A stretch of 64,000 nucleotides of DNA. It comes from Sphingomonas sp. GTDB taxonomy: Bacteria > Pseudomonadota > Alphaproteobacteria > Sphingomonadales > Sphingomonadaceae. Location of the stretch: positions 1-64,000 of the forward strand of contig NZ_JANYGG010000079.1 of assembly GCF_025362505.1 (NCBI RefSeq), written 5' to 3'. The notes below the pieces were generated by a model. It saw only the letters and a program-made list of their open reading frames with translations. It did no database searches and had not been told where the DNA came from. The stretch's first letter is position 1; each line of letters begins with the position of its first letter. Of this stretch, positions 1 to 64,000 are shown in pieces. The position numbers were made by a program, and so were the translations under genes.

Positions 1-76
1 GCCTGCCGTGACTCTTGGGAAAATACGGCTCAAGCCGCGCCATCTGCTCGTCCGTCAGCCAGTACAGGTTGCTCAT
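1..76 (-). CDS. IS5-family transposase, N-terminal fragment (runs off window)
   Basis: The reverse strand starts with ATG at 76 and reads MSNLYWLTDEQMARLEPYFP, then KSHGR, before leaving the window. This is the characteristic N-terminus of IS5-family DDE transposases, whose DUF4096-like start has the form LTDxQMxRLxPxFP. Only the first 25 residues are present, so completeness and activity cannot be judged. The gene is transcribed away from the Flp pilin gene at 172, so the end of the insertion sequence lies between them. Confidence 0.85.
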   Translation of the reverse strand, partial: MSNLYWLTDEQMARLEPYFPKSHGR

Positions 77-120
77 GCTCCGTCTCCTTGCGGAGCCTGA
101 ATCAGATCGCGCCTCTCAAA

Positions 121-138
121 TCAATGGGTCCTGACCCT
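121..138. repeat. Putative terminal inverted repeat of the IS5-type element
   Basis: TCAATGGGTCCTGACCCT lies 44 bases upstream of the transposase start, where the outer end of the element is expected. Its core GGGTC-CT-GACCC is self-complementary, as I recall for ends of related IS5 elements, and short T/A-rich bases follow, as expected for the target duplication. The partner repeat is outside the window, so the boundary is an inference. Confidence 0.45.
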
Positions 139-171
139 AGAGTTACCGGACCAGTCAATGGGGACGATAAT

Positions 172-333
172 ATGCGCAGCTTTATCAAACTCGTCCGAAA
201 CACCCAAGGTGCGACCGCGATCGAATACGGCCTGATCGCCGCGCTCATCGCCGTTGCGGCCATCGGCGCGATGCAGGGCATCGGCACGAAGCTGAACTCG
301 ACGTTCAACAACGTTTCAACTTCGCTGGTCTAA
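172..333 (+). CDS. flp: Flp family type IVb pilin
   Basis: This 53-residue prepilin is the major subunit of Flp/Tad adhesion pili. It has a short basic leader followed by the Flp signature GATAIEYGLIAALIAVA (residues 13-29), with the Gly-Ala cleavage site for a TadV-type prepilin peptidase, the Glu and Tyr after it, and one hydrophobic helix. A small C-terminal region typical of the family follows. The ATG at 172 is preceded by GGGGAC. An upstream TTG at 88 is in frame but would start inside the insertion sequence and add a non-pilin N-terminus, so I reject it. No tad assembly genes are in the window; the gene is followed by a terminator and stands alone. Its upstream DNA has been replaced by an IS end. 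Confidence 0.93.
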   Translation: MRSFIKLVRNTQGATAIEYGLIAALIAVAAIGAMQGIGTKLNSTFNNVSTSLV

Positions 334-368
334 CCGCGTTTCGTCATGCGGAGTTGAAAAGCCCGTCG

Positions 369-390
369 CCCCGGTGGTGCCGGGGTTTTT
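369..390 (+). terminator. Rho-independent terminator after flp
   Basis: CCCCGG, a 5-base loop and CCGGGG are followed by five T. It starts 36 bases after the flp stop codon. Confidence 0.8.
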
Positions 391-432
391 ACGCGTTGAC
401 CGCGTCGCGTCGCGCGGCCATCGCTCCGCGCC

Positions 433-1437
433 ATGCGCTTCTTTTCCGACAATGCCGCCGCCTGTCATCCGGCGGTGCTCGACGCCCTCGCCGAGGCGAA
501 CCGGCTCGACACCGCCTATGATGGCGACGCGTGGAGCAGACGGCTCGACGGCGCTTTCTCCGACCTGTTCGAAACACCGGTCCGCGCGCTGTGGGTGACC
601 ACCGGCACCGCCGCCAACTGTCTCGCGCTCGCCGCGCTGTGCCCGCCCGAAGGCGCCATCTTGTGCCACCGCGACGCGCATATCGAGGTTGATGAAGCCG
701 GCGCGCCGGAATTCTTCACCCACGGCGCGAAGCTGACCTTGCTCGAGGGCGAGGGCGCGAAACTGCTCCCTGAGACAATCGAAGCCGCCTGCGACCGCGT
801 CCGCGCCGACGTCCACCAGGTCCAGCCGCACGCGCTGGCGGTCACCAACGCCTCCGAATATGGTCTCGTCTACCGCGCCGCCGAGGTCGCCGCGATCGGC
901 GAGGTCGCCAAGCGCCGCCGCCTCGGTTTCCACATGGACGGCGCGCGCTTCGCCAACGCCGTCGCGTCGACCGGCGAATCGCCCGCCGACGTGACGTGGC
1001 GCGCGGGAGTCGACGCGCTCAGCTTTGGCTTCGTCAAGAATGGCGGGATGAGCGCCGAGGCGCTGATCTTCTTCAACACCGCGCTCGCCGACGAAACCCT
1101 TCGCCGCCGCAAGCGCTCGGGCCACTTGCTGTCGAAGGGCCGCTACCTCGCCGCGCAATTGCTCGCGCTGCTCGAGGACGACCGCTGGCTTGCCAACGGC
1201 CGCGCCGCCAACGCCGCCGCAACGGCCCTCGCCGAAGCCGCCGGATCCGAACGCCTGGTCCACCCGGTCGAAGCCAATGAGCTGTTCGTCCGCATGACCC
1301 CCGCCGAAGCCGCCCGCCTGCGCGCCGCCGGTTATGACTTCTACGACTGGGGTCCCGGCGAGGCTCGTTTCGTCACCAGCTGGGACCAGGACATGGCCGC
1401 AGTCGCCGGCCTCGCCGAGGCGATCCGAGCGCTGTGA
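433..1437 (+). CDS. ltaE: Threonine aldolase family protein (beta-eliminating lyase)
   Basis: This PLP-dependent fold-type I enzyme is expected to cleave L-threonine or L-allo-threonine to glycine and acetaldehyde in the cytoplasm. It has 334 residues, near the usual 330-345. Visible landmarks are FFSDN at the N-terminus, the TTGTAAN cofactor phosphate loop (56-62), HMDGARF (167-173, with the Asp that contacts the pyridine nitrogen) and SFGFVKNGG with the Schiff-base lysine at about 202. The family more often has a Gly or Cys before the lysine, so the exact substrate preference is not certain. The stop overlaps the GTG start of the EamA transporter by four bases, suggesting co-translation. 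Confidence 0.88.
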   Translation: MRFFSDNAAACHPAVLDALAEANRLDTAYDGDAWSRRLDGAFSDLFETPVRALWVTTGTAANCLALAALCPPEGAILCHRDAHIEVDEAGAPEFFTHGAKLTLLEGEGAKLLPETIEAACDRVRADVHQVQPHALAVTNASEYGLVYRAAEVAAIGEVAKRRRLGFHMDGARFANAVASTGESPADVTWRAGVDALSFGFVKNGGMSAEALIFFNTALADETLRRRKRSGHLLSKGRYLAAQLLALLEDDRWLANGRAANAAATALAEAAGSERLVHPVEANELFVRMTPAEAARLRAAGYDFYDWGPGEARFVTSWDQDMAAVAGLAEAIRAL

Positions 1438-2363
1438 TCAACCCTGCAAGCGGCGAGCATCGCTTCCGCGGGATCATCCTGCCGTTCATCGTCTTCACCG
1501 CGATCTGGGGCTCGACCTGGATCGTCATCCGCGACCAGCTCGGGGTCGTTCCGCCGCAATGGTCGGTGACTTATCGCTTCATCCTGGGGGCCGCCGCGAT
1601 GGCGGTGATCGCCAGGTTCAAGGGCCACAAGCTTGCCCTGACGCGCGGCGGTCTCGGCGTCGCGCTTTTCATCGGCGTCACCCAATTCTGCCTCAACTTC
1701 AACGCCGTCTACCTTGCCGAGCGCCACGTCACCTCCGGCGTCGTCGCGACCGTATTTGCGTTGCTGCTGATCCCCAACAGCCTGCTCGCCTGGGCCTTCC
1801 TCGGCCAGCGTCCCGGCCTGCGCTTCATCGCCAGCGCGGGCATCGCCGTCGTCGGCATCGCGCTGATGATCGTCCACGAACTTCACGACAGCCGCGCCAC
1901 CACCGAGCAGATATTGGTCGGTATCGGCCTGACCCTGTTCGGTATGCTCGCCGCCTCCAGCTCCAACGTCATCCAGGCGCGCGAGGAGGCGAGGCACATG
2001 CCGATGAGCGTGCTGCTCGCATGGTCGATGGGCATCGGCGCCGCGATCGACGCCGTCGTCGCGCTGGTCGTCGCCGGGCCGCCAGTGTTCGACCCGCGTC
2101 CCGCCTATTGGCTCGGCCTCGCTTACCTTTCGCTGGCCGCCTCGGCACTCGCCTTCAGCCTTTATTTCCCGGTCGTCCGCAAGATCGGCCCGGGCAAGGC
2201 GGCCTATTCGAGCGCACTCGTCCCGATCATCGCGATGGCGTTGTCGACCGGGCTCGAAGGCTATCGCTGGACGTTGCTCGCCGGCGCCGGCGCCGCTCTC
2301 GCGCTCGGTGGGATGGTGCTGGCGTTGAGCGGCGGCGGCAAGGGGCGCACCACCCCACGCTGA
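1434..2363 (+). CDS. EamA/DMT-family inner membrane transporter
   Basis: This 309-residue protein of the drug/metabolite transporter superfamily has about ten predicted membrane helices arranged as two EamA repeats. The first begins near residue 13 with FIVFTAIWGSTWIVI, the typical opening of the family. It probably exports a small metabolite such as an amino acid; the substrate cannot be read from sequence. The GTG start overlaps the TGA of the upstream threonine aldolase (GTGA), so the two are likely one operon and the exporter may handle a related amino acid. The last 103 bases overlap the convergent M48 protease gene. Confidence 0.85.
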   Translation: MINPASGEHRFRGIILPFIVFTAIWGSTWIVIRDQLGVVPPQWSVTYRFILGAAAMAVIARFKGHKLALTRGGLGVALFIGVTQFCLNFNAVYLAERHVTSGVVATVFALLLIPNSLLAWAFLGQRPGLRFIASAGIAVVGIALMIVHELHDSRATTEQILVGIGLTLFGMLAASSSNVIQAREEARHMPMSVLLAWSMGIGAAIDAVVALVVAGPPVFDPRPAYWLGLAYLSLAASALAFSLYFPVVRKIGPGKAAYSSALVPIIAMALSTGLEGYRWTLLAGAGAALALGGMVLALSGGGKGRTTPR

Positions 2364-3574
2364 TCGACCGGCAGGTCGGCGAGGTGCGCCGCCTTCCACG
2401 CCATCGCCCGGTGCACCCGGTTCGACCCCGACGGATGGTCGAAGAACAGCGCCTCCTCGACCCGCCCCGGCTCGATCTTGCGATATTCGCTGAGCTGCAT
2501 CGCGCTCTGGGCAAAGCCGTCGGGCTCGCGCGCCGCGTCGAGCCCGAAGTTGTCGGCCTGGATCTCGTGCCGCCGGATGAGCGTATTGGTGATCGGAGTC
2601 GCGACCAGCATGATCAGCGACACCATCAGGAAATAGACCGGCACCGCGGCGAGGTCGGCAGGCCCATTGACGCCCCACCGCGCGCCATGGCGCGCGATCA
2701 ATCGCGGTACCGACCACCACAGCGCGAACATCACCCCCACCAGCAACAGCGCGAATTGCGCGATCATCCACTGGATGTGGTCGAGCACATAATGCCCCAT
2801 TTCATGCCCCATGACCGCCTTGACCCCCGCCGGAGTCGAGCGGTTTAGGAGATTGTCGTTGAGCGAAATGCGGATCGTCGGCCCCAGCCCCGAGACGTTC
2901 GCGGAGACTCGCTTCGACTGTTTCGATGCGTCGAAGACATAGACATTGTCGGCCGGGATATGGTTGGCGTGCGCCATTCCCAGGATCTGGTCGCGTAGCG
3001 GACCCGCCGCCATCGGCGTATATTTGTTGAGCAGCGGCGAGATGTATACCGGCTGGATCATTACGATGAAGGCGAGCAGCAACGTTACCGCCCCCGCCGA
3101 CCACAGCCACCAGCGGCGAGGCGACCAGCGGATCAAGGCGAAGACGATTCCGATCAGCACCGCCATGATCAGCGCGTTGACCGCAAGCACGATCGCCTGC
3201 TCGCCGAGCCATCCGCCAAACGACTGATTCATCAGCCCATAATGTTTCTCGCGGACAAAGCCGGCGTAGATTTCCCACGGCGCGGTCAGCAGCGCGCCGA
3301 TGAAGACGAATGGCACCGCAAAGAGCATCGCCTGGAGGAACCGCCGCCGCGTGATCCGCTCGGCGAGGTCGCGCCACTTCGCTGACCAGCCGAGGCGCAG
3401 CATGACGAGGTAGGACAGCACCCCGACCAGCGCGCTCCACAGCAGCATCCAGTATCCGCCCTCGAAATAAGCGTCCGACTTCGCCCGCGCGGCGCCGGAC
3501 AGCGTGTCGAGATAGGCGCGCGACGCGGCCTCGACGTCGAACGTCGGCGCAATGGCGGCAAGCGTGGTGAGCAT
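2261..3574 (-). CDS. M48 family metallopeptidase (Ste24/CAAX-protease-like)
   Basis: This integral membrane zinc protease has 437 residues. An N-terminal multi-helix membrane part is followed by the zinc motif HEMGHYVLDH (His about 257 and 261), more membrane helices, and a conserved C-terminal block with HEIQAD and HPSGSNRVHRA as in Ste24 homologues. It probably acts on membrane or periplasmic substrates. I chose ATG at 3574 because GGGGGA lies eight bases upstream; a TTG two codons earlier is less likely. The final 35 residues are low complexity (Pro/Ala) and are read antisense to the 3' end of the EamA gene, so the tail may be poorly conserved. Confidence 0.88.
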   Translation of the reverse strand: MLTTLAAIAPTFDVEAASRAYLDTLSGAARAKSDAYFEGGYWMLLWSALVGVLSYLVMLRLGWSAKWRDLAERITRRRFLQAMLFAVPFVFIGALLTAPWEIYAGFVREKHYGLMNQSFGGWLGEQAIVLAVNALIMAVLIGIVFALIRWSPRRWWLWSAGAVTLLLAFIVMIQPVYISPLLNKYTPMAAGPLRDQILGMAHANHIPADNVYVFDASKQSKRVSANVSGLGPTIRISLNDNLLNRSTPAGVKAVMGHEMGHYVLDHIQWMIAQFALLLVGVMFALWWSVPRLIARHGARWGVNGPADLAAVPVYFLMVSLIMLVATPITNTLIRRHEIQADNFGLDAAREPDGFAQSAMQLSEYRKIEPGRVEEALFFDHPSGSNRVHRAMAWKAAHLADLPVDQRGVVRPLPPPLNASTIPPSARAAPAPASNVQR

Positions 3575-3630
3575 GATCAATTTCCCCCGAGTTCCGGGCG
3601 TATTATTCTAACAACACACCTTTGGCCAGT

Positions 3631-3661
3631 CCGTTGGCAGATCGACCAACGGCGGGGTTTT
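3631..3661 (+). terminator. Terminator-like hairpin in front of pepN
   Basis: CCGTTGG, an 8-base loop and CCAACGG are followed by CGGGGTTTT. It reads on the plus strand, yet no plus-strand gene precedes it; pepN starts 42 bases later. It may insulate pepN or attenuate its own transcript. Confidence 0.55.
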
Positions 3662-3702
3662 CGTGCATTGCCACCCACCGGCGCGCTCCCTAGCTAGTCG
3701 CC

Positions 3703-6288
3703 ATGGATATCCGTACCGCGCCCGCCGCCGCCGCCCACGCCGAAACCCGCCGCGGCGATTACCGCCCGCCCGACTGGCTCGTCCCCGAAGTCGCACTCGA
3801 CTTCACCCTCGACCCCGACCGATCGACAGTGCGCGCCCGGCTGATCGTCGAGCGCAACGGCGCGCACGACCGGCCGCTCCGGCTCGAAGGCGACGGGATC
3901 GCCGCTACCTGGCTCAAGGTCGATGGCGCGCCCGTCGAGCCGGTGATGGATGGCCCGACGCTGGTCATCACGCTTTGTGGCGACCGCGCGACGATCGAGA
4001 CCGAAGTCGCGCTCCACCCCGCCGCCAACAGCAAGCTGATGGGGCTCTACGCCTCGGGCGGGATCCTCTGCACCCAGTGCGAAAGCCAGGGCTTCCGCCG
4101 CATCAGCTTCCACCCCGATCGCCCCGACGTCCTGTCGGTCTACACCGTGCGAATGAGCGCCGACAAAGCGCGCTTCCCGGTGCTGCTCGCCAACGGCAAC
4201 TGCACCGCGTCGGGCGACGGCCAGGGCGGTACCCACTGGGCCGAGTGGAACGACCCTTTCCCCAAGCCGTCCTATCTGTTCGCGCTGGTTGCCGGCGATC
4301 TCGCCCCCAACCGCGACAGCTTCACCACCATGTCCGGTCGGAATGTCGATCTCGGCATCTGGGTGCGCGAAGCCGACCTCGCCAAGACCGCCCACGCGAT
4401 GGCCGCTCTCAAATCGTCAATGGCGTGGGACGAACGCACCTACGGCCGCGAATATGACCTCGACCTGTTCAACATCGTCGCGGTCGACGATTTCAACTTC
4501 GGCGCGATGGAGAACAAGGGGCTCAACATCTTCAATTCGCGCTACATCCTGGCCGACGCCGACACCGCGACCGACGGTGATTTCGACGCCATCGCCGGGG
4601 TCGTCGCGCACGAATATTTCCACAATTGGTCGGGCGATCGAGTCACCTGCCGTGACTGGTTCCAGCTCAGCCTCAAGGAAGGCTTCACTGTCTTCCGCGA
4701 CCAGGGGTTCTCCGCCGACATGGGCTCGGCGGCGGTCAAGCGGATCGACGACGTCCGCGTGCTGCGTTCGGCGCAATTCCCCGAGGATGCCGGCCCGCTC
4801 GCCCATCCGGTGCGCCCCGAGAGCTATCTCGAGATCACCAACTTCTACACCGCCACGGTGTACAACAAGGGCGCCGAAGTCATCGGCGTGATGCGCACCA
4901 TCCTCGGCCCGGACCGCTTCCGCGCCGGCTCCGACCTCTATTTCGACCGCCACGATGGCGAGGCGGTGACCTGCGAGGATTTCGTCAAGGCGATGGAGGA
5001 TGCGAGCGGCATCGACCTCGCCCAGTTTCGCCTGTGGTACAGCCAGGCCGGTACGCCGACCGTCACCGCGCGGCTCGATCAGGACGGCGGCAGGACGGTG
5101 CTGCACTTGTCGCAATCCGTCCCCGCGACCCCCGGCCAGTCGACCAAGCAGCCGATGGTGATCCCGCTCAGGACCGCGCTGATCGGCCGCGACAGTGGCG
5201 CCGAGCTTGCGCCCGCGCAGGTCATTCTGCTGACCGAGGCCGAGCAGGCGATCGCCTTTGACAGCATCACCGAACCGGCGATGCTGTCGATCAACCGCGA
5301 CTTCTCGGCCCCGATCATCCTCGACGTGACGCGCGCGGCGGGCGAGCTTGAATCCCTCGCCGAGCACGATCCCAACCCGTTCGCCCGCTACGAAGCGCTG
5401 CAGGAACTGATGCTCCGCACGCTCATTGCCGGCGCCAGTGGCAAACCGGTCGATCCCGCCCCGGTTATCGAGGCGATGCGCCGCACGCTGGCCTCGAACG
5501 CGCTCGACCCGGCCTTCAAGGGCGAAGCGCTGCTCCTGCCGTCGGAGAGCATGATCGGCGACCGTATGCCATTGGTCGACCCCGACGCGATCCACGCCGC
5601 GCGCGAAGCCTTGCGCCGGGCGATCGGCGTCGCCTTGGCCGACCCGCTCGCCGCCGCGCAACGCGAGGGCGCGCCCGGCAGCGACCTGTCCCCCACCGCC
5701 AAGGGCATCCGCCGCCTGCGCAGCGTCGCGCTCGGGCTCATCGCCGCCGGCGACACGCTGCGCGGCGCGGCGCTGGCCAAGGCGCAGTTCGACAGCGCTG
5801 ACAATATGACCGACCGCCAGGGCGCGCTCGGCATCCTCGTCAGCGTCGACGCGCCCGAGCGGCAGGCCGCACTCGACGGCTTCTACGACCGCTACCAGGC
5901 GGATTCGCTGGTGGTCGACAAATGGTTCGGGCTGCAGGCAGCGGCGCAGCGTCGCGATACCCTCGCCGCGGTCAAAGCCCTCGCCCGTCACCCCGATTTC
6001 AGCATGACCAACCCCAACCGGTTGCGTTCGCTGGTCGGCAGCCTCGCGATGAACCAGTGGGCGTTTCACACCGCGTCGGGCGAGGGCTATCGCTTCCTCG
6101 CCGACATGATCCTCGCGTCCGACCGGATCAATCCGCAGACCGCGGCACGGCTCGTCCCCCCGCTCGGCCGCTGGCGCCGGTTCGAGCCCGGCCGCGCGGC
6201 GCTGATGCGCGCCCAGCTCGAGCGGATCGTCGCCGAGCCAAACCTGTCGAAGGACGTGTTCGAGCAGGTCTCGAAATCGCTCGCCTGA
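3703..6288 (+). CDS. pepN: Aminopeptidase N (M1 family)
   Basis: This cytoplasmic zinc aminopeptidase trims N-terminal residues from peptides. Its 861 residues fit the bacterial PepN class (about 870). The exopeptidase motif GAMEN is at 267-271 and the zinc motif HEYFH at 303-307, with the third ligand Glu at 326 (HExxH-x18-E). An N-terminal beta domain precedes the catalytic domain, and a long alpha-helical C-terminal domain follows. No signal peptide is present. The ATG at 3703 is a few bases upstream of well-conserved sequence. A hairpin with a T-run lies in its short leader. Its neighbours are unrelated, so it is probably monocistronic. Confidence 0.96.
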   Translation: MDIRTAPAAAAHAETRRGDYRPPDWLVPEVALDFTLDPDRSTVRARLIVERNGAHDRPLRLEGDGIAATWLKVDGAPVEPVMDGPTLVITLCGDRATIETEVALHPAANSKLMGLYASGGILCTQCESQGFRRISFHPDRPDVLSVYTVRMSADKARFPVLLANGNCTASGDGQGGTHWAEWNDPFPKPSYLFALVAGDLAPNRDSFTTMSGRNVDLGIWVREADLAKTAHAMAALKSSMAWDERTYGREYDLDLFNIVAVDDFNFGAMENKGLNIFNSRYILADADTATDGDFDAIAGVVAHEYFHNWSGDRVTCRDWFQLSLKEGFTVFRDQGFSADMGSAAVKRIDDVRVLRSAQFPEDAGPLAHPVRPESYLEITNFYTATVYNKGAEVIGVMRTILGPDRFRAGSDLYFDRHDGEAVTCEDFVKAMEDASGIDLAQFRLWYSQAGTPTVTARLDQDGGRTVLHLSQSVPATPGQSTKQPMVIPLRTALIGRDSGAELAPAQVILLTEAEQAIAFDSITEPAMLSINRDFSAPIILDVTRAAGELESLAEHDPNPFARYEALQELMLRTLIAGASGKPVDPAPVIEAMRRTLASNALDPAFKGEALLLPSESMIGDRMPLVDPDAIHAAREALRRAIGVALADPLAAAQREGAPGSDLSPTAKGIRRLRSVALGLIAAGDTLRGAALAKAQFDSADNMTDRQGALGILVSVDAPERQAALDGFYDRYQADSLVVDKWFGLQAAAQRRDTLAAVKALARHPDFSMTNPNRLRSLVGSLAMNQWAFHTASGEGYRFLADMILASDRINPQTAARLVPPLGRWRRFEPGRAALMRAQLERIVAEPNLSKDVFEQVSKSLA

Positions 6289-6333
6289 CAGCAGGACACG
6301 CGGGATTAACCCGTCGTCGATTAAGGTGGTGCA

Positions 6334-6546
6334 ATGATCCCGATGCGCCACTCGACAATCTTCAAGAACCGCTGGTGGGCGGGTCTGTGGGCGGCGGGCA
6401 TCCTGTGGTTTGCGCTCGACGTCGCCGGGGGCAGTGACGAAGCGGTGCAGGCGCAGGCCAACAACATCGTCGCGAACGACGCGACGGGCGCGCCGGTAAC
6501 CGACGAGCAGGCCCGCCAACTGGCGCAGGCGATCAACTCGATCTGA
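6334..6546 (+). CDS. Small single-pass membrane or exported protein, unknown function
   Basis: This 70-residue protein has a basic N-terminus (residues 1-13), a hydrophobic stretch WWAGLWAAGILWFALDVAG (14-32) and a polar Gln/Asn/Asp-rich tail. The hydrophobic segment could be a membrane anchor or an uncleaved signal. AAGGTGG lies just upstream of the ATG at 6334, a good ribosome site. I do not recognise a family. It follows pepN by 45 bases and could be co-transcribed with it. Confidence 0.7.
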   Translation: MIPMRHSTIFKNRWWAGLWAAGILWFALDVAGGSDEAVQAQANNIVANDATGAPVTDEQARQLAQAINSI

Positions 6547-6572
6547 CCGCCCGCGCCCTTCGCCAGTTCGCC

Positions 6573-6827
6573 TTAAACGGCGTCGTTCTTTTCCTCCTCG
6601 AACGTCACCGCGACGTCGCCATTGGCCGACAGCCGCACCCGGTCGCCCTCGATGTCGGCAACGAGCCCGCGCGAGATATAGTGGTGATGGCCCTCGTGGC
6701 TGCCCTCGCCGCTGTCCTTCTTGGTCAGCTTGATGCGGTCGCCGTCGATGTGGTCGACCGTCCCGACATGCACGCCGTCGGCGCCGATCACTTCCATATG
6801 TTCCTTGATGTCCTCGAACCCGGCCAT
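6573..6827 (-). CDS. DUF2171 domain-containing protein
   Basis: This 84-residue acidic soluble protein matches the DUF2171 pattern: an MEVIGADGVHVGTVD opening, then IKLTKKDSG, an HHHYI segment and VAxxxGDRVRLS. The fold is PRC-barrel-like. Members are common in stress-related loci of sphingomonads and rhizobia, but no biochemical role is established. The ATG at 6827 is preceded by AAGGAGAAACAGC. It stands alone between opposing genes. Confidence 0.85.
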   Translation of the reverse strand: MAGFEDIKEHMEVIGADGVHVGTVDHIDGDRIKLTKKDSGEGSHEGHHHYISRGLVADIEGDRVRLSANGDVAVTFEEEKNDAV

Positions 6828-6884
6828 GCTGTTTCTCCTTCGCGTTGCGTGATCCCCTAACGCCGGGGCCGCGCGAAGGATGCG

Positions 6885-7481
6885 TCAGCCCTTCTCGATG
6901 AGCCCGCTCTGGACGATATGCCAGCGGCGCTGCTCAGGCGTCGAACCGTCGACATCATTGACCCGCCGAAGCGTCAGCGGCCCGATGAAATTGAACCGCC
7001 TGCCGGCCTTGTCCAGTCCGTACAGCCGCAGTGGCACCTGGACGAAGCTCGATCCCATCGCTCCTTCCTGGTCATGGGGCTTGCCGACCTCGCCATGAAC
7101 CTCGCGGAACGTCGCAAGCGTCGCCGGAGCGAGCGGCCCCTGATTGATTCCCGCGCGCCACGCCTTGTCGGCCGCCGCGAACTTGCCCTGCTCGATCAGC
7201 GCGGCATAAAGCTGCACGACCTGCCCCGCCCCCTCGGCGCTTTTCGGGTCGATCGGCCCCTTGGGCTCGGCCAGCGGGGTGCGATCGTCGGGCAGCCCGC
7301 CTTCCGTTCCCGGCGAGCCCGGTTCGGGCACCACGGCGGGCTGCGCCTCATTGGCGATCGGCTTGACCGGCGATCCGATCGCCACCGTCGCGTTGACCGG
7401 AGTCCCCTTATTCTCGATCGGGGCCCCAGAATTGCACGCGGCGAGCAGCAATAGGCTCACGAAAATCATTCTTTTCATCAT
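6885..7481 (-). CDS. Putative lipoprotein, unknown function
   Basis: From ATG at 7481 the protein has 198 residues. It starts with a short basic signal (MMKRMIF) and a hydrophobic core ending in LLLAAC, a lipobox with Cys at about 16, so it should be lipidated and anchored in the periplasm. A Pro/Glu-rich linker to about residue 75 follows. The folded C-terminal part (QLYAALIEQGKFAAADKAW onward) resembles small uncharacterised sphingomonad lipoproteins. Longer in-frame starts upstream would place the lipobox internally, so they are rejected. AAGGTG lies ahead of the chosen start. Confidence 0.75.
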   Translation of the reverse strand: MMKRMIFVSLLLLAACNSGAPIENKGTPVNATVAIGSPVKPIANEAQPAVVPEPGSPGTEGGLPDDRTPLAEPKGPIDPKSAEGAGQVVQLYAALIEQGKFAAADKAWRAGINQGPLAPATLATFREVHGEVGKPHDQEGAMGSSFVQVPLRLYGLDKAGRRFNFIGPLTLRRVNDVDGSTPEQRRWHIVQSGLIEKG

Positions 7482-7520
7482 GCACAAGCGCACCTTAAAG
7501 CGTATCGTTCCGGGCCGGGA

Positions 7521-7546
7521 GGAACCACATCCGGCACCACGAGTTT
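7521..7546 (+). promoter_or_regulatory. Candidate EcfG (general stress sigma factor) promoter
   Basis: GGAAC at 7521, a 17-base spacer and GTTT at 7543 fit the alphaproteobacterial EcfG consensus (GGAAC-N16/17-CGTT-like). It lies 40 bases upstream of the small membrane protein at 7586. The -10 lacks the leading C, so this is a moderate match. Confidence 0.4.
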
Positions 7547-7585
7547 GTTTCACATGCTCAATAAGCCTCAACAGGGAGACGACCG

Positions 7586-7783
7586 ATGGACAATGACGAA
7601 CGCCCGGTAGAGCACACGACGATCATCGAAACCGGCAATGGCGGCAATGGCGGCATCGTCGCCGTTGTCGTGCTGATCATCGTCGTGCTGGTTTTGCTGT
7701 TCCTGTTCCGTGACCAGCTCGGCTTCGGCAGCAAGTCGTCGACGATCAACGTCCCCGACAAGATCGAAGTCAACATCAACTGA
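7586..7783 (+). CDS. Small single-pass membrane protein, unknown function
   Basis: This 65-residue protein has a polar acidic N-terminus with a Gly/Asn linker, one strong membrane helix (IVAVVVLIIVVLVLLFLF, about residues 24-41) and a short tail ending INVPDKIEVNIN. Similar proteins are found in sphingomonads, but no function is known to me. CAGGGAG precedes the ATG. A possible EcfG promoter upstream suggests expression under general stress. Its tail after the helix probably faces the periplasm. Confidence 0.75.
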   Translation: MDNDERPVEHTTIIETGNGGNGGIVAVVVLIIVVLVLLFLFRDQLGFGSKSSTINVPDKIEVNIN

Positions 7784-7883
7784 TCCCCAGCCGCCGCGGT
7801 CTTTCCCCATCGCGGCGCCCTCGATTTGAATCTCCCCGCGAGCGACGGTAACGCGCCCCCGTGGCAATCTTCAGGGGGCGAAT

Positions 7884-9179
7884 ATGACGCGCGGTCTCGA
7901 CGAAACGCACCAACCATCGCGAACAAGCTGGGTCGCCAGCGCGAACGGCCACCCCGATTTCCCGATCCAGAACCTGCCGCTCGGCGTCTTTTCGTCGCCC
8001 GGCGGTGATCCACGCATCGGTGTCGCGATCGGCGACCGGATCCTCGACGTGCGCGCCGCCGCCGCCCTGCTCGACCCGGCCTGGCAGCGCGCCCTGTCGC
8101 AGCCCATCCTCAACGACTGGTTCGCCCACGGTCCGGCCGACGCCACCGCGCTTCGCCGCCGCCTGTCCACTTTGTTGAGCGACCCCGCGCACCGCGCCGA
8201 AGTCGAACCCCACCTCGCACCCCAGGCCGAGGCGACGATGCACCTTCCCGCGCGAATCGGCGACTACACCGATTTCTACGTCGGCATTCACCACGCGACC
8301 AACGTCGGGCGCCTGTTCCGCCCCGACGCGCCGCTGCTGCCCAACTATAAATATGTGCCGATCGGATACCACGGCCGCGCCAGCTCGGTTCGCGTTTCGG
8401 GAACGCCGGTCATCCGCCCCAGTGGCCAGCGCAAAGCCCCGCAAGCCGACGAGCCGACCTATGGCCCGACCCAGCGCCTCGATTATGAACTCGAGCTCGG
8501 CCTATGGATCGGTCAGGGCAACGACCTTGGCTCGCCCATCCCGATCGGCGAAGCGGGCGAGCATATCGCCGGCTACTGCCTGCTCAACGACTGGTCGGCG
8601 CGCGAAATCCAGGCGTGGGAATATCAGCCGCTCGGACCGTTCCTCGCCAAGAATTTCCTCACCAGCATCTCGCCGTGGGTGATCACCGTCGACGCGCTCC
8701 TCCCGTTCCGCCGGGCGATGCCCCCGCGCCCAGCGGGCGATCCCGCCCCGCTGCCCTACCTCGCCGACCCCGCCAACCAGGCGAGCGGCGCGCTCGGCAT
8801 CGCGCTCGAAGTCACCCTCACGACCGAGGCGATGCGCGCCGCCGGCCTCCCCCCGCACACCCTGTCGCGCGGCGAGGCGGCAGCGGCGATGTACTGGTCT
8901 GCGGCGCAGATTGTCGCCCATCACAGCGCCAACGGCTGCAACCTCCAGCCAGGCGACCTGATCGGCACCGGCACGCTGTCGATTGCCGAAGACAGCGGTC
9001 TCGGCTCGCTGCTCGAGATCAGCGAAGGCGGCAAGGCCCCGGTTACCCTCGCCAACGGCGAGACGCGCTCCTTCCTCGAAGACGGCGACGAACTGACGAT
9101 GAAAGCCTGGTGCGAGGTGGCAGGGGCGGTCCGAATTGGGTTCGGGACCTGTTCCGGACGGGTCCTCCCCGCGCGCTAG
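7884..9179 (+). CDS. fahA: Fumarylacetoacetase
   Basis: This enzyme hydrolyses 4-fumarylacetoacetate to fumarate and acetoacetate, the last step of tyrosine/homogentisate breakdown. At 431 residues it is close to the family's 415-440. It has the N-terminal SH3-like domain (IQNLPLGVFS) and the catalytic beta-roll with DYTDFYVGIHHATNVG, the metal-binding YELELG, and NDWSAREIQAWEYQPLGPF. A Gly/Asn-rich ISxWVIT region and a GDLIGTGT block close the domain. No homogentisate dioxygenase or maleylacetoacetate isomerase is adjacent, so it stands alone here. A GGGGGCG ribosome site precedes the ATG. Confidence 0.95.
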   Translation: MTRGLDETHQPSRTSWVASANGHPDFPIQNLPLGVFSSPGGDPRIGVAIGDRILDVRAAAALLDPAWQRALSQPILNDWFAHGPADATALRRRLSTLLSDPAHRAEVEPHLAPQAEATMHLPARIGDYTDFYVGIHHATNVGRLFRPDAPLLPNYKYVPIGYHGRASSVRVSGTPVIRPSGQRKAPQADEPTYGPTQRLDYELELGLWIGQGNDLGSPIPIGEAGEHIAGYCLLNDWSAREIQAWEYQPLGPFLAKNFLTSISPWVITVDALLPFRRAMPPRPAGDPAPLPYLADPANQASGALGIALEVTLTTEAMRAAGLPPHTLSRGEAAAAMYWSAAQIVAHHSANGCNLQPGDLIGTGTLSIAEDSGLGSLLEISEGGKAPVTLANGETRSFLEDGDELTMKAWCEVAGAVRIGFGTCSGRVLPAR

Positions 9180-9267
9180 AAATCGGTGATTCCCGGCGAC
9201 CATTGCGCGCTCGTATCCAAAGGCGCATGGTTGCACCGCTCGGCTGGTTTATCCGGATGGAACCCGC

Positions 9268-10560
9268 TTGAGTCACCCGCTCCCGAGCAACTTGCTCCGA
9301 CCGCGCACGATACGCGCGCCGCTGATCGTCATGCTCGCCGGCTCAGGCGCGCTGTTGGGCGCCGCCGGCGGACGCGGCGTCGCGCCGATGATCCCGCCCT
9401 CCTACCGCGCCGCCGCGCAAGTCGAATTCGTCCAGGCGCCCGGCACGGCCCCACTGTCGGACGCCGCCCGCGACGCGCGGATCGACGGCTTTGTCGAAAC
9501 AGCGCGCGCCCTCCCGGTCGGCACGGCGGCGCTGCAAGGCGGAGGCCTGCGCGACGACCCCGAACTCGCGCGCGATGCCCTCGTACTCGGGAATGGCGAT
9601 CAGGCCTTGGCGATCGCGCTGCTCGACCGCGTCCGTCCCGAGCGGGTCGGGGCGACCACGCTCATCCGGATCGAGGCGACGAGCGCCGATCCCTCCCGCG
9701 CCGCGCGCTACGCCGACGCGCTCGCCAAGGCGCTGATCGCCCGCTCGCTCGCCGACCGGATGACCGACATCTCGCCGCCCGACGCGCTGCTCGATCGCGA
9801 CCTTACCGCCAGCCGCCTCGCCGCCGAACGCGCCGATGTCACCCTCGCCGCTTTTCGCGCGAACAACGCCGACGGCGCCACCCAGGGCGACGCGCTCGTC
9901 GACCAGCTCCGCAGTGCCCTCGCCACCGCGCGCGGCGACGAAGCGGCGGCGGCGGCGCGCGCCTCGTCGGCCGGGGGCAGCGTCGTCGTCTCCGCCTCGA
10001 CGATCGGCCAGAACGGCACCGCCAGCCTCGCCCAGTTGCGCACCCAGCGCGCCGAACTTGCCCGCCGCGTTGCGCAACTCGGCGACCGCTTCGACCACGC
10101 CTACCCGCCGCTGACCAGTGCCCGGGTCGAACTCGGCGAGCTCGATTCGGCGATCGCCGCCGAACTCCACTCGCTGTCGCGCAGCGCCCGTGCCGAGGCC
10201 ACCGCCGCGACCTCGCGCGCCGCCGCGCTCGACCGCGGTCTCGCCAGCGCCGAGCAACGCCGCGCCCGCACGATCGGTGCCGGGGCCGAGATCGCCCGGC
10301 TCCAGCGCAACTCCGACACCGCGCGCGAAGCCTATCGCCAGTTGCAGGCGAGCCTCGTCCAGCGCGCAACCGATCGCAGCATCGCCCGCTCCGAACTCCG
10401 CCTCGCCGCCCCCGCCGCGCCGCCGCTCCGCCCGTCCTCGCCCGACCGGCTGCTGCTCAGCCTGTTCGGCGCACTGGCGCTCGGCATCGCCGGCGCGCTC
10501 GCCGGGCTGTGGCTGCAGCGTCCCCGGCTTGACGCACCCGCCGTCCTGTTCGCGGTTTAA
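9268..10560 (+). CDS. Wzz/GumC-like polysaccharide chain-length determinant protein
   Basis: This 430-residue inner membrane protein has a helix near each end (about residues 17-36 and 395-415) and a long periplasmic coiled-coil-like region between them. It contains the Ala/Arg-rich helices and late Pro-rich RPSSPDR motif typical of polysaccharide co-polymerases. It has no C-terminal tyrosine-kinase Walker motifs, so it is a kinase-less type. It should set chain length or gate export of the polymer made by this locus. The start is TTG at 9268; the first ATG (9331) would cut into the first helix. A strong terminator follows the gene. Confidence 0.72.
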   Translation: MSHPLPSNLLRPRTIRAPLIVMLAGSGALLGAAGGRGVAPMIPPSYRAAAQVEFVQAPGTAPLSDAARDARIDGFVETARALPVGTAALQGGGLRDDPELARDALVLGNGDQALAIALLDRVRPERVGATTLIRIEATSADPSRAARYADALAKALIARSLADRMTDISPPDALLDRDLTASRLAAERADVTLAAFRANNADGATQGDALVDQLRSALATARGDEAAAAARASSAGGSVVVSASTIGQNGTASLAQLRTQRAELARRVAQLGDRFDHAYPPLTSARVELGELDSAIAAELHSLSRSARAEATAATSRAAALDRGLASAEQRRARTIGAGAEIARLQRNSDTAREAYRQLQASLVQRATDRSIARSELRLAAPAAPPLRPSSPDRLLLSLFGALALGIAGALAGLWLQRPRLDAPAVLFAV

Positions 10561-10642
10561 TAAGTGCTTTTGTATCGCGCAGTCTGTGCCGGCCCGTACC
10601 CCCGCCCGGCACAGTTTTGCCGAAACAGGCTTTAATAAGTGC
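10556..10642. repeat. 12-base direct repeat pair
   Basis: TTTAATAAGTGC occurs at 10556-10567, spanning the stop codon of the chain-length gene, and again at 10631-10642, spanning the stop of the convergent beta-helix gene. The two copies flank the terminator. They may mark a recombination or insertion junction for the two-gene spike unit, or be chance at two TAA stops. Confidence 0.5.
10584..10618 (+). terminator. Strong terminator between convergent genes
   Basis: CTGTGCCGG and CCGGCACAG form a perfect nine-base stem with a C-rich loop, followed by TTTT on the plus strand. It ends the chain-length-protein transcript. On the minus strand no T-run follows, although the hairpin could still slow the opposing transcript. 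Confidence 0.8.
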
Positions 10643-12086
10643 CGATCGTCCCGGCCCCCGCGGCGGGCGCGCGAGATGGCGGCATCGCCCGGGTGAAGAT
10701 CGCCGACCCCGCCGTCGCCGCGTGAATCGCCAGCGTCCCCGCCGGCATGTCGACCGCCACCCGGTCGCACCAGTAACGCGCGCTGTCGTCGACCCTCAGC
10801 GCGGTGCCGATCAGCGTGCCCCCACTGGCAAGGTCGCCCATGTCGCCCTCTGCCCGGCTCCCCGCGAGCCAGCTCACCGAGGTGTTGATCGACCGCATCG
10901 TCCCGCCGCGATTGGCGCGATAGACCCCCGCGACGTCGAGCCCGACGACATTCTCGTGCGTCGTCCAGCCGTTGCACGACACGCCCGGCGCGCGGCCATT
11001 GTTGCTCGCCGAACAGTTGACCGTGACGACATGCGTCGCGGCGGTCGGCGCGGTGCTGTTGTGGACGTTGAAGCCGTCGGTGGCGTTGGCGTCGGCGGCG
11101 CAGTTGAACAAGGCGGCGAGGCCGTGGACCGAGTTGATCGCGACCCCGCTCGCGCCCGTTTCGCCCGTGCCCCCGGCGTAGCGAAAGCTGCACCCGTCGG
11201 CGACGACCGCCTTCATCGCCGCGGGCACGGTCGCCGGCGCATAGGTCAGACAAGCAGCCGAGCTTCCGCCCTCGAGGTCGAACCCGTCGCCCGCGAACTG
11301 CCCGCCGACGAACAGGCTGACCGGCGCGGTCGCCTTGATCGTCGCGGTGCCGGAGCGCAGCACGCGCGTGTTGACGTTGGTCACCGCCGCCGCGTCGGCG
11401 CGGTTGATGTACAGCGTGCCCGCGACCAACGCCCAGCTACCTGGACGGACATTGCATTGCGCTGCCGTCACCACATTGGTGAGTTCGACCGCATTGCCGA
11501 AGCGGTCGAGGTTGGCGCGGTCGAGCACCCGGTTCATCGTCGCGACAGCGAAGCTGTAGCAGTTGGTGAAGGTCGCGTCGGCAGTCGGCGCGGCGAACGC
11601 GTCATAGGCCCCCGTTTTCACCCGCCCGCCCGTCGCGATCAATGCGAGGTCGACGGTCGGCAACACCGCGCCGCCGTTCGACGGGTTGTTCGCGCGCGGA
11701 TAATCCCCCGCCGCGACGAAGACGGTGGCCGGCTGTCCGGCGGTGTTGGCGGCGGTTACCGCCTTGTGGATCGACTGGAACGGCGCGCCCGACGCGCCGG
11801 TGCCGGTCGTGTCGTTGCCGCTCGCGATGTTGACGTAAAGCGTCGTACCGGGCGCGCCGCGCGCGGTCGAGAACAGGTCGAACAGTTGCACCGCCGACTT
11901 GCCGACCGATCCGAACGACGCCCGCCTGTCCTCGTAAAGACTAACCACCGGGGTGAAGGCGGAGATGGTCCAGGCGGTGCTCCATGCTGCCGGCGCGGTC
12001 AGCGTGAGCGGCGCGAGCCGTGCCATGGAGCCAAGCCCCGACAATTGCGCGACGCTGACGGCGCTGCCGCCCGACGACCGGCCCAT
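10632..12086 (-). CDS. Right-handed parallel beta-helix protein, candidate GTA/phage-type head spike (GhsB-like)
   Basis: This 484-residue protein has no signal peptide. Residues 80-130 carry a Gly/Thr-rich LYVNIASGNDTTGTG and a pectate-lyase-like opening (PFQSIHKAV...VFVAAGDYP, as in DUF1565), followed by repeated short beta rungs with conserved Asn and Gly that fit a parallel beta-helix. Such folds bind or cleave polysaccharides in phage tailspikes. Its start lies three bases after a gene matching the RCAP_rcc01079 spike base family, the partner arrangement known from Rhodobacter capsulatus ghsA-ghsB, whose products bind the capsule. Enzymatic activity is not evident. The alternative is an unrelated adhesin-like protein, but the lack of an export signal argues against it. 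Confidence 0.62.
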   Translation of the reverse strand: MGRSSGGSAVSVAQLSGLGSMARLAPLTLTAPAAWSTAWTISAFTPVVSLYEDRRASFGSVGKSAVQLFDLFSTARGAPGTTLYVNIASGNDTTGTGASGAPFQSIHKAVTAANTAGQPATVFVAAGDYPRANNPSNGGAVLPTVDLALIATGGRVKTGAYDAFAAPTADATFTNCYSFAVATMNRVLDRANLDRFGNAVELTNVVTAAQCNVRPGSWALVAGTLYINRADAAAVTNVNTRVLRSGTATIKATAPVSLFVGGQFAGDGFDLEGGSSAACLTYAPATVPAAMKAVVADGCSFRYAGGTGETGASGVAINSVHGLAALFNCAADANATDGFNVHNSTAPTAATHVVTVNCSASNNGRAPGVSCNGWTTHENVVGLDVAGVYRANRGGTMRSINTSVSWLAGSRAEGDMGDLASGGTLIGTALRVDDSARYWCDRVAVDMPAGTLAIHAATAGSAIFTRAMPPSRAPAAGAGTIGTY

Positions 12087-12089
12087 CGC

Positions 12090-12356
12090 TCAGGCCTCGC
12101 CGATAAGGTCGGCAGCGGTCGTGCCGGTCGCGCGGACATGGCTCGCCCGCACCCCGATGTAGCTCGCGTTGGGCAAATTCTTGTAGGTCACGTCACTCGC
12201 CGCGCCGACCCCGCGCAGCGTCACGTCGCCGCCGGTCCCGACGTAGATCCCCTTGACCACCTGCGCCAGCGCGACGGTGTCGCTCGGGATCAGCGCGAAT
12301 GGCACCCGCGACGGCAGTTCGGGCGAATCGCCCATCGTGTCAAAATTGTCCGGCAT
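12090..12356 (-). CDS. Spike base protein, RCAP_rcc01079 (GhsA-like) family
   Basis: This 88-residue protein has the family's layout: a short polar N-terminus, ALIPSDTVALAQVVKGIYVG, then GGDVTLRGVG..SDVTYKNLP, and an ending in VRATGTTAADLIGEA. In Rhodobacter capsulatus the homologue GhsA is the base of the gene-transfer-agent head spike. The ATG at 12356 is preceded by GGGAGAGAACC; an upstream TTG would add eight residues and remove this spacing. Only three bases separate it from the beta-helix gene, so the pair is one unit. It is divergent from the flippase gene, 65 bases away. I recognise the family from memory and have not searched for it. Confidence 0.75.
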   Translation of the reverse strand: MPDNFDTMGDSPELPSRVPFALIPSDTVALAQVVKGIYVGTGGDVTLRGVGAASDVTYKNLPNASYIGVRASHVRATGTTAADLIGEA

Positions 12357-12421
12357 GGTTCTCTCCCGTTTGCTTATCAAATCGCCGTAGCTTGCGAAAC
12401 AAGCTGTAGGAAAGGCATTTC

Positions 12422-13789
12422 TTGAACCTTACCGGTTATTTCGAAATCCGCCGCTTAACGTGGGCGAGGGTTACGTCCGGTGCGATGGTCACCACCGGGG
12501 GCCTTGCCGTGTCGAGCGCGCTCAATCTCGCCGGACTGCTGCTGTGGGTCCGCCTCCTCACCCCCGACGAATTCGGCACGCTGTCGCTGGTCAGCGCTGC
12601 TGGTCTGATGCTCAACGCGCTCGGTTTCGAGTGGCTGCGCCTCGCCGGCGCGCGCAGCCTGAGCGATCCCACACGCTCCGAGGGAGTCTCGCCCGAACGC
12701 CTGTCCGCTTGGATTCGCGTTGCTGGGATCGCCGCCTTGATTGTCACCCTTACCGTGCTGTTGCTCACCCTCGCAGGAATTGCCGCACCGGGCCTCGCCC
12801 CGCGATGGAACGCCGCGATTCTCCTGCTCGGCGCCAGCGAAATGCTCCTCGTTGCAATCACCCTCGTCGCCCGACTCCGCCTCCAGTCGGGCACCTATGC
12901 AGGCGTCATGATCGGCCGATCCGCGCTCGCCCTTTCCGGCGGCGTCGCGCTCGTCTTCAGCGGCGCCGGCGCGGCGGGCATTGTCGCCGCCACCGCAATC
13001 GGCCAAATCGCGATCACTGCCCTCGCTATCGCCCGCGATCCGCTGTGGCGCTCGGCCATCGGCGCGCCATCGAACCGCCAGGACCGATCCGACCTGGTTC
13101 GTCTTGGCCTGCCACTCATCGCTGGATCGGCGCTTGCGCTGGCCGCCGGAACGATCGACCGCGGGCTGATCTCGGCGCATCTCGGGCTCGCCGCCGCGGG
13201 CCATTTCGCCGCCCCGGCCGAACTCGTCGCCAAGACCCTCGGCTTCGCGCTGATGGCGGTCAACCTCAGCGCCTACCCGTTGCTCGTCCGCACCCACGAG
13301 CGCGATGGCCCCGCGGCGGCGTCGCGCGCGCTCGAGCGCAACCTCGCTGTCCTGCTCGCCGTCGCGCTGCCAATCCTGCTCACCATCTGCCTCCTTGCCC
13401 GTCCACTCGCCGCCGCGCTGCTCGGCCCGGCGAGCCTCCCGCTCGCCCCTCGCCTGCTCCCGTGGCTTGCCGGCGCGGCGCTGCTGCGGCTGCTCGTGAC
13501 GTTCCACTTCGGCATCGCAATCCAACTCGCGCGGCGGATGAGCTTGCTGCTGGTACCCCCGCTCATCACGCTCGCGATCCTCATCCCCGGCGCGGCCCCG
13601 GTGATCGCGAGCGGCGGCCTCGAGGGCTTCACCATCCTGCTTTTCGCGGCGCAGGGCGGAGGGACGGTTGCCGCCTGGTTCCTCGCCCGCCGAGTCCTCC
13701 CCACCCGTCTGGTTACACCGGCAATCCTGCGGCTGCTCGCGGCGAGCGCGCTCCTGACGCTGCTTCTCGCCCCGCTGCGCCCAGCATGA
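12422..13789 (+). CDS. Oligosaccharide flippase (Wzx-like, MATE/MOP superfamily)
   Basis: This 455-residue protein has about 12-14 predicted membrane helices. It opens with GGLAVSSALNLAGLLLWVRLL-type sequence followed by TPDEFGTLSL, the usual start of polysaccharide flippases. It should move the lipid-linked repeat unit across the inner membrane for Wzy polymerisation. The start is TTG at 12422 with AGGAAAGG upstream; ATG at 12485 is the alternative and would remove 21 residues before the first helix. The last 77 bases overlap the convergent acetyltransferase gene. Confidence 0.85.
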   Translation: MNLTGYFEIRRLTWARVTSGAMVTTGGLAVSSALNLAGLLLWVRLLTPDEFGTLSLVSAAGLMLNALGFEWLRLAGARSLSDPTRSEGVSPERLSAWIRVAGIAALIVTLTVLLLTLAGIAAPGLAPRWNAAILLLGASEMLLVAITLVARLRLQSGTYAGVMIGRSALALSGGVALVFSGAGAAGIVAATAIGQIAITALAIARDPLWRSAIGAPSNRQDRSDLVRLGLPLIAGSALALAAGTIDRGLISAHLGLAAAGHFAAPAELVAKTLGFALMAVNLSAYPLLVRTHERDGPAAASRALERNLAVLLAVALPILLTICLLARPLAAALLGPASLPLAPRLLPWLAGAALLRLLVTFHFGIAIQLARRMSLLLVPPLITLAILIPGAAPVIASGGLEGFTILLFAAQGGGTVAAWFLARRVLPTRLVTPAILRLLAASALLTLLLAPLRPA

Positions 13790-14231
13790 GCCGCTGGGCA
13801 CCGATCGTTTCGCCGTCCGGAACGAACACCGCGCCAAGCAATGTCGCTCCGCAAAACAGGGTCACCCCGTCACCGAGCCGAGGATAATCCGCGACCTCGA
13901 CCCAGCGTCGCCCCAATGTCACTCCCTGATAGATCGTCGCCCTTGATCCGACGAAACCTCCTTCGCCGATAACGATCCCGAGCGGATGCGGGAAGCGCAC
14001 CCCGGGCCCGATCCGCGCCTGCGCCGAGACATGGCATCCGAACCGCGCGATCATCCGTCGCTCGATGAGCAGGGCGAGCACCCGGCCCCACCGCCCGCGC
14101 GCAACCGCCCAGTGCGCCGCCCGATAATGACAGGCGAGCGCGAACCCCGGGCTCAGGAACCACGCGACCGTCGCCTGCCCCACGCTCGGGCGCCTCCCGC
14201 AAGCAACCAGATCGGCACGCCACGCACTCAT
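13713..14231 (-). CDS. Serine-acetyltransferase-like hexapeptide-repeat acetyltransferase
   Basis: This 172-residue protein has an alpha-helical N-terminus and a left-handed beta-helix region (IGPGVRFPHPLGIVIGEGGFVGSRATIYQGVTLG), which is the acetyl-CoA-binding core of CysE/Wcb-type enzymes. The His in HPLGIVIG is the usual catalytic residue. In this setting it probably acetylates a sugar of the polymer. The C-terminal coil is unusual: the canonical closing repeats (GAVVGAxSVV) are degraded and the Ala/Arg-rich tail is read antisense to the flippase gene. ATGA overlap with the upstream glycosyltransferase shows it is last in a four-gene operon. Confidence 0.8.
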   Translation of the reverse strand: MSAWRADLVACGRRPSVGQATVAWFLSPGFALACHYRAAHWAVARGRWGRVLALLIERRMIARFGCHVSAQARIGPGVRFPHPLGIVIGEGGFVGSRATIYQGVTLGRRWVEVADYPRLGDGVTLFCGATLLGAVFVPDGETIGAQRLMLGAAGREAASGARSPRAAAGLPV

Positions 14232-15424
14232 GGTCCTGTCGTCGCTCGGCGGGCAGCATCATAAAACTCATGATGTGCCGCGACCACCGCGCGCTCGCTG
14301 AACGGATCGAGCGCCTCGGCCGACGCCGCCCCCCCGGTTCGCCATGGCGCGCTATGGTCGATCGCGCCGCGCATCACCCCCGCCAGGGCCCGCGCGTCGC
14401 CCGGTCGGAACAGCGCGATGCACCGCCCGATCGTCGCCACCTCGGGGATTCCCCCTGACGCCGCGGCAATGATCGAGCGGCCATGAGCGACTCCTTCGAC
14501 CAGAGTGCGCGGCAACGGTTCGGGCCACAGCGACGGGATCATCAGCACGTCGATCGAGCGCGCGAAATCGCCCGCATCGGCCCAGCCGAGCCAGTCGATC
14601 CGCGGATCGTCGCTTTGCCTGCGCAGTCGCTCTGCATACGCACCGCGCCCGACCCCCGCGATGCGCAGCCGCCACGCATCTCGGCCGATGTGCGGCAGTG
14701 CGTCGAGCAATGTCTCGATCCCCTTCTCGGCCTCGATTCGCCCCATGAAGCCGAACGTCAGCGGTCCCTCGGTTGGCCGCGCCGACACGCGCTTCGGCCT
14801 CGGCACGACATTGAACAGGCTGCGTCCGTCGACCGCCTTGAACCGCCCCGCATCGCGATGCGCCGCCAGAATGAAATCACTGTTCCCCGCGACCGCGTCG
14901 ACCAGCGCCGACGCCGCGCGCGTCGGTCGCGTCACCAGCTGGCAATCGACGCAGCGCGACACGCACGGCTGTCCGTTTCGGAACAGTGCCGAGCGCGGGC
15001 AGATCAGCGCATAGTCGCGCAAGCTGTGCGCGAGCGAAAGCCCGCGCCGCTTGACTTCGGGCCAGATCGAAGCCCCGAACCCGGTCAGCACATGGCTGTG
15101 CACCAGGTCGGGCCGGACCGTGTCGAGCAGCCGCCCGAACCGCGCCGCCGCCGCCCGGTTCCAGCGGTCGCGCCAATGCCACAGCGCGCGCCGGCCGCTG
15201 CCCGGACGCGACCCGCCCCACGGCCAGTAATACTGGTCGATCGGCAGCCGGTGGACGATCACCCCGCGCTCGACCACGACCTGCTCCGCCGAACCCGCAT
15301 CGAGCGTCGCGACATGCACCTCGACCCCGTCGCGGGCGAGTGCTTCGGCGAGCAGCGCGACCGACGTCTCGGCGCCGCCGATGCGGTGCGGCGGGTAGAG
15401 CGCGTTGACGATCAGCAGCCTCAT
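14228..15424 (-). CDS. Glycosyltransferase family 4 protein
   Basis: This 398-residue GT-B enzyme starts MRLLIVNALYPPHRIGGAET, the donor-independent Gly-rich N-terminal loop of GT4. A Cys-rich insert (about residues 155-175, C...CVSRCVDC) is seen in many GT4 proteins. The C-terminal domain carries FMGRIEAEKGIETLLDA and a PSLWPEPLPRTLVEGVAHG segment with the EX7E-type glutamates. It should add one sugar to the lipid-linked repeat unit in the cytoplasm. ATG at 15424 overlaps the TGA of the upstream gene by four bases; the longer upstream reading lacks homology. Confidence 0.88.
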   Translation of the reverse strand: MRLLIVNALYPPHRIGGAETSVALLAEALARDGVEVHVATLDAGSAEQVVVERGVIVHRLPIDQYYWPWGGSRPGSGRRALWHWRDRWNRAAAARFGRLLDTVRPDLVHSHVLTGFGASIWPEVKRRGLSLAHSLRDYALICPRSALFRNGQPCVSRCVDCQLVTRPTRAASALVDAVAGNSDFILAAHRDAGRFKAVDGRSLFNVVPRPKRVSARPTEGPLTFGFMGRIEAEKGIETLLDALPHIGRDAWRLRIAGVGRGAYAERLRRQSDDPRIDWLGWADAGDFARSIDVLMIPSLWPEPLPRTLVEGVAHGRSIIAAASGGIPEVATIGRCIALFRPGDARALAGVMRGAIDHSAPWRTGGAASAEALDPFSERAVVAAHHEFYDAARRATTGP

Positions 15425-16506
15425 GCCGCCACCGCCCGCGGCTGGTCCATCGCCGCGCAAGCCCCGGCAAGCACCGTCGCCGAGCTCGCCCAGCGATAGT
15501 GGAGTGCGCGGTCGAACCCGGCGGCGATCCGCGCGCTGCGCCACCGCCCGTCATCGGCCAGCGCCGCCGCCATCAGTACCGCCAGCCGATCCTCCTCGTC
15601 AGGGCCGAAATGCTCGGCCGCGCCGCCGCACACCTCGATCGCCGCGCCGCAGTCGCTCGCCAGCACCGGGCACCCCGCCGCCATCGCCTCGAGTGGTGGC
15701 AGGCCACATCCCTCGTAGCGGCTCGGGAAAATCAGCGCCCGCGCCGAGCGCAGCAGTGCGCCGACCTCGGCATCGCTCAATCGTCCGGCAAAGATCGCGC
15801 GCGGATCGTCGCCGATCTGCGTTGAACCGAAAATCCGCCCCCGCCGCTCGCCGACGATCACCAACCGCACATTGTCGCCGGCAATTCGGCGCAAGGCACG
15901 CATGACGAGTCCGAGATTCTTGTTCGCGCTCAGATTGCCGACGGTCAGGAAAAAAGGCCGCGCACCGAGCCCGAGGCGGAGCAGCACACCGTCGTCGACC
16001 GGACCGCGCAGATGATCGGCGCCGTTGGGAGCGAGCACTATGTCGGCCAGCGATATGCCGAGCACCGCCGCCAGCTCACGCCGCGAAAACTCCGACACGG
16101 TCGCGATCCTCGCCCGCCGCGCGAGCCCGCGCTCGAGCATTCGGTGCCCGAGCCCATAGCTGCGCGAGAAATACGCGGGAAAGCGATGCACCGCGGCGTC
16201 GTGCAGCACGACCAGCTGGCGCGGATGGAGCAGCGGCCCGCTCATCGCCAGCGACAGCGCGATCCCGTCGCGAGCGCCCCGCGCGAACGCCCACTGATCC
16301 CAGCCATGCCCTCCGCCGCGCCCGATCCGGCGCTGCGCGATGTGAGCGAGCCCCGCAGCGGGCGCCCCGGGCGGAGACAGCAGCACCATCTGGGGCCACC
16401 CGCCATCGCCCGCCAGCACGTCCAGCGCGCGGACGATTTCGCCGGCATAGCGCTGCACCCCGCTCTGCGGCTGGGTTGCGAACCGCCCGTTGATGAACAC
16501 CGTCAT
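15421..16506 (-). CDS. Glycosyltransferase family 4 protein
   Basis: This 361-residue GT-B enzyme begins MTVFINGRFATQPQSGVQRY, a start typical of GT4 mannosyl/rhamnosyl transferases with the GVQRYA signature. The donor domain has FLTVGNLSANKNLGLVMRAL, IFPSRYEGCGLPPLEAMAAG with the conserved glutamates, and PVLASDCGAAIEVCGGAA. It adds a sugar to the growing repeat unit. It is linked on both sides by four-base ATGA overlaps, so it is translated with its neighbours. The specific sugar cannot be assigned. Confidence 0.9.
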   Translation of the reverse strand: MTVFINGRFATQPQSGVQRYAGEIVRALDVLAGDGGWPQMVLLSPPGAPAAGLAHIAQRRIGRGGGHGWDQWAFARGARDGIALSLAMSGPLLHPRQLVVLHDAAVHRFPAYFSRSYGLGHRMLERGLARRARIATVSEFSRRELAAVLGISLADIVLAPNGADHLRGPVDDGVLLRLGLGARPFFLTVGNLSANKNLGLVMRALRRIAGDNVRLVIVGERRGRIFGSTQIGDDPRAIFAGRLSDAEVGALLRSARALIFPSRYEGCGLPPLEAMAAGCPVLASDCGAAIEVCGGAAEHFGPDEEDRLAVLMAAALADDGRWRSARIAAGFDRALHYRWASSATVLAGACAAMDQPRAVAA

Positions 16507-17612
16507 CGCCGCGCCGCCAGCCGCACGTAGAGCGCCTCGGTTCGATCGACCATGTCTGTATCGCGCACCGCTCGGGCGGCGCTGACCGCCTCCTTGCGAA
16601 GCCGTACAAGCCGCGTCGGATCGGCCAGCAAGGCCAGCAGCAGCGCGGGCAGCGCTTCGCTGCCGCACAGCTGTCCGCCGCCCTCGCCGAGCAGCTGGCG
16701 CGCGCCGGTTGCCATCGTCGCGATCACCGGCACCCCCACCGCCACCGCCTCGATCACGCCATGATCGACGGCACCGGCGCGGCCGGGAACGACGAGCAGG
16801 TCGATCCCGGCGATCCATTTTTTCGTCGCAATTCCCCGCAGCCACACGAAACGATGCGCATGATCGCTCGCCGCAATCGCCTGGGCGACCAGCACCGCCT
16901 GCTCGCCATCACCCAGGATCAGCGCCCTGACATTGGATTGCCGCCGCATCGCGCCGAGCGCGGCGGCGACAAACAACAGCGGCGCAGTGTCCGGCGTCAG
17001 TCGGCCGATGAAACCGATCCAACAGTCGCCGTCGCGCGCGCCGAGCGCCTTGCGCGCTTCGCTGCGGGGTCTCGCCGTGACGGTCTGGTTCCCGTTGGCG
17101 ATCAGGTGCCGCCGCTCGACGTCGATCCCCAACCGGCCGGCGTCGTCCCATTCGGCCGGGTTGGCCGCGACGAACGCGTCGGTTCGCGTGGCGCCGAGCA
17201 GCCGCTCGCCAAGCTCGATCAGCGACCTCGCCGCAACCCCGCGATCACGCCCGGCCGCTTCCAGCGCATGCGGTGAATAGACGAGGGCGGCCCCGCCAGT
17301 ACCGGCCAGCCGGGCGACACTGCCGGCCTTCGCATGGTGGGCATGAAGAACTTCGAACGGACCGCGCTTGGCCAGCATCCGGCCGAGCGAACGCGCCGCC
17401 GGGATGTCGCGCCAGCTGGCGGCACGCTCGATCGGCAACGGCACCACCTCGGCGCGAATGTCGCACAGGGAATGACGAAACGCGCTGTCGGCACTGGTCG
17501 GCGAATAGATCAGGGTCAAATCGTGACCGCGCGTGGCCAGCGCCCGGGTCAACTCGACGACGTGTCGGCCGGTGTCTCCCACCGCCGCCTCGACCACCTG
17601 GCACAGCCGCAT
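16503..17612 (-). CDS. Glycosyltransferase family 4 protein
   Basis: This 369-residue GT-B enzyme opens MRLCQVVEAAVGDTGRHVVE, the GT4 acceptor-domain start. HAHHAKAGSVARLAG and SPHALE follow in the first half. The donor half holds WIGFIGRLTPDTAPLLF and VVPGRAGAVDHGVIEAVAVG; here the usual first Glu is an Asp (DHGVIEA), a mild deviation. It is the first gene of the minus-strand operon GT-GT-GT-acetyltransferase. I chose ATG at 17612 with GGGAG upstream; an ATG 16 codons earlier is possible. Confidence 0.85.
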   Translation of the reverse strand: MRLCQVVEAAVGDTGRHVVELTRALATRGHDLTLIYSPTSADSAFRHSLCDIRAEVVPLPIERAASWRDIPAARSLGRMLAKRGPFEVLHAHHAKAGSVARLAGTGGAALVYSPHALEAAGRDRGVAARSLIELGERLLGATRTDAFVAANPAEWDDAGRLGIDVERRHLIANGNQTVTARPRSEARKALGARDGDCWIGFIGRLTPDTAPLLFVAAALGAMRRQSNVRALILGDGEQAVLVAQAIAASDHAHRFVWLRGIATKKWIAGIDLLVVPGRAGAVDHGVIEAVAVGVPVIATMATGARQLLGEGGGQLCGSEALPALLLALLADPTRLVRLRKEAVSAARAVRDTDMVDRTEALYVRLAARR

Positions 17613-17806
17613 TCCCTGACTCCCGATCGCCCCCGAACGGGGGCCAACCGAGCGCTTCATCAGGCACGAGCGACTCGAATTATGCGGTATCGAGTGACGC
17701 TTGCCGATCGCTTCGGCAAGCAGGAACATGGCGCTACCGTAACAATTCGGTAGTCACGGGCCACGATCATTCAGCCTATCAAGCAACTGTGCCGGGGGAG
17801 AACAAG

Positions 17807-19267
17807 GTGGGCGACCGCCGGCACACGACCGACCTTTCAACCGGCCCCGCAGAGCGGCCGATCGTCGAGGCAGCGACCCGCTTCCTCCCGTGGATCGCCG
17901 CCGCTGCCGCGACCTGTATCGGCGCGGCGGTCGCGCCCTCACCGGCATGGGCGCTGGCGGCTTTTGCGATCTTCGCCGGTTTCTGCCTGACACTCGCCCG
18001 CCGCGCTCCCGCTACCTTCCTCCTGCTCGCCCCGCTGCTCGTCCTGCGCCTGACCGAGCTTGGCTCGGGGGTGGCGATCGAATCCGGCGCGGCGATGGTC
18101 GAGACCGGCACGATCGGCGCACCGAGCGGCGCCTTCGCCCACCTGTGCCTGCTCAGCCTGCTCGTCATCCTCGCGGCGGCATGGCCGATCGAGCGGATGT
18201 GGCGAGCCACGAGCGAGCGCCTGTCGCAAGCCCGGCTCGACTGGACCGACACTGCTCCGGCCCTCGCCATCGCGCTCGCGGCGCTGCTCGGCCTCGCCAG
18301 TATCATTCTCGCCTTCCTCGCGATCCGCCACGGCGTTCCGCTGATCGGCCACATCGACCGCTTCACCTACCTCGGCCAGCTCGAGGGCACTCCCTATCGC
18401 TCGATCATGATGAACCGCCCGGTGATCGCACCGCTGATCGGGGTGGTAATCGCCACCTCCCGTACCCGTCGCGCCGGCCTTGGCCTGCTCGGATGGCTGT
18501 TGCTGATGTCGGTGCTGTTCGGGGAGAAGTTCACGTCGTTACTGCTGATCATCGGCGGCGCGGCGGCGCCTCCGTTGCTCGTTCGGCTGGCGCAGGGCGG
18601 TCGGCTCCCGCGGCGCCCCCTCCTGCTCGCCCCGGCGATGTTCGCGATCATCAGCCTGCCCGCGATGCTCCTCGCCTATGGCACGATCGGCGACAGCGGG
18701 GCGGCATGGCGGCGGCTTGGCGAGCGCGCCGCGGTCCAGGGCCAGCTGTGGTACTTGGCCGACCGCGCCGGTCCGCTGCGCGAGGTCGATGTCCCGGCCC
18801 TACGCGCCGACCTTATCAGCTGGTTCCATCCCTCCAAGCAGCACGCCGAGCGCGTCGGACCGCGCTTCGGCCTCTATTATGTCATGGCGCGCTTTACCCC
18901 GACGCACCGGCTCAAAGTGGCCGAGCGAGGCGGCACCGGCTTCGTCTTCGCGCTCCATCCGTATCTGCTGCTCGCCGGTGGAGTCGTTGGCCTGTTGCTC
19001 GGCACACTCATGATCATGCTGACGCAAGGGTGGGCGCTGGCGCTGCTTCTGCGCTCGCTGGTAGCCGGGCGGTGGCTCGCCGCGCTCGCCTTCGGTCGGG
19101 TGATCAACAGCTGTTATGCCGGCATGGCGACAGGCTATTTGTGGAATATTTTCGGGGTCAAGACGCTGGTGACGTTCGCGCTCGGCCTGCTGCTGCTCAG
19201 CCTGCCCGACCTGCGGACAATACTGGGTCGACTAAAACCGCTTAGCGCCGAGCCCGGCATCACCTAA
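17807..19267 (+). CDS. Wzy-like polysaccharide polymerase / O-antigen-ligase-type membrane protein
   Basis: This 486-residue protein has about ten to eleven membrane helices and one large loop (about residues 320-380) containing Arg/His-rich segments, the general layout of Wzy polymerases. It may belong to the DUF6418 group. It would join repeat units at the periplasmic face. The GTG start at 17807 has GGGGGAG six bases before it; the much longer upstream reading has no homology and runs antisense to a glycosyltransferase. It is divergent from the glycosyltransferase operon (195-base gap) and is followed by the initiating transferase. Polymerases are poorly conserved, so assignment rests on topology and context. 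Confidence 0.7.
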   Translation: MGDRRHTTDLSTGPAERPIVEAATRFLPWIAAAAATCIGAAVAPSPAWALAAFAIFAGFCLTLARRAPATFLLLAPLLVLRLTELGSGVAIESGAAMVETGTIGAPSGAFAHLCLLSLLVILAAAWPIERMWRATSERLSQARLDWTDTAPALAIALAALLGLASIILAFLAIRHGVPLIGHIDRFTYLGQLEGTPYRSIMMNRPVIAPLIGVVIATSRTRRAGLGLLGWLLLMSVLFGEKFTSLLLIIGGAAAPPLLVRLAQGGRLPRRPLLLAPAMFAIISLPAMLLAYGTIGDSGAAWRRLGERAAVQGQLWYLADRAGPLREVDVPALRADLISWFHPSKQHAERVGPRFGLYYVMARFTPTHRLKVAERGGTGFVFALHPYLLLAGGVVGLLLGTLMIMLTQGWALALLLRSLVAGRWLAALAFGRVINSCYAGMATGYLWNIFGVKTLVTFALGLLLLSLPDLRTILGRLKPLSAEPGIT

Positions 19268-19327
19268 TCTGTCCACTTCGGACGATTCGCGCTGCTCGGA
19301 GCGGATCGAACAGGAGACTGTTCGACC

Positions 19328-20023
19328 ATGTTGCAGCTGCCTTACGCCACCTATCGCCCCGCGCCTGTCTCGCTAGCCGACTTGGCCCCGCCGACCGGCA
19401 AGCCGCGGCCAGCGGGCGACGCGATCATCCGCCTGCTCGACCTGACGATCGCCGCGGTCGCGCTTTTCGTGCTCGCGCCGATTATGCTCCTCGTCTCGCT
19501 GCTGATTGTCGCCGGCGACGGCGCCTCGCCGCTGTTCGTCCAGCAGCGCCTCGGCCGCGGCGGATCGGGCTTCGGCTGCCTCAAGTTCCGCACCATGATC
19601 CCCGACGCCGAGCACCGCCTCGCGCTGCTGCTCGCCGGAAACACAGCCACTCTCTCCCTGTGGCGGCGCGACCAGAAGCTCGCCGGCGACCCGCGCATCA
19701 CCCCGCTCGGTCACCTCCTGCGCATCGCCAGTATCGACGAGCTTCCCCAGCTCCTGAACGTCCTCGCGGGCCACATGAGCCTGGTCGGCCCGCGCCCGAT
19801 CGTCGCCGCCGAGGTCGGCCGCTACGGCCGCCGCTTCGCAACCTATTGCGACCGCCGCCCGGGCATCACCGGGCTGTGGCAAGTCACCGGTCGCAGCCGC
19901 GCCGGCTACGACCGCCGCCTCGCGTGCGACCGGCTGTTCGCCCGCCGCCGCTCGGTCGCGCTGTACCTGCGCATCCTCGCCGCGACCGTGCCAGCCGTGC
20001 TCTTGGCGCGCGGTGCCTGCTGA
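19328..20023 (+). CDS. Initiating undecaprenyl-phosphate phosphoglycosyl transferase
   Basis: This 231-residue monotopic phosphoglycosyl transferase moves a sugar-1-phosphate onto undecaprenyl phosphate, the first step of repeat-unit synthesis. It has a re-entrant membrane helix (about 38-62), then [23 protein letters not shown], a conserved [21 protein letters not shown] block (about 138-158) and [14 protein letters not shown]. It lacks the N-terminal multi-helix domain of WcaJ/GumD, so it is the short PglC/WecP-like form. An ATG with AGGAGACTG upstream gives the start. Confidence 0.93.
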
Positions 20024-20098
20024 GGTGCCTTCCGCCCGGCGCTTGCGTCATGCCGTTCGCCGGCGCAGTCTCGCTCATCAGTCTCAGGGGGACGCAGC

Positions 20099-20551
20099 AT
20101 GACCGAGATCCACGCCGACAATGACCTCGCCGCGCCGGTCCGCCCCGCGCCGAGCTGGTTCACCGCCGCCGCCGTCGCCGCAATCCTGTTCGAGCTGTTC
20201 GGCTGCATCGCCTATGTCATGCAGGTCACCCAGGACCGCAGCCAGCTCCCGCTCGACGAGCGGATGATGTGGAATTACACCCCGTGGTGGATGGTCGCCG
20301 CCTACGCCGTTGCGGTGTGGGTCGGCCTCGCCGGCGCGGTCGGGCTGATTCTCCGCCGCCGCTGGTCGATCCCGGCGCTCGGCCTGTCCTTGCTCGCGGT
20401 GATCGTTCAGTTCGGCGGCATTTACGCCGTCCCGCGCATCCGCCAGGTCACTCCGCCCTCGGCGCTGCTCGTCCCGCTCGGGATCATCGCCGCCGCCGCC
20501 GCGATCTACGCCCTCGCGCACCACGCCAATCACCGCGGCTGGCTTCGGTAA
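20099..20551 (+). CDS. Four-helix membrane protein, unknown function
   Basis: This 150-residue protein has four predicted membrane helices after a polar N-terminus, with an Arg-Arg-Arg loop between helices 2 and 3. Homologues in sphingomonads are often labelled as hypothetical or sugar-transporter-like, without experimental support that I know of. CAGGGGGACGCAGC precedes the ATG at 20099. It follows the initiating transferase by 75 bases and precedes panB, so its link to polysaccharide export is uncertain. Confidence 0.75.
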   Translation: MTEIHADNDLAAPVRPAPSWFTAAAVAAILFELFGCIAYVMQVTQDRSQLPLDERMMWNYTPWWMVAAYAVAVWVGLAGAVGLILRRRWSIPALGLSLLAVIVQFGGIYAVPRIRQVTPPSALLVPLGIIAAAAAIYALAHHANHRGWLR

Positions 20552-20607
20552 GCCGCGCAAAAAGGCAGGGGTGGTTGCGCTAAACCGTCCGCGCTAAAGC
20601 CGTTCTC

Positions 20608-21477
20608 ATGTCTACCTTCACCCTCGATACCTCGACCAGCCGCGCCAACCCGACTCCGGTCCGCGGCAAGCGCACCACCGTCCCCGCGATCCGCGCGCGC
20701 AAGGTCGGCTTCACCACCGCCGACCCGATCGTGATGCTGACCGCCTACACGATGCGCATGGCGCAACTGCTCGACCCGCATTGCGACCTGCTGCTGGTTG
20801 GCGACAGCCTTGGCCAGGTGATCTACGGCCTCCCCTCGACCGTCCCGGTCACGCTCGAGATGATGTGCAACCACGGCGCGGCAGTGGTGCGCGGCAGCTG
20901 GCACGCACTGGTCGCGGTCGACATGCCGTTCGGCTCCTACGAAGGATCGCCCGAACAGGCGTTCGCCAGCGCCGCTCGCATCATGAAGGAAACCGGCTGC
21001 GCGGCGGTCAAGCTCGAGGGCGGCGAGGCGATGGCCGCGACGATCGACTTCCTCTCGAAGCGCGGCGTCCCCGTCATCGGCCATGTCGGCCTCACCCCGC
21101 AGGCGGTCAACCAGCTCGGCGGCTATGGCGCGCGCGGCCGCAGCGACGCCGAAGCCGCCCACATCCTGTCCGACGCCCGCGCCGTCGCCGACGCCGGCGC
21201 CTTTTGCATCGTCGCCGAGGGCCTCGTCGAAACGATCGCAGAGGAACTCACCGACGCGCTCGCAATCCCGGTCATCGGCATCGGCGCCTCGGCCCGCTGC
21301 GACGGCCAGGTGCTCGTCACCGAAGACATGCTCGGCCTGTTCGAACGCACCCCGCGGTTCGTCAAACGCTACGACGACCTCGCGGCACGGGTCACCGACG
21401 CCGCCGCAACCTACGCCGGCGAGGTCAAGGCCCGCGCCTTCCCGACCCCGGACCAGACCTACCCCCCCAAGCCTTGA
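20608..21477 (+). CDS. panB: 3-methyl-2-oxobutanoate hydroxymethyltransferase
   Basis: PanB transfers a hydroxymethyl group from methylene-tetrahydrofolate to alpha-ketoisovalerate, making ketopantoate for pantothenate and CoA. At 289 residues it has a TIM-barrel with [25 protein letters not shown] (metal-binding Asp), [19 protein letters not shown] and [18 protein letters not shown]. The N-terminal 30 residues are a poorly conserved extension. panC is not adjacent. The ATG at 20608 is the first in frame. Confidence 0.96.
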
Positions 21478-21606
21478 CGGGTGGTCCCCGCAGCCTCCCT
21501 TTGCCTTTGCGCGGTCGCCCCGCTAAGCACCCCGCCAGCTTGCGTTCATCTCGCGGCGGGGAAGGCAGCGCGTCGGCGTTTCCCGTGCGACCACTGAGGA
21601 TATCAC

Positions 21607-22299
21607 TTGGCGATTGCCCCTGATTCGAGCGAATCCTTCGCCCGCGAAGTCAACGAGAACCTCCGCCGCGACCGGGTGCGTGACACCGCTCGCGCTTATG
21701 GCAAATGGGTCATCGCGGGGGTTATCCTGCTGCTGATCGCGATCGGCGCATTTCTCGCGTGGCGCGACTATCAGGCCAAGCAGGCCGCCGCCGATAGCGA
21801 GGCGCTGGCCCTGGCGATCGACGATATCGGCAATGGCAATGTTGGCGCGGTGCGGAGCCGGCTTGCCTCGCTGAAGGACGCCCGCGGCGACGCGATCAGC
21901 GTCTCGGCGAAGCTGACCGATGCCGCCTTTGCGCTTCAGCAGAATGACCGGCCCAAGGCGCTCGCCGGCTATAAAGCCGTCGCCGAAGACAGCGGCATCG
22001 CCCAGCCGTGGCGCGACCTCGCCACCGTCCGCCAGACCGCACTCGAATATGACGCCCTCCAGCCGCAGGCGGTGATCGACCGCCTCGCCCCGCTCGCCAA
22101 GCCCGGCAATCCGTGGTTCGGCAGTGCCGGCGAAATGACCGCGCTCGCGCTGCTCAGGGCCGGACGCAAGAGCGAGGCCGGCCGGCTGTTCGCCGCCATC
22201 GCTGGCGACAAGGCCGTCCCCGACTCGATCCGCGGCCGCGCCGTCCAGATGGCCGGCTCGCTTGGGGTCGACGCAAGCGCTTCCCTGCCAACCCCGTGA
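21607..22299 (+). CDS. YfgM-like single-pass membrane protein with TPR-like repeats
   Basis: This 230-residue protein has a cytoplasmic N-terminus (ESFAREVNENLRRDR), one membrane helix (about 33-52, WVIAGVILLLIAIGAFLAW) and a periplasmic helical-repeat domain. The order yfgM-bamB-der is conserved in proteobacteria, which supports this call; E. coli YfgM is an accessory factor of SecYEG with the chaperone PpiD. The start is TTG at 21607 with GAGGA eight bases upstream; the next ATG is well inside the protein. Confidence 0.82.
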   Translation: MAIAPDSSESFAREVNENLRRDRVRDTARAYGKWVIAGVILLLIAIGAFLAWRDYQAKQAAADSEALALAIDDIGNGNVGAVRSRLASLKDARGDAISVSAKLTDAAFALQQNDRPKALAGYKAVAEDSGIAQPWRDLATVRQTALEYDALQPQAVIDRLAPLAKPGNPWFGSAGEMTALALLRAGRKSEAGRLFAAIAGDKAVPDSIRGRAVQMAGSLGVDASASLPTP

Positions 22300-22344
22300 G
22301 GCGAACCCCCGTCGCCTCTGCCGCCGCCCAGTAAGGACTAATCG

Positions 22345-23673
22345 ATGAACCGTTCCCGTTCCCTGACCGCGGTGCTGATGATCGGCCTGGCGCTCGCCGG
22401 CTGCAGCACGATCCGCAAGGGCAAGCCCAAGACCCCGGTGCTCGGCGAGCGCGTGTCGGTCCTCGCCAGCGAACTCAACATCACCGTCGACCCGGCCACC
22501 GCAGCGATCCCGATGGCCCTTCCGGCAGCGCAGGTGAACGCCGACTGGAGCCAGCCCGGCGGCGCGCCGAACAAGGCGCCCGGCCACCTCGCGCTCGGCA
22601 AGCTGCTCGGCCAGGCGTGGAACGTGTCGGTCGGCGCCGGATCATCGGCCAAGGGCGCGCGCCTCGCCGCCTCGCCGGTCGTCGCGGGCGGCAAGCTCTA
22701 CACCATCGACACCCAGTCGACCGTCCGCGCATTCGACGCCAGCACCGGCGCGACGCTTTGGGCGACCCAGTTCGGCACCGAGAAGCGTGGCGGCTCGTCG
22801 TTGTTCGGCGGCGGCGTCGCGGTCGACGGCGGGCGCGTGTTCGCCACCAACGGTCTCGGCTTCGTCGCGGCGCTCGACGCCGGCAATGGCGGCAAGATCT
22901 GGCAGAAGCGCCTCGGCGGCCCGCTGCGCGGCGCCCCGAGCGTGTTCGGCGGCTCACTCTACGCGATGAGCCAGGACAACCAGGTCTACAGCCTCAAGCA
23001 GGAGGACGGCTCGACCAACTGGTCGAACGCCGCCGCGCTCGAAATCGCCGGCATTTTCGGCGCCTCGTCGCCGGCAATCGGGCAGGGTACGGTTGTCGCC
23101 GGCTTCTCGTCGGGCGAACTCAATGCTTATCGGTACGAAAATGGCCGCATGGTGTGGCAGGACACGCTCTCCCGCACCTCTATCCGCACCAGCGTGTCGA
23201 GCCTTGCCGACATCGACGCCAGCCCGGTGATCGATAACGGCCAGGTGTTCGCGCTTGGCCAGGGCGGGCGGATGGTCGCGCTCGACCTCGTCAGCGGCCA
23301 GCGGCTGTGGGAATTGAACCTCGCCGGTATCGCGACTCCGTGTGTCATCGGCGAATGGGTGTTCATCGTCACCGACGAAGCCAAGGTTGTCGCCATCGCC
23401 CGCTCGACCGGCAAGGTTCGCTGGATTGCGCAGCTTCCGCGCTATCGCCGGGTCAAGGCGAAGTCCGGCCCGATCAGCTACAAGGGTCCGATCCTCGCCG
23501 GCGAACGGCTGATCCTCACCGGGTCGAACGGCACGCTGATCAACATCAACCCGGCCAACGGATCGTTCCAAAACCAGACCAACGTCGGCGGCCCGATCAG
23601 CCTGTCGCCGATCGTCGCCAACCAGACGCTCTACATCCTGACCGATTCGGGCCGCCTCGCGGCGTATCGTTGA
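22345..23673 (+). CDS. bamB: Outer membrane assembly lipoprotein BamB
   Basis: This 442-residue lipoprotein has a signal ending LALAGC (lipobox Cys at about 22) and a chain of PQQ-like beta-propeller blades with repeated WxxxL/AxDxxTGxxxW motifs, such as VRAFDASTGATLWATQF and VVAIARSTGKVRWIAQL. BamB assists BamA in inserting outer membrane proteins. It is somewhat longer than E. coli BamB (392) because of an N-terminal linker. It lies between the YfgM-like gene and der, as in many proteobacteria. Confidence 0.93.
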   Translation: MNRSRSLTAVLMIGLALAGCSTIRKGKPKTPVLGERVSVLASELNITVDPATAAIPMALPAAQVNADWSQPGGAPNKAPGHLALGKLLGQAWNVSVGAGSSAKGARLAASPVVAGGKLYTIDTQSTVRAFDASTGATLWATQFGTEKRGGSSLFGGGVAVDGGRVFATNGLGFVAALDAGNGGKIWQKRLGGPLRGAPSVFGGSLYAMSQDNQVYSLKQEDGSTNWSNAAALEIAGIFGASSPAIGQGTVVAGFSSGELNAYRYENGRMVWQDTLSRTSIRTSVSSLADIDASPVIDNGQVFALGQGGRMVALDLVSGQRLWELNLAGIATPCVIGEWVFIVTDEAKVVAIARSTGKVRWIAQLPRYRRVKAKSGPISYKGPILAGERLILTGSNGTLININPANGSFQNQTNVGGPISLSPIVANQTLYILTDSGRLAAYR

Positions 23674-23708
23674 GCTTAGCCGGCACCGTTCTTCAACACA
23701 GGATTTGA

Positions 23709-23733
23709 CCCCTGCCCCTGCAACGGGCAGGGG
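23709..23733 (+). promoter_or_regulatory. Perfect hairpin sequestering the der ribosome binding site
   Basis: CCCCTGCCC (23709-23717), a 7-base loop and GGGCAGGGG (23725-23733) form a nine-base perfect stem. The 3' arm holds the only purine-rich Shine-Dalgarno (AGGGG), six bases before the der ATG at 23740. There is no T-run, so it is not a standard terminator for bamB. Confidence 0.6.
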
Positions 23734-23739
23734 CAACCC

Positions 23740-25131
23740 ATGCCGCTTCCTACCGTCGCGATCGTCGGCCGGCCTAACGTCGGCAAATCGACCCTGTTCA
23801 ACCGCCTCGTCGGCAAGCGCGTCGCGCTGGTCGACGACCGCCCCGGCGTGACCCGCGACCGGCGCGAGGGCGAGGGCCAGTTGATGGGCCTCGAATTCCG
23901 CGTGATTGACACTGCCGGTTACGAGGACGAGGACCCGGTCAGCCTCCCCGGCCGGATGCGCCAGCAGACCGAGGCGGCGGTGATCGACGCTGACGTCGCT
24001 CTGTTCCTGATCGACGCGCGCGAGGGGCTGACCAGCCTCGACGAGGAAATCGGTCGCTGGCTGCGCGCCCAAGACACCCCGGTGATCGTCGCTGCCAACA
24101 AGGCCGAAGGGCGCGGCGCCGAGGCCGAGCGGCTCGGCGCCTACAAGCTCGGCCTCGGTGACCCGCTCGCCCTCTCCGCCGAACATGGCGAGGGCATGGC
24201 CGATCTGTTCGACGCGCTTCGCCCCTACGTCGAGCGCGAGGCCGTCGAGGGCGCGGAAGAAGAAGCCTACGACCCGTGGCCCGAGGGCGGCCCGCTCAAG
24301 CTCGCCATCGTCGGTCGTCCCAACGCCGGCAAATCGACCCTCGTCAACCGCATCCTCGGCGAGGAGCGCATGATCACCGGTCCCGAGGCCGGGATCACCC
24401 GCGACTCGATCACCACCGACTATCAATGGACCGGTGACGACGGCGTCGAGCGTCCCGTCCGGCTCGTCGATACCGCGGGCCTGCGTAAGCGCGCCAAGAT
24501 CGACGACAAGCTCGAGTGGCTCTCGACCCAGGACACGAAGCGCGCGATCGACCATGCCGAGGTCGTCGTCCTGCTTCTCGACGCGACGCGTGGGCTAGAA
24601 GCGCAGGACCTGCGCATCGCCGATTCGGTCGAGGAAGAAGGCCGTGCCCTCATCATCGCACTCAACAAATGGGACGTCGCCGACCATGCCTCGTCGTTGT
24701 TCAATGGCGTCAAGACGGCACTCGAGGACGGGCTGTCGCAGTTGAAGGGCGTCACCCTGCTGACCGTTTCGGCCAAGTCGGGCAAGGGCATCGACACGCT
24801 GTTCAAGGCGGCGTTCGAGCTGCGCGACTCATGGTCTCGGCGGGTCGGCACCGGCGAGCTGAACCGCTGGTTCGAGAAAGCGGTCGACACCAATCCGCCC
24901 CCGGCGCCCGGCGGCAAGCGGATCAAGCTGCGCTACATCACCCAGGTCAAATCGCGCCCGCCGAGCTTCGTCATCTTCGGCAGTCGGGTCGATCAGCTGC
25001 CCGACAGCTACCAGCGCTACCTCGTCAACTCGATGCGCCGCGACCTCAAATTAGGTCCAGTTCCGTTGCGGTTGACGATGCGCGCGACCAAAAATCCCTT
25101 TGATCCGGCGAAGAGTGGCGGTCGGCAATAA
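23740..25131 (+). CDS. der: Ribosome biogenesis GTPase Der (EngA)
   Basis: Der is an essential GTPase for 50S subunit assembly. At 463 residues it has two tandem G-domains: P-loops GRPNVGKST (about 10-18) and GRPNAGKST (about 193-201), G3 motifs DTAGYE and DTAGLR, and G4 motifs NKAE and NKWD. The C-terminal KH-like domain follows (LNRWFEKAV...RIKLRYITQVKSRPPSFVIF). It is third in the yfgM-bamB-der group. Its ribosome site is buried in a perfect hairpin. Confidence 0.97.
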   Translation: MPLPTVAIVGRPNVGKSTLFNRLVGKRVALVDDRPGVTRDRREGEGQLMGLEFRVIDTAGYEDEDPVSLPGRMRQQTEAAVIDADVALFLIDAREGLTSLDEEIGRWLRAQDTPVIVAANKAEGRGAEAERLGAYKLGLGDPLALSAEHGEGMADLFDALRPYVEREAVEGAEEEAYDPWPEGGPLKLAIVGRPNAGKSTLVNRILGEERMITGPEAGITRDSITTDYQWTGDDGVERPVRLVDTAGLRKRAKIDDKLEWLSTQDTKRAIDHAEVVVLLLDATRGLEAQDLRIADSVEEEGRALIIALNKWDVADHASSLFNGVKTALEDGLSQLKGVTLLTVSAKSGKGIDTLFKAAFELRDSWSRRVGTGELNRWFEKAVDTNPPPAPGGKRIKLRYITQVKSRPPSFVIFGSRVDQLPDSYQRYLVNSMRRDLKLGPVPLRLTMRATKNPFDPAKSGGRQ

Positions 25132-25201
25132 CCAGCCATTTACTCTTTCGGAGCTATGCCGGTCGCCAGCAAGGCCCCGCGTCCCGGGGTGAGGAGCCGC
25201 C

Positions 25202-25645
25202 GTGACCGACGACCAACTTGACCTCGTCGACTGGAACTACTTCGAAAAGAGCCGGGCGGAACTCGGCCCGGGGTTCATCCGCATCCTCAACTATTTCCGC
25301 GAGGACGGGATCAAAAGCCTCGCCCAGATCGAAACCGCGATGCACGAAGCCAACGCCGCCGCGCTCGTCCTCCCCGCGCACACGCTCAAGGGCGAAGCGC
25401 GGATGTTCGGCGCCGGAAAACTCGCCGAAGTCGCCGAGACCATCGAGGCGACCGCGCGCAGTTGCGTCGAAACCCACCGCTTCCCCGACGAACTCGTCCC
25501 CGACGTCGTTCGCCTGCGCAAGCTGTTCGATTCGACCGTCGACCTGTTCGACAAGGCGACCAACCCGCTGCTCACCCGCACCCGCTCCCAAGGCGCGTTC
25601 GGCCGCAAGTCCGCCGCCAACAACCAGAGTTTCGGCCGGATTTAG
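25202..25645 (+). CDS. Hpt (histidine phosphotransfer) domain protein
   Basis: This 147-residue, mostly helical protein carries the Hpt signature AHTLKGEARMFGA with the phospho-accepting His at 60. It would relay phosphate between a hybrid kinase and a response regulator; no kinase or regulator is adjacent. The C-terminal 25 residues are polar and probably disordered. The GTG start at 25202 has GAGGAGCCGCC just before it. The gene follows der by 70 bases and converges with the nitroreductase gene. Confidence 0.87.
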   Translation: MTDDQLDLVDWNYFEKSRAELGPGFIRILNYFREDGIKSLAQIETAMHEANAAALVLPAHTLKGEARMFGAGKLAEVAETIEATARSCVETHRFPDELVPDVVRLRKLFDSTVDLFDKATNPLLTRTRSQGAFGRKSAANNQSFGRI

Positions 25646-25651
25646 GCTCGG

Positions 25652-26326
25652 CTAGAGCCAGCTCGTGATTTGCTCGAGCGGCTTCTTACGCAGCGCGTAA
25701 TCAGGCACGACCGCATCGCCTGCGGGCAACCCCGTGACGATCACCATCACCGCCTTCTCGTCCGCCGGCCGCCCGCACAGGGTGCGCAGGAACCCCATCG
25801 GCGAGGGCGTATGCGTCAGCGTCGCCAGCCCGGCGCGATGAAGGCAGGCGAGCATCAGCCCGCAGGCAATGCCGACGCTCTCGGTGACATAATAATTCTG
25901 CTTCGACTCGCCCGGCTCGATCCCCCCGCGCCGCTGCCCGAACACCACGATCAGATAGGGCGCGACCTCGAGGAACCCCTTGTCGGGATCGGTCCCGAGC
26001 GGCGCCAGCGCGGCGAGCCACTCGGCCCCCGCCTTGCCGGCATAGAAGGCCGCCTCCTCCTTCTCCGCCTCGACCCGGATGCGGGCCTTCAGCTCGGGCG
26101 AGGTTACGACTGCGAAGTGCCATGGCTGGTGATTGGCCCCCGAGGGCGCGGACCCGGCGGCGAGGATCGCTTCCTCGATTACCCCGCGCGGCACCGGCGC
26201 AGGGGAGAACATCCGGCACGTCCGCCGCCCCGCGACTTCCTCGCGAAACTTGCGCGCGGCGGCGATGCGCTCCTCGTCGCTCAGCGCGGGGAGCGCCGCA
26301 TAGGGCGAATGCGGAACGTTCGTCAG
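25652..26326 (-). CDS. Nitroreductase family protein, probable CTG start
   Basis: This FMN-dependent oxidoreductase-type protein includes [29 protein letters not shown] and a C-terminal [15 protein letters not shown]-like block. Starting at the first ATG (26212) would remove the conserved N-terminal helix. In-frame codons upstream encode [20 protein letters not shown] followed by [16 protein letters not shown], which fit the family. No ATG, GTG or TTG exists upstream before a stop codon; CTG at 26326 overlaps the purL TGA as CTGA, the same geometry as ATGA overlaps in this region. From there the protein has 224 residues, the expected size. It is last in the rsmE-gshA-pip-purL direction. Confidence 0.78.
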
Positions 26327-28569
26327 GCGAGCGCCCCGTCCGCGCCCATCAATTTGAGCAAGAACCCCTCATGCGCGGCGCGCAGGTCGGCGAGCGAGAC
26401 CGTTTGCGGCCCGCCGCGATCAACCAGGTCGAAGGTCAGCGCGTCGCCGCCGGTCGTGCCAATCTCGACCGCGAACAGCTGCGCGGCATTGGCCGCCGCA
26501 CACACTCGGGCCGGGTCTCGGGTGGCGACGATGTAGCGGGCCTGATCCTCGCCGAACAGGATCGCTGCGGGATTGGGGATCTGCGCCACGACGGTCGTCG
26601 CCATGCCCATCCCGCCGGCAAGCGCCATCTCGGCCATGGCGACCGCCGCGCCGCCGTCGGAGCAATCGTGCACCGCCGACACGGCCCCGGTCGCGATCAG
26701 GTCGCGGACGCACTCGCCCGCCCGCTTTTCCGCCGCGAGGTCGACCTTCGGCGGCGGCCCGTCGCTGCGGCCGTGGATCTCGCGCAGCCACAGCGACTGG
26801 CCGCAATGGCTGTCGCTATGCCCGATCAGCACGATCGTCTCACCCTCAGCCTTAAACCCGATCGTCACCGCGTTACCCACATCCTCGATCACCCCGACCG
26901 CGCCGATCGCCGGCGTCGGCAGGATCGCGCTCCCCGTCCCGTCCTCATTCTTCGTCTCGTTATACAGCGACACATTCCCGCTCACGATCGGCATGTCGAG
27001 CGCGATACAGGCTTCGCTCATGCCCTCGAGGCACCCGACGATCTGCCCCATGATCTCGGGCCGCTGCGGGTTGCCGAAGTTGAGGCAGTTAGTCACCGCC
27101 AGCGGCGTCGCGCCCACCGCGCACAGATTGCGATAGGCCTCGGCGACCGCCTGCTTGCCCCCCTCGACCGGGTCGGCATAGCAATAGCGCGGGGTGCAAT
27201 CGGTGGTCATCGCGAGGCCCCGCTTGGTCCCGTGGATTCGCACGATCGCCGCATCGCCCCCGGTCTGCACCGTGTCGCCGCCAACCTGGCTGTCATACTG
27301 CTCCCAGATCCAGCGCCGCGACGCGATCGCCGGGCTCGCCATCAGCTTGAGCAAATCCGCCACAATATCGGTCGACTCGGGAACATCGGTCAGCGGCGCG
27401 GGCTTGGGCGTCGCCACCCACGGCCGCTCGTAAAGCGGCGCTTCGTCGGCGAGCGGCCCCAATGGAATATCGGCGACCACTTCGCCATTCCAATCGAGCA
27501 CCATGTGCCCCGTATCGGTCACTTCGCCGATCACCGCGAAGTCCAATTCCCACTTGCGGAAGATGCCTTCCGCGAATCCCTCGCGCCCGGGCTTGAGCAC
27601 CATCAGCATCCGCTCCTGGCTCTCCGACAGCATCATCTCATAGGGAGTCATCCCTTTTTCGCGGCACGGCACCGCGTTCATGTCGAGCCGAATGCCGACC
27701 CCGCCCTTCGACGCCATCTCGACACTCGACGAGGTCAGCCCCGCCGCCCCCATGTCCTGGATCGCGACGATCGCGTCCGATGCCATCAACTCGAGACACG
27801 CCTCGATGAGAAGCTTCTCGGTGAACGGATCGCCGACCTGCACCGTCGGCCGCTTCTCCTCCGAATCCTCGGAGAAATCGGCGCTCGCCATCGTCGCGCC
27901 GTGGATCCCGTCGCGCCCGGTCTTCGACCCGACATAGACGATCGAATTGCCGACCCCCGACGCCGCCGAATAGAAAATCTTGTCCTGCTCGGCGATCCCG
28001 ACGGTCATCGCGTTGACCAAAATATTGCCGTCATAGGCCGCGTCGAAATTGACCTCGCCGCCGACCGTCGGCACGCCGACGCAATTGCCGTAGCCGCCGA
28101 TCCCCGCGACCACGCCCGCGATCAGATGCCGCGTCTTGGGATGATCGGGCCGCCCGAAGCGCAGCGCATTCAGGTTCGCGACCGGCCGCGCCCCCATCGT
28201 GAACACGTCGCGCAGGATGCCGCCTACCCCGGTCGCCGCGCCTTGATAGGGCTCGATGTACGACGGATGGTTGTGGCTCTCCATCTTGAAGATCGCCGCG
28301 AGCTTCACCCCGTTGGCGCCCAGGCCGATGTCGATCACTCCGGCGTTCTCGCCCGGCCCGCAGATCACCCACGGCGCGGTCGTCGGCAGCTTCTTGAGAT
28401 GCACCCGCGACGATTTGTAGCTGCAATGCTCGGACCACATGACCGAGAAGATACCGAGCTCGAGCAGGTTCGGCTCGCGCTCCATCGCGTGCAGCAGCCG
28501 CTCATATTCTTGCGGGGAAAAGCCGTGTTCGGCGACGATTTCGGGCGTGATAGCTGGGGAGTTGGTCAT
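26323..28569 (-). CDS. purL: Phosphoribosylformylglycinamidine synthase subunit PurL
   Basis: PurL makes FGAM from FGAR with ATP and ammonia supplied by PurQ, in purine synthesis. At 748 residues it is the small (PurS/PurQ-dependent) form. Visible marks are the [10 protein letters not shown] active-site segment (about residues 45-54), [40 protein letters not shown] and the second half [12 protein letters not shown]. purS and purQ are not in the window. The 3' end overlaps the start of the nitroreductase gene. Confidence 0.97.
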
Positions 28570-28602
28570 GAGCCGCGCGTCTAGCGGATCGGCCCGAAAA
28601 CG

Positions 28603-29556
28603 CTAGCCGCCAAACTGGTCGGTTGCGCGCACCAGCCCGTCGAGCACGCCCGGTTCGCTGAACAGATGCCCGCCGTCGGGAATGATATTCAGCTCGACTT
28701 GGGGCCATGCCTTCTTCAACGCCCAGGCCGCGCGCGGCGGGGTGCAGCAGTCATGGCGTCCCTGGACAATCACCCCCGGGATCCCGCGCAGCTTGTGGGC
28801 GCCGCAGAGCAGCTGGCCTTCCTCGAGCCAGCCCTTGTTCGCCATGTAGTGATTCTCGATCCGGGCGACCGCGATCGCGACCTCGGGGTCGGTGAAATGC
28901 TCTTCGGTCGCGGCGCTCGGCAGCAGGGTCACCGTAACCGCCTCCCATTTGCTCCATGCCTTCGCCGCGACCAGCTTTGCCGCCTCGTCGTCGCCGGTCA
29001 GCACGCGCTGATATGCGGCCACGAGGTCGTCCCGCTCACCCTCCGCAATCGGCGCGACGAAATCATCCCAGCCTTCGGGGTAGAGCGACGAGGCACCGCC
29101 TTCCTTGTAGAGCCAGTCGACTTCGGCCTGACCAAACAGGAACACCCCGCGCAGGACCAGCTCGGTCACCCGCTCGGGATAGGTCTCGGCATAGGCGAGC
29201 GACAGCGTCGACCCCCACGATCCGCCGAACACCATCCACCGGTCGACCCCGACCATCGCCCGCAGCCGTTCGATATCCTCGACCAGGTGCCAGGTCGTGT
29301 TCGCCTCGAGGCTGGCATAGGGCGTTGACCGTCCCGCCCCGCGCTGGTCGAACACCAGAATATTGTAGCGCGCCGGATCGAACTGCCGGCGATGCTCGGG
29401 AATCGATCCGCCGCCCGGACCGCCGTGCAGGAACACCACCGGCTTGCCGTCGGCATTGCCCGACAGCTCCCAGTACAGCGAATGCCCGTCGCCGACGTCG
29501 AGCATCCCCGTCTCGCGCGGCTCGATCGCCGGATAAAGCCCGCGCCGCTCGTTCAA
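28603..29556 (-). CDS. pip: Proline iminopeptidase (S33)
   Basis: This alpha/beta-hydrolase removes N-terminal proline from peptides. It has 317 residues. HGGPGGG forms the oxyanion loop, GGSWGSTL holds the nucleophile Ser, the acid is in GRHD (about 269) and the His is near DGGHLFSEPG. The family usually reads GRYDVVCPP where this has GRHDCCTPP, a small change near the active site. The TTG start at 29556 overlaps the gshA stop as TTGA, so the two are co-translated. Confidence 0.93.
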   Translation of the reverse strand: MNERRGLYPAIEPRETGMLDVGDGHSLYWELSGNADGKPVVFLHGGPGGGSIPEHRRQFDPARYNILVFDQRGAGRSTPYASLEANTTWHLVEDIERLRAMVGVDRWMVFGGSWGSTLSLAYAETYPERVTELVLRGVFLFGQAEVDWLYKEGGASSLYPEGWDDFVAPIAEGERDDLVAAYQRVLTGDDEAAKLVAAKAWSKWEAVTVTLLPSAATEEHFTDPEVAIAVARIENHYMANKGWLEEGQLLCGAHKLRGIPGVIVQGRHDCCTPPRAAWALKKAWPQVELNIIPDGGHLFSEPGVLDGLVRATDQFGG

Positions 29557-30923
29557 AAGCTGAACTCGTCATAGACGTGCCGCACGTCGCCTTGCCACTC
29601 GCCGTGATAGCGTTCGAGCAGGCGGTCGGCGAAGGTCATCCCGCTCGCCACCACTTCGCGCAGCGGGTCGAGGTAGCCGCCCTCATTGTCGCCCGCACCG
29701 TTCAGCGCGGCGCGCTGGGTGAGCCCGGCGGTGGCGATGTCGAGCACTTGCCCCGCCAGGTCGCGCATCGTGCCTCCGCCCGGCACCGGCGCTTCGAGTG
29801 CCTGGCGCGGCACCGCATGGCGCAGTGACTCGCGCTCCTCGATCGTCCAATGCTTGACCCGGTCCCACGCCGCGTCGAGTGCGCCGTCGGCATAGAGCAG
29901 CCCGACCCACAGCGCCGGCAGCGCACAGATCCGTCCCCACCGCCCGCCATCGGCACCGCGCATCTCGAGGAAGCTTTTCAGCCGCACCTCGGGGAAGGCG
30001 GTCGAGAGGTGATCGACCCAGTCCGACAGCCGCGGCTTCTCGCCCGGTAGAATGTCGAGCCGGCCGTCGAGGAAATCGCGGAAACTCTTGCCCGACGCGT
30101 CGAGATAACGGCCGTCGCGGAACACGAAATACATCGGCACATCAAGCGCGTAATCGCAGTAGCGCTCATAGCCGAAGCCGTCTTCGAACACGAACGGCAG
30201 CATGCCGGTGCGCGCGGGGTCGGTGTCTTCCCAGATGTGGCTGCGGAACGACTTGAACCCGTTGGGCTTGCCTTCGGTCAGCGGCGAATTGGCGAACAGC
30301 GCGGTCGCCACCGGCTGCAGCGCCAGCCCGACGCGGAACTTCTTCACCATGTCGGCCTCGGACGCATAGTCGAGGTTGACCTGGATGGTGCAGGTCCGCA
30401 GCATCATGTCGAGCCCGAGGCTGCCGACGCGCGGCATGTGGCGCAGCATGATCTCGTAGCGCCCCTTGGGCATCACCGGCAGTTCGGCGCGGGTCTTGTC
30501 GGGCCACATGCCGAGCCCGAGGAAGCCGAGCCCGAGGCGGTCGCCGATCGCCTTGACCTGGCCGAGGTGCCGCCCGGCTTCGGCGCAGGTCTGGTGGAGG
30601 TCCGAGAGCGCCGCACCCGACAGTTCGAGCTGCCCCGCCGGTTCGAGGCTGATCGTCCCGTCGCTACCCGATAGTGCGATGATCTTGCCGCCCTCCTCGA
30701 CCGGCTTCCAGCCAAACTCGGTCAGCCCGACGAGCAGGTCGCGGATCCCGCCCAGCTCATCCCACGACGGTGCGCGGTGATCGGCCGTCCGATAGACGAA
30801 TTTCTCATGCTCGGTGCCGATCAGCCACCGCTCGCGCGGCTTTTCCCCGCCCGAAAAGACCGAGAGCAAATCGTCTCGCCCTTCGATCAGCGGGGTCTCG
30901 GTCATGTCGGTACGCGTGGTCAT
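29553..30923 (-). CDS. gshA: Glutamate-cysteine ligase, plant/alphaproteobacterial type
   Basis: GshA joins Glu and Cys, the first step of glutathione synthesis. At 456 residues it belongs to the type found in alphaproteobacteria and plants: RWLIGTEHEKFVYR near the N-terminus, QLELSGA, MLRTCTIQVNLDY (about 160-172) and FLEMRGADGG. It acts in the cytoplasm. The ATG at 30923 is followed by another at codon 7; the first is kept because it is closest to the full-length family. It lies downstream of rsmE, a frequent alphaproteobacterial pairing. Confidence 0.95.
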   Translation of the reverse strand: MTTRTDMTETPLIEGRDDLLSVFSGGEKPRERWLIGTEHEKFVYRTADHRAPSWDELGGIRDLLVGLTEFGWKPVEEGGKIIALSGSDGTISLEPAGQLELSGAALSDLHQTCAEAGRHLGQVKAIGDRLGLGFLGLGMWPDKTRAELPVMPKGRYEIMLRHMPRVGSLGLDMMLRTCTIQVNLDYASEADMVKKFRVGLALQPVATALFANSPLTEGKPNGFKSFRSHIWEDTDPARTGMLPFVFEDGFGYERYCDYALDVPMYFVFRDGRYLDASGKSFRDFLDGRLDILPGEKPRLSDWVDHLSTAFPEVRLKSFLEMRGADGGRWGRICALPALWVGLLYADGALDAAWDRVKHWTIEERESLRHAVPRQALEAPVPGGGTMRDLAGQVLDIATAGLTQRAALNGAGDNEGGYLDPLREVVASGMTFADRLLERYHGEWQGDVRHVYDEFSF

Positions 30924-30997
30924 GAATCGCCCCTAATCGCAGTTCGCGGCCGCGCAAAGCGAAACCGGCGCTCCCGTGGCGGCTGGATGCTGCTTCC

Positions 30998-31453
30998 TTA
31001 CCTGGCGTTGGGCATCCGCTCCCATACTGGCCATTCCTCGACGATCCGCCCCTGCTCGAACCGGCTGATGTTCAGCCCGACCATGATCACCGGCGCGCCG
31101 GTCGCGGCATCCCGTCCTTCGGCGCGAAGCCGGGTCGCGAGGCGGTCTCCGTCGCTGAGCTGGTCGATAATGGTCAGGTGCGGCTCTAGCAGACCGGCCC
31201 GGAATGCGGCGATGCGCGCGCGAAGTCCGGCGAGATCGCGGTCACCGGCGGCGGTGTGCCCGACATAATGGTCGCCGATGACGTCTGCCAACCGTGCGAC
31301 GTCGCCGCTTTCCCAAATCGTCACAGCAAGCGCGAAGGTCGCGCGGTTCCGTGCCGCGACGTCACTCCGGCTGTCGGCATGCGCAAACGCCGAGCCGCCA
31401 AGGACCAGCACGAGGCCGAGCGTGATCGCGGTCCGGAACGTCTGGCTTGTCAT
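30998..31453 (-). CDS. Secreted SnoaL/NTF2-like protein
   Basis: This 151-residue protein has a signal peptide (about residues 1-27, TAITLGLVLVLGGSAFAHA) and one cone-shaped NTF2-like domain of the SnoaL type, with YVGHTAAGDRDLAGLRARI and GLNISRFEQGRIVEEWPVWE. The family binds small ligands or acts as polyketide cyclases, so the name gives little about substrate. AAGGGA precedes the ATG at 31453. It sits between rsmE and gshA, probably in the same transcript. Confidence 0.8.
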   Translation of the reverse strand: MTSQTFRTAITLGLVLVLGGSAFAHADSRSDVAARNRATFALAVTIWESGDVARLADVIGDHYVGHTAAGDRDLAGLRARIAAFRAGLLEPHLTIIDQLSDGDRLATRLRAEGRDAATGAPVIMVGLNISRFEQGRIVEEWPVWERMPNAR

Positions 31454-31500
31454 TACGCTGTCCCTTCTTGATCGGGGCCAAGTCCAGCGCCCGAGTGAGC

Positions 31501-32241
31501 CTAACGCCAGTCGCCGGCCAGCGCCATCCATGCCGCGACTCCCGCCAGCGCGGCGGTCTCGGCCCTCAGGATGCGCGGTCCCAGCGACACTGGCCTGACC
31601 CCCGGCGCGGCGCGGATCGCCGCTCGTTCCTCGGGCGTGAAACCGCCCTCGGGGCCGGTCAGGATCAGTGCCGGGCCCGGCGCAAAGGCGGTCCCAAGCG
31701 ATTCGCCGCCGGTCTCGTCGGCGAAATATAGGGTGCGGCCGGGATCCCTCGCACTGAGCAGCGCATCCAACCCCACCGGCTCGGCGATCTCGGGCACCAG
31801 CGTTCGGCCGCATTGCTCGGCCGCCTCGACCGCGATCGAGGCCAGCCGCTCGCCCTTGACCCGCTCGACCACGGTCCGCCGCGTGATTACCGGCAGCAGC
31901 CGCGCGACCCCCAGTTCGGTCGCCTTCTCGACCAGCCAGTCGACTTGCGACCGCTTGACCGGCGCGAACGCCAGCCACAGGTCGGGCACCGCTTCGACCG
32001 GCCGCGTCCGCCGCTCGACTGACAGCGACATCCGCTTCTTGCCGACCTCGGCGATCCGGGCGAGCCACTCCCCGCTCGCCCCGTCGAACAGCAGTACCTC
32101 GCCGCCCTCGCGCAGCCGCAGCACGTTCCCGAGATAATTGGCGTGGGGGCCGTCGAGTTCAACCGTCGCGCCCTCTCCGAGCGCGGTTCGAACGAACAGC
32201 CGCGGCAACGATCGGCATGGCCAGGCAGGCGTGGCGGGCAT
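31501..32241 (-). CDS. rsmE: 16S rRNA (uracil-1498-N3)-methyltransferase
   Basis: RsmE methylates U1498 of 16S rRNA. At 246 residues it has an N-terminal PUA-like domain (LPRLFV...NYLGNVLRLREGG) and a C-terminal SPOUT domain with LILTGPEGGFTPEE (about 192-205) and the trefoil-knot motif SLGPRILRAETA (about 221-232). It binds S-adenosylmethionine in the knot. First gene of the minus-strand rsmE-gshA-pip-purL direction; divergent from the PilZ gene. Confidence 0.95.
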   Translation of the reverse strand: MPATPAWPCRSLPRLFVRTALGEGATVELDGPHANYLGNVLRLREGGEVLLFDGASGEWLARIAEVGKKRMSLSVERRTRPVEAVPDLWLAFAPVKRSQVDWLVEKATELGVARLLPVITRRTVVERVKGERLASIAVEAAEQCGRTLVPEIAEPVGLDALLSARDPGRTLYFADETGGESLGTAFAPGPALILTGPEGGFTPEERAAIRAAPGVRPVSLGPRILRAETAALAGVAAWMALAGDWR

Positions 32242-32390
32242 TCTTCGCCCCTACTTGAACCGCGCGGCGATGGGAAACTGATGTGTCTTCTATAATGCCA
32301 TGGCGGGACTTGTTTTGCGGCAAGTCGATCTCGCGCCAGCCGGGCTCGCCTTGCCGATCGCCGGTTGTATCTCCGGCCAAGACGGGCGCC

Positions 32391-32738
32391 ATGACGAATC
32401 GTTCTGCATCCACTGACCGCGACCTCGCCCCCGACTCCACCCGCATGAGCTTGCCACGCCGGTCCGAACGCGTATCGCTCGGCGCCGAAATCGAGTTGCG
32501 CCGCACCGGCACGATCAAGCACCATGTCACGGTGCGCGACTGCTCGCCGGAGGGGTGCTGCATCAACCTCGTCGACCGGATCGGCCTCGACGAGGTGATC
32601 TGGGTCAAGCTGCCGGGCCTCGAAAGCCTCGAGGCCTATGTCTGCTGGACCAAGGGATTTGTCGCGGGTCTCGAATTTGCCAGGCCGCTCCACCCGGCGG
32701 TGTTCCAGATGCTGCTCCAGCGGCACGGCGGCGCGTAG
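32391..32738 (+). CDS. PilZ domain protein
   Basis: This 115-residue protein is built around one PilZ domain: RRSERVSLGAEIELRR, DCSPEGCCINL and a closing VCWTKGFVAGLEFARPL. The RxxxR motif (about 21-25) and the DxSxxG motif (55-60) needed for cyclic-di-GMP binding are present. It probably acts as a small c-di-GMP effector. Longer in-frame starts upstream add a Cys/Pro-rich stretch without homology, so ATG at 32391 is preferred. Confidence 0.82.
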   Translation: MTNRSASTDRDLAPDSTRMSLPRRSERVSLGAEIELRRTGTIKHHVTVRDCSPEGCCINLVDRIGLDEVIWVKLPGLESLEAYVCWTKGFVAGLEFARPLHPAVFQMLLQRHGGA

Positions 32739-32795
32739 CAGACCCGAGCGGCCCGTCGCTCGACTTCGCCTGAATCGAGGGGGTAAGGGCGGGTA

Positions 32796-33722
32796 ATGAC
32801 CGGCCCGGCGACCCTCGACGACACCGTCCCCGACAGCGAACGCCGCGGCCTGATCGGCGCGTTGCCCTCGACCATTCGCCCACTCGCCTCGCTGATGCGG
32901 CTCGACCGGCCGATCGGGACCTGGCTGCTTTTCTGGCCGTGCGCGTGGTCGGTCGCGCTGGCCGGGGTCGCGGGCAAGTGGAGCCTGTTCGCGTGGCTCG
33001 CCCTCGGCGCCTTCGCGATGCGCGCGGCGGGATGCGTCTACAACGACATCGTCGACCGCGACCTCGACGCCCGAGTCGAGCGCACCCGCCTCCGCCCCCT
33101 CGCCAGCGGCCGGACTACCGTTCGCGCCGCCTGGGCGCTTACCCTTGCGCTTTGCCTTATCGGCCTGGTTGTCCTGCTCCAGTTCACGCGCACCGCCCAA
33201 CTCGCGGCGCTCGCCTCGATCGTTCCTGTCGTCGCCTATCCCTACATGAAGCGCATCACCTGGTGGCCGCAGGCGTGGCTCGGGCTGGTCTTCTCATGGG
33301 GCGCGATCGTCGGCTGGCCTGCCGTGACCGGATCGCTCGAAGCACCGGCGCTGTGGTTGTGGGCGGGGAGCATCGCGTGGGTGATCGGCTATGACACGCT
33401 CTACGCCATCCAGGATATCGAGGATGACGCGATGGTCGGAGTCAAAAGCAGCGCCCGCCGCCTCGGCCGCCACGCCGCGTTGGGGGTCGGCATATTCTAC
33501 GTGGCGGCGCTGGCTGGCTGGAGCGTCGCGATCTGGTCGGTACGGCCAAGCCTGCTCGCGCTCGCCGCGCTGCTCCCCGCTGCGGCGCACCTCGCCAGCC
33601 AGGTCGCCCGCGCGAACCCGGCCGACGGCGCGGGTGCACTGGCGCTCTTTCGCTCGAACCGCTTCACCGGCCTGCTGGTCTTTGCCGCGATGCTGACTGT
33701 CGGCTTGTCCGCACCCGCGTAA
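32796..33722 (+). CDS. ubiA: 4-hydroxybenzoate polyprenyltransferase
   Basis: UbiA attaches the polyprenyl tail to 4-hydroxybenzoate in ubiquinone synthesis at the inner membrane. At 308 residues it has about eight to nine helices. The first Asp-rich motif NDIVDRDLDARVERT (about 86-100) and the second DTLYAIQDIEDD (about 203-214) are both intact. The N-terminus has LDRPIGTWLLFWPC, typical of UbiA. It is next to rsmE and pmbA, as in other alphaproteobacteria. Confidence 0.95.
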   Translation: MTGPATLDDTVPDSERRGLIGALPSTIRPLASLMRLDRPIGTWLLFWPCAWSVALAGVAGKWSLFAWLALGAFAMRAAGCVYNDIVDRDLDARVERTRLRPLASGRTTVRAAWALTLALCLIGLVVLLQFTRTAQLAALASIVPVVAYPYMKRITWWPQAWLGLVFSWGAIVGWPAVTGSLEAPALWLWAGSIAWVIGYDTLYAIQDIEDDAMVGVKSSARRLGRHAALGVGIFYVAALAGWSVAIWSVRPSLLALAALLPAAAHLASQVARANPADGAGALALFRSNRFTGLLVFAAMLTVGLSAPA

Positions 33723-33740
33723 GTCCGTAACCGCCGCGCA

Positions 33741-35087
33741 ATGCTTTCCCCCGACGCCGCGCGCGAAACCGCCCAATCCCTTGTCGAGCGCGCCCGCAAG
33801 GCCGGTGCCGATGCCGCCGACGCCGTTTACGTCGGAGGAAGTTCGCGCAGCGTGCAGGTCCGCATGGGCGCCTTGGAAGACGTCTCTTCGTCCGAAGGCG
33901 AGGAAATCGGCCTGCGAGTGTTTCGCGGCTCGCGCTCGGCCAGCGTTGCCTCCTCGGCGCTGGCCCCCGACGCGCTCACCGCGCTGGTCGAACGCGCATT
34001 GGCGATGGCCGGCGAGGCCCCCGAGGACGCCTGGGCCGGCCTCGCTCCTGCCGACCTGCTGCTGCGCGAAGCGCCCGACGACTTCGACACGTTCGACGCG
34101 ACCCACGTCGACCCCGCCGCGCTCAAGGCCCGCGCGTTGGCAGCCGAAGCCGCCGCGCTCGCCGTCCCGCGCGTGTCGAACAGCTCGGGCTCGGGCGCCT
34201 CCGCCTCCGAATCGATCATGGCGCTGGCCACGTCCGGCGGTTTCGCTGCGTCGAGCCGATCGTCAGGCCACGGCGTCTCGGCGAGCGTCGTGGCCGGCGA
34301 GGCGGGGGCACTCCAGCGCGACTATGACTATGACAGCGCGCGGTTCCTCGCCGACCTCGAGGACGCCGCGACGATCGGCCGCCGCGCGGGGGTTCGCGCC
34401 GCCGCCCGGCTTGACCCGGTCAAGCTCGTTCCCGGCCGCATGGGGGTGCTGTTCGACCCGCGCGTCGCGACCTCGCTGCTTGGTCATCTCGCCGGCGCAA
34501 TCACCGGGTCGAGCATCGCGCGCAAGACCAGCTTCCTCCAGGACAAGCTCGGGACACGCATCTTCGCCGCCGGGATCACCATCCGCGACGATCCTCACCG
34601 CCGCCGCGGCCTGCGCTCACGCGCGTTCGACGGCGAGGGCCTCCCGACCAGCGCCCGCAACCTCATCGACGACGGCGTACTGACGACCTGGCTGGCCGAC
34701 AGCGCCGCTGCGCGCCAGCTTGGCATTGGTCCGACCGGCCACGCCGTGCGCGGCACGTCGGGTGCACCGGGGGCAGGTCCGGGCAACCTCTACCTCGAAG
34801 CCGGTGCCCGCAGCCGTGAAGATCTGCTCGCTGCTTACCCCCGCGCGATCCTCGTCACCGAGCTGATCGGAATGGGGGTCAACGGCTTGACCGGCGACTA
34901 CAGCCGCGGCGCGGCGGGCTTCCTCGTCGAGCACGGCGAGATCGTTGGCCCGGTCAGCGAAATCACCATCGCCGCCAACCTGATCGAGATGTTCGCGACG
35001 CTCGAGCCCGGCAGCGACCTGACGCTGCGCCGCGGCATCGACAGCCCGACGATCCTCATCCCCGAAATGACCGTCGCGGCGGCCTGA
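33741..35087 (+). CDS. pmbA: TldD/PmbA family protein (TldE-like)
   Basis: This 448-residue protein is of the metalloprotease-related TldD/PmbA type. It has the N-terminal alpha/beta domain and a C-terminal beta domain with MGVLFDPRVATSLLGHL and ELIGMGVNGLTGDYSRGAAGF, characteristic of PmbA (TldE). In E. coli, TldD carries the zinc-binding HExxxH and TldE does not; no HExxH is seen here, which fits TldE. The pair processes leaders of modified peptides and some antitoxins. Its TldD partner is not in the window. It follows ubiA by 18 bases. Confidence 0.9.
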   Translation: MLSPDAARETAQSLVERARKAGADAADAVYVGGSSRSVQVRMGALEDVSSSEGEEIGLRVFRGSRSASVASSALAPDALTALVERALAMAGEAPEDAWAGLAPADLLLREAPDDFDTFDATHVDPAALKARALAAEAAALAVPRVSNSSGSGASASESIMALATSGGFAASSRSSGHGVSASVVAGEAGALQRDYDYDSARFLADLEDAATIGRRAGVRAAARLDPVKLVPGRMGVLFDPRVATSLLGHLAGAITGSSIARKTSFLQDKLGTRIFAAGITIRDDPHRRRGLRSRAFDGEGLPTSARNLIDDGVLTTWLADSAAARQLGIGPTGHAVRGTSGAPGAGPGNLYLEAGARSREDLLAAYPRAILVTELIGMGVNGLTGDYSRGAAGFLVEHGEIVGPVSEITIAANLIEMFATLEPGSDLTLRRGIDSPTILIPEMTVAAA

Positions 35088-35128
35088 AGACTCTCGCTGC
35101 TTCTTGGCATCGTCTTTGCGGGTCTGGC

Positions 35129-36046
35129 CTAGCGCGGCCCCTCCCCGATCGCCCAGAACACATGGGTCAGCACCTTCTGGCCCGGTCCTAGCACCTTTTC
35201 GTACACGTCCGGCCGACCCTGCGCGTCGAAACGGATGGCGCGGCCCCATTCGGCCGGACTGTCGCCCGACGATTGGGTCGAGAGCGGCGCAGGAGCCGCC
35301 TTGCCCACTAGGCGGACGCCGAAATTGGTCGACGCGAATGAAGCCGCTGTCGTCGTGGTGTCTAAGTGAGTATAAATGGTCACGAGCTCGTCGAAATCAT
35401 GCTGGTTCGGGTACACGTTGCTCGGGCCGTAATTGACGATTCCGATGTAACCGCCTCCGGGGGCGTTCGTGTAATCCATGCAAGTGCCTTTATTGACGTT
35501 GTCGAACGTCGTATCCTGATGGTCGAGGCCGAAATCATGACCGATTTCCTGGCAGGCGACCATCGCCCGCCACTCCAGCGTGTTATATTGCTTCAAATTG
35601 AAATAAGAATCGTTGAGCTTGGTCGTCCCCTGCGTGATGTGCAGGCCCGATAGCCAGATCGACGCGATCCCGAGCCAACCGCGCTGTCCATAGCTGTCGT
35701 TGCACACCAGTATCTGCCCCGCGATCGGGCTGCACTGCTTAGTGCTAACCCCCGATGCAATACGCTGGCTGAGACTGAGGATCGATGACGTCCCCGTGGG
35801 GATGGAGCCGAGGAGAGGGGGGGTGACGCCCGGGCTTCCGCCTGTCGAACTATTCCAATCGCTCACTGCGGCACCCACTGCCGTATCCCACACTGGCTTC
35901 GTGAGGGCCTTGTTGACCATTAGCGAGACCGGATTGGTGATGCGCGCCCAATGGTAGCCGCCCCAGCTATTGGAGGCGGTCGCCGGTGTCGATACGGTGA
36001 TGGCGACGCTCGCGATCAACGCGGCGCGCAGCAATTTCCTGACCAT
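35129..36046 (-). CDS. Secreted metzincin-like protein with a QExGH motif
   Basis: This 305-residue protein has a signal peptide (about 1-24, ending PATAS). The mid-region holds ACQEIGHDFGLDHQ (164-177), which is the HExxHxxGxxH zinc motif with Gln at the first ligand (Gln166, Glu167, His170, His176). A Met-turn-like CMDYT follows at 189-193. I recall other bacterial proteins with a similar CQExGH...HQD...CMDY layout, so the Gln may be family-wide, but cannot confirm it. Whether zinc is bound and catalysis occurs is unknown. The gene is visibly more AT-rich than its neighbours, suggesting later acquisition. It converges with pmbA. Confidence 0.7.
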   Translation of the reverse strand: MVRKLLRAALIASVAITVSTPATASNSWGGYHWARITNPVSLMVNKALTKPVWDTAVGAAVSDWNSSTGGSPGVTPPLLGSIPTGTSSILSLSQRIASGVSTKQCSPIAGQILVCNDSYGQRGWLGIASIWLSGLHITQGTTKLNDSYFNLKQYNTLEWRAMVACQEIGHDFGLDHQDTTFDNVNKGTCMDYTNAPGGGYIGIVNYGPSNVYPNQHDFDELVTIYTHLDTTTTAASFASTNFGVRLVGKAAPAPLSTQSSGDSPAEWGRAIRFDAQGRPDVYEKVLGPGQKVLTHVFWAIGEGPR

Positions 36047-36145
36047 GGGTTTTCTCCCCGTGAAAGCCGCGACCCAGATCGATTTAACCCCCGCCGCAGC
36101 CCGTCGCAGAAGTCGGGAGAAAACTGCGCCTTAACGGATAGCTAG

Positions 36146-36574
36146 TCAAGCCGACGCGCGCAGGCCCGAACGCGCGAGGTCGATTTTGAGACAGCGGTCC
36201 TCGACCACCTTGAGCCCCGCCGCCTCGGCCTTTGCCGCGGCCTCGGCATTGCGGATCCCGAGCTGCATCCAGATCGCCTTCGCGCCCACCGCGATCGCCT
36301 CGTCGACCACCGGCCCGACGTCCTGCGACTTGCGAAAGATGTCGACGATGTCGATCGGCTCGCCGATCTGGCCAAGCTCACGCCAGATATATTCGCCGTG
36401 GACATGCTCGCCGGTAATGCGCGGGTTGACCGGGATGGTGCGATAGCCGCGATCCTGCACCGCTTTCATCACCCCGTAAGAGGCGCGGTCGGGGCGGTCC
36501 GACGCGCCGACGATGGCGATCGTCCTCGCGCCTTTCAGCAGTTCGTCGATCTCGGCGTCGGTGGTCAGTGGCAT
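36146..36574 (-). CDS. CoA-binding protein (YccU-like)
   Basis: This 142-residue Rossmann-fold protein is of the CoA-binding family. It starts with TIAIVGASDRPDRASYGVM (the nucleotide-binding loop) and includes IPVNPRITGEHVHGE, and IWMQLGIRNAEAA near the C-terminus. The family is a single CoA-binding domain with no agreed function. It is downstream of the Mrp gene (28-base gap), same strand. Confidence 0.88.
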   Translation of the reverse strand: MPLTTDAEIDELLKGARTIAIVGASDRPDRASYGVMKAVQDRGYRTIPVNPRITGEHVHGEYIWRELGQIGEPIDIVDIFRKSQDVGPVVDEAIAVGAKAIWMQLGIRNAEAAAKAEAAGLKVVEDRCLKIDLARSGLRASA

Positions 36575-36601
36575 AATGCTCTCCCTCGCCGCATCAATGC
36601 T

Positions 36602-37534
36602 TCAGGCGGTGACTTTCTCCAATTGCGCGAGCATCGCCTCGGCTAGCCGGGCGAAGGCCTCGGCCGCCGGGCCCTCGCCGCCAGCAGGCGGTGTCCCCGC
36701 ATCGGACGCCGCGCGCAGGCTCGCCGACAGTGGCAGCCGCCCGAGGAACGGGATATTCATCCGCGCCGCTGCCGCTTCCGCCCCGCCGCTGCCGAACGGA
36801 TCCGACGTCTCGCCGCAGTGCGGGCAGGCATAGCCCGCCATATTCTCGATCAGCCCGATTACCGGCACCCCGGTCTTGCTGAACAGGTCGATCGCCCGCT
36901 CGGCGTCGATCAGCGCGAGGTCCTGCGGGGTCGACACGATCAGCGCCGCCTTCGGTCGGGCCTTCTGCACCAGCGAGAGTTGCACGTCGCCCGTGCCCGG
37001 CGGCAGGTCGACCAGGATCAGCTCGGTATCGCCCCAGTCGCCGTCGATCAGCTGCGCCAGCGCGCTCGCCGCCATCGGCCCGCGCCACGCCAGCGCCTGT
37101 CCGGCCGGAACGAGCTGCCCGACCGAAAGCAATTTCACCCCCTGCGCCGTGACCGGGATCAGTAGTTTCCCGCGCGCCTCGGGGCGCTCGGTGGTGCCGA
37201 ACAATTTGGGCTGCGACGGCCCGTAGATGTCGGCATCGATCAGCCCGACCCTGCGCCCCATCCGCGCCAGCGCGACCGCGAGGTTCGCCGCGATGGTCGA
37301 CTTGCCGACCCCGCCCTTGCCGCTGGCGATGGCGATCAGCGTCCGCCCGACCTTGGCCGAGGTCAGCGCGATGCGCACATCCTTCGCACCTGCTTCCTGC
37401 TCGGCCTGCTGGATGCGCTCGTGAAGCGCCTCGCGCTCGGCCTTGCCCAGCCCGCTGCCGTCGACGATCAGCGTCACCACGCCCCCCGCCTCCTTGCGCG
37501 AGCGGATTCGGCTCTGGTCTGCTTCGTTGCTCAT
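36602..37534 (-). CDS. mrp: Mrp/NBP35 family Fe-S cluster carrier ATPase
   Basis: This 310-residue P-loop ATPase is of the ApbC/Mrp type, which binds and transfers [4Fe-4S] clusters. The deviant Walker A is SGKGGVGKST (about 71-80). DLPPGTGD follows, and the CPHC pair needed for cluster binding is present (GYACPHCGETSDPFG). The N-terminal DUF59 domain typical of longer Mrp proteins is reduced to about 55 residues. ATG at 37534 is chosen over a TTG one codon earlier. Confidence 0.93.
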   Translation of the reverse strand: MSNEADQSRIRSRKEAGGVVTLIVDGSGLGKAEREALHERIQQAEQEAGAKDVRIALTSAKVGRTLIAIASGKGGVGKSTIAANLAVALARMGRRVGLIDADIYGPSQPKLFGTTERPEARGKLLIPVTAQGVKLLSVGQLVPAGQALAWRGPMAASALAQLIDGDWGDTELILVDLPPGTGDVQLSLVQKARPKAALIVSTPQDLALIDAERAIDLFSKTGVPVIGLIENMAGYACPHCGETSDPFGSGGAEAAAARMNIPFLGRLPLSASLRAASDAGTPPAGGEGPAAEAFARLAEAMLAQLEKVTA

Positions 37535-37750
37535 CAAACGCCTGTCATTAAAATTTCGATCACACCGATGATGCGATGTCCCCGCTATCCAGCGCGGACC
37601 TCATCGAACAGCGCCGCAGCCAAAGAGATGTTCGTTGGCCGCTTCGCCTGATGCGGCGGGAGATCCGGGGAGATTTCTGATAGACACCCGGCGCAGATAG
37701 TTTGCGCATGATATTCCGACAACCGATCTTTGGTGGCGTCGCGAACGCCT

Positions 37751-37787
37751 CCCCTGTATTTTCGTCGGCGCGCTTCCTATACAGGGG
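37751..37787 (+). promoter_or_regulatory. Perfect 9-base inverted repeat covering the hflK ribosome site
   Basis: CCCCTGTAT (37751-37759) and ATACAGGGG (37779-37787) are exact inverted repeats separated by 19 bases. The right arm contains AGGGG, the ribosome site two to three bases before the hflK ATG at 37790. As RNA it would hide the ribosome site; as DNA it could be an operator. The rest of the 256-base gap to mrp shows nothing else I can name. Confidence 0.55.
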
Positions 37788-37789
37788 AT

Positions 37790-38884
37790 ATGACAATATT
37801 TTCTCGGTGGGATCGCCTGTTCGCCATTAGCAAGGGTCCGTGGGGCTCGGGCGGCAATGACGAGGAACCGACGGGCAAGCCGTCGGTGCCGCCAAGCGAG
37901 CTACCACCATCCGACAACGACGGCCCGTGGAGCCAGCCACCTCGCAAGGGCCGGAGCGGCAACCCAGCCGGCCCGGCTTCGAACATCGAGGATTTCCTCC
38001 GCCGCAGCCGCGAGCGATTCAACCCCAACGGCGGCGGTTCCTTCCCGTCGCGCCCTGACGGGTCGATCTTCGTGTGGGCCGCCGCGGCAGTGGCGGCGCT
38101 ATGGCTTGTGCTGACCTCGTTGCATTCGATCGCCCCGCAGGAGCGTGGCGTCGTCACCCGCTTCGGCCGTTATGCCTACACGCTCTCGCCGGGCGTTGGC
38201 ATCACCTTGCCCTCGCCGATCGACCGGGTACGCAAGATCGACGTCGAGAAGATCCAGACGATCAACCTCGGCAGTGAAGAGAGCGAGACGCTGATGCTGA
38301 CCGGTGACGGCAACATCATCGACATCGCCTATCAGGTGCGCTGGAACATCCGCGTCCCCGAGCAATATCTGTTCGAGCTCGCCCAGCCCGACGAGACCAT
38401 CCGCCAGGTCGCCGAAAGCGCGATGCGCGCCGCCGTCGCCAACGTCACGCTGCGCGATGCAACCCAGAAGCGCGGCGAGATCGAGAATCGCGTGCAGGAG
38501 GAAATGCAGCGAGTGCTCGACAACTATCATTCGGGCGTGCTGATCCAGGGCATCGCGATCAAGCAGGCCGATCCCCCCGCCGCCGTGCTCGACGCCTTCA
38601 AGGAGGTCTCGGCCGCGCAACAGCAGGCGCAGAGCTACGTCAACCAGGCGCGCGCCTATGCGCTCCAGCTCACCGCAAAGGCTCAAGGCGAGGCGGTCGC
38701 CTTCGACAAGGTCTACGGTCAGTACAAACTCGCCCCCGAGGTGACCCGCCGCCGCATGTATTACGAGACGATGGAGCGCATCCTCGGCAGTGTCGACAAG
38801 ACGATCGTCGACGCGCCGGGAATCAACAGTTACCAGCAGCTGCCGCCCGTCATGCGCAGCGCGCCGAAGGAGCCGGCCCGATGA
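37790..38884 (+). CDS. hflK: FtsH protease activity modulator HflK
   Basis: HflK forms with HflC a ring-shaped SPFH complex in the inner membrane that restrains FtsH. At 364 residues it has a Pro/Gly-rich cytoplasmic N-terminus (about 1-80), one membrane helix (about 93-110, FVWAAAAVAALWLVLTSL) and an SPFH domain starting IAPQERGVVTRFGRY. A coiled-coil C-terminal part follows. ATG at 37790 is supported by its conserved N-terminus; a TTG-type start 20 codons earlier is not. Its stop overlaps hflC by four bases. Confidence 0.93.
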   Translation: MTIFSRWDRLFAISKGPWGSGGNDEEPTGKPSVPPSELPPSDNDGPWSQPPRKGRSGNPAGPASNIEDFLRRSRERFNPNGGGSFPSRPDGSIFVWAAAAVAALWLVLTSLHSIAPQERGVVTRFGRYAYTLSPGVGITLPSPIDRVRKIDVEKIQTINLGSEESETLMLTGDGNIIDIAYQVRWNIRVPEQYLFELAQPDETIRQVAESAMRAAVANVTLRDATQKRGEIENRVQEEMQRVLDNYHSGVLIQGIAIKQADPPAAVLDAFKEVSAAQQQAQSYVNQARAYALQLTAKAQGEAVAFDKVYGQYKLAPEVTRRRMYYETMERILGSVDKTIVDAPGINSYQQLPPVMRSAPKEPAR

Positions 38885-39735
38885 GCTTCCTCCTTCGCCG
38901 TCCACTGTTCGCCGCGGTCGCCGCAATCCTTTTGCTGATCGTCTTGCTCAACACGGTTGTAGTCGTGCCCGAGACGCGTCAGGCGATCATCACCCGCTTC
39001 GGCAAGCCGATCTACATCCTCAACCAGTATCGCGCGGACCAGCCACTGGGCTCTGCGGGCGCCGGGCTTAACTGGCGGATCCCGTTCGTCGACAACCTCG
39101 TGTGGGTCGACAAGCGCGTGCTCGACGTCGACATGGAGCGGCGTCAGGTGACCTCGACCGACCAGCAGCGCTTGGAGGTCGATGCCTTCGCCCGCTACCG
39201 CATCGTCGATCCCCTTCGCATGTACATCCGCGCCCGCTCGGTCGACGGGTTGCAAGGTGCGCTGGTCCCCAATCTGGGCTCGGAGCTGCGCAACGAGCTC
39301 GGCAAGCGGCCGTTCGCCTCCTTGCTCTCGCCCGAGCGCGAAGGGGTGATGGAGAATGTCCGCCGCGGGCTCGACCGGGTCGCGCGCCAGTACGGCGCCG
39401 AAGTGATCGACGTGCGCATCAAGAAGGCCGACCTGCCGACCGGTGCGCCGCTCGACAGCGCCTATGACCGGATGAAGACCGCGCGAGAGCAGGAAGCCCG
39501 CTCGATCCGCGCCGAAGGTGCCAAGCTCGCCCAGATCATCCGCGCGCAGGCCGACGCCGACGCCTCGAAAGTCTATGCCGACAGCTTCGGCAAGGACCCG
39601 CAGTTTTACGACTTCTATCGGGCGATGCAGTCGTACCAGGCGACTTTCCTTGGCGACGGTGTCACGAAACCGTCACCGACGACGATGATCCTGTCGCCGC
39701 AAAGCGATTACCTCAAACAATTCTCGGGACGCTGA
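38881..39735 (+). CDS. hflC: Protease modulator HflC
   Basis: HflC is the partner of HflK. At 284 residues it has a short N-terminus, one membrane helix (about 9-27) and an SPFH domain (VVVPETRQAIITRFGKP onward) followed by coiled coil with AREQEARSIRAEGAKLAQIIRAQADAD-type repeats. The ATG overlaps the hflK stop (ATGA). In E. coli the complex lies in the periplasmic face of the membrane. degP follows 83 bases later. Confidence 0.94.
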   Translation: MSFLLRRPLFAAVAAILLLIVLLNTVVVVPETRQAIITRFGKPIYILNQYRADQPLGSAGAGLNWRIPFVDNLVWVDKRVLDVDMERRQVTSTDQQRLEVDAFARYRIVDPLRMYIRARSVDGLQGALVPNLGSELRNELGKRPFASLLSPEREGVMENVRRGLDRVARQYGAEVIDVRIKKADLPTGAPLDSAYDRMKTAREQEARSIRAEGAKLAQIIRAQADADASKVYADSFGKDPQFYDFYRAMQSYQATFLGDGVTKPSPTTMILSPQSDYLKQFSGR

Positions 39736-39818
39736 CGCATTCCACGCCGTTCAAATCGGGTTCATGCAATCGACCTAGCGTCGCTCGCACTAACGATTCA
39801 TAATACGAGGGTTTTCGA

Positions 39819-41375
39819 ATGAGTTTCCTCAAGGAGTCTCCGATCGTGCGCTATGCCTATGGGGTTGCCGGTGCGCTATTGCTCGGCGGTACCGCGTTTT
39901 CGATCGCCACCGGTCCGGTCGGCGCTCAGGTTGCGCAGAATTCGCCGTCGGCGATGGCGCCTCGTCCGGGCGCGCCGATGAGCTTTGCCGACCTCGCCGC
40001 GCGGCTCCAGCCGGCGGTGGTCAACATCTCGACCAAGCAGCGCATCACGGTCAAGCAGCAGGCCGACCCGTTCGAGGAATTCTTCCGCCGGTTCGGCGGA
40101 CAGGGCGGCGTTGCACCCGGCGAAGGCGCGCAGCCGCAGCCGCGCACCCGCGAGACCGGCTCGCTCGGCTCGGGCTTTATCGTCTCGCCCGACGGCTACA
40201 TCGTCACCAACAACCACCTTATCCAGGGTGAGAGCGGTACCGGCACGGTCGACAGCGTCACCGTGATCATGACCGACCGCAAGGAATATCCTGCCCGCAT
40301 CATCGGCCGCGACCAGGCTTCGGACCTCGCGCTGCTCAAGATCGACGGCGCCAACCTGCCCTACGTCAACTGGGGCGATTCGACCCGTGCGCGCGTCGGC
40401 GACTGGGTTGTCGCGATCGGCAACCCCTATGGCCTTGGCGGATCCGTCACCGCCGGGATCATCTCGGCGCTCCACCGCGGCATCACCGGGGCGGGCGCCT
40501 ACGACCGCTACATCCAGACCGATGCCGCCATCAACATGGGCAATTCCGGCGGGCCGATGTTCGACCTCAATGGCAACGTCATCGGCATCAACTCGGCGCT
40601 GATCTCGCCGACTGGGGCGAGCGTGGGCATCGGGCTCGCCATTCCGGCCGAGCTTGCCCAGCCGGTGATCGAGACGTTGCGCAAGGGCCAGCGGCCGTCG
40701 CGCGGCTACCTCGGCGTGGGCCTTCAGCCATTGGACGAAAATATCGCCGCCTCGCTCGGCTTGCCCAAGGACATGGGCGAGATCGTTCGCTCGGTCCAGC
40801 CGAACGAGCCCGCCGCGCGCGCCGGTATCCAGCAGGGCGACGTCATCGTCCGCGTCGCCGGCCAGCAGGTCAATCCCGACCAGACCGTCAGCTACCTCAT
40901 CGCCAACACCCAGGTCGGAACGCGCGTGCCGGTCGACATCATCCGCGACGGTCGCCGCCAGACGATCACCGTCGTCGTCGGCCAGCGCCCGACCGAGGAA
41001 GCGCTCGCCAAGACGATCGGCGGCGGCGCCAACGACGGAACAAGCGACAGCGGCACTCCGACCGGCCCCGCGACCAAGGCTCTCGGCCTGTCGCTCCAGG
41101 CGCTGTCGTCGCAGCTGGCCCAAGCGCTGAGCCTGCCGCCCGGCACCCGCGGCGTCGTCATCACCGCGGTCGACCCGTCGAGCGATGCGTCGGACAAGGG
41201 CCTGCGCCGCGGCGACGTGATCATCTCGATCAACCGCGCGCTCGTCGCCACCCCGGCGCAGGTCAGCGCGGCGGTTGCGGCCGCTCGCGCCGCCAATCGC
41301 ACCAGTGTGCTGCTGCTCGTTAAACGCGGCACCGCGCCCGAAGCGTTCATCGGGGTCGACATCGCCCCGCGCTAG
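39819..41375 (+). CDS. degP: Periplasmic serine endopeptidase DegP/MucD
   Basis: This 518-residue HtrA protease has a signal or anchor segment (about 11-30), a trypsin-like domain with His133 (TNNHLI), Asp169 (ASDLALL) and Ser243 (MGNSGGP), and two PDZ domains (about 290-380 and 420-515). It degrades or refolds misfolded envelope proteins. It lies downstream of hflK-hflC, the usual alphaproteobacterial order. A Gln/Gly-rich LA loop follows residue 80. RBS GAGGG precedes the ATG. Confidence 0.95.
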   Translation: MSFLKESPIVRYAYGVAGALLLGGTAFSIATGPVGAQVAQNSPSAMAPRPGAPMSFADLAARLQPAVVNISTKQRITVKQQADPFEEFFRRFGGQGGVAPGEGAQPQPRTRETGSLGSGFIVSPDGYIVTNNHLIQGESGTGTVDSVTVIMTDRKEYPARIIGRDQASDLALLKIDGANLPYVNWGDSTRARVGDWVVAIGNPYGLGGSVTAGIISALHRGITGAGAYDRYIQTDAAINMGNSGGPMFDLNGNVIGINSALISPTGASVGIGLAIPAELAQPVIETLRKGQRPSRGYLGVGLQPLDENIAASLGLPKDMGEIVRSVQPNEPAARAGIQQGDVIVRVAGQQVNPDQTVSYLIANTQVGTRVPVDIIRDGRRQTITVVVGQRPTEEALAKTIGGGANDGTSDSGTPTGPATKALGLSLQALSSQLAQALSLPPGTRGVVITAVDPSSDASDKGLRRGDVIISINRALVATPAQVSAAVAAARAANRTSVLLLVKRGTAPEAFIGVDIAPR

Positions 41376-41435
41376 GTCGCGCTAACCGCTTGTTGCGCTC
41401 CCTCGACTTCGGCTAGGCTCCGCGCCCAAGCGAAG

Positions 41436-41702
41436 TTGAGGGCTCGACACAGCGACACGACCAAATTGTTCATCGGCTCGGGCCCCGGCGCCGCCGATCC
41501 GCAGGCGCTCGAACTGAAGCGCGCCAATCGTCACGGCCTCATCGCCGGCGCGACCGGCACTGGCAAGACCGTCACGCTGCGGGGCATCGTCGACGGATTG
41601 AGCGCGATCGGCATCCCGACCTTCGTCGCCGACGGGACAGCCACCGTGCCTTATTGCATTAGCAGACGACTCCAACGCCAAGAACTCGACGTCTGCCGTT
41701 AA
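41436..41702 (+). pseudogene. Truncated HerA/DUF853-type ATPase gene, 5' part
   Basis: The first 66 or so residues match the N-terminus of DUF853 HerA-like ATPases: [26 protein letters not shown] with an intact Walker A, and IPTFVAD. Full-length family members continue VKGDLSG and run to about 500 residues. Here homology stops at about 41634 after GCCGAC, and 22 unrelated codons lead to a stop. The start is probably TTG at 41436. The DNA beyond the break is more AT-rich. I infer that the rest of the gene was replaced by foreign sequence (see the chimera at 42780). Confidence 0.75.
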
Positions 41703-41722
41703 ACTGATCGCCTCGGCTTGAG

Positions 41723-42595
41723 TTAGCCTGCTGGTTGGCTGGCGGCTTTGTCGTTCTTCGGGCTAGCGAACCCGCATTGCCTTTGCTCCATCGCAATCTG
41801 CTTGGTGATGCGGCTGGCGTTTTCCGAATAGGCCTCCGTCACCGAGCCGTGATTGACGGTCTTGCCAGTCAGCGGACTCACACCTTGGCAGATGTGGAAG
41901 ACATGCGGCGTCGCGGACGTCTTGGCTCCGTTCTCCGGCGCGATCCAATACACGACATCCTGGCCGCCCGGGTGTGCGGCGTCCTTCGTCGCATCAGCCA
42001 CCGCCTGCGAGTCTTTGGCAATCTCTTGCGCCTGGCTGGCGACCTCGGGGGAACAGGCCGTTGTGGGCTGACCGGCCTTGATCTGGGCCGCGCAGCTATT
42101 CATGTCCTTCGTATACTGCTCAACCGACGGCGGGTTGAAGCTGACCCCCATCATCGTCGCGAGCACTGCCAGGACGACGCCAACGCCGCCGGCAATCTTC
42201 TTGTTCTTCGGATCCATGTCCTTGTCCATGAAGATCAGGACAAGCAGCGGGAGGAAAGCGACTACCGTGATGATGGCGCCAAGCTGGTTCTGAAAGAAAA
42301 ACTTCACCTTGTCAGACTCGCGCGCCGGATCCTGCTTGTTAGCAGCCTTCCACATCAGGCTGCCGGCAATCGCGCAGACCGCGATAACGACCAGAAGGCC
42401 AATTAGCAGGCCAAGGTTTCCATGGTCGAACTTGTGCTGGCGGAGCAGGACGACCCCCGCGATTTCGGTGCCGATGGCGACGATCCATGCGATCACGGCG
42501 AAAATGCGAAGGCGCTTGGCGGCGGCTCCCTGATCGTGCGTCGCACGCCATTCCTTGGTGACGTCGACCTCTGCCGCCGGTTTGTTGTCGGACAT
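41723..42595 (-). CDS. Membrane protein, unknown function
   Basis: This 290-residue protein has a charged N-terminus, about four predicted membrane helices (roughly residues 30-52, 58-77, 104-122 and 134-150) and a soluble tail with two or three Cys and many Lys/Asp. I do not recognise a family. GGGGGAC precedes the ATG at 42595; a longer upstream start lacks support. It lies on the opposite strand within an AT-richer patch that interrupts the DUF853 gene, and is likely foreign DNA. Confidence 0.65.
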   Translation of the reverse strand: MSDNKPAAEVDVTKEWRATHDQGAAAKRLRIFAVIAWIVAIGTEIAGVVLLRQHKFDHGNLGLLIGLLVVIAVCAIAGSLMWKAANKQDPARESDKVKFFFQNQLGAIITVVAFLPLLVLIFMDKDMDPKNKKIAGGVGVVLAVLATMMGVSFNPPSVEQYTKDMNSCAAQIKAGQPTTACSPEVASQAQEIAKDSQAVADATKDAAHPGGQDVVYWIAPENGAKTSATPHVFHICQGVSPLTGKTVNHGSVTEAYSENASRITKQIAMEQRQCGFASPKNDKAASQPAG

Positions 42596-42727
42596 GTTTA
42601 CGTCCCCCCTATCCACATTTGGGCCCAATGGGATACGAGTGCCCGATGCAGCAATTACGATCAACCCTGACTCGACAAGAATGGCGTTGAACGATTCGCG
42701 ACCAGCTCAGTCGGATGCCAGATCGGC

Positions 42728-42748
42728 AATTCCTTGCTGCGCGGAATT
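42728..42748. repeat. Short inverted repeat upstream of the DUF4236 gene
   Basis: AATTCC (42728-42733) and GGAATT (42743-42748) are perfect inverted repeats separated by nine bases. They lie 32 bases before the ATG at 42780 and could be an operator. The rest of this 184-base gap shows nothing I can name. Confidence 0.3.
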
Positions 42749-42779
42749 CTAAGTTCAGTTGCCGGGAAGGGAGCACGAT

Positions 42780-43157
42780 ATGGGTTGGTATCTAAAGAAG
42801 AGCTTCGCGATCGGCCCTCTTAGGCTAAATCTGTCGAAGTCGGGACTAGGCGCGTCGGTGGGAGTGAAGGGCCTGAGGGTCAGTACAGGCCCCAAAGGCG
42901 CACAGGTAAATGCCGGTCGAGAGGGATTATATTATAGGGCATCGTTGAACACGCAGCCAAAACGTCCCGTTGGCGCGCTACCGCCGGGTGAAAGCGAGAT
43001 TTCGAGTGCGCAAGATGGGACCAACGAACCTTCCCAAGCAGACGTTGCCGACGCAATCGTTGAGTCTGGGACCCACGCCGTGGCTAGCTCGGTCGGGCGC
43101 CAGCTCGGCAACCAGCTGATCAGGGGGATCCTCGGCGGACTGTTCCGTGGCCGCTAG
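42780..43157 (+). CDS. DUF4236 domain protein with a DUF853-like C-terminal tail
   Basis: This 125-residue protein begins with a DUF4236 domain (MGWYLKKSFAIGPLRLNLSK, about 1-55), a short beta-rich domain seen at the N-terminus of varied bacterial proteins. The last 25 residues, SVGRQLGNQLIRGILGGLF and a final RGR, look like the conserved C-terminus of DUF853 HerA-like ATPases. With the DUF853 N-terminal piece 1.1 kb upstream, this suggests an in-frame chimera made when foreign DNA replaced the middle of that gene. AAGGGAG precedes the ATG. If the tail is native to DUF4236 proteins, the chimera idea fails. Confidence 0.65.
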   Translation: MGWYLKKSFAIGPLRLNLSKSGLGASVGVKGLRVSTGPKGAQVNAGREGLYYRASLNTQPKRPVGALPPGESEISSAQDGTNEPSQADVADAIVESGTHAVASSVGRQLGNQLIRGILGGLFRGR

Positions 43158-43548
43158 CCTCGTCGACCAGCTGAGCGCGCTCGAAAGCGCGTGGCGCGCC
43201 GCGCTGCTCGCCAAGGACGAGGCGGCGCTGCGCGAGCTCATTCATCCCGACTTCAAGCTCGTCGGCGTGCGCGCGACGGGCGAGCCGATCTCGGTCGATC
43301 TTGATGCGTGGGTACGGGCGCTCGCCGCGATGGAGATCGTCGCGGTCGAGTTCAACGTGATCGAGGCGGTCGGCACCGGGGACACGCTGATCGGCACGGT
43401 CGACGCCTGCTGGAAGGTGCGCTTCATGCACCAGTGCATCGAAGAGCGCGTGCTGCTGACCGACGTCTGGGTCCGCGCCGGGGACCGCTGGCAGGTCATT
43501 CGCCGCCACACGAGTTTCGTTCCCTCGGTGTCCGGCGCCGATAGCTGA
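43147..43548 (+). CDS. NTF2-like (DUF4440) protein
   Basis: This 133-residue single-domain protein has the DUF4440/SnoaL-like fold: LVDQLSALESAWRAALLAKD and DEAALRELIHPDFKLVG at the front, a central WVRALAAMEIVAVEFNV and a final DRWQVIRRHTS. No signal peptide is seen. The GTG start overlaps the preceding gene's stop by 11 bases, so it was probably coupled to the original DUF853 gene. Substrate unknown. Confidence 0.75.
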   Translation: MAASLVDQLSALESAWRAALLAKDEAALRELIHPDFKLVGVRATGEPISVDLDAWVRALAAMEIVAVEFNVIEAVGTGDTLIGTVDACWKVRFMHQCIEERVLLTDVWVRAGDRWQVIRRHTSFVPSVSGADS

Positions 43549-43599
43549 ATTGCTGGCCGTGCTAAACCTGGTCACCGGCAGACCTTGCCAGCCCGACCA

Positions 43600-44082
43600 T
43601 CAACGCGGCGAAGAGCGCGGTGCATTGGCCATTGGCAAGGGATAGGCGGTGGTCGACTTGACCCGCTCCATCGCGAACCGCGACGTGACGTTCTTGCACG
43701 GCACCTGCGCGACCAGCCGTTTGTAGAAGGCGTCATAATCGCTCATCCCCGGCACCGCGATGCGCAGCAGGTAATCGACGTCCCCCGCCAGCCGGTAGAT
43801 ATCCATCACCTCGGGCATCGCCGAAACCAATGCCGCGAACTCGCCGAGCCACGCCGCGCTATGATCGCCCGTCTTGATCTCGACGAACACCGTCAGCCCG
43901 AGCCCGATCGCTTCGGGATCGAGCAGCGCGACCCGGCGCTGGATCACGCCGCTTTCTTCAAGCTTTTGGATGCGGCGCCATGCCGGCGTCTGCGACAGAT
44001 GCACCCGGCTCGCGACCTCGGCCACCGACAGCGACGAATCCTCCTGCAGGATCGCCAGGATTTTATAATCGGTCTGATCCAT
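43600..44082 (-). CDS. Lrp/AsnC family transcriptional regulator
   Basis: This 160-residue protein has an N-terminal winged HTH (MDQTDYKILAILQEDSS, LSVAEVASRVHLSQTPAWRRI) and a C-terminal RAM/ACT-like domain that forms octamers and binds a small amino acid. It is divergent from the sulfate assimilation operon, so it probably controls that operon and itself. ATG at 44082 is preceded by GGTGGAGACGA; a longer start is not supported. The effector may be cysteine or a related amino acid, by analogy only. Confidence 0.92.
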   Translation of the reverse strand: MDQTDYKILAILQEDSSLSVAEVASRVHLSQTPAWRRIQKLEESGVIQRRVALLDPEAIGLGLTVFVEIKTGDHSAAWLGEFAALVSAMPEVMDIYRLAGDVDYLLRIAVPGMSDYDAFYKRLVAQVPCKNVTSRFAMERVKSTTAYPLPMANAPRSSPR

Positions 44083-44098
44083 TCGTCTCCACCCGCGT

Positions 44099-44106
44099 TG
44101 TTGGAA
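44099..44106. promoter_or_regulatory. TGTTGGAA motif near the Lrp start
   Basis: TGTTGGAA at 44099-44106 is repeated exactly at 44251-44258, so one copy lies near each divergent start. A plausible pair of regulator half-sites; see the palindrome at 44253. Confidence 0.35.
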
Positions 44107-44250
44107 CATATTGCTCGACCCGGACACTCCCGGGAAAGTTTGACGCCTTTTGCCGCGACCCTGTTCCCAATTGCACCGGCGAACAGTATCTCCTCCCGGC
44201 GAGCCGTGCGCCTCGCGTCTAACTGGGCATCGCGAAAGTTTACACAATAA

Positions 44251-44269
44251 TGTTGGAAGAATTTTCTAA
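44251..44269. promoter_or_regulatory. Candidate Lrp-type operator before the cys operon
   Basis: TTGGAA-GAATT-TTCTAA (44253-44269) is an imperfect palindrome, five of six arm positions matching, with AT-rich centre as in Lrp-family sites. It precedes the sulfur operon start by 25-40 bases, so binding could block transcription or initiation. Confidence 0.4.
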
Positions 44270-44293
44270 TTGCCGCGCGGGATCGACCCGCTG

Positions 44294-44614
44294 ATGGACG
44301 CCAAGCGCCCGCCCGTTCCGTTCGTGCTGACCGCCAACGATCTGTTGTCGGGCTACACCGTTTATCATGACGGCGCCCGCTGGGTGGCGAAGCTGGGTGA
44401 CGCCCTGGTCGCGCAAGACGCTGAGTCCGGTGACCGACTCAACGAACTTGGCCTCGCCGAGCTTTCGCGGGGGGCGATCATCGACCCCTATCTCGCCGGC
44501 GTAACGATCGGTGACGACGGCGCCATCGCCCCGCGCCATTTCCGCGATACCTATCGATTAAGCGGCCCAACCATTGCCTTCGCCGGCCCCGCCTTCGTCC
44601 CCGGAGAGCAATGA
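44294..44614 (+). CDS. DUF2849 domain protein
   Basis: This 106-residue protein matches DUF2849: FVLTANDLLSGYTVYHDGARWV in its first third, and GLAELSRGAIIDPYL in the middle. In alphaproteobacteria the family is nearly always directly ahead of the ferredoxin-type sulfite reductase, as here, but its role is unknown. ATG at 44294 is chosen; TTG at 44270 is the alternative, with GGAAG upstream. The stop overlaps the next start (ATGA). Confidence 0.86.
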   Translation: MDAKRPPVPFVLTANDLLSGYTVYHDGARWVAKLGDALVAQDAESGDRLNELGLAELSRGAIIDPYLAGVTIGDDGAIAPRHFRDTYRLSGPTIAFAGPAFVPGEQ

Positions 44615-46296
44615 TGTACCGCTACGACGAATATGACGAGACCATCGTCCGCGAGCGCGCCGCGCAATTCCGCGACCAGGTCGAGCGGCGCATCGACGGC
44701 TCGCTGACCGAGGAGGAGTTCACGCCCCTGCGGCTGATGAACGGTCTATACCTCCAGCTCCACGCCTACATGCTGCGCGTCGCGGTGCCCTACGGCACGC
44801 TCAATTCGCGCCAGTTGCGCCAGCTCGGGCTCATCGCCGAGAAATACGACCGCGGCTATGGCCACTTCACCACCCGCCAGAACATCCAGTTCAACTGGCC
44901 CGTGCTGAAGGACGTCCCAGACATCCTTGACATGCTCGCCGACGTCGAGATGCACGCCATCCAGACCAGCGGCAACTGCATCCGCAACGTCACCGCCGAC
45001 CATTTTGCGGGGGTCGCCGCCGACGAGGTCGAGGACCCGCGCCCCACCGCCGAGCTGATCCGCCAATGGTCGACGCTCCACCCCGAATTCGCCTTCCTCC
45101 CGCGCAAGTTCAAGATCGCGGTGACCGGTGCCCCCGACGACCGTGCAGCCATCGCGGTCCACGACATCGGGCTCCAGATCCTGCGCAACGAGGCGGGCGA
45201 CATCGGCTATCGCGTCCTCGTCGGTGGCGGCATGGGCCGCACCCCGTTTATCGCCAAGACGGTGCGCGAATTCCTCCCCAAGGCCGAATTGCTCGGCTAT
45301 CTGGAAGCGATCCTGCGGGTCTATAATCTCGAGGGCCGCCGCGACAACAAGTTCAAGGCCCGCGTGAAAATCCTCGTCCACGAAACCGGCACTGAAGAGT
45401 TCATCGCCCGGGTCGAGGCCGAATACGCCCGCAGCCCCAAGCCGAGCGTCCAGGCCGACCCGGCCGAGGTCGCGCGCATCGCCGCTTACTTCGCCCCGCC
45501 CGAATACGAAAAACTGCCGGCAACCTCCGATGCGTTCGCGGCCGCCCGCAAGGCCGACCCGGCGTTCGAGCTGTTCGCGGCGACCAACCTCTTCCCGCAC
45601 AAGGCGCCGGGCTACACCGCGCTGACGGTGTCGATGAAGCCGATCGGCGCTCCTCCGGGCGACGCCTCGGCCGACCAGATGCGCCGCCTTGCCGACATCG
45701 CCGAGCGCTGGTCGCTGGACGAGATGCGCATCACCCATGTCCAGAATGTCGTCCTGCCGCACGTCCGGCTTGACGACGTCCACGCCGTCTGGTCGGCGCT
45801 GGTCGAGGCAGGCCTCGAGACCCCCAACGTCGGGCTCATCACCGACATCATCGCCTGCCCCGGCATGGACTATTGCAAGCTCGCCACCGCGCGCTCGATC
45901 CCGATCGCCGAGGCCATTTCCGAACGCTTCGCTGACCCCGCGCGCCAACGCGAGATTGGCCCGCTCGGGATCAAGATCTCGGGCTGCATCAACGCCTGCG
46001 GCCACCACCATGTCGGCGCGATCGGCATCCTCGGGCTCGAAAAGGGCGGGGTCGAGAATTACCAGATCACGCTCGGCGGCGAGCCCGGCACCAATGCCTC
46101 ATTGGGCGAGCGGCTCGGCGCGGGGATCGACGGGGATGCGGTTCCCGGCGCGATCGAGCGCATCGTCGAGACTTATCTCAACCTGCGCACCGGCGTCGAA
46201 GAACCCTTCATCGACACAGTCCGTCGCGTCGGCCTCGACCCGTTCAAGCCGGCACTGGTTGCCCCAACCCCGGAGGCCGCCGATGCCCTTGCTTGA
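44611..46296 (+). CDS. cysI: Ferredoxin- or NADPH-linked nitrite/sulfite reductase (hemoprotein)
   Basis: This 561-residue siroheme/[4Fe-4S] enzyme reduces sulfite to sulfide. The cluster ligands are Cys416 and Cys422 (CPGMDYCK, C-x5-C) and Cys459 and Cys463 (GCINACG, C-x3-C). The siroheme-binding regions include YGHFTTRQNIQ and TSGNCIRN. It stands with the rest of the sulfate assimilation genes, so sulfite is the likely substrate. It follows DUF2849 by a four-base overlap and overlaps the DUF934 gene by 14 bases. Confidence 0.94.
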   Translation: MMYRYDEYDETIVRERAAQFRDQVERRIDGSLTEEEFTPLRLMNGLYLQLHAYMLRVAVPYGTLNSRQLRQLGLIAEKYDRGYGHFTTRQNIQFNWPVLKDVPDILDMLADVEMHAIQTSGNCIRNVTADHFAGVAADEVEDPRPTAELIRQWSTLHPEFAFLPRKFKIAVTGAPDDRAAIAVHDIGLQILRNEAGDIGYRVLVGGGMGRTPFIAKTVREFLPKAELLGYLEAILRVYNLEGRRDNKFKARVKILVHETGTEEFIARVEAEYARSPKPSVQADPAEVARIAAYFAPPEYEKLPATSDAFAAARKADPAFELFAATNLFPHKAPGYTALTVSMKPIGAPPGDASADQMRRLADIAERWSLDEMRITHVQNVVLPHVRLDDVHAVWSALVEAGLETPNVGLITDIIACPGMDYCKLATARSIPIAEAISERFADPARQREIGPLGIKISGCINACGHHHVGAIGILGLEKGGVENYQITLGGEPGTNASLGERLGAGIDGDAVPGAIERIVETYLNLRTGVEEPFIDTVRRVGLDPFKPALVAPTPEAADALA

Positions 46297-46780
46297 TCGC
46301 ACCGGCCTCAAGCCCGACGAGTTCACCCGCGACGACCTCGCCGCGCCCGCGATCATCGTACCGCTCGACGGCCTCGATGAGGCCCTGTCGAATCGCGCCC
46401 AAGGCCAGCGCATCGGTATCGACGTGCCCAACACAGCCGTTCCATATGACCTCCCGACCCAGGCCGGGATCGACCTCATCGCGGTCGCCTTCCCCAAGTT
46501 CGGCGACGGGCGCGGGTTCAGCATCGGCCATGCCCTGCGCGAACAGGGTTTCAGCGGCACGCTCCGCGTATCGGGCGCATTGCTCCCGGACCAGTTCGCC
46601 TTTGCCCTTCAATGCGGCTTTGACGAGGTCGAGATCGACGCCGAACGCCTCGCCCGCCAGCCAGTCGAGCAGTGGCTCGCCGCGCTCGGCGATGTCACGC
46701 TCAGCTACCTGGAATCGACCGATGGCACCCCGTCGATCTTCGCCAAGCGGGCCGCCGCCGTTAGAGCCTTGGCCGAGTGA
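46283..46780 (+). CDS. DUF934 domain protein
   Basis: This 165-residue protein is of the DUF934 family, with the signature AVAFPKFGDGRGFSIGHALREQG and TLRVSGALLPDQFAFALQCGFDE. Members occur next to sulfite reductase genes in proteobacteria. An oxidoreductase-associated role is often assumed but not shown. The start ATG at 46283 overlaps the cysI end by 14 bases, and the stop overlaps the cysH GTG by four bases. Confidence 0.85.
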   Translation: MPLLDRTGLKPDEFTRDDLAAPAIIVPLDGLDEALSNRAQGQRIGIDVPNTAVPYDLPTQAGIDLIAVAFPKFGDGRGFSIGHALREQGFSGTLRVSGALLPDQFAFALQCGFDEVEIDAERLARQPVEQWLAALGDVTLSYLESTDGTPSIFAKRAAAVRALAE

Positions 46781-47502
46781 CCGACACGCCACCCTCGATC
46801 ACCGGCGCCCAGCCGTGGGAACGCCTCGCCTCGCTGCGCGCGGCGGTCGACGGCCGGATCGTCTTCACGACCAGCTTCGGGCTGGAAGACCAGGCGCTCA
46901 CCCACATGATCTTCGACGCCAAGATCGACATCGACGTGGTCACCATCGACACCGGCCGGCTGTTCCCCTCGACCTATAAATTATGGGCCGACACCGAGGA
47001 CAGGTACGCCCGCCGGATCAAGGCATTTTACCCCGACGCCGAGGCGGTTGCCGCGTTCGTCGCCGACTGGGGGATCAACGGCTTCTACCACGCGACCGAC
47101 GCCCGCTCGGGCTGCTGCGGCGTGCGCAAGGTCGAGCCCTTGCAGCGTGCGCTGGCCGGCGCATCGGGCTGGGTCACGGGCTTGCGCGCCGACCAGTCGG
47201 AAACGCGTGGCGCCGTCCCGCTCGCCGCGTGGGACGTGACTCACGGCCTGGTGAAAACCGCGCCGCTCTACGACTGGACGCGCGAACAGGTGGTCGCCTT
47301 CGTCGAAACCGAGTCAGTCCCGATCAACCCGCTCCACGCGCAAGGCTTCCTCTCGATCGGCTGCGAACCCTGCACCCGCGCGGTTGCGCCCGGCGAGCCC
47401 GAGCGCGCTGGCCGCTGGTGGTGGGAGAACGACGAAAGCAAGGAGTGCGGCCTTCACATCGGCACCGACGGCAAGCTCGTCCGCACGAGTGTCGCCGCAT
47501 GA
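46777..47502 (+). CDS. cysH: Adenylyl-sulfate (APS) reductase, CysH type with Fe-S cluster
   Basis: This 241-residue PP-loop-type reductase turns activated sulfate into sulfite using thioredoxin. TTSFGLEDQ is the nucleotide loop. Cys113-Cys114 (SGCCGVRK) and the Cys196/Cys199 pair (IGCEPCTR) are the [4Fe-4S]-binding pairs characteristic of enzymes that use APS directly. The catalytic Cys is in ECGLH (Cys224). GTG at 46777 overlaps the previous stop. It explains why the APS kinase domain of the neighbouring CysN may be dispensable. Confidence 0.93.
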   Translation: MTDTPPSITGAQPWERLASLRAAVDGRIVFTTSFGLEDQALTHMIFDAKIDIDVVTIDTGRLFPSTYKLWADTEDRYARRIKAFYPDAEAVAAFVADWGINGFYHATDARSGCCGVRKVEPLQRALAGASGWVTGLRADQSETRGAVPLAAWDVTHGLVKTAPLYDWTREQVVAFVETESVPINPLHAQGFLSIGCEPCTRAVAPGEPERAGRWWWENDESKECGLHIGTDGKLVRTSVAA

Positions 47503-48950
47503 CCCCCCGCGTCCCCGAAGCGACCCCCGCGCGGATCGCGCCGCTGGCGACCTTCCCCGCCTTCTTCAAACTCGAAGGCCGCCGCGTGGTCGTCGCCGGG
47601 GGTTCGCCAGGCGCGCTGTGGAAGGCCGAGCTCCTGTCCGCCGCCGGAGCCCATGTCGCCGCCTTCGCCGGTGACAGCGAGGGCGCGGCGCTGTTCGCCG
47701 GGCTCGCCGCGCACCCCGTTGCAGGCCCGGTCACCGTCGAGCCGCGCGAGTGGAACCCGGCCGACCTGATCGGCGCAACCCTCGCCTTCGCCGATCTCCT
47801 GGACCACGACGAGGCCCTCGCCTTCGTCGCCGCCGCCCGCGCCGCAGGCGTCCCGGTCAACATCATCGACCAGACCCCGCTGTGCGACTTCCAGCTCGGC
47901 ACGATCGTCAACCGCTCGCCGGTGATCATCGCCATCTCGACCAACGGCGGCGCGCCGATGCTCGGCCAGTCGATCCGCACCCGCATCGAGAGCGTGCTCC
48001 CCCGCCGCCTCGCCGACTGGGGTCGCGCCGCGCTCGAGTGGCGACCGCGCCTCAAGCGGGTTATCGAGAGTTTCGCCGACCGCCGCGACTTCTGGGGCCG
48101 CTTCACCGCGCGCACCTGGGCCAACATCGACCGCGCGCCCGCGGAAAGCGACTTCCGCGCGCTCCTCACCGGTTCGGCGGGAGAAAGGCGCGGTAGCGTG
48201 ATCCTCGTCGGCGCCGGCCCGGGCGACCCCGAACTGCTCACCCTGAAAGCGGTCCGCGCGCTGCAGGCGGCGACGGTCATCCTTTACGACGACCTCGTCA
48301 CCCCCGAAGTGCTCGAACTCGCTCGCCGCGAAGCAACCCGCGTCGCGGTCGGCAAGACTGGCCACGGCCCGTCGTGCAGCCAGGCCGACATCAACGCCCG
48401 CGTCGTCGAATTGGCGCTCGCGGGCGAAACCGTGGTCCGGCTGAAGGGCGGCGACCCGCTGATCTTCGGCCGCGCGACCGAGGAAATCGAGGCGTGCCGC
48501 GCCGCCGGCGTGCCAGTCACCATCGTCCCCGGCATCTCCGCGGTGCAGGGCGCCGCTGCCGCGCTCGGCTTCTCGCTGACCGAGCGGAAACACGCGCGGC
48601 GCGTCCAGTTCGTCACCGGCCACGGCGCCGACGGCAAGCTGCCGTCCGACATCGACTGGCCCGCGATGGCCGACGAGGCCGCGACCACCGTCCTCTACAT
48701 GCCGCGCAAGACCCTCGCCGCGTTCGTCGAACAGGCCGTCGCGGCGGGGCTCGATGCACGGACACCGGCGCTTGCCATCGCCTCGGCCACCCGCGCCGAT
48801 CAGGCCGAGGTTGCGGGAACGATCGCCGACCTCCCCGCCCTCGCGATCAGCCTCCCCGACGGAGCACCGGTGCTCGTCATCATCGGCAAGGTCGTCCGCG
48901 ACCATGTCCCGGCGCTCGCCGCCGAAGCGCGCACAAGGAGCGCCGCATGA
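47499..48950 (+). CDS. cysG: Siroheme synthase CysG
   Basis: This 483-residue fusion makes siroheme, the cofactor of the sulfite reductase. The N-terminal half (about 1-215) resembles the precorrin-2 dehydrogenase/ferrochelatase domain ([23 protein letters not shown]). The C-terminal half is the uroporphyrinogen-III methyltransferase with [13 protein letters not shown] and [14 protein letters not shown]. The dehydrogenase's nucleotide loop is GGSPGALWK, where GGGxVAxRK is usual, so that activity might be weak. ATG at 47499 overlaps the cysH stop. Confidence 0.93.
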
Positions 48951-49864
48951 CCGCGCGCGCTCCTGCCCCCGTCCTTACCCACCTCGACCAACTCGAGGCC
49001 GAAGCGATCCACATCATGCGCGAAGTGGTCGCCGAGACCGATCGCCCGGTGATGCTTTATTCGGTCGGCAAGGACTCGGCGGTGATGCTCCACCTCGCGC
49101 GCAAGGCGTTCTTCCCCGCACCGCCGCCGTTCCCGTTGCTCCACGTCGACACGACCTGGAAATTCAAGGCGATGTACGAGCTGCGCGACAAGGTCGCCGC
49201 GATGAGCGGGATGGAGCTGATCGTTCACCGCAACCCCGAGGCGATGGCGCAGGGGATCAACCCGTTCGATCACGGCAGCCACCACACCGACATGTGGAAG
49301 ACGCAAGGATTGAAGCAGGCGCTCGACCAGTATCGCTTCGACGCGGCGTTCGGCGGCGCCCGCCGCGACGAGGAGAAGGTCCGCGCCAAGGAGCGCATCT
49401 TCTCGTTCCGGTCGGCGCAGCACCGCTGGGACCCGCGCAATCAGCGGCCCGAATTGTGGAACCTCTACAATACGCGAAAATCGCCCGGCGAGAGCATCCG
49501 CGTCTTCCCGCTGTCGAACTGGACCGAGCTCGACATCTGGCAATATATCTATGCCGAGGACATCCCGATCGTCCCGCTTTACCTCGCCGCCAAACGCCCG
49601 ACCGTCATCCGCGACGGCACGCTGCTGATGGTCGACGACGACCGCTTCCCGCTCGAGCCTGGCGAAGTCCCGGTCGACCGCTCGATCCGTTTCCGCACGC
49701 TTGGCTGCTACCCCTTGACCGGCGCGGTCGAGAGCGAGGCCGCGACCCTGCCCGAGATTATCGCCGAAATGCTCGTCGCGACCACCTCCGAACGGCAGGG
49801 CCGGGTGATCGACCGCGAGGGCGGCGCCGGCATGGAGATCAAGAAGCAGGAAGGCTATTTCTAG
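48947..49864 (+). CDS. cysD: Sulfate adenylyltransferase subunit 2
   Basis: CysD is the catalytic ATP-pyrophosphatase-type half of the ATP sulfurylase that makes APS from sulfate. At 305 residues it has the PP-motif [51 protein letters not shown] and [15 protein letters not shown] at 48947 overlaps the cysG stop (ATGA). It precedes cysN by one base. The long in-frame reading upstream is a shadow of cysG. Confidence 0.96.
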
Positions 49865-49865
49865 T

Positions 49866-51560
49866 ATGGCCTCCGCCTTCCAGTCGATCGACCGGGCGGC
49901 CGAGGCCCGCGCCGAGCTCGACGCCTATCTCGCGCTTAACTCCCGCAAGTCGCTGCTCCGCTTCCTTACCTGCGGGTCGGTCGACGACGGCAAGTCGACG
50001 CTCATCGGCCGGCTGCTCTACGACACCCACGCACTGTTCGAGGACCAGCTCGCCACGCTCGAAGTCGACAGTGGCAAGTCGGGAACGCAAGGGCCGGCGC
50101 TCGACATGGCGTTGCTGGTCGACGGTCTTGCCGCCGAGCGCGAGCAAGGCATCACGATCGACGTCGCCTATCGCTTCTTCTCGACCCCCAAACGCAAGTT
50201 CATCGTCGCCGACACCCCGGGCCACGAGCAATTCACCCGCAACATGGTCACCGGCGCCTCGACCGCAGAGCTCGCCGTCCTGCTGATCGACGCGCGCAAG
50301 GGCGTACTGACGCAGACCCGCCGCCATAGCTTCCTCGTCGACCTGCTCGGCATCAAGAGCCTGGTGCTGGCGGTCAACAAGATGGACCTCGTCGGCTTCA
50401 GCCAGGCGCGGTTCGACGAGATTGTCGCCGACTATCGCGCCTTCGCCGACCAGGCCGGGATCGGCGAATTCGTCGCCATCCCCGTGGTCGGGCTGTCGGG
50501 CGACAATGTCGCAAGCCGCAGCGCGTCAATGCCGTGGTACGACGGCCCCTCGCTGATCGAGCATCTCGAGAACGTACCGGTCGCCGCCAAGGCCAATGGC
50601 AAGCCCGGCGCCGATAACGCGCCGTTCCGCATGGCGGTGCAATGGGTCAACCGCCCCAACGCCGCCTTCCGCGGCTATGCCGGCCAGATCGCAAGCGGGG
50701 TCATTCGGTCCGGCGATGACGTCAGTGTCTCGCGCTCCGGCCAGTCGTCCAGGGTGGAGCGGATCGTATCGTTCAATGGCGACCTCGACGTGGCGACTGC
50801 GGGGCAATCGATTACACTGACGCTGGCCGACGAGCTCGACATTGCGCGCGGCGACTTGCTCGGCGCCGTCGACGCGCCGGTCGCGCTCGCCAACGGGCTC
50901 GACGCCACCTTGGTGTGGATGGCCGAGGAACGGCTGGTCCCGCGCCGCTCCTACCTGATGAAGATCGGCACGCAGATGCTGTCGGCCTCGGTCGACGCGA
51001 TCAAGCAGAAGATCGACGTCGACACGCTGGTCCGCAGCGCGGCCGAATCGCTCGGGCTCAACGATATCGGCGAATGCCGGGTCGAACTCGACCGCGCGAT
51101 CCCCGCGCTTGCCTATGGCGACAACCGCCAGCTCGGCGCGTTCATCCTGATCGACAAGGTCAGCCACGCAACCGTCGCCGCCGGAATGATCCGCGCGGTA
51201 CGGACGAGCACGCGGACACGGGCTGCGGAGGATGACGAGGCGAGCCGGATCGTCTGGATCGGCGGCGCATCACCGGCCCGGCGCGGCACGCTGATCGATC
51301 GGTTGAAACAGCAACTCCAGGTCAGCGGCCACCCGGTGTTCGTGCTCGACGGCGCCGCCTTGCGCGACCTCAACGAGGACCTTGCTGGCGAGCCATCGGG
51401 CGAAACCGTGCGCCGCGCCCGCTCAGTCGCCCGCCTGCTCGCCCGCGCCGGGGTCAACGTCATCGTCGATGTCGCGGGCGGCGAAGCCGACGCCCACCCC
51501 GGCAAATGGATCGACGCCGACGCCCCCGACGCCGACGCCTCGGACGACTGGGTGATCTAG
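49866..51560 (+). CDS. cysN: Sulfate adenylyltransferase subunit 1 fused to a degenerate APS kinase domain
   Basis: Residues 1-455 are CysN, the GTPase that drives ATP sulfurylase, with GSVDDGKSTLIGRLLYDTH (G1), DTPGHEQ (G3) and NKMDLV (G4). Residues 459-564 follow the APS kinase (CysC) plan: IVWIGGASPARRGTLIDRL, HPVFVLDGAALRDLNEDL and VARLLARAGVNVIVDV. The Walker A GxSGxGKST is gone (GGASPARRGT), the Arg/Asn-rich nucleotide-binding tail is absent, and the protein ends early. So APS kinase activity is very unlikely. The stop overlaps the convergent lysA stop by four bases. Confidence 0.92.
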   Translation: MASAFQSIDRAAEARAELDAYLALNSRKSLLRFLTCGSVDDGKSTLIGRLLYDTHALFEDQLATLEVDSGKSGTQGPALDMALLVDGLAAEREQGITIDVAYRFFSTPKRKFIVADTPGHEQFTRNMVTGASTAELAVLLIDARKGVLTQTRRHSFLVDLLGIKSLVLAVNKMDLVGFSQARFDEIVADYRAFADQAGIGEFVAIPVVGLSGDNVASRSASMPWYDGPSLIEHLENVPVAAKANGKPGADNAPFRMAVQWVNRPNAAFRGYAGQIASGVIRSGDDVSVSRSGQSSRVERIVSFNGDLDVATAGQSITLTLADELDIARGDLLGAVDAPVALANGLDATLVWMAEERLVPRRSYLMKIGTQMLSASVDAIKQKIDVDTLVRSAAESLGLNDIGECRVELDRAIPALAYGDNRQLGAFILIDKVSHATVAAGMIRAVRTSTRTRAAEDDEASRIVWIGGASPARRGTLIDRLKQQLQVSGHPVFVLDGAALRDLNEDLAGEPSGETVRRARSVARLLARAGVNVIVDVAGGEADAHPGKWIDADAPDADASDDWVI

Positions 51561-52819
51561 CGCAGCCACTCGGGCAGCTTGTCGGCCTCGATCAACGCCT
51601 GGATGTCCTGCCGCTCGCGAATCACCGAAAATTTGGCTCCCGACACCATCACCTCGGGCGTCAGCGGCCGGCTGTTGTAAGTGCTCGCCATCGTCGCCGC
51701 ATAAGCTCCGGCGGTACGGAACACGACCAGGTCGCCCGCCTCGACCGCGCCCATCCGCCGCCCGGTCGCGAACGTGTCGCCGCTCTCGCACACCGGACCG
51801 ACGACATTGGCCTTCATCTTGCCCCCATGCGGCGTGACCGGGTCGATCGCGTGATAGGCGTCGTACAGGCTTGGCCGCATCAGGTCGTTCATCGCCGCGT
51901 CGACCACCACGAACGGGTCGCCGACCCCCGGCTTGACCCGCACCACCTCGGACAATAGCACGCCGGCATTGGCGACGATCAGCCGCCCCGGCTCGAAGAT
52001 CAGCCGGACGTCCCAGTCGGCGGTGATCCGCGCGACCATCGCGCCATATTCCTCGGGGCCCGGCGGAAGTGGCACGTCGCGGTCGTAGGGCACGCCCAAC
52101 CCGCCACCCAGATCGGCGAAGCGGATGACATGGCCGTCCTCGCGCAGTTCATGAATTAGCGCCCCGACCTTCTCGAACGCTGCGTCGAGCGGGGCGAGGT
52201 CGGTTAGCTGGCTGCCAATGTGGACCGCCACTCCCTGCACCGCGAGGTTGGGGAGCGCGCGCGCCGCCGCATAGGCCTCGCGTGCATCGCTGATCGGCAC
52301 CCCGAACTTGCTCAGCGCGCCGCCGGTCGAAATCTTCTTGTGGGTCCGCGCATCGACATCGGGATTGACGCGGAAAGCGACCGGCGCGGTCATCCCGAGA
52401 TCGGTCGCGACCCCAGACATCATCTCCGCCTCGACCACCGATTCGAGGTTGAACTGGAGCAGCCCGCCCTTGAGCGCGGTCGCCATCTCGTCGGCGGTCT
52501 TGCCCACCCCCGAGAAGACGATCCGCTCGGGCGGGATACCTGCGGCGATCGCGCGGCGATACTCACCGATCGACACCACGTCCGCGCCAAGCCCCTCGCG
52601 CGCCAGTGTCGCCAGCACCGCGCCATTGGGATTGGCCTTGACCGCATAGGCGATCAGCGGGTCGCCGGTGCTGGCTAATGCCTGTGAAAATACGTGCGCA
52701 TGGCGAACCATCGTCGCCGAGGAATAGACATAGACGGGCGTGCCGACCGCCGCCGCGATCGCGGGAAGCGGGACGTCCTCGCAATGAAGGACGCCGTCGC
52801 GCAGGGTGAAATGATCCAT
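51557..52819 (-). CDS. lysA: Diaminopimelate decarboxylase
   Basis: LysA makes lysine from meso-diaminopimelate using PLP. At 420 residues it is full length. Lys61 (AYAVKANPNG) is the Schiff-base lysine, followed by GLGADVVSIGE, a GGGLG phosphate-binding loop and GPVCESGDTFA with the catalytic Cys. It lies 52 bases downstream of phhA on the same strand and may be co-transcribed with it. The start ATG at 52819 is the first in frame. Confidence 0.96.
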   Translation of the reverse strand: MDHFTLRDGVLHCEDVPLPAIAAAVGTPVYVYSSATMVRHAHVFSQALASTGDPLIAYAVKANPNGAVLATLAREGLGADVVSIGEYRRAIAAGIPPERIVFSGVGKTADEMATALKGGLLQFNLESVVEAEMMSGVATDLGMTAPVAFRVNPDVDARTHKKISTGGALSKFGVPISDAREAYAAARALPNLAVQGVAVHIGSQLTDLAPLDAAFEKVGALIHELREDGHVIRFADLGGGLGVPYDRDVPLPPGPEEYGAMVARITADWDVRLIFEPGRLIVANAGVLLSEVVRVKPGVGDPFVVVDAAMNDLMRPSLYDAYHAIDPVTPHGGKMKANVVGPVCESGDTFATGRRMGAVEAGDLVVFRTAGAYAATMASTYNSRPLTPEVMVSGAKFSVIRERQDIQALIEADKLPEWLR

Positions 52820-52871
52820 GAAAAATATAGTCTTTCAATCGGGCGCCGATCGCCCTCGCGTACTCAGATAA

Positions 52872-53729
52872 TCAGGCGGCGAGGAGGCGATCGGCGGGGT
52901 CGACCATGCCCGGGTCGATATCGGGCAATTGGTCGAGTTCGGCGTAAATATCCGGCAGGTCGCCGCGCGTCACCAGGTCGAGAATGTCCTGAAAGCGGTC
53001 GATGACGAAGTAATTCTGCTGGAACGCATCGGTCCGGTAGCGCGTGCGGAGCACCCGTTTCAGATCGAAGCCGAACCGCTTTGGCATGTCGCTTTCGAGG
53101 CTGTAGTGCGCCTCGCCGAAGCTCGACAGGATCCCCGCGCCGTAGATCTTGAGGTCGCCATCCTCGCGCGTCAGGCCGAATTCGACGGTGTACCAGTACA
53201 GCCGTGCGAGCCGGTTGAGCGCGCCATGATCGAGCGACTCGAGCCCGACGTGACCGAGCGCCTGCATGAAGTCGGCGATTTCGGGTTGGGCGAGCATCGG
53301 GACATGGCCGAACACATCGTGGAACACGTCGGGCTCCTCGAGGTAATCGAGCTGGTCGGGCTTGCGGATGAAGTTGCCGGCGGGGAAGCGGCGTTCGGAC
53401 AAATGCTTGAAGAAGATGTCGTCGGGGACGACGCCGGGCACCGATACGACCGTCCAATTGCTGCGCTTGTGGAGTCGCTCGTTGAGTTCCTCGAGGTCGG
53501 GCACCCCCGGGTGGCTGAGGCTCAGCACGTCGAGCCCCTCCTCGAACGACGCGGCCGCGCGACCGTGAAGCAGCTTCCGCTGCCGGTCGAACAATGTATC
53601 CCAAACCATATGGTCCTCGGCCGTCAGCCGGTCCCAATGCTGCGGCACGGTCCAGTCGGCGGCGGCGCCCGGCGGCGGGGTCGGCGAGGCCAGCGCGCCA
53701 TGTTTCTCGTGAATAACTTGATCGGTCAT
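52872..53729 (-). CDS. phhA: Phenylalanine 4-monooxygenase
   Basis: PhhA hydroxylates phenylalanine to tyrosine using a pterin cofactor and iron. At 285 residues it is the bacterial, regulatory-domain-free type. The iron ligands are His137 and His142 (FHDVFGH) and Glu183 (YTVEFGL). The ATG at 53729 has GAGAGAGG before it; ATGs at 53744 and 53759 are possible but spaced poorly. Its transcript begins behind a Tyr-codon leader and attenuator (see 53821-53931). pcd/pterin recycling is not adjacent. Confidence 0.95.
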   Translation of the reverse strand: MTDQVIHEKHGALASPTPPPGAAADWTVPQHWDRLTAEDHMVWDTLFDRQRKLLHGRAAASFEEGLDVLSLSHPGVPDLEELNERLHKRSNWTVVSVPGVVPDDIFFKHLSERRFPAGNFIRKPDQLDYLEEPDVFHDVFGHVPMLAQPEIADFMQALGHVGLESLDHGALNRLARLYWYTVEFGLTREDGDLKIYGAGILSSFGEAHYSLESDMPKRFGFDLKRVLRTRYRTDAFQQNYFVIDRFQDILDLVTRGDLPDIYAELDQLPDIDPGMVDPADRLLAA

Positions 53730-53760
53730 CAAAGCCTCTCTCATGTCGTTCGAAAGCAAT

Positions 53761-53791
53761 AAAAAACCCCGCCGGGGAAAGCCTGGCGGGG
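53761..53791 (-). terminator. Attenuator terminator before phhA
   Basis: On the minus strand CCCCGCC (53791-53785), an 11-base loop and GGCGGGG (53773-53767) are followed by six T. It lies 31 bases after the leader peptide stop and 31 bases before the phhA ATG, so it controls read-through into phhA. Confidence 0.85.
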
Positions 53792-53836
53792 TGTCGAATT
53801 CAGCGGCTGTTACGCGCGCGTCAGTCGTGTCCCGCC
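53785..53836 (-). promoter_or_regulatory. Alternative (antiterminator) pairing arms
   Basis: GGCGGG in the leader coding region (53836-53831, directly after the Tyr codons) is complementary to CCCGCC in the 5' arm of the terminator (53791-53785). Pairing of these would disrupt the terminator when a ribosome stalls at the Tyr codons and leaves the leader arm free. Confidence 0.55.
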
Positions 53837-53931
53837 GGGGTGGCGTAATAATAGGTGGCCGATTTGCGCGCGGCTCCGCTGCGTTTCGCGGACGCGATGC
53901 GGGTGTTTCCGAGGGAAAGCGCGGCTGTCAT
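53821..53931 (-). CDS. Tyrosine-codon leader peptide for phhA (candidate attenuator)
   Basis: This 36-codon reading frame starts at ATG 53931, with GGAG five bases before it, and ends TGA at 53821. The peptide contains MTAALSLGN near its start and ends ARKSATYYYATPAGHD, with three consecutive Tyr codons (TAT TAT TAC, 53853-53845). A T-tailed terminator and an alternative pairing arm follow. This is the layout of ribosome-mediated attenuators (trpL, pheL). Low charged Tyr-tRNA would stall the ribosome and let transcription pass into phhA, whose product makes tyrosine. It is too short for usual gene callers and lies 39 bases after aroB, on the same strand. Confidence 0.75.
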   Translation of the reverse strand: MTAALSLGNTRIASAKRSGAARKSATYYYATPAGHD

Positions 53932-53970
53932 GCGAGCTCCATAGAGTGGCTCACGGGATCCCGTCAAGCG

Positions 53971-55065
53971 TCAGCGCGCTTCGTCGAGGAAGTCGCGAAC
54001 CTCGTCCAGCTCGACACTCCTGTCGACGAACGCCTGTCCGATCCCGCGCGCGAGGATGAACGGCAACCGCCCGCCCTCCTTCTTCTTGTCGGTCATCATC
54101 GCCTCGACCAGCGCCGCGCCCGACGCCGTGACGCCCGCTTCGGCAAGGCTCGTCGGCAGGCCAACTTCGGCGAAATGCGCGTACACCCGGGCCGCGTCTT
54201 CCTTGCTGCACACCCCGCGCGCGGCCGAAAATTGGAACGCCAGCGCGGTCCCGGCGGCAACCGCCTCGCCGTGGAACAGCCAATCCGAAAACCCCGTCTC
54301 CGCCTCCAGCGCATGGCCGAAGGTATGGCCCAGATTGAGCAGCGCCCGCCGCCCCTTGGTCTCGCGCTCGTCGGCGGCGACGACCTTCGCCTTGCCCGCG
54401 ACCGCGGTGGCGATGGCGTAGCGCCGCGCTTCGGGCTCGCCGGCGATCACCGCCGCGCCATTGCCCTCGAGCCACGCGAAGAACCCGGCATCCTCGATCA
54501 GCGCATATTTGGCGATCTCGGCATAACCCGCGCGGACATGCCGCGGGTCGAGTGTCGCGGTGCAGGCGGGGTCGATCAGCACCAATTCGGGCTGGTGGAA
54601 CGCGCCCACCAGATTCTTGCCGGCGGGAACATTGATCGCGGTCTTGCCGCCGACCGAACTGTCGACCTGCGCGAGCAGCGAGGTCGGCACCTGGACATAG
54701 CCGCATCCGCGATTGACGATCGACGCGGCGAACCCAGCCAAGTCGCCGATTACCCCGCCGCCCAGCGCGATGAGATGATCGCTCCGCTCGATCCCAAGCT
54801 CGAGCAGCCGGTCGACCAGTGTCGCAAGCCCGCTCCAGCTTTTGCTGGCCTCGCCCGGCGGCATGATGATCGGTACCGCGTCGAGCCCGCCCAGCCCGGT
54901 CACGAACCGCTCGCCAAGCGCCGCCCAGACATGCTCGTCGGTGACGACGATCAGCCGCCCGTCGCGCGCGAACGAGAATAGCCGCTTCCCCGCGCGGTCG
55001 ATCAACCCGTCCTCGATCACCACGTCATAGGCGCGGGCGCCGAGCGCGACCGGGATGACGGTCAT
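53971..55065 (-). CDS. aroB: 3-dehydroquinate synthase
   Basis: AroB converts DAHP to 3-dehydroquinate, step two of the shikimate pathway. At 364 residues it is standard length. PPGEASKSW, ALGGGVIGDLAGFAAS, TSLLAQVDSSVGGKTAINV and a metal-binding HGEAVAAG are present. It is last in the aroQ-aroA-pheA-aroC-aroB operon, four bases after aroC. The Tyr leader and phhA follow. Confidence 0.96.
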   Translation of the reverse strand: MTVIPVALGARAYDVVIEDGLIDRAGKRLFSFARDGRLIVVTDEHVWAALGERFVTGLGGLDAVPIIMPPGEASKSWSGLATLVDRLLELGIERSDHLIALGGGVIGDLAGFAASIVNRGCGYVQVPTSLLAQVDSSVGGKTAINVPAGKNLVGAFHQPELVLIDPACTATLDPRHVRAGYAEIAKYALIEDAGFFAWLEGNGAAVIAGEPEARRYAIATAVAGKAKVVAADERETKGRRALLNLGHTFGHALEAETGFSDWLFHGEAVAAGTALAFQFSAARGVCSKEDAARVYAHFAEVGLPTSLAEAGVTASGAALVEAMMTDKKKEGGRLPFILARGIGQAFVDRSVELDEVRDFLDEAR

Positions 55066-55069
55066 GCCG

Positions 55070-56140
55070 TCATCCCCCGCACTGCGCGCGATGGAGCAAT
55101 TTCTGGTCGGCCAGCACCAGCGCCATCATCGCCTCGACCACCGGCGCGCCGCGAATCGCGACGCACGGGTCGTGGCGGCCCTTGGTCACGATCTCGGTCT
55201 CGGCGCCGCTCTGGTCGATCGTCTGCACCGGGGTCATGATCGACGAGGTCGGCTTGAACGCGACCCGCACCACCACGTCCTGCCCGGTGGATATGCCCCC
55301 CGCGACCCCGCCCGCATGGTTCGCCAGGAACTGCGGCCCGCCAAATCCGGCGCGCATCGCGTCGGCATTCTCCTCGCCGCGCAGCCGGGCAGCGGCGAAC
55401 CCGTCGCCGATCTCGACCCCCTTGACCGCGTTGATCGACATGCAGGCCGACGCCAGTTCGGCGTCGAGCTTGGCATAGAGCGGTGCGCCCCAGCCCGCCG
55501 GCACCCCGCTCGCGACGCACTCGATCACCGCGCCCAGTGACGACCCCGCCTTGCGCGCATCATCGACCATCGCTTCCCATCGCGTGGCGGCCCCGGCATC
55601 CGGACAGAAGAACGGGTTCGCCCCGATCGCCTCGGCATCGAACGCGGCGCGGTCAATCGCGTCGCCGCCAAGCTCGACCAGATAGGCCCGGATCGAAACC
55701 TCGGGCACGACCAGCCGTGCCACCGCTCCCGCCGCGACCCGCGACGCGGTCTCGCGCGCACTGCTCCGCCCCCCGCCGCGCCAGTCGCGGTGGCCATATT
55801 TCGCATCATACGCATAGTCGGCGTGACCCGGCCGATAGGCCCCGGCGATCGCGCTGTAATCCTTGGGCCGCTGGTCGACATTGTCGATCATCAGCGAGAT
55901 TGGCGTACCCGTCGTCCGCCCCTCGAACACCCCCGACAGGATGCGTACCTGGTCGGGCTCCTGCCGCTGCGTCGTAAAGCGCGACGTACCCGGCCGTCGC
56001 TGGTCGAGCCACGGCTGGATGTCGCTCTCCGACAGCGTGATCCCCGGTGGGCACCCATCGACCACCGCGCCGATCGCCGGCCCGTGACTCTCGCCCCACG
56101 TCGCAAAGCGGAACATTCGCCCGAAGCTGTTGACGCTCAT
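55070..56140 (-). CDS. aroC: Chorismate synthase
   Basis: AroC makes chorismate from EPSP using reduced FMN. At 356 residues it is full length and starts [52 protein letters not shown] and a late KGRHDPCV block are intact. ATG at 56140 overlaps the pheA stop by four bases. A 69-codon upstream extension is a shadow of the pheA frame. Confidence 0.97.
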
Positions 56141-56670
56141 GCGCCCGCTTTCCGAAACAGCGCAAAGCGGGTCGCATTGTCGGGATCGTCGTGCATGTCG
56201 CGCTTCAACACCGCCAGCCCATAGGCCGTCGCCGCCGCTTCCGACGCCAGCACCGCCCGGTCGCACCGGTCGAGCGCCGCCGCCGCCACCGCCGTATTGC
56301 TCGCCTCCTCGGTCGTCACACCAAGCGCGGCAAGATGCTCGGCGCATTGCGCCAGCGCGACGGGGTGCGATGCAATCACCGTGACCTCATCCAGCGCCAC
56401 GCCCGGAAGCGCAAGCAAATGCACGCGCACGGGCATCACGCGCTCGTCGATTACCGCCAGCCGATCATCGGCCAGCAGTGCCGCAATCCCCGGCACCTCC
56501 CCCGCCCGGCTGTTCCGCATCGGCAGCACCCCAAGCTCGGCCGCGCCCGACGCCACCGCCTCGGCCACCGCGGCGAAATCGACGAACGGGATCGCCACTT
56601 GTCCGGGCGCGAACATCAGCGCCGCCTCGTGGGCAAAGGCGCCGGGCGCCCCAGCGTAGGCAATCGTCAC
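56137..56670 (-). CDS. pheA: Prephenate dehydratase, catalytic domain only (no ACT domain)
   Basis: This 177-residue protein covers only the dehydratase (PDT) domain that converts prephenate to phenylpyruvate for Phe synthesis. It begins [20 protein letters not shown], and the catalytic TRF is at 167-169 (DNATRFALF). The motif normally read as PxENS is PMRNS (Arg52), a change at a conserved site. The C-terminal ACT domain that gives Phe feedback inhibition is missing. The GTG start at 56670 overlaps the aroA stop. Activity seems likely from TRF, but the Arg change deserves a test. Confidence 0.85.
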
Positions 56671-57965
56671 GCGATCTTCGCCCCGAGCGAGCGCATCAGA
56701 TCGGCATAGCCCGGGAATGACGTCGCGATCGTCGTCGCCCCCGTCACCACGACCGGCGCGCGCGCCGCCAGTCCGAGCGTGAGGAAACTCATTGCGATGC
56801 GGTGGTCATGATGCGCGTCAAGGATCGCTCCCCCGCGCGGGCTGCAGCCGAGCCCTTCGACAATCAGACTGTCCCCTTCTTCGCGAGCATCGACCCCGCA
56901 CGCCACCAGCCCGGCGATGATCGCGGCGAGCCGGTCGCTCTCCTTGACGCGCAACTCGGCCAGCCCGTGCATCACGCTGCGCCCCGCAGCGAAGGCGGCG
57001 GCGACGGCGAGGATCGGATATTCGTCGATCATGCTCGGCGCGCGACTTGCCGGCACAGTCACGCCGCGCAACGCCCCGAACCGCGCCGAAATATCCCCGA
57101 CCCGCTCCCCGCCAAAGTCGCGCTCATTGGCGATCACGAGGTCCGCGCCCATCTCGACCAGCGTCGTGAACAGCCCGGTCCTGAGCGGATTGAGCATCAC
57201 CCCGGTCACCGTCACCGCCGAGCCGGGCACAACCAGCGCGGCGACCAGCGGGAAGGCTGCCGACGACGGATCGCCCGGCACATGCACCTCGGTCGCGGTC
57301 AGGCCACGCCGCGCGCCCAAGCTTATCGTCGCGCCACTGGTTTCGACCTCGACCCCGAACGCGCGCAGCATATTCTCGCTATGGTCGCGGCTCGGCGCGG
57401 GTTCGACCACCTCGACCGCGCCGCTCGCGTGGAGCCCGGCGAGCAGGATCGCCGACTTGACCTGCGCCGACGCCTTGGTGTTGACGAAATCCAGTCCGGA
57501 CAGCCCGCCGCCGTGGATTGTGACCGGCAGCCGGTCACCTGGCCCCGCCTCGACCTTCGCCCCCATGTCACGCAAGGGATCGAGCACCCGGCTCATCGGC
57601 CGCCCGCTCAGCGACGCGTCGCCGGTGAAGGTCGCCGAGATCGGAAATCCAGCCGCCGCGCCCATCAGCAACCGCGCGCCGGTCCCGCTATTACCGCAAT
57701 CAACCTCCCCCGCAGGCGAACGCCATTCACCCCCCGTCACCCGCCATTCGCCCCCGCCGAGCCGCTCGACCTCGACCCCGAAACTGCGCACCGCCGCGGC
57801 GGTATGAAGCACGTCCTCGCCCTCCAACAACCCGTGGATCGCGGTCGTCCCGCTTGCCAGCCCGCCGAGGATCAGCGCGCGGTGCGACATCGACTTGTCG
57901 CCGGGCACCTCGATCGTCCCCGCCAGCGCGCCCGATGCACTTGCGGTGAGCCGGTCCCCGCTCAT
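56667..57965 (-). CDS. aroA: 3-phosphoshikimate 1-carboxyvinyltransferase (EPSP synthase)
   Basis: AroA joins shikimate-3-phosphate and PEP. At 432 residues it is full length, with [19 protein letters not shown] near the N-terminus, [14 protein letters not shown] (the PEP loop), [14 protein letters not shown] and [13 protein letters not shown] near the end. ATG at 57965 overlaps the aroQ stop. The longer reading upstream is a shadow. Confidence 0.96.
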
Positions 57966-58555
57966 GCCCGCGCCCCAAACAGTGCCGCGAGCGCGGCCAG
58001 CTCCGCTCCCGGGATATCGGCCTCTGCCATTCGCCCGGCCATCACCGCACGCACGCCACCAACCTCGATCGCGCCGAACAGCCGCACCGTATCGGGCAAC
58101 TCCCACGCCGCCCCGTCGAGCTCGATCAGCGCCACCACTTCGCCGTTCGCCGCCGCCGCCAGCGCCTCGCCCGGAGACCCCGCCACGACGATCGGCGTGA
58201 TCCGCCCGAACCGCTCGCGCGCGGCCTCGCGCAGCGCCACGTCGGCGGTCGGCGCATATAGTTGAACCGCCATCTCGGCTTGCGAATGCCGGCTGTGCGC
58301 CATCAACTCGCGCCAGACATGCGCGATCAGCGCCGGAGTCGCGATCCGCGCCTTCGCCGCCAGCCGCGCGACGATCGCGCTCTCGCGCTTGGGTCGCAGC
58401 TTGAGCAGCCCGTCGTCGCCCTTCAATTTCGCCACCTTGATCGCGACCGCCATCCGCCGCTCGAGCAGGTCGAGCAGCGCATCGTCGAGCTCGTCGATCT
58501 CTTGGCGAAGATCGTCGAGGCGCGGCGCTGGGCGACTTAAGTCAGGGTCGGTCAT
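57962..58555 (-). CDS. Chorismate mutase (AroQ type) with C-terminal extension
   Basis: Residues 1-85 are an AroQ-fold chorismate mutase: [20 protein letters not shown] and [13 protein letters not shown] with the catalytic Arg and Lys residues, making prephenate from chorismate. Residues 90-197 are an extra alpha/beta domain that resembles the periplasmic-binding-like half of a dehydratase, but it lacks the TRF motif. In E. coli the P-protein fuses mutase, dehydratase and ACT in one chain; here mutase and dehydratase are two genes with aroA between them. It is the first gene of the operon. Confidence 0.85.
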
Positions 58556-58624
58556 CGTCTCTCGCGGGGCCGCGGCGGAAGGTCGCGGTCATTCGGCTCC
58601 GGCCATCCCGGGCGCGAAGTCCAT

Positions 58625-58630
58625 TGTCAA
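58625..58630 (-). promoter_or_regulatory. Candidate -35 box for the aro operon
   Basis: TTGACA on the minus strand lies 70 bases upstream of the chorismate mutase start. A 17-base spacer leads to GATGGC, a poor -10. The consensus -35 is exact, but the promoter is uncertain. Confidence 0.3.
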
Positions 58631-58676
58631 GTTGGGATCCCGTCGTCATGGAGCGACACGAGGAAGGGTCGGGCAT

Positions 58677-59822
58677 TTGGCTGACGTGGCACCATCGATC
58701 GCAACGACCGTCGCGGGCGTGCTCGGCACCGCGCGACGGATCACGGTCAAGGTCGGCTCGTCGCTGATCGTCGGCGACGACGACGGCGTCCGCCACGACT
58801 GGCTCGCCTCGCTCGGCACCGACATCGCCGCGCTGAAGACCGCCGGCAAGCAGGTCGTGCTGGTCTCGTCGGGCGCGGTCGCACTCGGCCGGCGCCACCT
58901 TGGCCTCCGCAAGACCACTCGCCTCGATCACAAGCAGGCCGCCGCCGCCGCCGGCCAGGCGCTGCTGATGCAGGCCTGGGAGCGCGCGCTCGCGCCGCAC
59001 GGCATCCCCACCGCGCAACTGCTCCTGACGATCGACGATACCGAACAGCGCCGCCGCTCGCTCAACGCCCGCGCGACGCTCGACGTGCTGCTCGCGCAGG
59101 GCGGGCTACCGGTCATCAACGAGAATGACAGCGTCGCCACCGACGAGCTCAAATATGGCGACAACGACCGCCTCTCCGCCCGCGCGGCGCAGCTGGTGCG
59201 CAGCGACGTGCTAATCCTGCTGTCCGACGTCGACGGGCTCTACACCGCCGACCCCGCGCGTTACCCAGCCGCCGAACACCTCGCCTTTATCACCGCGATC
59301 ACCCCCGAGATCGAAGCCTTCGCGGGGGGCGCGGGCGTGGCTGGCACCGGCACCGGCGGGATGCGCACCAAGCTTGAGGCGGCAAGGATCGCCAGCGGCT
59401 TCGGCTGCGCCACGATCATCGCCTGCGGCCGCGCCGACCACCCCCTCGCGCGGCTGGCGGATGGCGCTCGCGCCACCCTTGTCGCCGCCTCCGGGTCACC
59501 CGCCTCGGCTTACAAGGCGTGGATCAAGGGCACGCTCGCGCCCGGCGGGTCGGTCACCATCGACGACGGCGCCGCGCGTGCGCTCGCGGCGGGCAAGAGC
59601 CTGCTCCCCGCCGGCGTGACCAAGGTCGAAGGCCGCTTCGATCGCGGCGCCTGCCTGCGCGTGTTCGACTCCGCGGGCACCGAGGTCGCGCGCGGCATCG
59701 CCGCCTATAACGCCACCGAAGCCGCCGCCATCGCCGGCCTCGGCAGCGCCGAAATCGAACGCCGCCTCGGCTTTTCCGGCCGCGACGAACTCATCCACCG
59801 CGACGACCTGGTGATGCTATGA
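58677..59822 (+). CDS. proB: Glutamate 5-kinase
   Basis: ProB phosphorylates glutamate for proline synthesis. At 381 residues it has the amino-acid-kinase domain (ITVKVGSSLIV, LVSSGAVALG, VINENDSVATDEL) and a C-terminal PUA domain. The start is TTG at 58677 with AGGAAGGG eight bases upstream; the reading extending to 58389 is not homologous. Divergent from the aro operon. The ATGA overlap with proA shows a proBA operon. Confidence 0.93.
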   Translation: MADVAPSIATTVAGVLGTARRITVKVGSSLIVGDDDGVRHDWLASLGTDIAALKTAGKQVVLVSSGAVALGRRHLGLRKTTRLDHKQAAAAAGQALLMQAWERALAPHGIPTAQLLLTIDDTEQRRRSLNARATLDVLLAQGGLPVINENDSVATDELKYGDNDRLSARAAQLVRSDVLILLSDVDGLYTADPARYPAAEHLAFITAITPEIEAFAGGAGVAGTGTGGMRTKLEAARIASGFGCATIIACGRADHPLARLADGARATLVAASGSPASAYKAWIKGTLAPGGSVTIDDGAARALAAGKSLLPAGVTKVEGRFDRGACLRVFDSAGTEVARGIAAYNATEAAAIAGLGSAEIERRLGFSGRDELIHRDDLVML

Positions 59823-61051
59823 CCCTGACCGACCAGATGACCGCCATCGGCGCCCAGGCGCGAACCGCCGCCGACGCGCTCCGATCGGTGCCGGGCGAGC
59901 AGCGCAGCGCGGGCATTTCCGCCATGGCCCGTCACCTCCGCGCCAATGCCAGCGCCATCCTCGCCGCCAATGCCCACGACGTCGCCGCCGCCACGCGGCT
60001 GGTCGACCGCCTCCGCCTCGACGAGCAGCGGATCGAGGCAATGGCCGCCTCGCTCGACACGATCGCCGCCCTGCCCGACGTGATCGGCGAGGAGATGGCA
60101 CGCTGGACCCCGCCCAACGGGCTCGACATCGCCCGCGTCCGCACCCCGATCGGGGTGATCGGCATGATCTACGAGAGCCGCCCCAACGTCACCGCCGATG
60201 CCGCGGCGATCTGCCTGCGCTCGGCCAATGTGGTCATCCTCCGCCCCGGATCGGAGGCGTTCGCCAGCTGCGTCGCGATCAACGACGCGCTTCAGGCCGG
60301 GCTCGCCGGGGCGGGGCTCCCGCCGCACATCGTCCAGCTCGTCCCCACCCCGGATCGGGAGGCGGTCGGAATGATGCTCGAAGGGCTGAACGGCGCGATC
60401 GAGCTGATCATCCCGCGCGGCGGCGCGCCGCTGGTCGAGCGCGTCACCCGGGAATCGAAAGTGCCGACGCTCGGCCACCTCGAAGGGCTGTGCCACACCT
60501 ACGTCCACGCCTCGGCCGACCCCGACATGGCGGTCGCGATCACCGTCAACGCCAAGATGCGCCGCACCTCGGTGTGCGGCGCGACCGAGACCTTGTTGAT
60601 CGACCGCGACGCCGCCCCCGCGCTGCTCCCCCGCATTGCCGCCGCGCTGGGCGATTGCGAGCTGCGCGGCGACGAGGAAGCGCGCGCGATCGTGCCGATG
60701 ATCCCCGCGACAAAGGCCGACTGGTCGACCGAATATCTGGGTCCCATCCTCGCCGTCCGCACCGTCGCCGGGCTCGACGAGGCGATCGCGCATATCCGCC
60801 GCTATGGTACCGGCCATACCGAAGCGATCATCGCCGCCGACCCCGCCGCCGCCGACACCTTTCTCGATCGGGTCGACGCGGCGATCGTTATCTGGAACGC
60901 CTCGACCCAGTTCGCCGACGGCGGCGAGTTCGGTTTCGGCGGCGAGATCGGCATCGCCACCGGCAAGCTCCACGCGCGCGGCCCGGTCGGTCCCGAGCAG
61001 CTGACCAGCTTCAAATACAAGGTGCGCGGCGCCGGCCGCATCCGTCCGTGA
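59819..61051 (+). CDS. proA: Glutamate-5-semialdehyde dehydrogenase
   Basis: ProA reduces glutamyl phosphate to the semialdehyde with NADPH. At 410 residues it is standard length. IGVIGMIYESRPNVTADA, ILRPGSEAF, the catalytic Cys in RRTSVCGATETLL and TGHTEAIIA are intact. ATG overlaps the proB stop. It precedes the Thr leader by 120 bases. Confidence 0.96.
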   Translation: MTLTDQMTAIGAQARTAADALRSVPGEQRSAGISAMARHLRANASAILAANAHDVAAATRLVDRLRLDEQRIEAMAASLDTIAALPDVIGEEMARWTPPNGLDIARVRTPIGVIGMIYESRPNVTADAAAICLRSANVVILRPGSEAFASCVAINDALQAGLAGAGLPPHIVQLVPTPDREAVGMMLEGLNGAIELIIPRGGAPLVERVTRESKVPTLGHLEGLCHTYVHASADPDMAVAITVNAKMRRTSVCGATETLLIDRDAAPALLPRIAAALGDCELRGDEEARAIVPMIPATKADWSTEYLGPILAVRTVAGLDEAIAHIRRYGTGHTEAIIAADPAAADTFLDRVDAAIVIWNASTQFADGGEFGFGGEIGIATGKLHARGPVGPEQLTSFKYKVRGAGRIRP

Positions 61052-61171
61052 CGACTTGGCCTGGACTGTTGCCTCACCGCACCGCGCGGCGCTGAAAATA
61101 GCGCAATGGGATCCCAAATGGTGCTTTTGGCTTGACCGCGCCCCGCCTATTGACGCACAGGCTGACCCAAC

Positions 61172-61234
61172 ATGACCACCGCCGCCACCTCGAAGACCAC
61201 CACGATCATTACCCCACGGGGGAATATCGGCTGA
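61172..61234 (+). CDS. thrL: Threonine/isoleucine-codon leader peptide (thrL-like)
   Basis: This 20-codon frame reads MTTAATSKTTTIITPRGNIG. Seven Thr and three Ile codons are present, with a TTTII run at codons 9-13. It ends TGA at 61234, and a T-tailed terminator follows 27 bases later. This is the composition of thr operon leaders (thrL) in gammaproteobacteria. Low Thr-tRNA or Ile-tRNA would stall the ribosome and allow thrA transcription. The Shine-Dalgarno is weak (AGG at 61159). Confidence 0.75.
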   Translation: MTTAATSKTTTIITPRGNIG

Positions 61235-61260
61235 TCAACGACGTCACGACCGAATTTCCG

Positions 61261-61294
61261 ACCCGCTCCCCAACCACGGCGAGCGGGTTTTTTT
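61261..61294 (+). terminator. Attenuator terminator before thrA
   Basis: ACCCGCTC (61261-61268), a 12-base loop and GAGCGGGT (61281-61288) form an eight-base stem followed by more T (seven in all to 61294). It stands between the Thr/Ile leader and the thrA start. GGGGA in the leader (61219-61223) could pair with TCCCC at 61267-61271 as a competing structure. Confidence 0.85.
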
Positions 61295-61330
61295 ATGGCC
61301 CGCTCCGAACTACCCGAAAGTGATCGAACA

Positions 61331-63091
61331 ATGGACCAGCTGCCCCACCCCGCCGCCAGCCCGAAACGCCTGTGCGTGCTCAAGTTCGGTTCGAGCGTGC
61401 TCGAGACCGAGGGCGACTATGCCGCCGTCGCCAACGAGGTTTATCGCCACGTCCGCGAAGGCGAGAAGGTCGTCGCGGTGGTCTCGGCGCTGGCCGGCGA
61501 AACCGACGCGTTGCTCAACCAGGGGATGCGCGTCGGCGGCGAACAGCCGCTGCTCCTCGCCCGCGTCGCGCGCACCGGCGAGCTCCACTCGGCCGCGCTG
61601 CTCGCGCTCGCGCTCGGCCAGATCGGGGTCCGCGCCTGCACCCTCGACCCGCACGAGATGGGCCTTGTCGCCGAGGGAGATCCGCTCGATTCGACCTTGA
61701 CCGGCCTCGACGCCGAGGCGGTCCTCGCCAAGCTCGAACTGCACGACGCGCTGGTTGTCCCCGGTTTCACCGCCGGCCACGCGACCCATGGCATCGTCAC
61801 CCTGGGCCGCGGCGGCACCGACCTCAGCGCGGTGTTCTTCGCCGCCCGCCTCGACGCGCATCGGGTGCGCCTGATCAAGGACGTCGACGGGGTTTACGAT
61901 CAGGACCCGGCCAGGAACCCGCTCGCCGAACGCTATGCCCAGCTGTCCTATGAAGAGGCGGCAAAGGCCAGCGCCGGGCTGATCCAGCCCAAGGCAATCC
62001 AGGTCGCGCAACAGCGGGACGTCCTGATCGAGGTCGCCGCGATGGGCTCGGCCGAGGAGACCACCATCGCCAACCTGCCGCTGGTGAAATCGCTCCCGCT
62101 CCAGCGCGCCAAGCTGCGCGTCGCGCTGCTCGGCTGCGGCACCGTCGGCGCCGGAGTGATGACCTACCTCCTCAAGCGCCCCGACCTGTTCGTGCTCAAC
62201 CGCGTCCTCGTCCGCTCGCCCGACCGCCGCGACCAGCCGGTGCTCTATACCGACAGCCTGGCCGAGGCGATGACCGGCGAGGTCGATATCGTCGTCGAGA
62301 CGATGGGCGGCGCTCACGAATATGCCGACGCGCTGTGTGACGCGCTGCGCGGCGGAACGCACGTCGTCACCGCCAACAAGGCGGTCGTCGCGGCCCATTA
62401 CGACGCGCTCCACGCCTGCGCCGCGGCGGGCAATGCGAAACTGCTCTACTCGGGCGCGGTCGGCGGCGGCGCCCCGGTGCTCGAGGCGGTCGGTCGGCTG
62501 GCGAAGCAGCCGGGCATCGTCGCGCTCGACGGGGTGGTCAACGGGACGGTCAACTTCCTCCTCGCCCGCCTCGCCAATGGCTGGTCGTTCGACCAGGCGC
62601 TGGCCAAGGCGCAGGAGCTCGGGTTCGCCGAGGCCGACCCGACCTCCGACGTCGACGGCCACGATGCCGCCTACAAGCTCTCGCTGCTGGTCCGTGACGC
62701 GATGGGGGTCGCGCTGCCGAGCGACGAAATCCCCAAGGATTCGCTGCGCAGCGTCACCGCCGAGGCGATCCTCGCCGCGCTCGCCAAAGGCCAGGTGCTC
62801 AAACAGGTCAGCCGTGCGCGCCTGCTCCCCGACGGCAAGGTCGAAGCCTCGGTCCGCATCGAAAGCCTGCCCGGCAGCCACCCGCTGGCCCGCGTCACCA
62901 ACACCGAGAACAGCGTGCTCATCACCGCCGCCGACGGAACGGTCCACGAGGTTCACGGCCATGGCGCCGGGCGCTGGCCGACCGCCGCGTCGGTGTTCGC
63001 CGACATCATGGACCTGCAGCGCGCCGCCCCGTGCCAGCGTTCCGCACCGACCGCCGGATCGGGCGTGGTGCCGCTGCGAATGAGCGTCTAG
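61331..63091 (+). CDS. thrA: Bifunctional aspartate kinase-homoserine dehydrogenase lacking ACT domains
   Basis: Residues 1-255 are an amino-acid-kinase domain of the aspartokinase type (KFGSSVLE, GRGGTDLSAVFFA, LIKDVDGVYDQDP). Residues 260-586 are homoserine dehydrogenase (VALLGCGTVGAGV, ANKAVVAAHY, GVVNGTVNFLL, FAEADPTSDVDGHDAAYKL with the catalytic Lys). The 220-residue ACT region between them in E. coli ThrA (820 residues) is absent, and no ACT follows the end. The kinase opening is KFGSS where KFGGTS is typical. ATG at 61331 is used; one at 61295 lies inside the attenuator. Thr feedback on the protein is therefore unlikely. Confidence 0.88.
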   Translation: MDQLPHPAASPKRLCVLKFGSSVLETEGDYAAVANEVYRHVREGEKVVAVVSALAGETDALLNQGMRVGGEQPLLLARVARTGELHSAALLALALGQIGVRACTLDPHEMGLVAEGDPLDSTLTGLDAEAVLAKLELHDALVVPGFTAGHATHGIVTLGRGGTDLSAVFFAARLDAHRVRLIKDVDGVYDQDPARNPLAERYAQLSYEEAAKASAGLIQPKAIQVAQQRDVLIEVAAMGSAEETTIANLPLVKSLPLQRAKLRVALLGCGTVGAGVMTYLLKRPDLFVLNRVLVRSPDRRDQPVLYTDSLAEAMTGEVDIVVETMGGAHEYADALCDALRGGTHVVTANKAVVAAHYDALHACAAAGNAKLLYSGAVGGGAPVLEAVGRLAKQPGIVALDGVVNGTVNFLLARLANGWSFDQALAKAQELGFAEADPTSDVDGHDAAYKLSLLVRDAMGVALPSDEIPKDSLRSVTAEAILAALAKGQVLKQVSRARLLPDGKVEASVRIESLPGSHPLARVTNTENSVLITAADGTVHEVHGHGAGRWPTAASVFADIMDLQRAAPCQRSAPTAGSGVVPLRMSV

Positions 63092-63094
63092 ACG

Positions 63095-64000
63095 ATGCCC
63101 ATGCCCATGATCTCAACATCGATCGCCACCTCTTCCACGGCAAGCGCCCCGGCCAGCATCGGCAACGTCATCATCGGGTTCGATATCCTCGGCCAGGCGC
63201 TCGACGCCGTGCGCGACACGGTCACCGCGGTGCGCGAGGACCGGCCAGGCGTCCGGCTCGGCGACGTGTCGGGACTGTGCACCTCGCTCCCGTCCGAAGC
63301 CCACCGCAACACCGCGCTCGCCGCGGCGGCCGCCGTGCTTGACGCGGCCGGCGCGACGTTCGGCGTCCGCCTGTCGATCGACAAGGGCGTGCCGATGTCG
63401 GCGGGGATGGGCGGATCGGCGGCTTCGGCGGTCGCCGCCGCGGTCGCGGTCAATGCGCTACTCGATGAGCCGTTCGGCCATGCCGAGCTGTTCCCCTTCT
63501 GCCTCGAGGGCGAGCGGGTCGCATCCGATCCGCCGCACTGGGACAATGTCATGGCGAGCCTGCTCGGCGGCCTCGTGCTGGGCGCGGTCGTCGACCCGGT
63601 GCGCCTCGTGCCGCTGACCCCGCCCCCCGGCCTGACCACCGTCCTGCTCCACCCGGCGACCCAGATCGAGACCCGGTTGGCGCGCGGCATCCTTGCACCC
63701 GATGTGCCGATGAAGCTCGTCGTCGAGCATTCGCGCCGCCTCGCCGGCTTCGTCGCGGCCTGCGCGACCGGCGACCTCGGCCTGCTCCGCGCCAGCTTCG
63801 AGGATGTGATGATCGAGCCCCAGCGTGCCCACCTCCTGCCACAGCTGCCCGCGGTCCAGGCGGCGGCGCGCGATGCGGGGGCGCTCGGCTGCTCCTTCTC
63901 CGGATCCGGCCCGTCGGTGTTCGCCTGGGCGCGCGACGAAGACGCGGCGGCGGTCGAACATGCGATGTGCTGGGCGTTCCTCGACGGCGGCCTCGCGGCA
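63095..64000 (+). CDS. thrB: Homoserine kinase ThrB (GHMP), runs off window
   Basis: The first 302 codons are present. APASIGNVIIGFDILGQALD and the GHMP phosphate loop GVPMSAGMGGSAASAVAA are clear, and a C-terminal GCSFSGSGPSVFAWARDE block follows. It phosphorylates homoserine. Three ATGs are in frame at 63095, 63101 and 63107; the first is three bases after the thrA stop. The 3' end lies beyond the window. It completes a thrL-thrA-thrB order as in gammaproteobacteria. Confidence 0.93.
   Translation, partial: MPMPMISTSIATSSTASAPASIGNVIIGFDILGQALDAVRDTVTAVREDRPGVRLGDVSGLCTSLPSEAHRNTALAAAAAVLDAAGATFGVRLSIDKGVPMSAGMGGSAASAVAAAVAVNALLDEPFGHAELFPFCLEGERVASDPPHWDNVMASLLGGLVLGAVVDPVRLVPLTPPPGLTTVLLHPATQIETRLARGILAPDVPMKLVVEHSRRLAGFVAACATGDLGLLRASFEDVMIEPQRAHLLPQLPAVQAAARDAGALGCSFSGSGPSVFAWARDEDAAAVEHAMCWAFLDGGLAA

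Follow-up and report, generated by a model that had tools for sequence, protein, structure and literature searches.

Sequence evidence for a tyrosine-codon transcription attenuator upstream of phhA in Sphingomonadaceae

Upstream of the phenylalanine hydroxylase gene phhA in Sphingomonas sp. (contig NZ_JANYGG010000079.1, positions 1 to 64,000; this whole 64,000-nt stretch is called the window here), a short reading frame with a run of Tyr codons is followed by a T-tailed hairpin. Does this leader set the expression of phhA by the charging of Tyr-tRNA? Such a device had been proposed in an initial annotation made from the letters of the window alone. Having compared the locus with its counterparts in related genomes, we consider it very likely that phhA is controlled by a Tyr-specific, ribosome-mediated transcription attenuator, a judgment that rests on sequence, with no expression, RNA-end, or ribosome data behind it.

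Results

Elements of the phhA leader in the window

The proposed elements could be read directly from the window and are located in Table 1. The leader frame of 36 codons encodes MTAALSLGNTRIASAKRSGAARKSATYYYATPAGHD, and its three consecutive Tyr codons, the GGCGGG arm, the T-tailed terminator (ACCCCGCCAGGCTTTCCCCGGCGGGG-TTTTTT), and the phhA start just past it were all found where the annotation had put them. The terminator fold was equaled by 1 of 200 shuffled sequences, and the fold joining arm 2 to the 5' arm of the terminator (-23.7 kcal/mol) was moderately better than its shuffles (z -2.11; 6/200 as good). The whole leader was no stabler than shuffled sequence (z -0.53; 58/200 as good), and the hairpin is absent from the list returned by a simple terminator scan. 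Contamination of the assembly from which the window comes is estimated at 5.89%.

Table 1. Features of the phhA leader region, in window coordinates
Feature	Coordinates	Strand	Basis
Predicted -35 element TTGACG of a promoter for the leader	53962..53967	-	TTGACR spacing in window-type loci
Tentative -10-like element TATGGA, 18 nt downstream of the -35 element	53938..53943	-	Sequence; spacing argument
Leader ORF, 36 codons plus stop (ATG 53931; TGA 53823-53821)	53821..53931	-	Sequence; Tyr-codon leader frame kept in 65/69 genus loci
Tyr control codons TAT TAT TAC	53845..53853	-	Sequence; Tyr positions across 65 genus leaders
Arm 2, putative antiterminator 5' arm (core GGCGGG 53836-53831 plus CC 53839-53838)	53831..53839	-	Fold of 53840-53778; cognate pairing
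Arm 3, partner of arm 2 (terminator 5' arm CCCGCC 53790-53785 plus GG 53783-53782)	53782..53790	-	Pairing; folds
Intrinsic terminator (hairpin 53792-53766, T run 53766-53761)	53761..53792	-	-18.6 kcal/mol, z -3.05
phhA, phenylalanine 4-monooxygenase, regulated gene (ATG 53729)	52872..53729	-	PF00351, TIGR01267, 1ltu match
aroB, upstream neighbor, context only	53971..55065	-	PF01761 and PF24621

The leader is conserved in the genus and sparse outside it

We examined 71 genomes of the window's genus (g1, which we take to be GTDB Sphingomicrobium), 65 of which carry phhA, at 69 places. A leader was scored when a short frame in front of the terminator had Tyr codons among its final 15 codons, and by this measure a Tyr-codon leader and a terminator precede phhA together at 65 of the 69 loci. 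When at least two Tyr codons were required, the count was 61/69, against 0/79 for loci of named Sphingomonas, Sphingopyxis, and related bacteria. A terminator-like hairpin was present at 66/69 loci; no terminator was found at the other three phhA loci of the genus (L009, L010, and L119). One leader was missed by the script and is, by eye, a 66th for the genus (L146, ...AYRYACKGRAMETS). Outside the genus, the attenuator was found in ten genomes belonging to two other genera of the family (eight in g54 and two in g45). The model used in this search, R1, also matches plain terminators and other hairpins, and a Tyr attenuator was counted only if Tyr codons were present and phhA followed.

Examples of the genus leader peptides are MTRRTISAVYYYPDEVGIG, ...ATAAPVSYYYIREAGTD, and MTAHVAIAAPYYRHEVGIG. 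By eye, their N-terminal part varies freely in sequence and length, and the Tyr codons and arm 2 are kept. Counted back from the stop codon, Tyr occupies position -8 in 55, -9 in 53, and -10 in 43 of the 65 genus leaders, and the last Tyr lies exactly seven codons from the stop in 51/65. The Tyr codons are TAT rather than TAC in a ratio of 145:22, compared with 167:209 in the phhA genes of the same organisms, a strong preference for which we have no firm explanation. The nearest relative (L006, PhhA 89% identical) keeps the frame, two Tyr codons, and the terminator, with an arm of only four contiguous pairs. Alignment across sphingomonads had been suggested as a check on the proposal; within the genus, at least, sequence comparison bears out the frame, the Tyr codons, their spacing, and the terminator, and the pairing arms co-vary. 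A similarity search with leader DNA across the family gave only three weak partial matches in 148 other genomes.

In a quickly built PhhA tree, the attenuator is present in both PhhA lineages, and its origin and losses remain unresolved. The tree includes only about one in four of the named loci and takes its labels from the script, which marks L035 and L146 as lacking the attenuator; yet L035 and L006 are one contig, and Tyr codons can be seen by eye in L146.

A predicted leader promoter and a probably leaderless start

The leader had been suggested to receive read-through from the Phe-making operon that ends in aroB. This is possible in the window but is not needed, because the gene upstream of the leader differs among the few relatives in which it was recognized by eye (aroB in L006 only; L007 and L008 have an aroE-like gene, L017 a tRNA) and a promoter-like sequence stands at a near-constant distance before the leader. 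As scored, 13 of the 14 loci of the window's type have TTGACR 29 to 31 nt ahead of a leader ATG; the remaining locus (L007) has two adjacent ATGs, of which the script chose the second, at a distance of 34 nt, and if the first is taken instead (31 nt), the figure is 14/14. Among the other 61 loci, 51 have an [AG]TTCA block 30 to 34 nt before an in-frame ATG, often followed, by eye, by a GATAAG-like block. These sequences suggest a promoter that belongs to the leader itself. A generic promoter scan did not find the -10-like TATGGA.

Ordinary sigma-70 spacing would place the start of transcription at the leader ATG or a few bases from it. We infer from this spacing that the transcript probably begins at or near the ATG, i.e., that it is leaderless and has no Shine-Dalgarno site. 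The "good ribosome site" of the initial annotation does not fit this picture: there is a GGAG 5 nt before the ATG in the window, but it overlaps the predicted -10 region, and motifs resembling a Shine-Dalgarno sequence precede the leader ATG in only 13/75 loci (2/14 of the window type).

The pairing arms co-vary and occur in two registers

Arm 2 is a segment about 7 to 15 nt past the last Tyr codon, complementary to arm 3 at the foot of the terminator. We compared the pairing of each arm 2 with its own arm 3 against 5,000 permutations of partners, with the 65 loci collapsed to 61 distinct ones. The helix score was 20.3 for cognate arms versus 16.1 for permuted arms (sd 0.4, maximum 17.8), and at least seven contiguous pairs were formed by 53/61 cognate arms versus 28.0 after permutation (sd 3.3, maximum 38); these tests are not corrected for relatedness. 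Changes on both sides of the helix distinguish the loci, as in GAGGTTGG:CCAACCTC, GAGGCTGG:CCAGCCTC, GCGGTGG:CCACCGC, and GCGATGG:CCATCGC (L146), and such double changes preserve pairing yet alter the encoded residues (E-V-G, E-A-G, A-V-E).

Two registers of the arms can be told apart. In the window type (14 loci) and class II (16 loci), arm 2 (GGCGGG, CCGGGCGGG, or GGTGGGG) pairs with the 5' arm of the terminator itself; at least six contiguous pairs are formed in 13 of the 14 window-type loci, the exception being L006. In class I (45 loci), the end of arm 3 lies no more than 2 nt from the first base of the terminator in 36 of 42 distinct loci, so that arm 3 abuts the hairpin. In 45 of the 75 loci, then, the antiterminator helix for the most part lies against the terminator without overlapping it, which corrects the simple picture of overlapping arms. 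RNAalifold recovered the terminator alone, and no helix between arms 2 and 3, because the registers differ between classes; since one alignment cannot hold both, we relied on the permutation tests. The alignments comprised 57 of the 65 loci (A1, after near-duplicates and four loci with odd leaders were dropped) and subsets of 21 (A2) and 14 (A3) loci. Within the 14 window-type loci, cognate arms formed hardly more pairs than permuted ones (7.86 versus 7.36), because their sequences are alike.

Snapshot folding is consistent with a ribosome-gated switch

Equilibrium folding with ribosome masks kept the terminator in nearly every state, and its probability fell below 0.5 with the ribosome stalled on the first Tyr codon in only 6/65 leaders. 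The method is uninformative here, since the proven trp attenuator of Escherichia coli, run as a control, likewise failed to separate its on and off states. Because folding of the whole leader and equilibrium folding did not separate the states, we used snapshots in which the transcript stopped short of the terminator's 3' arm, with the length covered by the ribosome assumed.

These snapshots agree with the geometry proposed for the window, where a ribosome on the first Tyr codon was to free the GGCGGG arm and one at the stop codon to cover it: the predicted sequestration of the terminator 5' arm is 0.67 in the former position and 0.22 in the latter. It exceeds 0.5 on stalling in all 14 window-type loci (mean, 0.72 versus 0.24 at the stop codon) and in all 16 of class II (0.81 versus 0.22); the E. 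coli trp leader gives 0.62 versus 0.005. In class I, the 5' arm is hardly sequestered (0.23 stalled versus 0.17 at the stop codon; above 0.5 in 8/45), and the effect falls on the 8 nt before it (0.83 versus 0.10; above 0.5 in 44/45). That the flush helix of class I interferes with the terminator sterically or kinetically is our inference and has not been demonstrated.

PhhA as the probable route to tyrosine

The phhA product matches PF00351 (1.1e-45) and scores 306.2 bits against TIGR01267 (cut-off, 264.75), identifying it as a bacterial phenylalanine 4-monooxygenase. It aligns with 1ltu at an E value of 3.1e-85, and the aligned stretch includes HDVFGH and YWYTVEFG, which we take to be the iron-ligand motifs. 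A gene for pterin-4a-carbinolamine dehydratase is present in the same genome. TyrA (PF02153), the usual tyrosine enzyme, had no match over cut-off in the window's genome and passed the cut-off in 4 of the 71 genus genomes, with sub-threshold matches in eight more; across the family, it was found in 344/397 genomes. All 14 control genomes were matched by the search, and 13/14 at the stricter limit used for the family count. Because TyrA is not found over cut-off, PhhA is probably the enzyme that makes tyrosine, and the main route to it, in the window's lineage, its activity being inferred; these bacteria appear to make tyrosine as animals do, by hydroxylating phenylalanine. In Dyella japonica, there is genetic support for PhhA as the route to tyrosine, with no good TyrA candidate, according to the portion of the source available (PMC7311316). 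The initial annotation had called control by Tyr-tRNA logical for PhhA, and the absence of TyrA supplies the metabolic reason.

The attenuator does not follow TyrA in a simple way. No TyrA match was found in any of the ten attenuator-bearing genomes outside the genus, and three of the four genus genomes with TyrA (G161, where the match is split over two stretches, G164, and G207) also have an attenuated phhA copy; the fourth (G177) has two copies without the attenuator. Outside the genus, 42 genomes lack TyrA and 39 of these have phhA, which is preceded by the attenuator in the ten genomes already mentioned and not in the other 29; loss of TyrA alone is therefore no predictor. The last nine of the 29 loci were checked more simply, for a hairpin and for Tyr pairs, and showed no stable hairpin, two hairpins of -1.7 kcal/mol, and three occurrences of TAYTAY without a terminator. 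The attenuator was absent from TyrA-lacking genera other than g1, g45, and g54.

Several further observations concern these pathways. Three genus genomes that are at least 99% complete (G175, G184, and G187) show no phhA match and no TyrA above its cut-off and may be Tyr auxotrophs or use another route. The phhA match contains one internal stop codon in G166, G169, G431, and G044, from an interruption or from overrun past the gene end. One contig (G431:C1) has a phhA attenuator at both ends (2030-2129 and 3023846-3023945), possibly through assembly overlap, and the phhA copy at its start is broken into two matches. Prephenate dehydratase usually has a C-terminal ACT part; the window's copy (56137-56670, minus strand) has only 177 residues, matches PF00800 alone, and covers just the first two-thirds of a 283-residue NCBIfam model. 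This part thus seems to be missing, and phenylalanine synthesis may lack that feedback.

Other leaders in these genomes

The window holds a second attenuator-like unit 7.4 kb away, with the Thr- and Ile-coding leader MTTAATSKTTTIITPRGNIG* at 61172-61294 (plus strand) and a gene start at about 61331. It has the layout of the phhA leader (20 codons, control codons near the end, a GC-rich T-tailed hairpin, and a gene start soon after) and differs in its Thr and Ile codons. The gene that follows resembles aspartokinase-homoserine dehydrogenase; in the 520 codons scanned, NCBIfam models of both kinds match, none over cut-off. By eye, similar leaders precede what is apparently the same gene in G199, G215, G177, G166, G169, G168, G196, and G296, and two of them (L196 on G196:C23 and L204 in G168) are also rich in Met, e.g., ...STMTAMMMMMTAMAGGSG, which would fit sensing of methionine as well. 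The Thr leader is already an Rfam family, as given in the part of the source available (PMC3766115). The sequence GGATCCC, which directly follows TTGACR in L001, L006, L007, L008, and L231 and is common to phhA leaders of two genera, recurs upstream of the Thr/Ile leader at 61109-61115. Elsewhere in the window's own genome, a leader rich in Leu, Val, and Ile codons (L201, G000:C121:1296-1394; ...PRALLLTLVLIPMHDGAAIG) and a terminator precede a gene whose N terminus looks, by eye, like ketol-acid reductoisomerase.

Discussion

Three features expected of an attenuator are met here: a leader ORF with control codons, an intrinsic terminator before the gene, and a gene for synthesis of the amino acid concerned, in this case tyrosine (activity inferred). 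A fourth, an arm that competes with the terminator, is met in the folding model for the window type (14/14) and class II (16/16). In the mechanism that we propose, transcription would begin at the promoter that belongs to the leader, and the leader would be translated by a ribosome. If Tyr-tRNA is charged, the ribosome would reach the stop codon and cover arm 2, so that the terminator forms and phhA is off; if it is uncharged, the ribosome would stall on the Tyr codons, and the free arm 2 would pair with the 5' arm of the terminator, which then could not form, and phhA would be transcribed. PhhA would then convert phenylalanine to tyrosine. Translation of the leader, stalling, antitermination, and the response to tyrosine are all inferred.

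One alternative is that the hairpin does no more than end transcription of the aroQ-aroA-pheA-aroC-aroB operon, with the Tyr frame a chance occurrence and phhA transcribed from a separate promoter. In the window, the terminator indeed comes after aroB, many GC-rich T-tailed hairpins occur in these genomes, and R1 finds bare terminators as well. The relatives with a different upstream gene (L007, L008, and L017), however, keep the leader, the Tyr codons, and the terminator; the leader and terminator stay together at nearly all genus loci, and the arms co-vary, which makes this explanation very improbable. We also think it very unlikely that the leader encodes a small functional protein in which the Tyr run is a protein motif and the terminator only ends the message. 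The frame is conserved, and the Trp leader peptide of Sinorhizobium meliloti is reported, in the portion of the paper available, to act in trans (PMC7298713); but the N-terminal half of the phhA leader peptide is unconserved and of varying length (by eye), conservation sits in the Tyr codons, the distance to the stop codon, and the pairing arm, and the double nucleotide changes keep the pairing at the expense of the residues.

Direct sensing of tyrosine or Tyr-tRNA by an RNA structure, as in a riboswitch or T-box, would dispense with translation altogether. Tyrosine T-boxes are named for other bacteria in the available part of one source (PMC1262725). The window, however, has no Rfam match at gathering score, a permissive scan of 53720-53980 returned only six sRNA families, all below threshold, and no T-box, and a riboswitch would have no need of a Tyr-codon frame at a fixed distance from its stop codon; on the strength of these family-model scans and the conserved frame, we find this possibility scarcely credible. 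The Tyr-codon attenuator remains our reading of the locus. We extend it, speculatively and with the expectation that the extension is rather unlikely to hold as a whole, to the proposal that a Tyr-specific, probably leaderless attenuator marks lineages that lack TyrA and make tyrosine by PhhA, and that antitermination in class I works without base-pair competition, the flush helix leaving the hairpin too little slack to close inside the exit channel of the polymerase.

If the attenuator reading is right, tyrosine joins the amino acids served by leader-peptide attenuators, and the way phhA is regulated points to a biosynthetic role here for PhhA, an enzyme often regarded as catabolic. The family also offers a natural series, with overlapping and abutting antiterminators and with and without TyrA, in which to study how attenuators arise and change register.

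Among known systems, the trp attenuator of E. coli (trpL; RF00513, Trp_leader) shares the leader ORF with control codons, the arm that is freed by stalling and pairs with the 5' arm of the terminator, and the intrinsic terminator, and it behaves like the phhA leader in snapshot folding. It has Trp codons and serves trp genes, whereas the leader described here has Tyr codons, serves phhA, and is probably leaderless; of three sequences scanned, Trp_leader matched the E. coli control and not L012 or L235, so there is no Rfam relation. The E. coli pheA leader, with its Phe codons, likewise concerns an aromatic amino acid, but its gene acts upstream of phenylalanine and not at the step from phenylalanine to tyrosine. 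Control of E. coli pheA by attenuation is stated in the part of the source available (PMC5343134). The trpLE(G) attenuator of S. meliloti is also alphaproteobacterial but is Trp specific and controls trpE(G); its RNA starts with the ATG of the leader frame and is possibly a small leaderless mRNA, according to the accessible part of the report (PMC7298713), which resembles the start predicted here from spacing.

Tyrosine-making genes have been linked to attenuation before: putative attenuators were proposed ahead of tyrA operons, e.g., hisHb > tyrA in Agrobacterium (PMC1173090), but these are structure predictions before tyrA, and no Tyr-codon leader is named in the part of that source available. 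For phhA itself, the same partial sources describe PhhR/TyrR control and propose control of the Lrp type (PMC1173090, PMC5343134), i.e., DNA-binding regulators of a catabolic phhA, whereas here an RNA device would govern a probably biosynthetic one. Amino acids with a listed leader-peptide attenuator are His, Leu, Thr, Trp, Ile/Val, and Phe (PMC3766115), and RNA-level control by tyrosine is listed for T-boxes (PMC1262725), again in the portions of these papers available. Neither a Tyr-codon leader nor a phhA attenuator was among the matches listed in our search of the open-access literature, which did not cover the survey by Vitreschak and others (2004). The attenuator mechanism is thus already known; its Tyr specificity and its phhA target are new, as far as the literature searched shows.
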